From: Spirochaetota bacterium
GTDB taxonomy: Bacteria > Spirochaetota > UBA4802 > JAFGDQ01
DNA: 36,004 nucleotides
NCBI GenBank assembly: GCA_034190085.1
Contig: JAXHTS010000027.1
Location: 1 to 36,004 of the forward strand
Reading direction: 5' to 3'
A model generated the notes under the pieces. That model made no database searches. It saw nothing but the letters and a program-made list of their open reading frames with translations, and was not told the DNA's origin. This document shows, in pieces, positions 1-36,004 of this stretch; position 1 is the first letter of the stretch, and each line of letters opens with the position of its first letter. The position numbers and the translations under genes were made by a program.

Positions 1-73
1 TAGATCTTTTATTGCTAAAAATTTTATCTCTTGTTACGTTTTAAAATCTGCTAATCTCTGAATAGTAGAATAT

Positions 74-316
74 TTATGGAGAACTGAATTGTATATAATA
101 AACCAATGAACCGATTATAATTAAGACTAGGACAGCAATTAAAATGTATTGTATTGTATTGTCCTTCTTATATTGTAGCCCTCTATTTGGCTTCCAATTC
201 GTATCAGTTGTATTAATTGGTGCATTTGGATTTGCAACTGGTTTACCGCAATTAGGACAATTTACTGTCCATTCTGATACTTTCTCTCCGCAATGAACAC
301 AATTTACCTTAACCAT
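74..316 (-). CDS. Zinc-ribbon single-pass membrane protein
   Basis: This is an 80-residue protein. Residues 6-24 hold two CxxC knuckles (CVHCG and CPNCG), a typical zinc ribbon. A Pro/Asn/Thr-rich linker follows, then one hydrophobic segment at about residues 56-74 and a very short tail. The family of small zinc-ribbon membrane proteins is common, and the function is unknown. The start is well supported by AGGAGG about 7 nt upstream of the ATG. No operon partner is seen in the window. A hairpin with a T-run lies 75-105 nt upstream on the same strand. Topology would put the ribbon in the cytoplasm, which is inference. Confidence 0.75.
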   Translation of the reverse strand: MVKVNCVHCGEKVSEWTVNCPNCGKPVANPNAPINTTDTNWKPNRGLQYKKDNTIQYILIAVLVLIIIGSLVYYIQFSSP

Positions 317-383
317 AATATCCTCCTATAGTAATAGATAAAATAAATCAGCAATTCTGCTTATTTTATTGCATAAAAGTCAA

Positions 384-420
384 CAAAAAAATGAACATTT
401 TTTATAATCTTAATGTTCAT
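384..420 (-). terminator. Hairpin plus T-run upstream of the zinc-ribbon gene
   Basis: The 9-bp arms ATGAACATT (391-399) and AATGTTCAT (412-420) are perfect, with a 12-nt loop. On the minus strand the hairpin is followed by a run of T residues (384-390). It looks like a rho-independent terminator. No intact minus-strand gene ends close upstream, so it may be a leader attenuator for the zinc-ribbon gene or a relic. Confidence 0.4.
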
Positions 421-645
421 GAGCCTTCCCATATAAATTTTTTTATTATTTCTTGACAGAACTCTAGTTCGTTTACATCTTTTGAGGATTTCGCATGATA
501 TACTTACCTATGTTCTTCTCATTCACATCAAGATATATAATAATTTATACCAGATCAAAATAGTCTGCTCTGGGGATCAAAGTGTAGTCTAAATAATAAT
601 TCAACTTTATCATATTTATAATAATGAAAAAGGAGGTATGCCATC
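421..645 (+). promoter_or_regulatory. Upstream region of the broken outer-membrane gene
   Basis: TTGACA at 453-458 is a good -35 box, but the sequence 17 nt downstream is a poor -10. A GAACT-CT-AGTTC palindrome (459-470) lies immediately after the -35 box, where an operator could sit. A strong AAGGAGG at about 631-637 precedes the ATG at 646. The promoter call is weak. Confidence 0.25.
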
Positions 646-1132
646 ATGAAAAGATATGTAAACTTAATTATTGGAGTATTGACAACAGCATTATTGTTGT
701 GTTTTGATGGAATATCTTTTGGAGCACATGAAAATCAGAAAGGTGGCTTTCTTGATTCGATAATATGGATGTCAATTTCTCCCGGTTTATATTTCTATGA
801 TTACTTTGGAAAATTAGGAGATAAAGAGGAGAAAGCATATAAAGACAACAAAGATAAAATTACAAATATGGAAATACATGAGGACGAAATAGGTTACTAT
901 CATGCATATATCTGAATATTATACAGGTTTTAAGGGGTATTTATTTACTTTTGGATATGGCCCATATTTCATTTTAAATAGATGGTTTCCTGTTACGTTG
1001 GGAATTAGTTTTACTTTCACGTATGCGCATATAAAATTTGATAAAGCTGTACCGCTTTATAATAGTAATGATAGAGAGTATTCATTTTATTCATTTCCTG
1101 GCATAATATTATCAATTGGGGTTCATTTTTAG
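646..1132 (+). pseudogene. Frameshifted small outer-membrane-type protein
   Basis: Two overlapping frames appear to be one gene. Frame 1 (646-915) starts with a signal peptide (MKRYVNLIIGVLTTALLLC, Ala-containing cleavage region near FGAHEN). It ends just after GYYHAYI. Frame 2 (902-1132) continues with alternating aromatic and hydrophobic strands and ends in SIGVHF, a C-terminal Phe typical of outer-membrane beta-barrels. Joining them near 900-915 gives about 160 residues: a signal peptide, a charged stretch (DKEEKAYKDNKDK) and a barrel-like half. A strong Shine-Dalgarno sequence precedes the start. I do not recognise the family. The break could be a true pseudogene, a sequencing error, or two separate genes. 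Confidence 0.4.
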
Positions 1133-1220
1133 GCGGTTGGAGTGCATTATTTGGAGATGACTCCAAGAGAAATGGAATGAAATAATTGAAAAGCATGAAA
1201 GTCAAAATCAATTAAAGCAT

Positions 1221-1433
1221 ATGACTATTGGAAATATACTTGCAGATCCAATATTAGCTTTAAGTGTTGCATTATCATTTGAAACATATCAATACTTTAA
1301 GTGGGATGAGAGAGAACTCAAGTTAAAAGATAGGGCATTGGATACAAGCTTTTATGTTATAGGAGCTTCAGGTGTACCGGCGCCATATTTGGAAATGGAG
1401 GAAGACGGGCCATTCCCTTGGCAGTGGAACTAA
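1221..1433 (+). CDS. Hypothetical 70-residue protein or gene fragment
   Basis: This ORF reads MTIGNILADP and ends DGPFPWQWN. The same frame is open upstream from 1161 (reading LQEKWNEIIEKHESQNQLKH) after a stop at 1158, so the ATG at 1221 may be internal to a truncated gene. There is no clear Shine-Dalgarno sequence. The composition is protein-like (charged helix WDERELKLKDR). It follows a broken gene in the same orientation, which suggests both are remnants. I do not recognise it. Confidence 0.25.
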   Translation: MTIGNILADPILALSVALSFETYQYFKWDERELKLKDRALDTSFYVIGASGVPAPYLEMEEDGPFPWQWN

Positions 1434-1826
1434 CTAATAAAATTCAGAATTATTATGAAAAAAACATCAATAATATTCATAATATTCTACATGATCAATG
1501 TGTAACTTACAAAAAGTCGATTTCAGAATAATTATACTCTTATGATTTCAATGATCAATAAATTCATCATTCTTATATTATTTATAATTCAGTTTGCAGC
1601 TTTTACTATTGAATTGTTTGCGAGTAATTAAATAGATTCATATGTTAGCATCATTGCCTATGAAATTTATTTGAGTTTACGATCTTTCATTAGCATATCC
1701 AATAAGAGACATAATAGTAGGTGTAGCTGGCGCTCAGTATTCATCAAATGGAGTTATACATTCCGCTCATTTTAGCCCGTAAGGTTAGTTTGACGTTTAA
1801 ATTTATATGTATTGTAAAAGGGATAT
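1434..1826. other. Intergenic region, no gene seen
   Basis: This is AT-rich sequence with stops in all frames and no RNA gene that I can recognise. It separates the decayed genes from the end of the formate dehydrogenase operon. Confidence 0.5.
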
Positions 1827-1860
1827 GCCTCCCGGTAAGTAAAAGTAAGGATCGGGAGAC
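1827..1860 (-). terminator. Candidate terminator of the fdh operon
   Basis: On the minus strand the arms GTCTCCCG (1853-1860) and CGGGAGGC (1827-1834) form an 8-bp stem with one G-U pair and an 18-nt loop. The stem is followed by ATATCCCTTTT. It lies about 50 nt beyond the fdhA stop codon. The T-run is short and displaced, so termination strength is uncertain. Confidence 0.5.
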
Positions 1861-1907
1861 ATTTTATTTATATATGCAAAGTAGATATTATTGAAACATG
1901 TAAACGT

Positions 1908-4889
1908 TCACCAACTCTCCCTTTGCAGTCTGGCAATGAGCCACTTTTCAAGCCTTTTATCCAGCTTGCCAACCCATGATTCGATTTTATTTATATCGCC
2001 GCTCATGATTGCCGCTTTTTCTTCATTGGATAGATCATATTCCTTTAATGCCTGACTTGGATTCTCAGAAAGAAGCGCGAAGAAGGCATTGTCCTGAACA
2101 GCCCTGTCAAGAACTGAAAGTACTGCTTTTACAGCAGATACCTTAAATTCCGGTATTTTAGAAACCGGGTCAAAGGCAGGATTGGTCAATATATTTGCGG
2201 GTGATTCTCGCCAGTGAAATGCCATGAATGCCAAGCCTGGCAATGTTTTGTCTGTGATATTTACTTTGGTTTCGATCTTGCCGCGTCCTGAGGTGATTGT
2301 AATAGTATCACCCTCAATAATGCCAAGTTTTGCGGCATCTTCAGGATTGATATCAACAGCTCCATTTGGATGCAGTTTGTCCAGCCTATCAGAACGCCTG
2401 CTCATGCTCCCTGTATGAAAGTGTTCCAAAATACGTCCTGTTGTGAGGATCAGCGGGTAATCCTTTGAGCTTGATTCAGCAGGAGGTTTATATTCGACAG
2501 CATGAAATTTACCCTTGCCGCGGGTAAAGTTATCCCTATGAAGAATTGGGGTTCCTGGATGTTCTATGTCAGTGCATGGCCACTGCAATCCATAGTCATC
2601 AAGCCTGTCATAGCGGATGCCGCCATAAATAGGTGTAACAGCGGCTATCTCATCCATTATGTCCGATGTGTTTTTGTAATCGAAATCGTGCCCCATCCTT
2701 TGGGCGATTAGGCATATAATCTCCCAGTCGGCTTTTGCCTCACCCGGTGGATCGATAGCCTTAGCGAGTTTCTGTACCCTTCTTTCAGTATTTGTAAAAG
2801 TGCCGTCCTTTTCGGCAAATACTGCAGCAGGAAGTATAACATCCGCATAGGTTGAGGTTTCTGTAGGAAAGATATCCTGAACAACGAGAAATTCAAGATT
2901 TGCCAGGCTTTCGCGGGTGTGCTTCATGTCTGGATCCGACATTACCGGATTCTCTCCCATAATGTACATTGCTTTAAGATCGCCTTCAATAGCCCTGTTC
3001 ATCATATCACCCATAGTAAGCCCAATCTCTTTGGGCAAATTATCTGCATTCCAAATGGTTTCAGCCTTTTCCCTGTTTTTATTCTCAGTTACTGCCAGAT
3101 AGCCTGGCAATACATTTGGAAGCGCGCCCATATCACATGCGCCTTGCACATTGTTTTGCCCCCTTAGCGGGCTCAGTCCCGCGCCTTCGCGTCCAATATT
3201 TCCAGTGAGCATTAGGAGGTTAGCGCAGCTCATAACATTATCAGTCCCTGTTGTATGCTGCGTTATACCCATACCGTAGAGAAGACATGCGCTTTTTGCA
3301 TTGGCAAAGAGACGGGCAGCCTCTACTATTTCCGAGGCTGTAATGCCAACTATTTCAACAACCTTTTCCGGAGCATAATTCTTGAGAAGGTTTTCCTTCA
3401 TTTCCTCAAAGTCCTCAGTTCGTTCAGCTATAAATTTTTCGTCATGCAAACCCTCTTTGATAATAACATGCATCATAGCATTGATCAATGCTACATCGCT
3501 TCCAGGTCTGTGGCGCAAGTGAATATCAGCGATCTTTGAGAGTTCAATAGCGCGGGCATCAGCAACAATAAGTTTCTTGCCGTGAAATTTTATGCCCTGG
3601 CGTATTATTCTTCCAATAATGGGGTGACACTCTGTAGTATTGGAGCCGATCACAAACAGCAGATCAGCTTTTTCGAAATCTGTGATGGAATTTGTCATTG
3701 CTCCGCTTCCGAATGATTTGACCAGACCGGCCACAGTCGGAGCGTGTCAAAGACGCGCGCAATGGTCTATGCTGTTGGTTCCGATAACTGTTCGCGCAAA
3801 TTTTTGAAGCAGATAATTCTCCTCGTTAGTGCACTTAGCAGAGCTTAATAGTCCAATACTATCGGAACCGTACTTCCCTTTAATTAAAGATAGCTTTGAT
3901 GCTATTATCTCCAGCGCCTCATCCCATTCAGCTTCGCGGAAATAGTCCTTGATATCATGTTCTTCTCCGCTTATCTCTTTGGCTATGCCTTCTCTTCTGA
4001 TTAGCGGCCTTTTAAGTCTGTCATTATGACTTATATAGTCATATCCGAATCGTCCCTTAACACAGAGTCCTCCCTTATTGACTGGGCTGCTTCTGTCTCC
4101 TTTAACGCTGACTATCTCGTTGTCACGGACTCCAAGATAGAAAGAGCATCCCACACCGCAGTATGGACATACTGTTTTTATTTCACGAATCGGCTGCTGT
4201 TCGTGCCGTGGCACAAGGGCTCCGGTAGGGCACCTGGCAACGCATTCTCCGCAGGATTCGCAAATCGATTCGACAATAGGTTTATTGCCAAAGGCGCTTA
4301 TCTTCGCGTCATATCCCCTAAAAGCGATATCGATAGCTCCGACACAGGTTATCTCCTGGCATACCCTGACGCATTTGCCGCATAGTATGCACTTATTCGG
4401 ATCGATCTCAAAGGCAGGATTGCTCCTGTCAATTGGAAGGATCCGTTCGCTCTTCCTTAATCGATCAAAGCTTTCCTGGTCAATGCCTAAATATTTTGCA
4501 ATATCCTGTAGCTCGCAATTCTGGTTTTTATAGCAGGTAAGACAATTCCCCTGGTGGTTTGCTATTATTAGCTCCATTGTAATTTTACGGGATTGATTAA
4601 CCTTTGGAGTGCTTGTATGTACTATCATATTTTCTGTCGCTTTTGTTGTACAGGAGGTAACAAGCCCGCGCATGCCGTCAATCTCTACAACACATAGACG
4701 GCACGCTCCATAGGGCTCCAGATCTGGATCGTAACAAAGAGTAGGGATATATATCCCAGCGCTTTTTGCAGCTTCCAGCACAGTAACACCCTTCTTTACA
4801 TGCACACTTCTCCCATCAATAACAAGGGTAATAGCGTCTGATATTTCTTCCTCTTTTAGTTGTGGTTTAATTGTGGTTGTTGAACTCAT
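1908..4889 (-). CDS. fdhA: Selenocysteine formate dehydrogenase catalytic subunit, NuoG-like
   Basis: The gene is read through an in-frame TGA at 3747-3749 as Sec381 in the motif DHCARL-U-HAPTVAGL, giving 993 residues. A reading that stops there would split it into two false genes. The enzyme oxidises formate to CO2 (or the reverse) at a Mo/W bis-pterin site with selenocysteine. N-terminal NuoG-type modules carry electrons: [2Fe-2S] at C52/C63/C66/C80, a His-ligated [4Fe-4S] at H112/C116/C119/C125, and two [4Fe-4S] clusters from C167-C177 and C210-C220. The molybdopterin domain begins near residue 235, with cluster ligands C241, C244, C248 and C276. The last 70 residues are an added helical tail that matches the response regulator of the same operon. 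The start at 4889 is chosen because GGAGG sits 7 nt upstream; an upstream ATG at 4946 would overlap the preceding gene. It follows the NuoF-like gene by 10 nt. The selenocysteine call is strong; physiological direction is not shown. Confidence 0.93.
3720..3732 (-). promoter_or_regulatory. Bacterial SECIS-like hairpin after the Sec codon
   Basis: In the mRNA, GGCC-GGUCU-GGUC forms a 4-bp stem with a GGUC-containing loop, 14 nt after the UGA. The E. coli fdhF SECIS also has a GGUCU apical loop at a similar distance, where SelB binds. The element lies inside the coding sequence and encodes part of VAGLV. The selAB/C/D genes must be elsewhere in the genome. Confidence 0.75.
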
Positions 4890-4899
4890 TGTTATCCTC

Positions 4900-7800
4900 C
4901 TATGCTTCCTCAAGGTCACATCTAAGACATCTGTTTGCCTCTTCAATTGCCTGTTTTCTGCTTAGGCCCTTTTCAACAAGGGCAAGTCCTTTAAGCCTTT
5001 TTTTTACTGCTATTTTGTGCATCTCCGGACGATGTTTTTCCTCTTCCTCCTCTGATTCAAATGTTTCCGGTTTTTCTTCAGGGGCAGTGAGCTTCTCTAT
5101 AATTATGCCATCTCCTCCGAGGTATTTATCAATAGAAATTGCAGCCTGTTTGCCTGCTGCAATTGCCTCAATAACCGAAGCCGGTCCTGTAGTCGCGTCG
5201 CCTCCTGCAAAGACTCCCTTTATTTCTGTCTCAAGGGTATATTGATTTGCCTTCAACGTTCCCCATTTGTCTGTGGGAACTCCCAAATTTTCTGGTATTC
5301 TGGTAGTCTGTCCGATAGCCGCTATAATGGTATCGAAATTCTCTTCATACCTGTTTCCTTTTATAGGCTCCGGGCGTCTTCTCCCGCTTGCATCTATCTT
5401 TCCCAACCTCATACGCTGACATTCCATTCGAATATGTCCGTTTTCGCGATATATCTTGTCAGGAGCGACAAGATACTCAATTTCCACGCCCTCTTCAAGC
5501 GCATCATGAATCTCTTCTTCTGCTGCCGGCATCTCCTCTTCAGTGCGTCTATAGAGTATCTTTACATTCTTTGCGCCTATACGGAGGGCTGTGCGCGATG
5601 CGTCTATTGCTGCATTTCCTCCACCGACAACTGCCACTCTACCTTCAAGTTTTATATCCTTTCCCAGACTGACATCGCGAAGCAGGTCAACACAATCGAT
5701 TACGCCTTCTGTATCCTCGCCGTGTACCCTCATCTTAGCTCCGGCGTGGGCGCCTAAGCTTAAGAAAATTGCTTCATATCCCTGTTCAAGCAGCGAATAG
5801 ATATCATCTATTTTTGTATTAGTTTTTATATCCACACCGGAGTTTTTTATTATATCTATTTCGTGATCTAAAATATACTCAGGAAGCCTATATCTTGGAA
5901 TTCCAACACGCAGCATGCCGCCTGTTTTGGGCAGTTCTTCGAAAACAGTCACAGAATGCCCGCAAACCTTTGCAAGATAATAGGCTGCTGTAAGTCCAGC
6001 AGGTCCTGAACCAACAACTGCTACTCGCTTTCCAGAAGGTTCAACAGACTCAGGATTTTCAAATTTCAGTTTTTTTGCATGATCAGCGGCAAAGCGCTTT
6101 AGTTCCTTGATCGCAATCGGTTCATCTATCATTCCCCTGCGGCATTTGGTCTCGCAGGGATGGAAGCATACATAACCGCATACAGATGGGAAGGGCATGC
6201 TTTCCCGGATAACCGCCACGGCCTCATCATACCTTTTCTCCGATATCAACCTTATATAACGCGGAATATCCACGCCTGCTGGACAGGTATGGCTGCATGG
6301 GGCTTTGACCAGTCCCTTACATACCGCAGCTACACAATGTTTTTTTATTATATGAGATTCGTATTCATCTCTGAAGTATCTGATTGTTGAAAGCACAGGG
6401 TTCGGCGATGTCTGACCAAGCCCGCATAGAGAACCTGCTTTAACAGATTCGCTTAATTCAATCAAGAGATCAATATCCTCAATACTACCTCTTCCATTGG
6501 TAATATCCTCAAGGATTTCGAGCAGTTGCTTATTCCCCCAGCGGCAGGGTATGCATTTGCCACAGGACTCAAGCATGGTGAAGGAGAGAAAATATTTTGC
6601 CACATCAACCATGCAGGTATCTTCATCCAGAACTACCATACCTCCGGATCCCATTATCGATCCTGCTTTTGCCAGTGTTTCGTAATCAACAGGGGAGTCA
6701 AGAAAGCTCGCAGGCAGGCATCCCCCAGATGGTCCCCCTGTCTGCACAGCCTTGAATCGCTTGCCATTCAATATTCCGCCTCCAATATCAAAAATGATCA
6801 CTCTCAGGGTTGTTCCCATAGGCACTTCGACAAGTCCGCTGTTTGCGATCTTGCCGGTTAATGCAAAAACAGCAGTACCCGGGCTATCTTTGGTCCCTAT
6901 ATTTGCATACCATTGAGCGCCTTCATTTATAATAACCGGTATGCTGGATAATGTTTTCACATTATTGATATTTGTTGGTTTTCCCCATAATCCTGATTGA
7001 GCAGGGAATGGGGGGCGGGGGCGAGGCATACCCCTCTTGCCTTCAATCGAGGCCATTAGCGATGTCTCCTCTCCACAGACAAAGGCGCCTGCGCCCTCCT
7101 TGATCTTTATGTCAAAATTAAATCCGGAGTTTAATATATTTTCTCCCAAAAATTCGTTTTCATGTGCTTGTTTTAAGGCTATGCCCATTCTTTTAATAGC
7201 AAGGGGATATTCTGCTCTGCAATATACATAGCCATGATTAGCTCCGATTGCATAGGCTGCTATTAGCATTCCTTCGATTATTGTATGAGGATCCCCCTCC
7301 ATTGTGCTCCTATCCATAAATGCTCCAGGGTCACCCTCATCTGCATTGCATATCAGGTATTTTTCGTTCCCAGGAGCATTATAGCAGAATTCCCATTTTT
7401 GCCCTGTGGAAAAACCGGCGCCTCCCCGACCCCTGAGTCCTGATTTTTTTATCTCATCAATTACATCTTTAGGGGACATTTGGGCAAGGACCTTCTTAAT
7501 TGCTTTATAACCGTTATTGGCAATATAGTCTTCTATCTTTTCTGGATTGATATGACCACAGTTTCGTAGGATCAGTCGTTTCTGCTTTTTATAAAAATTC
7601 ATTTCATTATATGTAGGTATTGCCTTGTTTGTTGCCGGATCTCGGTAAAAAAGGCGCTCTAATGGTTTACCATTTTTCAGATGAGAGTGGACAATATCCT
7701 TTGCATCCTCTATCTTAACATGAGCGTAGAATATACCCTCTGGTTCTACAATTACAATAGGTCCCTGTTCACAAAACCCGTGACAACCAGTGAAGTCTAT

Positions 7801-7938
7801 TTTTATAGATTTTAATCCTGCCTTTTCTACCTCCTTTTCAAGCTCCAGCAGTATTTTATCAGATTTTGATGAAGTGCAACCTGTCCCTTGGCAAACAAGA
7901 ACAATATGTTCCCATTTTGGATTAATTTTATCATTCAT
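4900..7938 (-). CDS. NuoF-GltD fusion: NAD(P)/FMN/FAD iron-sulfur electron-transfer subunit
   Basis: This 1012-residue protein has three parts. Residues 1-95 are a thioredoxin-like [2Fe-2S] domain (C16, C21, C52, C56). Residues 110-530 are NuoF/HydB-like, with the FMN/NADH signature GLRGRGGAGFSTG (168-180), CNADEGDPGAF, and the [4Fe-4S] ligands ESCGKCIPC (459/462/465) with C505. Residues 535-1012 resemble the glutamate synthase small subunit and NfnB: cysteine clusters at 535-599, an FAD motif VVGSGPAG (641-648), and a second dinucleotide motif VVGGGNAA (770-777) followed by YRR, typical of NADPH use in this family. It is the electron partner of the formate dehydrogenase. Its start overlaps the nuoE-like stop by 8 nt, indicating translational coupling. 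Two flavins and two nucleotide sites make flavin-based bifurcation or transhydrogenation conceivable, which is inference. Confidence 0.9.
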   Translation of the reverse strand: MNDKINPKWEHIVLVCQGTGCTSSKSDKILLELEKEVEKAGLKSIKIDFTGCHGFCEQGPIVIVEPEGIFYAHVKIEDAKDIVHSHLKNGKPLERLFYRDPATNKAIPTYNEMNFYKKQKRLILRNCGHINPEKIEDYIANNGYKAIKKVLAQMSPKDVIDEIKKSGLRGRGGAGFSTGQKWEFCYNAPGNEKYLICNADEGDPGAFMDRSTMEGDPHTIIEGMLIAAYAIGANHGYVYCRAEYPLAIKRMGIALKQAHENEFLGENILNSGFNFDIKIKEGAGAFVCGEETSLMASIEGKRGMPRPRPPFPAQSGLWGKPTNINNVKTLSSIPVIINEGAQWYANIGTKDSPGTAVFALTGKIANSGLVEVPMGTTLRVIIFDIGGGILNGKRFKAVQTGGPSGGCLPASFLDSPVDYETLAKAGSIMGSGGMVVLDEDTCMVDVAKYFLSFTMLESCGKCIPCRWGNKQLLEILEDITNGRGSIEDIDLLIELSESVKAGSLCGLGQTSPNPVLSTIRYFRDEYESHIIKKHCVAAVCKGLVKAPCSHTCPAGVDIPRYIRLISEKRYDEAVAVIRESMPFPSVCGYVCFHPCETKCRRGMIDEPIAIKELKRFAADHAKKLKFENPESVEPSGKRVAVVGSGPAGLTAAYYLAKVCGHSVTVFEELPKTGGMLRVGIPRYRLPEYILDHEIDIIKNSGVDIKTNTKIDDIYSLLEQGYEAIFLSLGAHAGAKMRVHGEDTEGVIDCVDLLRDVSLGKDIKLEGRVAVVGGGNAAIDASRTALRIGAKNVKILYRRTEEEMPAAEEEIHDALEEGVEIEYLVAPDKIYRENGHIRMECQRMRLGKIDASGRRRPEPIKGNRYEENFDTIIAAIGQTTRIPENLGVPTDKWGTLKANQYTLETEIKGVFAGGDATTGPASVIEAIAAGKQAAISIDKYLGGDGIIIEKLTAPEEKPETFESEEEEEKHRPEMHKIAVKKRLKGLALVEKGLSRKQAIEEANRCLRCDLEEA

Positions 7939-8458
7939 TTTGTACTCCTTGGCCCGTACTTTTTAATATCTCAGTGACCTTTTTGGGTGTCATCTGGCCG
8001 TATGTATCGTCGTTTATAACCATTGTGGGAGCTAAAGAACACGCTCCAATGCAGGCCACAGTCTCCAGGTAGTATTCAAGGTCAGGGGTGCTTTCACCCG
8101 GGCTTATGCCAAGCTGTTTCTTTACTTCTCTCAAGATTCTAGCTCCTCCACGCACGTGACACGCAGTGCCTCGACAGACTTTTATAATATTTCGGCCTGT
8201 TGGAACGAGTTTAAAGAATGCATAAAATGTAGCGACACCAAATACAGTACTTTCAGGGATGCCCATATACTGAGCTATTTTCTTCATTGCCAGTTCCGGC
8301 AAATAGCCAAAATTTTGCTGAACTTGTTGTAATACAGGTATCAAATTACTTTTATTGTTTTCAAAGGATTCTAATATCTGAAGGACCAGTTCCTCAATTT
8401 TCCATTCATCTTCTTCTTGTGTTGTGTTGTTTTCTGCCTTTAGCAGGGATTTGTTCAT
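7931..8458 (-). CDS. NuoE-like [2Fe-2S] subunit
   Basis: This 175-residue protein belongs to the NuoE/HydC thioredoxin-like ferredoxin family. The N-terminal helical part (about residues 20-70) carries the family signature GYLPELAMKKIAQYMGIP and GVATFYAFF. The cluster ligands are C95, C100, C136 and C140, in CRGTAC and CIGAC. It is the usual partner of NuoF-type subunits, passing electrons between FMN and other clusters in soluble NAD-linked hydrogenases and formate dehydrogenases. The Shine-Dalgarno GGAGGG lies about 11 nt upstream of the start. It overlaps the following gene by 8 nt and is 144 nt behind the response regulator, with an inverted repeat in that gap. The paralogue hydrogenase subunit HydC cannot be told apart by sequence alone; neighbouring fdhA points to a formate dehydrogenase complex. 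Confidence 0.9.
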   Translation of the reverse strand: MNKSLLKAENNTTQEEDEWKIEELVLQILESFENNKSNLIPVLQQVQQNFGYLPELAMKKIAQYMGIPESTVFGVATFYAFFKLVPTGRNIIKVCRGTACHVRGGARILREVKKQLGISPGESTPDLEYYLETVACIGACSLAPTMVINDDTYGQMTPKKVTEILKSTGQGVQNE

Positions 8459-8494
8459 ATTCTTTATCCCTCCGTTTATAATGTGAAAATTTTC

Positions 8495-8582
8495 AAGCTT
8501 ATTTCAGCAGGTACTTGATTATCAATAATTTTTACATAAATTAAGAAACATCTTGTTTGATCCGTCTTGCTGAAACAAGCTT
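8495..8582 (-). repeat. Long-armed inverted repeat between the regulator and nuoE-like genes
   Basis: Arm 1 is AAGCTTATTTCAGCAGG (8495-8511). Its reverse complement matches arm 2, CTTGCTGAAACAAGCTT (8566-8582), at 15 of 17 positions. The arms are 54 nt apart. A second short pair, CTTGTTT (8552-8558) and AAACAAG (8573-8579), overlaps arm 2, so alternative folds are possible. No T-run follows. It could be an mRNA structure that sets differential expression within the operon, or a pair of protein-binding sites. Confidence 0.45.
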
Positions 8583-8602
8583 ACTGAGAATACAAAGGTT
8601 TT

Positions 8603-9268
8603 TTACCATCTTTCCACCTGGAGCCGATGTTCCAAATATTCAGACTGTTTTGTTGTCAGTTCTCCTACATTTTTTTCTATCCAATTGATATCTCCTGATA
8701 CAATAGCAGCCTTAGCAGCATTACTTAAGCTGTATTCCTCAAGGGCTTTAGATCCATTTTCCATCAATTCGGTCCAAAAGTTCTTGTCATCAGCCGTCCT
8801 GTTTAATACTCTGAGAACCTGTTCTTTCTCGATAATCCTTTTATCAGTTGTATCCATCTTATCTGTCTTGGTGTTTCCGGTAAACTTTCTAATTGCTTTT
8901 TTAACAGCTCCTACAATTTCATCCGGATTAAAAGGTTTGGGGATATAATCGTCAGCTCCAGATTTCATCGCTTCTACAGCAGTTGGCACAGATGCATATC
9001 CTGTGATCATTATTACTGGTACCTCAGGTCGGTATTCTTTGAGTCGCTTTATAAGATCAATTCCATTCATATCCGGCATCTTCAAATCAACCAAAACTGC
9101 ATCATACATCTCTTTTGTTGCCCTTCTTAATCCATCCTTCCCTGTATAAGCTGTTTCCATTATGTAGCCTTCATCCTCAAAAATTCTTTGACATCCTCTG
9201 CAGAGATTTACTTCATCGTCTACAATTAAGAGTCTTTCATGCCTTTCATCTAAAATGTTATGTTCCAT
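8603..9268 (-). CDS. Response regulator with receiver domain and FdhA-like C-terminal tail
   Basis: This is a 221-residue protein. Residues 12-128 are a complete CheY-like receiver: acidic pair D17/D18, phospho-acceptor D61 (VDLKMPDMNG), T89 (ITGYAS) and K111 (PKPF). After a charged linker (129-150) there is no winged helix, AAA+ or HTH module. Instead, residues 152-221 match the last 70 residues of the formate dehydrogenase catalytic subunit at 37 of 70 positions, ending in the same way (RLQ-x-E-x-W). It is the first gene of the operon, preceded by AGGAGG and a sigma-54 type promoter. A histidine kinase is not present in the window. The receiver annotation is secure. The role is not: it may regulate the enzyme or a complex by docking rather than by binding DNA. 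Confidence 0.9.
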   Translation of the reverse strand: MEHNILDERHERLLIVDDEVNLCRGCQRIFEDEGYIMETAYTGKDGLRRATKEMYDAVLVDLKMPDMNGIDLIKRLKEYRPEVPVIMITGYASVPTAVEAMKSGADDYIPKPFNPDEIVGAVKKAIRKFTGNTKTDKMDTTDKRIIEKEQVLRVLNRTADDKNFWTELMENGSKALEEYSLSNAAKAAIVSGDINWIEKNVGELTTKQSEYLEHRLQVERW

Positions 9269-9311
9269 TTTCTTGCCTCCTTTTTTATTTTGTTTTCACT
9301 AATATATAAAA

Positions 9312-9326
9312 GCAATACTCATGCCA
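9312..9326 (-). promoter_or_regulatory. Sigma-54 (-24/-12) promoter of the fdh operon
   Basis: On the minus strand the sequence is TGGCATGAGTATTGC, followed by TTT. The consensus is TGGCAC-N5-TTGC; only one core base differs and the GG-to-GC spacing is exact. Transcription would begin near 9300, leaving about 30 nt of leader before the regulator ATG at 9268. This implies activation by an enhancer-binding protein, not seen here. Confidence 0.7.
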
Positions 9327-9518
9327 GATGATGTTAATGTTGAAAAATATTGTGGATTATTGAATGAAATGATAAATATTTATATAATATAGCCTTATTC
9401 CTGAGGGTATATTTGATGAGATTTTGATCTATAAATGGTTATAATCTCATATAAATCGATATAATCAGCTTTATTATCTTTTTGATCAATTTTTAAAGGC
9501 GCATCATTCACTGCTATA

Positions 9519-9645
9519 TAAAGTGTATTTATATAACGAAAGATACTTCTTTAAATATATTAAGAAAAATTAAAGTGTTATTTGAGATTTAAAGGGGATA
9601 TTTTATATTTTTAATATTAAAGTGTATAATAATTATATACACTTT
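9519..9645. repeat. AAAGTGTAT repeats and 10-bp palindrome
   Basis: AAAGTGTATA (9619-9628) and TATACACTTT (9636-9645) are perfect inverted arms with 7 nt between them. A further AAAGTGTATT occurs at 9520-9529, and a weaker AAAGTGTTAT lies near 9572. The sites are about 200-320 bp upstream of the sigma-54 promoter, where an enhancer-binding protein or another regulator could bind. No regulator is known for them. Confidence 0.35.
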
Positions 9646-9661
9646 GCAGGAATTTTTTTGT

Positions 9662-9823
9662 ATGGTCAAAATTGATTGTATGCGCAATGAGTCTTCAGGT
9701 GAAGAAGAAAACTTGATGCTCTATTTTGGAAAGATTATTTCGTGTGCAAATTATTTTTTAGGGCATTTTTTGATAAAGATGTTATTAATTTTTCAGCATT
9801 ATATTATTATGTCCCTTAAATAA
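9662..9823 (+). CDS. Possible 53-residue protein
   Basis: This ORF begins MVKIDCMRNESSGEEEN. Its C-terminal half is hydrophobic and aromatic. A weak AGGA lies about 11 nt upstream. It is in an AT-rich region with no recognisable homologue, followed 21 nt later by another small ORF. It may be chance. Confidence 0.2.
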   Translation: MVKIDCMRNESSGEEENLMLYFGKIISCANYFLGHFLIKMLLIFQHYIIMSLK

Positions 9824-9844
9824 ATTATACAGAGAGGGATATTC

Positions 9845-10096
9845 ATGGAACAAGCAAAAGAAAAACGATTACCAGAAGAGATAAAGAATGAACTATTAGA
9901 TTTAATGGAAAAAGAGATTGAATCGATCACAATAACAAATAATGGTAAGCCATGCACATTTTATGAGCTTGAAGGCAAACTATTCGATATTGGAAAATGA
10001 TATAAACAAAAGATGTTAGAGAAGATTGCCGAACTTGAAGCTGAAGAATATGGTAAAAAAAATATGTCCCTAGTGTCAGGGAAGGTTAAGAAATAA
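9845..10096 (+). pseudogene. Small gene interrupted by an in-frame TGA
   Basis: A 51-codon ORF (MEQAKEKRLPEEIKNELLDL at the start, ending FDIGK) has a good GAGAGGGAT ribosome site. After TGA at 9998-10000 the same frame continues for 31 codons (YKQKMLEKIAELEAEEYGKK and onward) to TAA at 10094-10096. The charged helical composition continues across the stop, so this looks like one 80-codon reading frame with a nonsense change. It could be the N-terminal remnant of a transposase of the ISKra4 type, but that resemblance is from memory and weak. No SECIS-like hairpin is evident, so selenocysteine is unlikely. Confidence 0.35.
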
Positions 10097-10292
10097 GGGT
10101 AAAGTCAAAAGAATAATTTTAAGTACTACTGGAGAAGTAATTAAGGCTTTCTGAAAAAGTAAATATTTAGACTATACAGCGAACACTCCACATTCATAGC
10201 GTCTCATGTGACGCAGTAAAATTTGGGTAAAAAGAAGCCTTAGTTTCCTTTCGGATTGTAATAGTTAAGATAATATCTGACATTCCGATAAT

Positions 10293-10336
10293 AAAACTGA
10301 CACTTATTCCCCCCGGGAGGAATAAGTGTCAGTTTT
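10293..10336. repeat. 44-nt near-perfect palindrome at the IS edge
   Basis: The 18-bp arms AAAACTGACACTTATTCC (10293-10310) and GGAATAAGTGTCAGTTTT (10319-10336) are perfect, around an 8-nt GC-rich centre. It sits 15 nt before the transposase remnant. It may be the IS left end fused to an inverted copy, or a strong hairpin that blocks read-through transcription into the element. No matching right end is found. Confidence 0.6.
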
Positions 10337-10350
10337 CGGCAAATACAATT

Positions 10351-11223
10351 ATGAGGAGTGTCTCTGTGAACCAAGAAGACAAAATAATCAAAACAAAAGT
10401 TGGTCTAATAAGACTTGCAAGAGAATTGGGTAATGTATCATAAGCATGTAAAGTTTTTGGATATTCAAGAGATAGTTTCTACAGATTTAAAGAACTTTAT
10501 GAGCATGGAGGTGAAGAAGCTTTAAAAGAGATTAGCAGAAAGAAGCCTAATATTAAAAATAGGATCAATCCTGTAAATGAAGATGCAGTTTTAAAGATGG
10601 TCATTGATCGCCCGGCTTATGGCCAAATGCGGGTATCTAACGAGTTGAAGAAAGATGGTTTATTCGTTTCCCCAGGTGGAGTAAGGAATATTTGGCAAAG
10701 ACATGATCTGGAGTCATTGGTTGCTTTTGCTAAACTCTACACTACTAAAACTGCTATTACAGCTACGGATATTTTAAACGATAGAGTGTTGCCATTTTTT
10801 GAGGAGCAAGAGATTCCCCTTTTGAGGATATTAACTGATAGAGAGACTGAGTATTGTGGGAAAAAGGAAACCCATGGAGATCAGTTGTATTTAGCAGTTG
10901 AAAATATTGATCATTCTAAAACAAAAGCCAGAAGCCCTTAATCGAATGATATTTGTGAAGGACTTTATAAGATTATGTTGAATGAATTTTATCGCGTTGC
11001 TTTTAGAAAAAAGATTTACAGAGATTTAGAGGAGTTACAAGAAGATCTTGACGATTGGATAAAAGAATATAATGATGAGAGGCCACATACTGGCAAGTAT
11101 TGTTACGGAAAAACGCCCATGCAAACATTTCTAGATTCGAAGAATATTGCTCTAGAAAAAATGTTGGATAATAAATTACAGACAATAAAAGAAAACGAGA
11201 GTGTCAGATTAAATGCTGGCTAG
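10351..11223 (+). pseudogene. Degraded IS481-family transposase
   Basis: All pieces lie in one frame. An N-terminal HTH (VGLIRLARELGN, then ACKVFGYSRDSFYRFKELYE) is broken by TAA at 10441-10443. Next come RPAYGQMRVSNELKKDGLFV and RNIWQRHDLE. The frame then jumps straight to LVAFAKLYTTKTAITATDIL, so roughly 80-100 codons found in intact relatives, including the first catalytic Asp region, are deleted. The second Asp (LTDRETEYCG) and the Glu region (SNDICEGLYKI) remain, separated by TAA at 10939-10941. The C-terminus (YNDERPHTGKYCYGKTPMQT) is typical of this family. It is clearly inactive. It ends 25 nt from the stop of a convergent gene that is also broken. Confidence 0.85.
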
Positions 11224-11247
11224 TACAGATTTTCCTTTATATTATAA

Positions 11248-11766
11248 TCATTTTAAAGCATCAGTGATTGATGCGCTCATGGACGCTGGGAAGGAGACAA
11301 TTATTGTACGTTTAATAGCTAAAAGAGTGTCAGTCCCCCATGGGCACTTATCAATTATCGTTAATAAACTTCCTACAATAATAGGAGTAAGAAAATAAAT
11401 TGCCACAACCTTTTTAAAATAATTTAGTGTATTGCCCTGTAAATGAAATCGTTAAAAATTAAAATAGACAAAAAGTGACACAAACACGATCGAGACTGTT
11501 GCTAGTATGAGAATATTTATAAATGGTAGCCTTTCGCCAAGATTCCATGTTTCTTCTGTAAAGCCAACTGGGATTGCAAGAATAGAAGCGCCTACGATAA
11601 TTTGCATTATATCGCGGGGCCTGAGTCCCACCATAAAAGACTTCACTACGCGCGATATGACTTTTCCAGAACTGTCAAGAATCGGATAGACTCTGTGAAG
11701 ATAGCCGCCTATGCGTTTTATAGTAAATTGTTTTTTTGACTTTTCTTCTATTTTAGAATTTTCCAT
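11248..11766 (-). pseudogene. DUF2391-type integral membrane protein, nonsense mutated
   Basis: The first 104 codons end in YFNF at TAA 11452-11454. The same frame continues for 67 codons (RFHLQGNTLNYFKKVVAIYF, and later PWGTDTLLAIKRTIIVSFPA) to TGA at 11248-11250. Together they make a 172-codon protein with at least three hydrophobic segments, matching what I know of the DUF2391/TIGR02587 membrane family (GASILAIPVGFTEETWNLGE is characteristic). A Tyr or similar codon has probably become TAA. No other lesion is visible, so the event is recent or a sequencing error. The function of the family is unknown. An opposite-strand ORF at 11213-11398 is only its shadow. Confidence 0.75.
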
Positions 11767-11850
11767 TGTATAAGGTTAGTTGTATCTATTATATTGTTAA
11801 AGACACTCGGAAGAAGATCGTCATTTCGGGTGTGGTATTTCTTATCATAT

Positions 11851-12606
11851 TCAATATCTGCTAATCATTCTATTTGTCGTTCCACGTCTTAAGCGGCATT
11901 CTTCCGCTCTCTTCGCAGTGCATAATAATTTAATCAATAATATCCCAGAAAAGAATCCACCAATATGAGCCCAGAAAGCTACACCACCCATCCCCGAGCT
12001 AAAAAATCCACCAATTAATTGCAGTATGAACCAGTAACCAAGCATGAAAAAAGCTGGTACAATTATTCTGGTTATGAAGAAGCCAAAAATAATTAGCATA
12101 TGCACTGGAGCTCTGGGAAACATCACTGCATAAGCGCCCATAACACCCCCAATGGCTCCTGATGCGCCAACCATTGGGATCTGGCTTGAGGGATCTGCTG
12201 CAATCTGCGCAGCGGCAGCACAGATGCCGCAAAGGATATAGAATATAATAAACTTAACTGGTCCAAGAATATCCTCAACATTATCGCCAAAGATTCCGAG
12301 AAACCACATATTACCTATTAAATGCAACCATCCACCATGCATAAACATTGATGTTACAGGTGTCAACCAATTCGGTTTTCCGTCAAGCACGTAGGCAAGG
12401 CCATCCCCCACAGGAACCTGTGTGCCAGGTTTGACTAGACCTAACAAATCTCCGGGTATTAAACCATATTGAATAATAGAATTTAACAAATCGGGATGAG
12501 TCCCCAGCTTTTGTATGAATATCCATATCAGGACATTCATGATAATAATAATATAAGTAACAATTGACCTGTAATAAGTCGGATTTTCATCTTTGATTGG
12601 TATCAT
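11851..12606 (-). CDS. Rhomboid-family intramembrane serine protease
   Basis: This 251-residue membrane protein carries the rhomboid hallmarks. The first helix is at about residues 15-32. An L1-loop segment HGGWLHLIGNMWFLG (90-104) follows. The catalytic Ser149 is in GASGAIGG and His214 is in FWAHIGGF. It has six predicted membrane segments and a short basic tail. Such enzymes cleave transmembrane substrates within the lipid bilayer; the substrate here is unknown. It stands alone, with 380 nt before the divergent thiG. Both catalytic residues are present, so it is probably active. Confidence 0.92.
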   Translation of the reverse strand: MIPIKDENPTYYRSIVTYIIIIMNVLIWIFIQKLGTHPDLLNSIIQYGLIPGDLLGLVKPGTQVPVGDGLAYVLDGKPNWLTPVTSMFMHGGWLHLIGNMWFLGIFGDNVEDILGPVKFIIFYILCGICAAAAQIAADPSSQIPMVGASGAIGGVMGAYAVMFPRAPVHMLIIFGFFITRIIVPAFFMLGYWFILQLIGGFFSSGMGGVAFWAHIGGFFSGILLIKLLCTAKRAEECRLRRGTTNRMISRY

Positions 12607-12986
12607 GATTTTCCCTTTCCTATAAAGCGATGTTACTTATCCTAAGTATAATATAGCAACAAATTAATCTACAACTTTATGACTTATTATAGGAGGTGCA
12701 CAAATTATAATTTCTCCTGCAAAGGTATTGCCATTTTTATGTCAATAAAATATTCATAATAATCCCTAATCTCAGCTTCTCTCTTCTCAAACTTGCGCTG
12801 ATATAATAGCGTGTCTTGTTTCTTGAAGAAATAAAGAAGTTGACTACTCGAAATAGAGTGCCATAATATTTCCCTAATCAATTTGTGGAGAATATATCGT
12901 TATTTTTTAACAAAATGAATTATACTTTTAGGTATTGACTAATTATCCTGAATTCTCAATTTATATAGCGATTTTAATAATAGATT
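12607..12986. other. Divergent rhomboid / thiG intergenic region with an ORF relic
   Basis: No TPP riboswitch is recognisable upstream of thiG: the THI-box style segments are absent. A minus-strand frame without a good start (12705-12899; it reads KKQDTLLYQRKFEKREAEIR and then DYYEYFIDIKMAIPLQEKL) stays open for 64 codons and looks protein-like. It may be the end of a lost gene. TTGACT at 12935-12940 could be a -35 box for thiG, but its -10 spacing is poor. Confidence 0.3.
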
Positions 12987-13784
12987 ATGATACTTAAAAA
13001 CTTAGAACTCAAAGATGATTATCTGATCATTTCTGATCGGAAATTTAATTCTAGACTATTTATTGGCACTGGAAAGTATTCATCCATTGATATAATGAAG
13101 GAAGCCATTGAGGAGTCTGAATCAGAGATGGTCACAGTAGCACTGAGAAGGGTTGATCTGAAGAATCCGAATGATGATCTATTAGGCTCATTAGTTAATA
13201 ACAAGAGGATAAAGCTTCTGCCTAATACCTCAGGGGCCAGAAATGCTGAAGAGGCAATCAGGCTTTCGAGAATAGCAAGGGAGATGGGCTGCGGGAACTG
13301 GGTTAAGCTTGAGGTTACCCCTGAACCCAGATATCTGCTTCCTGATCCCATTGAGACAGAAATTGCAGCAAAAACTCTTGTGAAGGATGGATTCGTCGTT
13401 TTACCATACATCAATGCAGATCCCATCTTAGCTAAAAGGCTTGAAGAGGTCGGATGTGCTACCGTTATGCCACTGGGTTCTCCAATTGGTACTAATAAGG
13501 GGATTAAGACTCTGGATAATATTAAAATTATCATTGAAATGTCAAACGTTCCAGTTGTGGTAGATGCAGGTTTGGGCACACCATCCCATGCTGCTCAGGC
13601 AATGGAGCTTGGTGCTGATGCTGTATTGGTAAATACCGCCATTGCTGTCTCCCAGAATCCTTCTCTTATAGCAAGAGCCTTCAAGAAAGGGGTAGAAGCT
13701 GGAAGGGAGGCATATATTGCCGGTCAGGTTGAAATAAGCGATATCGCTATTTCATCGAGTCCTCTTACAGGTTTTTTAAGATAA
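12987..13784 (+). CDS. thiG: Thiazole synthase ThiG
   Basis: This is a 265-residue TIM-barrel enzyme that forms the thiazole phosphate ring of thiamine from deoxyxylulose phosphate, dehydroglycine and ThiS-thiocarboxylate. The early [10 protein letters not shown] motif and the Schiff-base lysine K107 (NWVKLEV) are present. So are the phosphate-binding regions [11 protein letters not shown] and [20 protein letters not shown]. Length is normal for the family. It is followed 67 nt later by thiH on the same strand, the anaerobic pair. The ThiS and ThiF sulfur-delivery proteins are not in the window. No clear Shine-Dalgarno sequence is seen. Confidence 0.97.
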
Positions 13785-13851
13785 TCAATTATATCGATTT
13801 ACTCAAATTGTGATCGAATGAAAAAGTATTTTATTGATATGAAGGAACTAT

Positions 13852-14961
13852 ATGTTTGATCAAATATTGGATAAATATCCTTGGAGTGTAGTAAGTGATA
13901 AGATTTATAATTCCTCAATAGACGAAATAGACTCTCAATTAAATAAGGAATTTAAAACTCCTGATGATTTTTATTCCATATTATCTCCATCAGCAGATTC
14001 CTATTTAGAAGAACTTGCTAAAGTTTCCAGTAATATTACAAGGATGAGATTCGGAAATACTATTCAACTCTATGCACCGCTCTATATTTCTAATGAATGT
14101 ACTAATTCCTGCATCTATTGTGGATTTAATATGAGGCATAAAATCAAGAGGATTACATTATCCTATGATATGATTGAAGAAGAGAGTGAGATTCTTTTCA
14201 GGAAAGGATTTAGGCATATTCTTCTTGTTAGTGGTGAGCATAGAGGGGTTGTCCCTGTGAGTATGTTATCAGAAATAGGGAAGAGACTTCATAGTAAATT
14301 TGCTTCTATTTCAATAGAGGTATACCCGATGAAGGAGGATGAATACAAGTTGATGATAGGGTCTGGTGTTGATGGGTTGGCGATATATCAAGAGACCTAT
14401 GATCGGGAGGCATATGGAAGGGTACACCTATCCGGGCAGAAGAAGGACTTTAACTGGAGATTGAATGCGCCTGAGAGGGGTGGATCTGCAGGATTCAGGA
14501 GAATAGGAATAGGTGTATTGCTTGGAATCTCCGATTGGCGGGTTGAGGGATTTTTCCTCGCTCTTCATGCCTATTATCTGATGAAAAAGTGCTGGAGGAG
14601 TCTCATTCAGATATCCTTCCCGAGATTGCGCGACGCGCATGTTGGTTATAAAGCGCCTAAACCTGTAAGTGATAGGGATTTGGTGCATCTAATATGCGCA
14701 ATGAGAATTCTTAACCCTGATGTTGGGCTTGTATTATCCACAAGAGAACTTCCCTTATTGAGGGATAACATCTTACCCTTGGGGATTACAATGATGAGTG
14801 CCGGATCGAAGACTGAGCCTGGGGGTTATTCTCATGCTGGAATAGCTGATGAGCAATTCGAGATAATGGACACACGATCCCCGGATACAGTAGCGACCAT
14901 GATTAAGCAAATGGGATTTGATCCGGTATGGAAGGATTGGGACAGAGACTTTCTTGCTTAA
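13852..14961 (+). CDS. thiH: 2-iminoacetate synthase ThiH (radical SAM tyrosine lyase)
   Basis: This 369-residue radical SAM enzyme cleaves tyrosine to p-cresol and dehydroglycine, the glycine-derived substrate of ThiG in anaerobes. The [4Fe-4S]/SAM ligands are C83, C87 and C90 in CTNSCIYCGF. Downstream blocks IEVYPMKEDEYKLMIGSGVD, YQETYDREAYGRVHLSG and MMSAGSKTEPGGYS are typical of ThiH. It is preceded by AAGGAA and lies 67 nt after thiG. Use of ThiH rather than the oxidase ThiO agrees with an anaerobic lifestyle. Confidence 0.97.
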   Translation: MFDQILDKYPWSVVSDKIYNSSIDEIDSQLNKEFKTPDDFYSILSPSADSYLEELAKVSSNITRMRFGNTIQLYAPLYISNECTNSCIYCGFNMRHKIKRITLSYDMIEEESEILFRKGFRHILLVSGEHRGVVPVSMLSEIGKRLHSKFASISIEVYPMKEDEYKLMIGSGVDGLAIYQETYDREAYGRVHLSGQKKDFNWRLNAPERGGSAGFRRIGIGVLLGISDWRVEGFFLALHAYYLMKKCWRSLIQISFPRLRDAHVGYKAPKPVSDRDLVHLICAMRILNPDVGLVLSTRELPLLRDNILPLGITMMSAGSKTEPGGYSHAGIADEQFEIMDTRSPDTVATMIKQMGFDPVWKDWDRDFLA

Positions 14962-15345
14962 TTATATAATGCTTCCACTTCTTTATCGAATCAACAGAAC
15001 TCCACAATATTACCCTAATAATCGAATTATACTAAATCATTGACATGATATAATAAACTCCATGATCAACCGACTATTGCATTGATTTGAATTAATAAAA
15101 TCATCATATCTGATTGTTTCAAAATATATATCAATATCCTTCACTATGCTCCAATATCTGAATTTTGTTACAATATTCAAATAGATTTTTTCTAAATTGA
15201 ATTTGACTTTCTTAATTAGAGTATATACATTTTTATTAGTATGTTGAATTTACCTTCAATATCCTTGATTTTGTGAAGTATCAATTAATAACAAAAATTA
15301 TTAATGTTATTAATGATGATATCTATTCTCAATTGATGACAGTAT
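14962..15345. other. Intergenic region before the PAS-GGDEF-EAL gene
   Basis: This stretch is about 384 nt, very AT-rich, with no ORF or RNA gene that I can support. It presumably contains the promoter of the next gene, but no convincing -35/-10 pair was found. Confidence 0.4.
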
Positions 15346-18300
15346 ATGAAAAAGATGAAATCTTTAAATGAGAGTCATATCAATTCAGAACTACTCAATG
15401 AGAGAGATGAATATAAGAGTAAAGCACAACTCATAGATGAGTTGAGGGGGATGCGTCTTCAGATCGCTGAATTGAAGGACGCTGCAGTTAAGCAAAAAGC
15501 TGATTCACTGAATGAGAGCGAAAGAATATATAGGCTTATAAGTGAGAATACAAGTGATTTTATATCTGTAGTTGGTATGGATGGGATATATACATATGTA
15601 AGCCCAGCTCACATGCAACTTGGTTATGTACCTGAAGATTTATTGGGAAAGAGTGGTTTTGATTTTATACATCCAGATGATATAGAGTGGATGTCATCGC
15701 TCTTAATTGAATATTCAGCTTTGAGGAGTGAAGAGATATTCTCATTGAATAAACCTACAACGATGAATTTTAATTACCGTTATAGTGCAAAATCAGGAGA
15801 ATGGAGGGATATAGTAAGCACTGTAGATTTAACCTTTGATGAGTTTGGAAAGCCATCCTCCATAATATTTGTTTCCCGTGATGTCACAGAGTTTAAGAGG
15901 GTTGAGAAGGAGTTAAAAAAGGCTGCAACAGTTGTGGAAATGATGATTGATGGGATTACTATCAGTGATATGCAGGGGAAAATTCTTGAAATCAATAGAG
16001 GCACAACAAAACAAACAGGCTATATGAGGGATGAGTTAGTAGGTAAAACGCCGTTAGAGTTTATCCCTGAAAAAGAATGGCCAAAGTTTAATAGAGATAT
16101 TAATAAACTCCTCTCTGGTGAATCCGTTAAGGCATCAGATTATTCTATTATAAATAAAAATAGGGATGAGATTGAGGTAAGTATTAATCTCTCACTCCTA
16201 AGGGATGAGGATGGAATACCCAGGGAGATTATTGCAGTACATAGAGATATTACTGAACGAAAGCGAGCTGAGGAAGCATTGCGAAAGGCTCATGATGAGT
16301 TAGAACAAAGGGTTTTAGAACGAACCTATGAACTTCAGAAGGCCAATGAACAGTTGAAGGGAGAGATAAATGAGCGCAAGCTGGCGATGAAGGCACTATT
16401 AAAAGAGAAAATGCTTTCTGAATCATTAATAAACAGTTTACCTGGAGTCTTCTATCTCTTCAGTGAGGATGGAAAATTCATACGATGGAATAAAAATGCT
16501 GAGAAGATATCAGGGTATTCAAGTACTGAGATTGCAAATATGAATGTTATGGATTTCTTTACAGGGAACGAACGAAGGGATATTGATGATATCATTAAGA
16601 TGGTTCTCGATACTGGTGAATTCAGCAATGAATTATATGCTACATCAAAAAAAGGTAATAGGGTGCCCTTCTATTATACAGGAATTCGGACTATTATCGA
16701 CAACATACCCCATGTTATTGGGGTAGGAATAGATATTTCTGAGATGAAGCTTATGGAGCAAGCGCTTCGGGAGAGCGAGGAACGGTATAGACGGGCTATT
16801 GAAGACTCCCCCAATCCAATTTTTTCAATCAATAGTGATGGAATTATACAGATTTGGAATAGGGCATGCGAGACCAAGCTTCAATATGGAACAGATATTG
16901 TTGGTAATAGTTATCATCAGCTATTGGAGAATGAAGGGGATCTTTTTATTTTAAAAGAAAAGGTGAGACAGGTGTTTAAGGGGTACGCCCTGAATGACAT
17001 AGATATAACCTTTAGGTGTAAGGATGGGACAGAGCGCTTTATGGTTTCGCGATTATATCCTCTGCATGAATATGAGGGGAAGGTTATAGGTTGTGTTTTC
17101 GCAAATACAGATATTACAGAGCGTAAACGTATGGAAAAGGCCTTGAGTATTAGCCAGAGGAGATATATCGATCTTGTGGAATCATTGCCTGATATAATCT
17201 TCGAAGTAGATGCACTTGGGAATGTCACTTATGCAAATCAAGCTGCATTAGATACATTTGGTTATTCTCAAAAGGATATTGAGGATGGATTAAATTGCAT
17301 GCATACAATCTCCCCTCAAGATCGAGACAGGGCAGCGGCAGATATAGCTAAAGTATTAAGTGGAGGGGTGTTAGAGTTAGTTGAATATACTGCGCTTCGA
17401 AAAGATGGCAGGGGTTTTCCGACTATCTTACATGTTAATTCTATTCCTGATATTGAAGGTAATTTGATAGGCATAAGAGGGATTATGGTGGATATCACCG
17501 AGCGTAAGAGGGCTGAACAGCAATTGTTACACAATGCCTTTCACGATGAATTAACTGGGTTGCCAAACCGTGCGTTATTTTTGGACAGACTTGGACATTT
17601 AATTAAAATTTCAAAACGGAATAGAGATAATTTATTTGCTGTGCTGTTTCTCGATTTGGATAGCTTTAAGGTTATCAATGATAGCCTTGGACATTCGATT
17701 GGAGATTCACTACTAATAGAGATATCTCAATGGTTAAAGGAGACCTTGCGCCCCATGGATACAATCGCAAGATTGGGGGGTGATGAATTCGCAATCCTTT
17801 TAGAGGACATTAAGGATAATGCTGGTGTAATTCATGTTATTGAACGAATCCAGAATATACTATCAAATCCATTAAACATCAATGAGCAGGAGATATTTAC
17901 TACAGCCAGTATTGGAATAGCTGTGAGTACTCCGGATTATCAATATCCGGAAGAGATGCTTCGTGATGCTGAGACAGCTATGTACCGCGCAAAGGCTCTT
18001 GGTAGAGCTCGATATGAGGCTTTTGACAAAGAAATGCATAGGCAGGTCACTAATCTTTTGCAATTGGAGACTGACCTTCGTCGTGCAATCGAACGTAGAG
18101 AGTTTTTGATTTATTATCAACCCGTTGTTTCATTGCGAAGCGGTAAAATATCCGGCTTTGAGTCGCTTTTGCGATGGGACCATCCCAGGGATGGCTTGAC
18201 CTTACCAGATAGATTTATTCCAGTCTTGGAGGAAACTGAACTCATTGTACCTATTGGCCAGTGGGTTCTGGAAGAGGCTTCTAGGCAAATGGTGGAATGG

Positions 18301-18834
18301 CAGGGGAGGTTTCCAGGAAAACAGACATTCTATATTACAGTAAATATATCAGCAAAACAGTTTTCACAACCTAATTTACTCGATCAGGTGAAGAAGATTC
18401 TTCATGATACAGGTATCAATAAACACCGTTTAACACTAGAAATAACAGAAAGCGTTATAATGAAGGACTATCAGGCTACTGCATCAATGCTTAAGCAACT
18501 GAGAAATATGAATGTGAGATTGGCGATTGATGATTTTGGGACAGGATATTCATCCCTTGGTTATCTGCATAGTTTTCCGATCAATATATTAAAGATTGAT
18601 CATTCCTTTATCACTCGCATGAATAAAAATGGGGGAGATTTAGAGATTGTTAGGACGATTGTGAACATGGCTCATAATCTAGGCATGGAAGTAGTAGCCG
18701 AGGGAATAGAGACCACAGAGCAGTTGGTGCAATTAAGGGAGATGAATTGTGACTATGGACAGGGTTATTTCTTTTCACATCCAATTGATGGTAGAGAGGC
18801 GGGTATCTTAATTGAAAATGATCCAGTTTGGTAA
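15346..18834 (+). CDS. Multi-PAS GGDEF/EAL cyclic-di-GMP enzyme
   Basis: This 1162-residue protein has no membrane segment. A short coiled start (1-55) is followed by five PAS/PAC modules at about 57-190, 191-310, 355-475, 476-600 and 603-722; the usual DITERKR-type linkers end four of them. A coiled coil (305-355) lies between PAS 2 and 3. The GGDEF cyclase domain (about 730-895) has an intact GGDEF at 811-815 and an I-site RPMD (802-805) for product inhibition. The EAL domain (about 910-1160) has ESL in place of EAL (939-941). Key catalytic blocks remain: ITVNISAKQF, LEITES, IDDFGTGYSSL, ILKID and AEGIE. Both activities are therefore possible. Its ligand, possibly haem or flavin in a PAS, is not evident. 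It is a stand-alone gene with no clear Shine-Dalgarno sequence; M1 or M4 could be the start. Confidence 0.95.
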   Translation: MKKMKSLNESHINSELLNERDEYKSKAQLIDELRGMRLQIAELKDAAVKQKADSLNESERIYRLISENTSDFISVVGMDGIYTYVSPAHMQLGYVPEDLLGKSGFDFIHPDDIEWMSSLLIEYSALRSEEIFSLNKPTTMNFNYRYSAKSGEWRDIVSTVDLTFDEFGKPSSIIFVSRDVTEFKRVEKELKKAATVVEMMIDGITISDMQGKILEINRGTTKQTGYMRDELVGKTPLEFIPEKEWPKFNRDINKLLSGESVKASDYSIINKNRDEIEVSINLSLLRDEDGIPREIIAVHRDITERKRAEEALRKAHDELEQRVLERTYELQKANEQLKGEINERKLAMKALLKEKMLSESLINSLPGVFYLFSEDGKFIRWNKNAEKISGYSSTEIANMNVMDFFTGNERRDIDDIIKMVLDTGEFSNELYATSKKGNRVPFYYTGIRTIIDNIPHVIGVGIDISEMKLMEQALRESEERYRRAIEDSPNPIFSINSDGIIQIWNRACETKLQYGTDIVGNSYHQLLENEGDLFILKEKVRQVFKGYALNDIDITFRCKDGTERFMVSRLYPLHEYEGKVIGCVFANTDITERKRMEKALSISQRRYIDLVESLPDIIFEVDALGNVTYANQAALDTFGYSQKDIEDGLNCMHTISPQDRDRAAADIAKVLSGGVLELVEYTALRKDGRGFPTILHVNSIPDIEGNLIGIRGIMVDITERKRAEQQLLHNAFHDELTGLPNRALFLDRLGHLIKISKRNRDNLFAVLFLDLDSFKVINDSLGHSIGDSLLIEISQWLKETLRPMDTIARLGGDEFAILLEDIKDNAGVIHVIERIQNILSNPLNINEQEIFTTASIGIAVSTPDYQYPEEMLRDAETAMYRAKALGRARYEAFDKEMHRQVTNLLQLETDLRRAIERREFLIYYQPVVSLRSGKISGFESLLRWDHPRDGLTLPDRFIPVLEETELIVPIGQWVLEEASRQMVEWQGRFPGKQTFYITVNISAKQFSQPNLLDQVKKILHDTGINKHRLTLEITESVIMKDYQATASMLKQLRNMNVRLAIDDFGTGYSSLGYLHSFPINILKIDHSFITRMNKNGGDLEIVRTIVNMAHNLGMEVVAEGIETTEQLVQLREMNCDYGQGYFFSHPIDGREAGILIENDPVW

Positions 18835-19109
18835 GGTATCAAGGAACTGGTTGGCAATTCTCTTATTCTTCCTTTTCATCGCTGTAAACATCTGAAGAAC
18901 ATACTCTATTCTTATCAATCATATAGTATAACTGCATAATTTTTCTAATCCCTGCGATATAAATATTGATAAGTGGGCAATTTTTTAGGAATAAATTTTT
19001 TTTTATTCCCTTCTGGGTATACTTGCCACTTGTATGAATATTGTACTCTTCACCTAAAGGGGAGGGGGATAACAAAACATTTAGAGTGATTGAATATGGT
19101 GATAGAATG
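18835..19109. other. Region between GGDEF/EAL gene and rsmD, no firm gene
   Basis: A minus-strand ORF (18863-19183) overlaps the end of rsmD out of frame and has no ribosome site or recognisable motif. It is more likely chance. A short GC-rich stretch near 19055-19068 (CACCTAAAGGGGAGGGGG) resembles the hairpin arms that flank the DUF559 gene at 33.4 kb. Confidence 0.4.
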
Positions 19110-19685
19110 CTATGTGACTCTTTTAAAATAAGAAAGTGAGTTGTTTGCATATCTTTTCGTTGAAATGAGGGAAAACCCTCCAATTTGTCTTTGAAAATGA
19201 TTTCTATAGTAATGCTGTATGATAATTACTCCATCTCTATTTAGAACAAAGCGTTTCCCCAATTCTTCAAGTATCTCTTTATATATTTTAACCTCTCTTG
19301 ATTGCTTCTCGTATGGAGGATCGATGAAGATGTAATCAAATAAAAAATTATTGTGATCTAGGTATCTTAAACATCTTAATGCATGAAAATGAAATATGAT
19401 CGATCTTTTATTAAGCCCCCATTCATTAATTAGAGATTGTGTGAAGCGAAACCTTTTTAAATCAATCTCATTGAAAACAACTAATTTGGCGTTTCTGCTG
19501 AGTGCCTCAATTCCAATCTGACCAGAGCATGCATAGAGATCAAGTAATGATTTCCCTTGCAAGTCTTCCCCCAGACTAGAGAACAGGGCTCCTTTGATTA
19601 TTTGAGGAGTACATTCAGCATTATTGAACCTTTTATTATTAAAGGGGATATTCTTGCCCTTAAGTATTCCTCCTATTACATTCAT
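19110..19685 (-). CDS. rsmD: 16S rRNA (guanine-966-N2)-methyltransferase, RsmD family
   Basis: This 191-residue protein has the RsmD layout: an N-terminal IGGILKGKNIPF, the SAM-binding motif LLDLYACSGQIGIEALSR (about 47-64), and the catalytic DPPY motif (FIDPPYEK, about 119-126). The C-terminal VIIIQHYYR matches the usual IIEH strand with a Gln in place of Glu. The family methylates G966 of 16S rRNA in the 30S decoding region. Its common partner coaD is not next to it. Length is normal. The methyltransferase class is certain, and the RsmD assignment is likely. Confidence 0.85.
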   Translation of the reverse strand: MNVIGGILKGKNIPFNNKRFNNAECTPQIIKGALFSSLGEDLQGKSLLDLYACSGQIGIEALSRNAKLVVFNEIDLKRFRFTQSLINEWGLNKRSIIFHFHALRCLRYLDHNNFLFDYIFIDPPYEKQSREVKIYKEILEELGKRFVLNRDGVIIIQHYYRNHFQRQIGGFSLISTKRYANNSLSYFKRVT

Positions 19686-19739
19686 TGGATGTTACATCAT
19701 CTCTTTAATTTCAAGGTCATCTCCATTGGGTGATGGTGG

Positions 19740-19768
19740 TTGACTGAGATGAAATTATTATTTAATAT
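19740..19768 (+). promoter_or_regulatory. Candidate sigma-70 promoter for rpmB
   Basis: TTGACT (19740-19745), a 17-nt spacer and TAATAT (19763-19768) make a good vegetative promoter. It would leave about 240 nt of leader before rpmB at 20018. The region has no other gene that I can support. Confidence 0.4.
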
Positions 19769-20017
19769 GCTCAATTGAAAATTGATTGATAATAACATAT
19801 GTCTGCGCCAGAATAGACCATGAAAATTTATGACTTTACCAAGTTAGTGATAAAAATGGAAAGATGGAAATTAATTAGTTGCATTTTTTCAACCGATAAT
19901 AAATTTTTTTATAAAATCAAAATCAATATTGTCTGACATTAAGATAATATAAGGATAATTAATTTTATTGAAGAATTGAATATTGTCCATTATTAATTGA
20001 AACAATAGGAGAAACTC

Positions 20018-20206
20018 ATGTCCAAGTGTGAAATCTGTGGTAAATCCGTTCAATTTGGCAATAATGTTAGCCATTCAAATAGAAAAACAAGGAAAATCTG
20101 GCGACCTAATGTTAAAAGGATCAGGGTGCTGGAGAATGGACGAGCACTTCGAAAGCATGTTTGTACTAGATGTATTCGATCTGGAAAGATAGTAAAAGCG
20201 ATATAG
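20018..20206 (+). CDS. rpmB: Ribosomal protein L28
   Basis: This 62-residue protein begins MSKCEICGKSVQFGNNVSHS and contains the L28 core RKTRKIWRPNVKRIRV. It is the zinc-binding form, with CxxC near the N-terminus (C4, C7) and a second CTRC pair near the C-terminus. It belongs to the large ribosomal subunit. The Shine-Dalgarno AGGAG lies 6-8 nt upstream. rpmG is not adjacent. Confidence 0.97.
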   Translation: MSKCEICGKSVQFGNNVSHSNRKTRKIWRPNVKRIRVLENGRALRKHVCTRCIRSGKIVKAI

Positions 20207-20260
20207 ATATAGTTAGACCTCTTTTGATATTATCTGTATTCCCAATAAAAAACAAATCCT

Positions 20261-20821
20261 ATGGAAAGGAGAAATGTTTTTACTGAGGTGAAGTATAGGA
20301 GGTTTGTATATGTAATAGTCTTTACAGCAATTATTTACCTAACCCTTCCCTTCGCTAGGTTGATATCAGAATACTTACGAACCCATAATCTACTAAAGCA
20401 TTCCATTTATATACTCATAGCAGTATTTATTGTTATCTGCTGTTACCTGATTTTCAGATACATTGGATATAAACTAATAAATATAATTACTATTTTGTTG
20501 TTTTTTACAATCTATGTGCTGATAATTCAAAGGTATGATATTATTGTGGAAAAGCTACACTTTGTTGAATATGGAATTCTTTCCTATCTTATTTATAATT
20601 CCCTGACAGAGCAGTTGAGTTCACGATTGATCTATCCAGTGTCATTTATAATTCTTACTATTATTGGATGGGTGGATGAGATCATTCAATATTATCTACC
20701 AGATAGGTTTTATGACATTAGGGATGTTTGCCTAAATAGTCTGTCTGGATGCCTTATCCTAATTCTAATCTATATAGTTGAAAAATTGAGAGATAGATCT
20801 TTCGATATAGGTAGAAATTGA
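20261..20821 (+). CDS. VanZ-like membrane protein
   Basis: This 186-residue protein has about five hydrophobic segments (roughly 15-33, 43-65, 70-88, 122-140 and 155-175). The VanZ-family signature appears as KLHFVEYGILSYLIY and DEIIQYYLPDRFYDIRDVCL (about 140-160). The founding member gives low-level teicoplanin resistance, but most relatives have no known function. It is 54 nt after rpmB on the same strand and convergent with the Yip1-like gene, whose stop is 11 nt away. Confidence 0.8.
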   Translation: MERRNVFTEVKYRRFVYVIVFTAIIYLTLPFARLISEYLRTHNLLKHSIYILIAVFIVICCYLIFRYIGYKLINIITILLFFTIYVLIIQRYDIIVEKLHFVEYGILSYLIYNSLTEQLSSRLIYPVSFIILTIIGWVDEIIQYYLPDRFYDIRDVCLNSLSGCLILILIYIVEKLRDRSFDIGRN

Positions 20822-20831
20822 AATATTATCT

Positions 20832-21437
20832 CTAAAGTAGACTTATGTAGCCAGAAATATTGATTATTATAAGGAATAGAGAAAAAAAGAGGATGGCGCT
20901 AATAAAAATAATCGGGGAGAGGAAAATCATCACAGATTCGGCAAAGCTGATTCGATGAATCTCTGAGATGCCCTGAATAATAATAAGGGCTTGCCAAATG
21001 AAGACTAGGATCGAAGAGAATAAATAAAAGAAGATTGGCGCAAAATGCAGCACCTTGAAAATGATGACTATAGGCAGGAGAAAAATTCTTGGGAATAGAG
21101 AAAATATTATTACATTGATAATATTCTTTGCATTGCCATTATAACCCCGAATCTGACAAGCTAGGTCAACTAAAGAAGCTGTAATAGCAATTATTAAAGA
21201 TAGAATAAAAAAGGCGAGAATCCATCCATAGGTAATCTTATAATAAAAGAATAGATCCTCTTTCCCAAGAAGTGAAATAGTAATTATTTCTATGATTGAA
21301 ACAGCAGCCACAACCGAGATGCTGAGAGGGAGTGTCTTTTTCTCCTCCTTAGTAATGATATTTATAAGCCTTCTCGGTTCTACCAGTGTATAGTAAAAAT
21401 AGTCGACCCATATTAGTGATTTAATATAATCCATCAT
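20832..21437 (-). CDS. Yip1-domain integral membrane protein
   Basis: This 201-residue protein has five strongly hydrophobic helices. It begins with a soluble part (MMDYIKSLIWVDYFYYTLVEPRRLIN) typical of bacterial Yip1/YIF1-fold proteins. No catalytic residues are visible. Its ATG overlaps the sppA stop by 4 nt (ATGA), so the two are translationally coupled. It may therefore act with the SppA-like protease in the membrane; that is inference. Confidence 0.65.
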   Translation of the reverse strand: MMDYIKSLIWVDYFYYTLVEPRRLINIITKEEKKTLPLSISVVAAVSIIEIITISLLGKEDLFFYYKITYGWILAFFILSLIIAITASLVDLACQIRGYNGNAKNIINVIIFSLFPRIFLLPIVIIFKVLHFAPIFFYLFSSILVFIWQALIIIQGISEIHRISFAESVMIFLSPIIFISAILFFSLFLIIINISGYISLL

Positions 21438-22387
21438 GGCACGTAACGATACTCTAGTAATGAATACTCATTATTGATTATCCTATCCTGCAAATTGATA
21501 TCCCTTGTGAATTTTTTTTCAATCGACATTATTATACGCTCCAGTGGGGTCCTTACTTCATCATATACAGCAGAATCTTGTGGTAGTTTTGCCATTTCTC
21601 TTGCCTTATTTATTGCATCCTCAAGGTTGCCTATTGAGTCAACGAGGTTGTGCTTGACAGCGCGCTCCCCATCCATTACCCTTCCGTCAGCAAAGGGCTT
21701 GATATCAGAAATAGGCATGTTCCTCCCTAAGGAGACATCCTTCAAGAACCTATTGTAGGAAGAGTCAATCATTCTTTGAATAATATCCTTCTCTTCCTCA
21801 CTGATGTCTCTATATAATGAGAGCAAATCCTTGTATTTCCCACTCTTAATAACGTTCATTTTTATGCCTATTTTATGAAAAAGCTCCTTTAGATTTGGAG
21901 AAACAGCAATAACACCTATGGAACCTGTAATTGATCCATAATTAGCTAATATATGGTTGCAGGCTGAAGCGATATAGTAACCACCCGAAGCTGCCACATC
22001 GCCTATTGATGCAATAAGAATAATATTCTTCTGTTTGAGTTTTATCAATTTTTGATATATCTCCTGAGTTGCACCAACGGTGCCTCCAGGAGAATTTATT
22101 CGAACCACTATGGCCTTAATATTGTTATCCTTCCCAAAATCATCCAACCTCTTAACAATGCTATCTGCTCCAGAGTCCATCCCCAGTAGGTGACCTCTGT
22201 CATTTGCTAATCGGATGGGTCCATATATCCTTATTATTCCAACACCGGGTCCTGTTTCTGGAGTTGATATGGTGAATAACTCCTGTTTGGTCTTGTCCAT
22301 GTTGAGACCAATATCAATAATTGCGAGGATTGAAGAGAGGGCGACCAATGTTAATATTGATAAGATGATTTTTCGATTTTTATCCAT
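21434..22387 (-). CDS. sppA: Signal peptide peptidase SppA, S49 family
   Basis: This is a 317-residue short-form SppA. A transmembrane anchor lies at residues 7-27 and the S49 protease domain at about 48-260. The motif VRINSPGGTVGA forms the oxyanion region. The catalytic pair is S134 in VAASGGYYIASAC and K186 in KSGKYKD. GSITGSIGVI follows the serine helix as expected. It degrades residual signal peptides and membrane fragments on the outer side of the inner membrane. GAGG precedes the start. It is coupled to the downstream Yip1-like gene. Confidence 0.93.
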   Translation of the reverse strand: MDKNRKIILSILTLVALSSILAIIDIGLNMDKTKQELFTISTPETGPGVGIIRIYGPIRLANDRGHLLGMDSGADSIVKRLDDFGKDNNIKAIVVRINSPGGTVGATQEIYQKLIKLKQKNIILIASIGDVAASGGYYIASACNHILANYGSITGSIGVIAVSPNLKELFHKIGIKMNVIKSGKYKDLLSLYRDISEEEKDIIQRMIDSSYNRFLKDVSLGRNMPISDIKPFADGRVMDGERAVKHNLVDSIGNLEDAINKAREMAKLPQDSAVYDEVRTPLERIIMSIEKKFTRDINLQDRIINNEYSLLEYRYVP

Positions 22388-22722
22388 AGATTGTTATCCT
22401 CGATTATCTGTTTAAATCTCCAGGGCCTGCTGTTAATAATTTGCTAAATTATTTATAAAAGAAAAATTGTATAGGGTTGTTACCCAACTAATGTTATAGC
22501 ACAATCGTAAAGTATTATATAAATAGTAGCAAATATATTTTTAATTTAATAAGGAATAATAATATCAATCCCTTTCCCAAATATTACTTAATCTCATTGT
22601 AATCCCTTAAAGAGTACCATAATCCCCATCATGAGGTTGAATCGTAGCGTTTCCAAAGGGAACTCGCTTCATTTTTTTTGGTTAATTTTTTACTTGTTTG
22701 AGCCATAAGGAAATGGTGAGAT
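22388..22722. other. Intergenic region between sppA and the 5S rRNA terminator
   Basis: This stretch is AT-rich, with no ORF of quality and no structured RNA that I can recognise. It presumably contains the sppA promoter. Confidence 0.4.
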
Positions 22723-22764
22723 AAAAAAAGGATGTCTTCATAGAAGTAATTCTATCGGACATCC
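22723..22764 (-). terminator. Rho-independent terminator of the 5S rRNA gene
   Basis: On the minus strand, GGATGTC (22758-22764) pairs with GACATCC (22730-22736). The inner ATAGAA/TTCTAT pairs extend the stem, and seven T residues follow (22723-22729). It lies about 40 nt beyond the 5S 3' end. Confidence 0.85.
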
Positions 22765-22805
22765 CTCTTTTATATGACCACTAATATAAATGTGAATGAT
22801 AGCAA

Positions 22806-22923
<118 letters not shown>

Positions 22924-22950
22924 CATAAATGACTCTGTTGAATGGAGGTT

Positions 22951-22980
22951 ATTAAAATAGATTTGGCCTTTCTTTGTCAA
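22951..22980 (-). promoter_or_regulatory. Promoter of the 5S rRNA gene
   Basis: On the minus strand there is a consensus -35 TTGACA (22975-22980). A TATTTTAAT stretch lies 15-18 nt further on and serves as a weak -10. Transcription would start about 20 nt before the mature 5S end. Confidence 0.6.
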
Positions 22981-23398
22981 TAAAAATTGTTGAAAATATA
23001 AATTTTTTATTACTTCTCAAAAATACTCTACTCGCTGGTGGCGCAATTTTAGCATTTATGTTAATTATTGAGAAGATGCAATCATTTCAGTTAATTCTCA
23101 ATAATCCTGAAATGTTAATAGTTCTCCTCAATCCTTCACCTTGGAGGAGGATGGAAGAATCACTTGTTCTCACGGTATAGGTATAAGAATGTCCTTCAAT
23201 AGAATTATAATAGTGAAGAATTGAAAATATTGCAAGGAAATACTAATTGATGATTGAAGTCATGTTGCTGCCGGATTAACTGAGCAATGAATCTCAGATG
23301 TTTTAGTTATAATAGTGTAGAATCATTATCTAAATTGACAAAAGGAACATTTTGTAATAATGATGTTCTATTCAAATAGATTGATCTTGGGAAAGAAG
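22981..23398. other. Intergenic region before the DUF4416 gene
   Basis: About 420 nt of AT-rich sequence. One ORF at 22974-23180 overlaps the 5S promoter and has no ribosome site or recognisable motif, so it is not called. No other structure was found. Confidence 0.4.
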
Positions 23399-23923
23399 AT
23401 GGCTAAACCTGTTATACCCATAAAGGCAAAACTATTTATTGGTGTTATTGCAAACTCAGATGATGTTTTGAATCAAGCCGAGAGGATCATTGAGAAAAAA
23501 TTTGGTAAGATCGATTATAAAACCAAGAAAATACCATTTTCACATACTGAATATTATTCATATATGGGCTCAAATCTGTTCAAGGTGTTCTTTTCATTTC
23601 ACAGGCTGTTTAAGAGGGAAGATATTGTTGTAATAAAGCTTTTGGCCAATAAGCTCGAAAAGAAGATATCCGGGAATGAGAAGAGAAGGGTCAATATTGA
23701 TCCTGGCTATCTGACGCTTTCAAATGTCTATCTTGCAACTTGTAAAGATTTCTTTCATAGGGTGTATATCGGAAGGGGGGTCTATCTAGAAAATGAGTAT
23801 AAATATGTTGGGAAAAATTTTCAACCCTGGGAATGGACATACCCTGATTATAGGAAACATGAGTATCTTGATTTTTTTTATAATATGAGGAAGCTATATC
23901 GTAAACAGATAAAAGAGGGCTAA
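23399..23923 (+). CDS. DUF4416 family protein
   Basis: This 174-residue protein starts at MAKPVIPIKAKLFIGVIAN, preceded by GGGAAAGAAG; an ATG 39 nt upstream (23360) is less likely. The conserved body includes TEYYSYMGSNLFKVFFSF, RRVNIDPGYLTLSNVYLATC and WTYPDYRKHEYLDFFYNMR. These match what I know of the DUF4416 family, found mainly in spirochaetes, deltaproteobacteria and related anaerobes. The function is unknown. There is no signal peptide and no membrane segment. It is convergent with the TPR gene. Confidence 0.85.
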   Translation: MAKPVIPIKAKLFIGVIANSDDVLNQAERIIEKKFGKIDYKTKKIPFSHTEYYSYMGSNLFKVFFSFHRLFKREDIVVIKLLANKLEKKISGNEKRRVNIDPGYLTLSNVYLATCKDFFHRVYIGRGVYLENEYKYVGKNFQPWEWTYPDYRKHEYLDFFYNMRKLYRKQIKEG

Positions 23924-23961
23924 TATGCTTCCTAAATGATGATCCAACTGATTTTTATCAC

Positions 23962-25152
23962 CTAATATTTGTAATAATCATCTGTTTCATATCGAATATC
24001 AGCTAACTTTCTCTTCTCAATGCTGCGTAGATATTTCTTCAGGGTCTCATTGTTCGGATCATCCTTAATAAGCTTCTTGATTGTATCAATCGCCTCGTTA
24101 TATCTTCTCAGTTCCTTTAAGCACTGGGATATCCATATTTTTAGGTCTGTGTTCTCGGGATTTTTCAATTCAGCTTTCTGATAAAATGAGAGGGCATTTT
24201 CATACTCACCATGTGATTGATATATCCTGCCCAATTGAGTAGCTGCTTCGAAAAAATTGTTTTTTATCATCAGCGCTTTCTTCAGATTTTTAGTGGCTAG
24301 GCTCATCTTTTTCATCTCTAAATAGGAAAGTCCGATAAAGAAGTAAGTTGAATGAGAGTTTTGATTAAATATGAGTGATTGTTTTAGGTAATCAATAGCT
24401 TGAGAATATTTATTCTGTTTATACATGATAATACCGAGTTTGTGATATGCGCTGCCAAAGTTTGCCTTGTACTTAATAGAATTCAGCATATAGGTGATTG
24501 ACAGGTCATATTCTTCTGTCTTATAGTATAAATTGCCTAAATTGTAGTGAATAAATGGATTATATGGATTTGCATTCAGGGCCTTAATTAAATGTTCTTT
24601 TGCAAGATGATATTTATGCAGCCTGCAGTACAGGCTTCCCAGGTTGTTTCTGGCTTTAGAATAGGCTGGATATAATTCAATCGCCTTTAAATAGTGCTCA
24701 ATTGCAATGAGATATTCACCCTTGCTCTCATACACCACAGCCCAGTAGTAATAATATTCTCTATCCTTTGCCTTGGGATATTTTTTTGAAAAATTCTGAA
24801 GTATGCCTTCAATAACATTATATTTATTATTCAAAAGGTGTTTTTTAATTGTTGCATAGCTTTTATTTTTCTCATACTCAAAAAGGAGATTTGAATCCAT
24901 ATCTGTAATAATGTATTCACTCTCATCTTCTTCTGCCACTTTGTCTTCCTTTATTGCTATTGCTTTTTTCCCATAGATATGATCATCCTCTATATTATTT
25001 TGCTTTATCCCCTTTTCATTATTTGATTGTTGAATCAGCTTTTTTTTATTTGTATCAACCCTTCTCTTTTCCGAATTGGAGATTCCATAACATATAATTG
25101 AGGTATAAAAGAGGAAAGTGAAGATGCCTGCTGTTTGAAAAAAACAACTCAT
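23962..25152 (-). CDS. TPR-repeat exported protein
   Basis: This 396-residue protein starts with a hydrophobic leader (about residues 5-24), then a polar low-complexity region to about 85. About seven tetratricopeptide repeats fill residues 130-385, for example YSKARNNLGSLYCRLHKYHL and FGSAYHKLGIIMYKQNKYSQ. TPR arrays form protein-binding superhelices. It lies 42 nt downstream of the porin-like gene on the same strand and probably shares its transcript. A periplasmic or envelope assembly role is plausible but unproven. Confidence 0.85.
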   Translation of the reverse strand: MSCFFQTAGIFTFLFYTSIICYGISNSEKRRVDTNKKKLIQQSNNEKGIKQNNIEDDHIYGKKAIAIKEDKVAEEDESEYIITDMDSNLLFEYEKNKSYATIKKHLLNNKYNVIEGILQNFSKKYPKAKDREYYYYWAVVYESKGEYLIAIEHYLKAIELYPAYSKARNNLGSLYCRLHKYHLAKEHLIKALNANPYNPFIHYNLGNLYYKTEEYDLSITYMLNSIKYKANFGSAYHKLGIIMYKQNKYSQAIDYLKQSLIFNQNSHSTYFFIGLSYLEMKKMSLATKNLKKALMIKNNFFEAATQLGRIYQSHGEYENALSFYQKAELKNPENTDLKIWISQCLKELRRYNEAIDTIKKLIKDDPNNETLKKYLRSIEKRKLADIRYETDDYYKY

Positions 25153-25194
25153 AACCCGTTATCCTATTTGTTGAGATTTGATTAAATACCGATC

Positions 25195-26469
25195 CTAAAT
25201 AAAGATCTGTAACTGAATTAATCCATATTTATTGCCCGAACCCTTATTGTGATCGCCCATGGGATATGCAAATTCACTCTTGATATTTGTGTTATGTCCA
25301 TTTAAAAAGTAGTTGATCCCTCCTATAATATGAGAAGATTCTCGGTCTTGGATCTTATTATTCTGTATTATAGCTCTCTCCTCAACCTTCCTATAGTATT
25401 TTATTACCGGTTGAATTCCTTTTGCTATGATAAGTCCTGTCTGGATTAGGTATATTTCCTGATTGATAAAACCACGATCATATATTTCACTTTCTGATGA
25501 TGAAAAGAGGCGATAATCACTCATAACAGGATTGTTTTTAACTTTCACATAGGCTGCCTGGAGTGTGAAAATACTACTATCCCTTGCTCCATAGTCTATT
25601 GTGAGATCAACCGTCCAGGCTAAATAATTTTTCAGTCTATTATCATGTCTACAAACATCTTGTTGTGAATCCAGGCCGAATCCAAAAGAGAATATTTTTC
25701 TCTTCCCAAGATAATTTCCGCTATAGAAGAAACCTGTCTCCGGATCCATCAAATTAAATTGCACCCTTCCAGTATACCTGAGATGATCGTCTGGGTTTTT
25801 ATTATATTCATCAACCACGATGCCTGTATCATCTGTCACTTCTATCAATTCCTTTGACTTCCCCTGCCATACACCTATTCTATAATCTATGAATCCCTTT
25901 TTGCCTATGGGGTTTTCAAACAATAAACCCCTTATCTCAAGCCCTGTGTCTCGCCAAACACTAGAGTAGCCATTGAGGGGGACTACTGCTGAAATTAAGT
26001 CAATACCCAGTGGGCTAACCTCGGACTGCCTGTTGTGATGCATAAAGGGTAAAAGCATAAGCCCAAGGTCAATCTGCAGCCCATCGCTGATCCTATAGTT
26101 TATAAATGCGCTCTGAGTGAATAGATTATTGGACCCATCATCTGAATTCTCATATATATCATCACTGTTTTTACCAGCATTTATATCATTAGTTTCCATA
26201 AAGAAGGCAACATTTTTTGTAATCTCTCCATTTAGGATGATCCGTGATCGTCTCAAGAAAAAACTCTTCTCCAGAGAGCTATCGCTGGGGGTCTCTAATC
26301 CTTCCTGATAAACCTCTGTAAATTTGCCCTGTGCCTGTAAGAGGAAGTGGAGTGAAATCCATTGATTATTCCCAAAGGTGAACCGTTTTATTCCCTCCTC
26401 CTGTGCATTTACCTGTATTGTGATCAGCGCTATAATAATGGTATACGGTAATAGGTTAATGATTTTCAT
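25195..26469 (-). CDS. Outer-membrane porin-like beta-barrel protein
   Basis: This 424-residue protein has a signal peptide (MKIINLLPYTIIIALITIQV, cleavage after NAQ near 23). The mature part resembles phosphate-selective porin O/P-type barrels: FFLRRSRIILNGEITKNVAF, DLGLMLLPF, and repeated amphipathic strands separated by polar turns. It ends in LIQLQIFI, an aromatic-containing last strand. It probably forms a channel in the outer membrane; the solute is unknown. It is the first gene of a pair with the TPR protein. Confidence 0.65.
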   Translation of the reverse strand: MKIINLLPYTIIIALITIQVNAQEEGIKRFTFGNNQWISLHFLLQAQGKFTEVYQEGLETPSDSSLEKSFFLRRSRIILNGEITKNVAFFMETNDINAGKNSDDIYENSDDGSNNLFTQSAFINYRISDGLQIDLGLMLLPFMHHNRQSEVSPLGIDLISAVVPLNGYSSVWRDTGLEIRGLLFENPIGKKGFIDYRIGVWQGKSKELIEVTDDTGIVVDEYNKNPDDHLRYTGRVQFNLMDPETGFFYSGNYLGKRKIFSFGFGLDSQQDVCRHDNRLKNYLAWTVDLTIDYGARDSSIFTLQAAYVKVKNNPVMSDYRLFSSSESEIYDRGFINQEIYLIQTGLIIAKGIQPVIKYYRKVEERAIIQNNKIQDRESSHIIGGINYFLNGHNTNIKSEFAYPMGDHNKGSGNKYGLIQLQIFI

Positions 26470-26839
26470 TCAGGGCTCCTCCGAAGTAGTTGTGAAAGGA
26501 TTTAGATATCATCATATTATGGAAATATTCCCAAATCGATTACCCTTGTCAAGTTTCATTGCTAAAAGATTTTATTAATTATACAGAATTGAAATTGAGC
26601 AAATTCCATTCATCATGGTGGATAAGGGATGGGTGGAATATCCTATCTGGTAATTATGCTACAAAGTGAGATCCTATTACATTAAAATCAATCTTAATTA
26701 TTAAAATTTTTAAAAAGGGGTAAGATCTGAAAGGGAACAAAAATCCTTCTAGGTATTTGATCATGCAAATTAACTAAATTTGCATTAAATGAGATTTTAC
26801 CCATTCAACTAGTTGCTCGATGGTTAAAGTGTGGATGGA
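26470..26839. other. Intergenic region with a 9-bp inverted repeat
   Basis: The arms ATGCAAATT (26763-26771) and AATTTGCAT (26777-26785) are perfect, with a 5-nt spacer. No T-run long enough for a terminator follows on either side. It may be an operator or a weak terminator for the phosphodiesterase gene. Nothing else was found. Confidence 0.4.
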
Positions 26840-27472
26840 TTAAACAAGAAAATTGATAAAACATAATTCATTATTTTCATTATTATATAATGCGCAGATT
26901 CCATCCTCCACTGCGCCAACAGTAATTACATAAATCCTATCCTCTTGGAGTTGAATCCTTTGGGAGGGTTCTAATACTAAATTTTTTATAGAATCATTCT
27001 TTATCTCAATCACCGACGTTTTATGCGAGTGTCCCCTGAAAATGATATTGAATGGGGGATTATTGCCTTTTATAATGGGAAGGTAGTTGGCAATTGGTTG
27101 ACGTGTCGCTGCTGGCCAGTCTTGAGGGGTAGAGTGTGTAAAACAGATATTACTCAGGGTAATAGTGTAGGGTAATTTTTTTAAGAATGATATACTAGAA
27201 TCTTCATGAGTATTAGGGTGATTTACCAGATATTCGGATATTATAGAGCACTCATTATTCCCCTTAACCGCTTTGATTTTATATTTATTGAGGATCTCTA
27301 CAGCGGTATCCATCTTTTCTGGCATAAGTGAATCACAGATATCACCCAGATGAATGAGTTCCTCTGCCCCCAAGTCTAAAAGGATATCTATTGCCCTGGT
27401 CATTAGCGAGTACTTGCTGTGACTATCAGCGATGAGGCCAATTATTCCTTTCTCAATGTTAATCGATGACAT
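26840..27472 (-). CDS. YfcE-type metallophosphoesterase
   Basis: This 210-residue calcineurin-like phosphoesterase has the five metal-binding motifs. They are DSH (D16, H18, in LIADSHSK), GDICD, GNNE, a single His in CFTHSTP, and GHSH. Relatives hydrolyse phosphodiesters with two bound metals, usually Mn. The physiological substrate is unknown. It stands alone, transcribed away from dut. Confidence 0.88.
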   Translation of the reverse strand: MSSINIEKGIIGLIADSHSKYSLMTRAIDILLDLGAEELIHLGDICDSLMPEKMDTAVEILNKYKIKAVKGNNECSIISEYLVNHPNTHEDSSISFLKKLPYTITLSNICFTHSTPQDWPAATRQPIANYLPIIKGNNPPFNIIFRGHSHKTSVIEIKNDSIKNLVLEPSQRIQLQEDRIYVITVGAVEDGICALYNNENNELCFINFLV

Positions 27473-27724
27473 AGCGTATTTGTATACTACTATCCTAAGT
27501 ATGATACTCTTACTGATTTGTTATCCCTTAGAATTATTAGTCAATAATTTTATAAAGACAGGATAATACTTCTTGTCTATTATATGAAATTATATACTAC
27601 AATCCTTAAATTTGCAAAGATATATAGGTATAGCTGTATAGTGATAAATAATAATCATTGACATATAGGCTTGATAGTATATAAATTGAACATGTAGGAT
27701 TGATACCCTCCATTACTATATGTT

Positions 27725-28159
27725 ATGATTCATGTTAAAATTCGACTCACCCCTTCGGCCAGGATGCCTGAATATAAGAGCAGAGGTTCTTCAGGAGCTG
27801 ATATTTTTGCATCTCTCAAATCCCCTATTAGCATAGCTCCAGGCAAGATTGCTCTAATCCCAACCGGTATATATATTGAACTTCCAGAAGGCTATGAGGC
27901 GCAGGTTCGACCGAGGAGTGGTCTGGCGTTGAAGCATGGCATAACTCTATTGAATACACCTGGGACAATCGATTCTGATTATAGGGGTGAAGTAAAATTA
28001 ATTATTGCTAATTTTGGCAAAACTTTTTTCGTTGTGGAGGATGGCATGAGAATCGCGCAGATGGTCTTTTCGCGATTTTATAGAGGAAATTTTATTGAGG
28101 TAGACCAAATCAGCATAACAGAAAGGGATGAAGGAGGATTCGGACACACTGGAATATGA
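27725..28159 (+). CDS. dut: Deoxyuridine 5'-triphosphate nucleotidohydrolase
   Basis: This 144-residue trimeric dUTPase converts dUTP to dUMP and pyrophosphate, keeping uracil out of DNA. All five motifs are present: SSGADIFASL, RPRSGLALKHG, GTIDSDYRGEVKLI, GMRIAQMVF and the C-terminal RDEGGFGHTG arm. The stop overlaps the RNase J start by 4 nt (ATGA at 28156-28159), so the two genes are translationally coupled. No clear ribosome site was found before the ATG. Confidence 0.98.
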   Translation: MIHVKIRLTPSARMPEYKSRGSSGADIFASLKSPISIAPGKIALIPTGIYIELPEGYEAQVRPRSGLALKHGITLLNTPGTIDSDYRGEVKLIIANFGKTFFVVEDGMRIAQMVFSRFYRGNFIEVDQISITERDEGGFGHTGI

Positions 28160-29832
28160 AACAAGGGAATAATAAGAGCATAAGGATAATCCCTCTCGGT
28201 GGTTTGGGGGCTATTGGTAATAACATGACAGTTTTTGAGTATATGGATGATATACTCATTGTGGATGCAGGGATAATGTTTTCAAGGGATGATATTCCTG
28301 GTATCGATTTTTTAATACCTGATTTTTCATATGTAAAAGAAAATAGGCATAGGGTTAAAGGAATAGTTATAACCCATGGACATGAGGATCATATTGGGGC
28401 AATTCCATTTTTGCTACAGGAGATTTGTGTTCCAATATATGCTACAAAGCTTACACTTGGCCTTGTCATGAGCAGATTGGAGGAGAGACCCCCTAAGGAT
28501 GAGCCTACACTTATTGAAATTTCTCCACGCGACCGTATCAGTATTGGCAACTTCTTAATAGAGTTTATCAGGGTAAATCATTCCATAGCAGATTGTGTGG
28601 GATTGGCAATTGAGACGGACATTGGAGTAATAATCCATTCGGGGGATTTCAAGATAGACTATTCCCCAGTGGACGGATTGGTCACAGATATTTATCAATT
28701 TGCAAAATATGGTGAGAAGGGTGTGTCGCTTCTTTTATCTGATAGCACTAATTCAGAGAGAAGAGGACATACGAGTTCTGAGAGTATTCTAAGTGAAAAA
28801 CTGATTGATATATTTTCACTCTCAAAGGGAAGAATATTTGTAGCCTCCTTTGCTTCTAATATACATCGAATACAACAGGTATTGAATGCTGCCTATAGGT
28901 ATAATCGAAAGGTTATCCTTTCAGGAATATCTATGCAGAAGAACATTGAAATCGCCTATAAACTTGGGTATTTATCATATAAAGAGGGTTTAATTATAGA
29001 CATTAAGGAGGCATACAGCCTTCCAGGTAAAAAACTTGTAGTGTTATGCACCGGAACCCAGGGCGAGCCTATGTCTGCTCTCAGCAAGATGTCAAATGGG
29101 AATCATAAACATTTTCGCATAGGTGAGGGTGACACTGTAGTAATCTCTGCTTCAGTAATACCCGGTAATGAGATGATGGTCAATGATGTGATAAATTCTA
29201 TACTCAGGATGGGAGCGGATGTATATTATGAGCCTGGAGAGGATATACATGTTTCTGGACATGCATTTGAAGAAGAGCTGAAATTGATGATTTCCCTCAC
29301 TAAGCCAGAATACATTATGCCAATTCATGGTGAATATCGTCATCTTAAGGCCTATGCAAAAATAGCGGAATCACTTAAGATAAAACCCTCTAAAATAATC
29401 ATAGCAGAGAATGGACATATTTTGGAGCTTTCCGGGAAGGGTCTTAAGAAGGTTGGGGAGCTGGATTTACGAAGAATATATGTTGATGGAACAGAGACTG
29501 GAGACATTGAGAGTGGGATTATTAAGGATCGGCAGGTGATGGCAAGGGATGGAGTCATTTTTATAACAGTGTTATTATCACATAATAAGCTCAAGATGGA
29601 CCCCATGGTTGTGGCAAAGGGATTTTCAGGATACAACAAACAGGATATTCTAGAGATAATAGGCATGTGTGTAAAAGAAGAACTTGAAATACTCCTTTAC
29701 GAGGGTGTTGAGGTTGATAAGATGCCCTGCCTCATGAAAAATAGTGTAATCAATCAGGTGTTCAGATTAACCAGCAGGAGCCCCCTGGTTGAACTTCGGA
29801 TTATTGAAGATGAACATTCAGAGGGAATATAA
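28156..29832 (+). CDS. rnj: Ribonuclease J
   Basis: This 558-residue metallo-beta-lactamase/beta-CASP enzyme acts as an endo- and 5'-exoribonuclease in RNA turnover. The zinc motif HGHEDHIGAIPF is at about 75-86, and HSGDFKID lies further on. The beta-CASP region includes VASFASNIHRIQQVLNAAY and CTGTQGEPMSALSKM. The motifs HVSGHAFEEEL and MPIHGEYRHLKAYAKIAE complete the site. The C-terminal domain (about 440-558) is present. It is coupled to dut. It implies a Firmicutes-like mRNA decay route rather than one based on RNase E only. Confidence 0.96.
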   Translation: MKQGNNKSIRIIPLGGLGAIGNNMTVFEYMDDILIVDAGIMFSRDDIPGIDFLIPDFSYVKENRHRVKGIVITHGHEDHIGAIPFLLQEICVPIYATKLTLGLVMSRLEERPPKDEPTLIEISPRDRISIGNFLIEFIRVNHSIADCVGLAIETDIGVIIHSGDFKIDYSPVDGLVTDIYQFAKYGEKGVSLLLSDSTNSERRGHTSSESILSEKLIDIFSLSKGRIFVASFASNIHRIQQVLNAAYRYNRKVILSGISMQKNIEIAYKLGYLSYKEGLIIDIKEAYSLPGKKLVVLCTGTQGEPMSALSKMSNGNHKHFRIGEGDTVVISASVIPGNEMMVNDVINSILRMGADVYYEPGEDIHVSGHAFEEELKLMISLTKPEYIMPIHGEYRHLKAYAKIAESLKIKPSKIIIAENGHILELSGKGLKKVGELDLRRIYVDGTETGDIESGIIKDRQVMARDGVIFITVLLSHNKLKMDPMVVAKGFSGYNKQDILEIIGMCVKEELEILLYEGVEVDKMPCLMKNSVINQVFRLTSRSPLVELRIIEDEHSEGI

Positions 29833-29913
29833 TATATCCAAATTATACTGCTCTCATCTTTAATTGATTGAGAAGAACCAGTTAGGATCGATCAACTATT
29901 TCAAATCCTTTTA

Positions 29914-31803
29914 TCATTCTACCCTTACAATATATATTGGGCAGGGGCCAATATTAACCCTAAGTTGCGATGAGGTTGTGATTGCCTTCTCATCGCCTCC
30001 CAGCATATCAAAGACTCTATATTCTCCTGATTCGCAGGGTATTTCCACTGTAATCGGACCCTCAACATTCCATGCAACAATAACTGAAGGTTCTCCTGTA
30101 ACAGTTGTATCAGGATCAAATGTATAAGCATAATATCCATAGGAATCAGGAAGATCGTTTTCTCCATAACCTCCATCATTTACTGCACCGATTAATTTTG
30201 GATTTGGCATAAGGTTAATCATATTATTTACAGCATAAGTTTGTTCCCACCATGAACGATCGTCATTATTAAAAAAACCGCCATTAAAGGTATCTGAATC
30301 ACTTACGAACATGATATGTGCCCTTTCAACACCTAGCCGCATTGCAATTAAATATAATCTAGATACATATGCAGCCTGCAATCTTTCTGTAACAGATTCA
30401 TGTTCATCCGCGTCATAATGACCCACATCACGATGCCAGCCAACTTCTGTATACCAGACAGGTTTATCCCCATTTCCAAAATCCTCCATACTTTCCCTAA
30501 TCTCTGAATGGGAATTTGGAGGGGAATAGCTGTAACTTGAAAGCAGATGCTCAGTATCCGGTGCCACATCATGGGTGTATGGATGAGTAGAAAGAATATC
30601 ATAGTAATTTGCATGGCCACCATGCTCTACTAAATTTTCATGCACTGACTGAACAAATGATTTCCTCCAACCCTCTCCATCATTATCAGCATTTGCTGCA
30701 CTCACTCCACATACTCCGGGCGCTACAACCTTAACATCATCCCAAGCAGAATTTGATCTGATATGATTATAAGCTCCAATCAGCAATCTTGCATATAGAT
30801 CTGCTTTACCCTCCTTATCAAGGCCATCCCAGTATTCCCCGCTTAATAGATAATGAAGATTCGGCTCATTCCAGATCTCCCAATGCAGAATTGGTCTGTA
30901 TGGCAATTCTGGATATTCATCAAAAAATGTTCCGCCTGGCCCATATCTATTCATCATTACATCAAGAACATCTACATAGCCATCAATAAAAGCTTGATCA
31001 TCCTCTATATTGAAGAAATCAGGTTCCTCGCCATCCCCATAATCTGCCCTTGTTTTTTTACTCTTTAGCGTATATATCGGTTCATAATTGCCGTTTTCTA
31101 ATAATCCGACCATTGTTTCATCAAGTGCATCATCTATCTCTAATGTATCAGGATCCATTGCATGATGAAATCCACCAACACGAACCGATTTCCAGCCAAC
31201 ATCATTTATATCATCATATCGATGATACCAATCTCCCCAGCTTGAATACCATGTATATAGTCCATAAACTGGTAGATCCGGCGCAGGTTTATTGATAATG
31301 TCATCCAAGGGGGGAAAATTCTGTATAATGCTGGTATCGGTGTCGCCATATCTCTTTTCAATATCCGTTGGTTGGTCAAAATCGCTTCCTGGGGTCTTAG
31401 TAGCATCCTTCACTTCATTAGAATATCCTGAATCACCAAGACTGCTAAAGGCTTTAATTCTATAATAATAACTTGTGCCAGCATCCAGGCCACAGTCATT
31501 GAAGGAGGTTTCGTCCCTGGCAACTCCAGCGATCTCCCCATAGCCACCTGGAGTGCCGTTATAATCCGGCGCCCTCTCGATTTTAAAACCATCCTCATTG
31601 TCCGAGTTGTCCTCCCAACTCAGATCTATCTGGCTACAGGAGATTACCGATACCTGGAGATTTGTGGGTGGTATAGGTGTGGGATTAGATGGATTGACAT
31701 TATTACATCCAAATATCATGAAAAAGGAGATAACTATAATAATTAATAACAATTTCCAAATCAAAGTACTATATGCTAAATTTTCATTTATTGATTTATT
31801 CAT
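29914..31803 (-). CDS. FN3-glycosidase lipoprotein
   Basis: This 629-residue secreted protein begins with a lipoprotein signal: a hydrophobic stretch, then the lipobox FMIFGC with C33. A Pro-rich linker and a fibronectin type III domain (about 45-137) precede a clan GH-A type (beta/alpha)8 domain (about 175-570). The likely acid/base is E313 in WEIWNEPN and the likely nucleophile is E453 in VWYTEVGW. A small beta domain closes the C-terminus. It should hydrolyse a beta-linked polysaccharide; the exact GH family (39, 5 or another) is not determined. An upstream in-frame ATG at 31815 is possible; GGGGG precedes the chosen one. Confidence 0.8.
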   Translation of the reverse strand: MNKSINENLAYSTLIWKLLLIIIVISFFMIFGCNNVNPSNPTPIPPTNLQVSVISCSQIDLSWEDNSDNEDGFKIERAPDYNGTPGGYGEIAGVARDETSFNDCGLDAGTSYYYRIKAFSSLGDSGYSNEVKDATKTPGSDFDQPTDIEKRYGDTDTSIIQNFPPLDDIINKPAPDLPVYGLYTWYSSWGDWYHRYDDINDVGWKSVRVGGFHHAMDPDTLEIDDALDETMVGLLENGNYEPIYTLKSKKTRADYGDGEEPDFFNIEDDQAFIDGYVDVLDVMMNRYGPGGTFFDEYPELPYRPILHWEIWNEPNLHYLLSGEYWDGLDKEGKADLYARLLIGAYNHIRSNSAWDDVKVVAPGVCGVSAANADNDGEGWRKSFVQSVHENLVEHGGHANYYDILSTHPYTHDVAPDTEHLLSSYSYSPPNSHSEIRESMEDFGNGDKPVWYTEVGWHRDVGHYDADEHESVTERLQAAYVSRLYLIAMRLGVERAHIMFVSDSDTFNGGFFNNDDRSWWEQTYAVNNMINLMPNPKLIGAVNDGGYGENDLPDSYGYYAYTFDPDTTVTGEPSVIVAWNVEGPITVEIPCESGEYRVFDMLGGDEKAITTSSQLRVNIGPCPIYIVRVE

Positions 31804-32285
31804 TTCAACCCCCATAAAATATTTTAAATTTTATGGATTGGGAGAATCGAACAGGATCAACCTAAACTAATAAAATAGCTTGGAATCTGATTTCAATTTT
31901 CAATAATCCCAATCCCCAGCCTCCAAGATGGGCATAAAGCAATAATCCATGATTGGAGGTCTTAATTATTTATGTTATCAACTATTTATTAATCTGCCTC
32001 GCTCAATCGGTTATCCTTGCGCATAACCACTCTTGATTATGCTCATGATAGGTAACACTAACATCGAGCCCTTTGTTTTTAAATTATGTTTTATTTGTAA
32101 TGATTATATCATATTGGATATAATGAAAAATCGTTAAATATAAATCACTGTAGTTGTAATGTCAAGAAAAATTTATGCATATAGAAGTTTCATGAGGAAT
32201 TTTTTATTTCTAAATTTAGTTATTTACATCAGGATCAATAAATACATAAATTGTCTAAAATTTAGGGCGTTATTCAGGGGGTAAC
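31804..32285. promoter_or_regulatory. Divergent intergenic region with a candidate promoter for the CsgG-like gene
   Basis: TTGTAA (32095-32100), an 18-nt spacer and TATAAT (32119-32124) form a possible vegetative promoter on the plus strand. It leaves a leader of about 155 nt. No ORF or RNA gene is seen in the 480-nt gap. GGGGG lies a few nt before the ATG at 32286. Confidence 0.35.
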
Positions 32286-33224
32286 ATGAAGAAAATTATA
32301 TTTGCATTATTAATGATGATTTCATTTATCATCTCGCTTCCATTGTATTCAGCAGAGAAGCTAACTGTGGCTGTTCTTGATTTGACTGCTAAGGGTGTTG
32401 ACAATAGGATATCCTTCGCTGTTTCAAATATAATCAGATCAGAATTCGTGAACATCGGCAACTTTACTGTTGTTGAGAGATCGCAGATGAAGGCTATTTT
32501 GGATGAACAGGCTCTGCAGATGACAGGGTGTACTGATGCTGACTGCGCAGTTGAATTTGGAAAGATCTTATCAGCAAGAAGAATCGTTGTTGGCGAGGTT
32601 AATTCAATAGGCAAGTCAATAATAATTACAGCAAGATATATCAATGTTGAATCAGGAGCATCGCTCTTTTCAGCAAAACAGGAGAGCGGGTCTCTGGACG
32701 ATGTTGCTGATGCCGCATCAGTCCTTGCAAAGGACCTTGCCAGGAGGATTGTATCTGGTGACAAAGAGATAATCACTCCAATAACTCCCCTTGGTTATTA
32801 TGCAAGATCCAGCGTGCCCGGCTGGGGACAGCTTTTCGTGGGCCAGGATACTAAAGGATACGCATTTATGGGAGGATTTGTCGCAACAGTCGGTTTTGCT
32901 GTATATGGATTGATGAATTACAGCTCCAAACAGAGCGATTACGATGATCTGTCCAGAGGCGCCTCAAAGGACACATTCGATAAAAAGTATGACGATGCTG
33001 AAAAAGCAGGATACTTGGCAGCAGGCGCAGTAAGTCTTGCCGCTCTGGTATATATTGCCAACTGGGTGGATGTTCTCTTCTTCTCCAAGCCAGACTTTGA
33101 AACAGATAAGAGTGTTGATAGCGCAGAAAACAGGATTAAGCTGGATATTGCTTTTACAAACTCTGAGAATATTCCTGCATCTGGCAATCATTCTGTAAAT
33201 TTAGGTGTATCATTGCGATATTAA
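32286..33224 (+). CDS. CsgG-like domain and DUF5683 envelope protein
   Basis: This 312-residue protein has a signal peptide (MKKIIFALLMMISFIISLPL, cleavage near YSA at 23). Residues 24-160 resemble the CsgG/FlgT nucleotide-like fold: VAVLDLTAKGV, NFTVVERSQMKAIL, and ADCAVEFGKILSARRIVVGEV. The C-terminal part (about 165-280) contains a PGWGQLFVGQDTKGYAFMGG motif and hydrophobic helices as in DUF5683 proteins, then a short beta tail. It is probably an envelope protein; the secretion role of true CsgG is not implied. It stands alone. Confidence 0.75.
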   Translation: MKKIIFALLMMISFIISLPLYSAEKLTVAVLDLTAKGVDNRISFAVSNIIRSEFVNIGNFTVVERSQMKAILDEQALQMTGCTDADCAVEFGKILSARRIVVGEVNSIGKSIIITARYINVESGASLFSAKQESGSLDDVADAASVLAKDLARRIVSGDKEIITPITPLGYYARSSVPGWGQLFVGQDTKGYAFMGGFVATVGFAVYGLMNYSSKQSDYDDLSRGASKDTFDKKYDDAEKAGYLAAGAVSLAALVYIANWVDVLFFSKPDFETDKSVDSAENRIKLDIAFTNSENIPASGNHSVNLGVSLRY

Positions 33225-33390
33225 GGGGTATAAGAAAGGCACAAAGCTGCAAAGGCACAGAGGCACATAGGGGAAGAGATTTGAATGATGAAAACCTATA
33301 GGGATCTCATCGTCGGGCAGAAATCGATGAATTTAGTCACAGTAATTTTGTACATATATAATATTATTTAACTTAATTTTTTAAGCTTCT
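33225..33390. repeat. Low-complexity intergenic repeat (GGCACA-type)
   Basis: Just after the CsgG-like gene, 33236-33270 reads as near-repeats of GGCACA-type units (AAAGGCACAGAGGCACATAG). This simple sequence is common between genes in some genomes. No gene is seen here. Confidence 0.35.
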
Positions 33391-33432
33391 TCATCCCCTC
33401 CCCATTAAATGGGGGGGGTAGGGTGGGGTGAG
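33391..33432 (+). repeat. GC-rich hairpin left of the DUF559 gene
   Basis: CCCCTCCCCAT (about 33394-33404), a short loop and ATGGGGGGGG form a strong stem, followed by GGGTGGGGTGA. A related hairpin in inverted arrangement lies right of the gene. Confidence 0.6.
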
Positions 33433-33437
33433 TTGAA

Positions 33438-33773
33438 ATGAGTAATAATTTAACACTATTAGCAAAAGATTTAAGAAAAAATTCAACAGAAGCTGAAAAA
33501 TTAGTATGGAAGCATTTAAGAGCAAAACAATTCAATGATTTGAAATTCAGAAGACAACAACCTATTGGAAGATATATTGTCGATTTTGTATGTTTCAGCA
33601 AGAGGATAGTAATTGAATTAGATGGCGGACATCATCTTGTTGAAAAGGATAAAGATAATGAAAGAGATAGATGGCTTGAATCTCAAGGATTTAGAGTATT
33701 AAGATTTTGGAATAATGAGGTATTTAAAAATATTGAGGGTGTTTTATTAGAGATATCAAAATATTGCTCTTAA
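33438..33773 (+). CDS. DUF559 (Vsr-like) endonuclease-domain protein
   Basis: This 111-residue protein belongs to the DUF559 family, related to very-short-patch-repair nucleases. The core is FRRQQPIGRYIVDFVCFSKR followed by IVIELDGGHHL, with the D and E residues expected of the PD-(D/E)xK-like site. VLRFWNNEVFKNIEGVL closes the domain. Its biological role is not known. The gene is bracketed by GC-rich hairpins in inverted arrangement and sits alone between unrelated genes, which suggests it moved in as a unit. Confidence 0.9.
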   Translation: MSNNLTLLAKDLRKNSTEAEKLVWKHLRAKQFNDLKFRRQQPIGRYIVDFVCFSKRIVIELDGGHHLVEKDKDNERDRWLESQGFRVLRFWNNEVFKNIEGVLLEISKYCS

Positions 33774-33811
33774 TCACCCTTCCCCATCCCCTCCCATCAA
33801 GGGAGGGGCGA
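33772..33811 (+). repeat. GC-rich hairpin right of the DUF559 gene
   Basis: TCACCCTTCCCCATCCCC is followed by CTCCC-ATCAA-GGGAG. The left side is inverted relative to the GGGTGGGGTGA of the upstream hairpin. It may also terminate the gene, although no T-run follows. Confidence 0.55.
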
Positions 33812-33954
33812 AAGTTAGATTTCAGAAGTATAAACATCTAACTATGTTAATCAGATTTACTAGAATGAATGTGTAAATAAAGCAGGGTACTGTTTCTCTG
33901 CTTCAACATCTTTACAACTTATAACAACACAATCAAAACAAGGAGAATATCGCA

Positions 33955-35595
33955 ATGAAAAAATCAAGGTATATCTTAATTGGAGCTTTACTTGCGATGG
34001 CATGTATAATCACAACATGCTATTTCCAGATGGAGAGGGATAACATAAACGACTGGGCAGGGGATAACTATGTGCCAGAATATCCCACACCAGGCTTCAG
34101 CGGAGTCATCACCTTTACTGATATTTTTTCAACTTCTCTCACAGTCAACTGGACAAAGGCCTCTGATCTTGAGACTGCACAATCCCTGCTTCAATACAAG
34201 CTAGTCCGCTCATTATCAAATAATATCACTACAGTTTCTGATGCAGAGGCAAACGGCACACTAGTGATGGACTGGACAGCGGATACAACTTCAATTAATG
34301 TAACTGGATTGACTATGGGCATGGAATATTATTTCAACATACTGGTAAAGGATGAGTATGGCAATACGTCTGCATATACAAGCTCCTTTCTGATACTGAA
34401 TCCAATACCAGAGGAAGTAAAAAGGCTTATTGCTTCAGATGGTGAAGCTGATGATTGGTTTGGAGCATGTGAGATATCAAGTGATGGCTCTACAATTGTT
34501 GTGGGAGCTAATGGTGATGATGTTGAAGGAAAAGATGATCATGGCTCAGCATATGTTTTCGTAAAACCAGAAGGAGGCTGGGGGGATGTTACTGGCTATG
34601 CAGCCAAGCTCATCCCGTCTGATGGTGAAATTGGCGATCGGTTTGCCTATACTGGTCTTTCAATATCATCTGACGGTTCAACAATTGTAATCGGCATTAT
34701 GGAGCAAACAAGTACTAAAAGACCAATATATGTCTTTGAAAGACCCTCTGCTGGTTGGGTAGCATGGACTACCTGGAATGGAACATCTGGAGATAAGGAA
34801 TCAGCAAGACTCTACTCCTCTGATGGTGTCATAGGAGCATCAGGCAGTCGTTTTGGATGGACAGTGTCAATATCTTCTGATGGTGAAATTATTTCCGCAG
34901 GAGCTCCTATGGCTATTGTAGATGGTAAGACTTCTCAGGGTTCTGCATATATATTTGAAGAACCATCAGGGGGATGGGCATCATGGACTACCTGGAATGG
35001 AACAACAGGAGATAGAGAATCAGCAAAATTAACTGCCTCTGATAGTGAGAGCGGTGTATATCCTCAAGGAGATAAACTTGGATATAGTGTATCCGTATCA
35101 GATGACGGATCTACAGTTGTGGCAGGTGCGTATCTTGATGATGATCTTGCCGGACAAACTGATGTGGGCTCTGCATATATATTTGAAGAACCATCAGGGG
35201 GATGGGGATCATGGATTACATGGAACGGTTCAACAGGTGATATAGAATCAGCAAAACTAACCGCCTCTGATGCAGGAATAAATGATCGCTTTGGCTCCAG
35301 CACATCCATACTGTCTGATGGATCTGGTGTTGTTATTGGCGCACCAACTTCCTCAAATAATAATACAGGTTCTGCTTATATATTTCTCAAGACAAATTCT
35401 GGTTGGGAAGATGCCACTGAAAATGCAAAAATAACTGCTTTTGGCGCTGACAGCGAACAAGATGATTATTTTGGTCATAGGTTATCTATAGCATCTAGTG
35501 ATCTTTCTTTTACTATTGTCGTAGGCGCTATGACGGTTGATATTGAACCAAACAATGATCAGGGAGCTGCTTATATTTTTGAGGTGTATAAGTAG
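33955..35595 (+). CDS. FN3 and FG-GAP-repeat surface protein, copy 1
   Basis: This 546-residue protein has a signal peptide with lipobox-like cysteines (LAMAC at 17, TTC at 22). A fibronectin type III domain occupies about 45-150. Six beta-propeller repeats of about 58-75 residues then run to the end. Each carries a D-x-FG/DRFG start, SSDGSTIVVGA-like strand and GSAYIF-EEPSGGW end. This is the FG-GAP/integrin-alpha-like propeller seen in surface proteins of spirochaetes and relatives. No enzyme site is visible; adhesion or display is inference. AAGGAGAA precedes the ATG. The next gene is a near-identical copy of its first part. Confidence 0.85.
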   Translation: MKKSRYILIGALLAMACIITTCYFQMERDNINDWAGDNYVPEYPTPGFSGVITFTDIFSTSLTVNWTKASDLETAQSLLQYKLVRSLSNNITTVSDAEANGTLVMDWTADTTSINVTGLTMGMEYYFNILVKDEYGNTSAYTSSFLILNPIPEEVKRLIASDGEADDWFGACEISSDGSTIVVGANGDDVEGKDDHGSAYVFVKPEGGWGDVTGYAAKLIPSDGEIGDRFAYTGLSISSDGSTIVIGIMEQTSTKRPIYVFERPSAGWVAWTTWNGTSGDKESARLYSSDGVIGASGSRFGWTVSISSDGEIISAGAPMAIVDGKTSQGSAYIFEEPSGGWASWTTWNGTTGDRESAKLTASDSESGVYPQGDKLGYSVSVSDDGSTVVAGAYLDDDLAGQTDVGSAYIFEEPSGGWGSWITWNGSTGDIESAKLTASDAGINDRFGSSTSILSDGSGVVIGAPTSSNNNTGSAYIFLKTNSGWEDATENAKITAFGADSEQDDYFGHRLSIASSDLSFTIVVGAMTVDIEPNNDQGAAYIFEVYK

Positions 35596-35703
35596 TTTTA
35601 CGAATTATTGACAGATACTTGCTCTATTACGAAATGAGTAATAATCAAACAATGATGAATAAGTGATAAAGATCAAGCAATCCAAACAAGGAGAATATCT
35701 CAA

Positions 35704-36004
35704 ATGAAAAAATCAAGAAATATCATAACTCTAGTTTTGCTTGCGATGGCATGTATAATCACAACATGCTATTTCCAGATTGAGAGGGATAACATAAACG
35801 ACTGTGCAGGGGATAACTATGTGCCAGAATATCCTACGCCAGGCTTCAGCGGAGTCATCACCTTTACTGATATTTTCTCAACTTCTCTCACAGTCAACTG
35901 GACAAAGGCCTCTGATCTTGAGACTGCACAATCCCTGCTTCAATACAAGCTAGTCCGCTCATTATCAAATAATATCACTACAGTTTTTGATGCAGAGGCA
36001 AACG
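35704..36004 (+). CDS. FN3 and FG-GAP-repeat surface protein, copy 2 (partial)
   Basis: The 5' end of a tandem paralogue, cut by the window end. The first 100 residues match copy 1 apart from a few changes: RYILIGA to RNIITLV, MERD to IERD, DWAG to DCAG, TVSD to TVFD. The upstream ACAAGGAGAATATC leader is also shared. The extra Cys in DCAG is a potential unpaired thiol. The duplication appears recent. Confidence 0.85.
   Translation, partial: MKKSRNIITLVLLAMACIITTCYFQIERDNINDCAGDNYVPEYPTPGFSGVITFTDIFSTSLTVNWTKASDLETAQSLLQYKLVRSLSNNITTVFDAEAN

Follow-up and report, generated by a model that had tools for sequence, protein, structure and literature searches.

A probable sigma-54 promoter precedes a selenocysteine formate dehydrogenase operon whose response regulator and catalytic subunit share a C-terminal domain

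Most response regulators act on DNA. The stretch of DNA analysed here (the window: 36,004 nt, a whole contig of a Spirochaetota genome) carries a formate dehydrogenase operon headed by a response regulator gene for which this is questionable. The original prediction held that a sigma-54 promoter drives the operon although the regulator lacks a sigma-54 activation domain, so that an activator encoded elsewhere has to open the promoter and the local regulator is left free for another task. Hence, we asked whether this promoter is real, which activator may serve it and what the regulator may do.

The operon is located on the minus strand and reads, from the promoter onward, response regulator (8603..9268), NuoE-like 2Fe-2S subunit of the thioredoxin type (7931..8458), a fusion of NuoF and GltD (4900..7938; FMN, Fe-S, pyridine nucleotide oxidoreductase) and the catalytic subunit FdhA (1908..4889, start 4889 set by eye) whose frame contains a TGA (3749-3747) taken to encode selenocysteine. 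Using domain and family profiles, the NuoE subunit reached 158.8 bits (cutoff 141) and the FdhA part after the TGA 679.6 bits for TIGR01591 (cutoff 666.25); the NuoF match of 505 stayed below its own cutoff of 558.65. The combination that marks an NAD-type selenocysteine formate dehydrogenase, an FdhA equivalog with NuoE/NuoF partners, was present. The genome encodes a tRNA-Sec (70.1 bits, over the gathering score). As the SECIS hairpin after the TGA gave a z of just -1.7, the selenocysteine reading rests on frame, family and tRNA-Sec. No gene for a formate channel was matched in this genome. NuoF and the GltD-like flavoprotein, one protein at window 4900-7938, were found side by side in a Syntrophaceae record (L042; 80% and 68% identity). 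Over 121 nt, the end of FdhA (window 1905-2025) matches exactly the first bases of contig C7 of the same genome (L014:1-121 = G000:C7:1-121), which then diverges. A second operon copy, suggested by this contig opening with the FdhA end, was discarded, as neither the operon nor its 5' side had a near-identical match elsewhere. The C7 overlap is an assembly branch, and the sequence downstream of the operon is uncertain.

The predicted promoter had been given as a 15-mer, which lies at 9326..9312 on the minus strand; adding base 9311 yields TGGCATGAGTATTGCT (9311..9326), a site of the sigma-54 -24/-12 type judged by sequence match, strict-pattern counts and conservation in relatives. Its GG-to-GC distance is the canonical one, exactly as claimed. 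With the C at 9312 taken as -12, transcription is predicted to start 12 nt further on, at about 9300 (9299..9301, minus strand). The ATG at 9268 follows 32 nt later, close to the distance of about 30 nt originally proposed. A putative ribosome-binding site, GGAGG (9276..9280, minus strand), was read upstream of this ATG. The strict pattern TGGCAYNNNNNTTGCW matched once in the window compared to 0.12 matches expected, and at least one match was found in 11 of 100 shuffles. Permitting one mismatch, 4 matches were obtained versus 3.2 expected, which makes a loose match uninformative. Genome-wide (4.27 Mb) 14 strict matches were counted versus 1 for the pattern read backward, a clear enrichment. 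Since 8 of the 13 other strict matches fall inside open frames of at least 291 codons, the consensus alone is weak evidence. The decisive support for the predicted sigma-54 promoter is its conservation among relatives in which the regulator gene heads the operon.

These relatives were traced via the regulator tail described below, using a two-row profile (E up to 0.001). By this measure a search of 45 further genomes of the order gave no match to the tail, whereas 392 genomes of the phylum yielded 4 with it besides its own, including one weak match (5e-4). A profile scan of genome contigs yielded 63 loci with the tail, by record title mostly Desulfobacteraceae, Desulfobacterales or Deltaproteobacteria; other titles were Spirochaetota, Poribacteria, Abyssobacteria, Planctomycetota, Tharpella and Chloroflexi. 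Genes for a receiver with this tail (REC-tail genes) occur in two main settings. In type A, the gene of an NtrC-type activator, in most cases accompanied by that of a kinase, is divergent or upstream, then comes the REC-tail gene, in many loci followed by NuoE-NuoF-(GltD)-FdhA or by FdhA and a protein that we read as HdrA-like (L035). Some type A contigs end, or have no formate dehydrogenase, within the stretch examined. Type B shows the order kinase, REC, REC-tail and REC fused to a formate/nitrite channel. Such receiver-channel fusions adjoin the REC-tail gene at L022:9216-10502, L020:3255-4517 and L021:7961-9232, and the fused channel is perhaps phospho-controlled.

For 62 REC-tail genes with a settable start, window included, 300 nt upstream (less at contig ends) were scored with a hand-written sigma-54 weight matrix. 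A score of at least 12 was taken as a strong site; the 99th percentile of 1240 shuffled upstream regions was 12.0. Among REC-tail genes that neighbour an activator or NuoE gene but are not close to a channel gene, 21 of 30 had a strong site, compared to 1 of 16 near a formate-channel gene and 0 of 16 of the remaining ones. Two of the nine misses are second REC-tail genes further down the operon (L032, L039). For two more, L044 and L060, the chosen start fell within a longer open frame with two receivers, and sites scoring 13.9 (78 nt ahead of the frame's chosen start, L044) and 15.1 (ahead of the first receiver, L060) were detected. Degenerate sites at 104-121 nt were found in L036, L037 and L041, while the heads of L083 and L084 had neither a site nor an activator neighbour. 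Without L032, L039, L044 and L060, 26 operon heads were left, the window among them. A strong -24/-12 site within 300 nt upstream was found in 21 of these 26 and a degenerate one in 3 further heads, versus 13 of 554 control genes scoring at least 12. These control positives include the REC-tail genes of L053 and L044 and the head kinases of the channel-type clusters L072, L074 and L080. The sigma-54-like sites TGGCATGTGGCTTGCT lie upstream of the kinase gene in the latter three clusters, which may also be sigma-54 controlled. Single open frames with two receivers and a tail were observed at L044:3448-4590 and L060 ~9100-10222. Taken together, the proposal of a sigma-54 promoter for the formate dehydrogenase operon withstood this comparison; from the sequences, the promoter is with high probability real, and we infer that the element at 9311-9326 is used in the cell.

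A sigma-54 promoter calls for rpoN and an activator. One rpoN match was found in the genome of the window (C83:57950-58426). Six full-length Sigma54_activat (PF00158) matches were detected; four further ones were weak (E 4.5e-6 to 2.8e-4) and are probably other AAA proteins. The activators lie elsewhere in the genome, as originally expected, and none was found on the operon's own 36 kb contig. Of the 26 operon heads, 19 have an activator gene at a distance of no more than 4.5 kb, and for 17 of them the score is at least 12; the seven heads lacking a nearby one are L030, L037 and L062 (contig ends), L031, L083, L084 and the window. The paradox seen in a sigma-54 promoter combined with a non-activating regulator did not survive: in the 19 heads the gene for the same regulator adjoins that of an NtrC-type activator, and usually a kinase gene is there too. 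The regulator is therefore a second response regulator of the system, and the supposed paradox is a division of labour.

For the window, the equivalent of this neighbouring pair appears to be encoded on contig C55. In a tree of 32 activators (the partial L052 sequence was left out) the C55 activator groups with 21 REC-tail-adjacent activators and the L081 activator (support 100/97). It is the sister of the L081 protein (98/93), and C38_16840 forms the next branch outside this group. In BLAST searches with 27 locus activators, the best match in this genome was C55 for 20 and C38_16840 for 7, with small margins. The C55 protein consists of receiver, AAA+ and Fis-type helix-turn-helix domains, its sigma-54 contact loop GSFTGA is a one-residue variant of GAFTGA, and its recognition helix GMQRTNFQALMKK resembles GMQRSNFSALMKK of several REC-tail-adjacent activators. 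The kinase gene directly upstream encodes an sCache_3 sensor, HAMP, HisKA and HATPase; the kinase matches over its full length those beside the REC-tail clusters in L078 (43%) and L081 (39%).

The upstream DNA was inspected as well. Upstream of the sigma-54 sites the dyad GTATA-N6-TATAC was found at no more than one mismatch in 22 of 26 loci (16 exact), and in 19 of those 22 in two copies, usually at distances of about 113 and 182 nt from the promoter. In shuffled sequences the mean was 0.5 and the maximum 2 of 26, and the dyad was found in 0 of 36 other REC-tail upstream regions. The four loci without it are L030 (only 173 nt there), L062, L081 and the window, where the N6 dyad pair of the relatives was not found upstream of the promoter. 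The candidate enhancer of the window is an inverted repeat with perfect 10-bp arms, AAAGTGTATA-N7-TATACACTTT (TGTA-N11-TACA), at 9619..9645, about 315 nt upstream of the promoter. Its spacer is one base longer than that of the relatives' dyads, and it lies farther from the promoter. The TGTA-N11-TACA spacing is common to this repeat and the L081 dyad, two cases only, found by looking. As a genome-wide marker the N6/N7 dyad was rejected, since it was not enriched in this genome (17 places versus 38 in the reversed control).

Further upstream of the operon, insertion-sequence-like repeats were recognized by repeat comparison (9730..11233); they have many copies in the genome, several of them at contig ends. 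One such repeat starts some 100 nt beyond the C55 activator gene; a further copy, 90% over 512 nt and in the same relative orientation, is located upstream of the window operon. These copies near both the C55 pair and the operon suggest that an ancestral neighbourhood may have been split at the repeat. A second system of the same type is apparently present at L091:15032-18874 (G000:C38), where genes for a kinase and an NtrC-type activator come first, then two exact GTATA-N6-TATAC dyads, a sigma-54 site and further genes.

The regulator itself comprises 221 aa. Its receiver was matched by PF00072 (E 9.8e-34), with the acidic pair (D18 included), D61, T89 and K111 present and the phospho-site residues invariant across 49 sequences. 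At E 0.001, no Pfam family beyond the receiver was found, hence no AAA+ domain (PF00158), and the original statement on the missing activation domain was correct. The helical tail of the regulator (8606..8827, minus strand) was characterized by sequence comparison, profile and fold. With the C-terminal tail of FdhA (1911..2135, minus strand; sequence comparison and tree) it shares 53% identity over 68 residues, which bears out the earlier idea of a common tail in regulator and enzyme. The NCBIfam model NF038399 (Os1348, NHLP clan) matched 33 of 39 tails at E up to 1 (best 1.6e-14), whereby the tails of the window stayed below the curated cutoffs: 19.9 bits for the regulator versus 40 for NF038399, and 26.2 bits for FdhA versus 48 for PF14407. 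A tail profile searched against the PDB found the LigA domains of SonA RiPP precursors at E 0.002-0.004. According to their titles, these SonA entries show a LigA-type domain in complex with the methyltransferase SonM. As a fold search with the whole regulator gave receiver-containing proteins (best 50 shown), the tail was modelled alone. The nearest folds to this model were the LigA-like part of DesB (Z 8.2), SonA (Z 6.7) and Os1348 (Z 4.1), and Foldseek found no match at E 0.001 or better. With a Z of about 8 or less for a helical domain, a LigA-type fold of the modelled tail is only suggestive.

In the tail tree, regulator and FdhA tails form separate groups (dividing branch 84/74), and the formate dehydrogenase tails group with one free tail at 100/97. 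Recent copying of the tail between regulator and FdhA within the operon is disfavoured by this separation, and both fusions look old for the same reason. A free tail protein lacking a receiver heads a formate dehydrogenase operon before NuoE in a Dehalococcoidia record (L082:2589-2921), whose FdhA tail is 80% identical to that of the window. The tail is not universal among related FdhA proteins: those of L048, L052 and L062, for example, showed none at the threshold used. The end of a response regulator at L053:9335-10225 looks by eye like two tandem tail domains. A tail-like protein without receiver was seen at L077:9085-9462 (contig titled Kuenenia), with no formate dehydrogenase match in the stretch examined.

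We consider the following overall explanation quite probable, although the lack of the N6 dyad pair and of an activator gene on the window's contig, the closely similar C38_16840, the GSFTGA variant in the C55 loop and the two operon heads without a site (L083, L084) count against it. RNA polymerase with sigma-54 would be held closed at the promoter until a phosphorylated NtrC-type activator, bound further upstream, opens it. In most relatives this activator is presumably the one encoded next door, usually together with a sensor kinase; in the genome of the window the C55 pair of sCache_3 kinase and receiver-AAA+-Fis activator would act in trans. The operon's own response regulator would be a second one, which probably receives its phosphate from that kinase or from a relative of it. 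As output it would use its small helical LigA/Os1348-like domain, of the kind that also ends FdhA; the most likely target is thus the enzyme itself or a partner recognizing this domain. Here, the C55 protein as activator and the phosphorylation of the regulator are what we infer from sequence relationships. Judged from domain make-up and neighbours, the regulator probably works on protein, not DNA, and the simplest reading of the tail would be a recognition or docking module through which the phospho-switch reaches either the enzyme or a shared partner. In a more specific version, which we hold only tentatively, one kinase would induce the operon via the sigma-54 activator and, via the receiver-tail protein, tune the finished enzyme (in relatives also the formate channel fused to a receiver) up or down, either through competition for a common partner or by bridging it.

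Several other explanations were weighed against these steps. One is that the site matches the consensus by chance or is a dead copy, and that an ordinary sigma-70 promoter, or transcription coming from upstream, serves the operon. In its favour, most of the other strict matches in the genome lie within long open frames, the AT-rich upstream region holds 8 sigma-70-like matches on both strands versus 4.5 expected, and the promoter could be a relic if the operon was acquired and separated from its activator. Against it, most operon-head relatives have a like element in a like position, at a rate far above that of the control genes, the consensus is kept near-perfect in this genome, the three sigma-70-like matches on the minus strand score 9 of 12, and both rpoN and a matching activator are encoded in the genome. 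We regard this explanation as very improbable. The promoter might also be real but driven by another activator of the same genome, most likely C38_16840 in place of the C55 pair. This protein was the better match for the minority of locus activators mentioned above, if by small margins, and since two exact dyads stand ahead of a sigma-54 site that follows its own gene closely (C38:18385), it may read the GTATA-N6-TATAC type. On the other hand, an adjacent candidate target is thereby already at hand for it, the tree places C55 inside the well-supported group and C38_16840 outside, and the window repeat has the N11 spacing of L081, whose activator is the sister of C55, a coincidence of two cases only. 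An activator other than C55 is rather unlikely; judged from the sequences, the C55 protein, acting in trans, is the better candidate of the two and fairly likely the activator.

Two further alternatives concern the regulator. The REC-tail protein could be a phosphate sink or connector competing with the activator for the kinase, the tail serving only dimerisation or stability. An intact receiver and the two to four receiver genes in a row in many REC-tail clusters speak for such a role. A plain receiver would suffice for it, however, and the tail has been kept in regulators from genomes titled as at least six phyla. A link of the tail to the enzyme is also given by its occurrence at the FdhA C-terminus and, in L082, as a free protein encoded before NuoE, and we rate a sink as possible but unlikely. 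Less likely still is a role in transcription, in which the tail would be an unrecognized DNA-binding or activator-binding domain tuning the sigma-54 promoter. The regulator gene does stand first in the operon, a common place for an autoregulator, but the Pfam matches include no helix-turn-helix family, the closest folds are the LigA, SonA and Os1348 domains, and the enzyme carries the same domain. Action of the regulator on protein remains our preferred reading.

If this is true, the handling of formate would be under direct phospho-control, and formate is a central currency in both syntrophy and CO2 reduction. In genomes labelled as several phyla, a sigma-54 activator would be paired with another response regulator that has its output domain in common with formate dehydrogenase, and relatives fuse a receiver onto a formate channel. 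Even without phospho-control, the signature of promoter, dyad pair, kinase and activator gives a clue to what an uncharacterised group of activators does.

Sigma-54 promoters serve formate metabolism in the Escherichia coli FhlA/formate hydrogenlyase regulon, where FhlA is a one-component activator binding formate; the presumed activator of the window operon is in contrast a receiver-type partner of a kinase. The C55 protein resembles two-component activators of the NtrC type in its receiver, AAA+ and Fis-type helix-turn-helix domains; a difference is that in this genome its gene and the presumed target lie apart. A selenocysteine formate dehydrogenase under sigma-54 control is already known from the fdnG operon of Geobacter sulfurreducens (GSU0777-0781), whose RpoN promoter was validated by primer extension (PMC2725144). 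That operon is alike in enzyme type and promoter but differs in its iron-sulfur and b-type cytochrome subunits, and the excerpts consulted name no response regulator gene in it (PMC2725144). For Desulfovibrio vulgaris, the sigma-54 regulome is reported to include pyruvate formate-lyase regulators (PMC4641369). The FDH-Hdr loci of Desulfobacterium autotrophicum have formate dehydrogenase genes beside hdr, and a figure legend gives response regulator, kinase and CheY-like genes with them, as in type A loci such as L035; the excerpts consulted mention neither the tail domain nor a sigma-54 site (PMC2702500). In searches of the open-access literature, no description of a REC-tail module beside formate dehydrogenase, of its dyads or of the shared domain was found. 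The interesting remainder is the domain common to regulator and enzyme. It is similar in sequence, and its model suggestively in fold, to the domain of LigA, of Os1348 of the NHLP clan and of the SonA RiPP precursors; these are fused to a dioxygenase or a peptide, while the tail described here is fused to a receiver and to FdhA.
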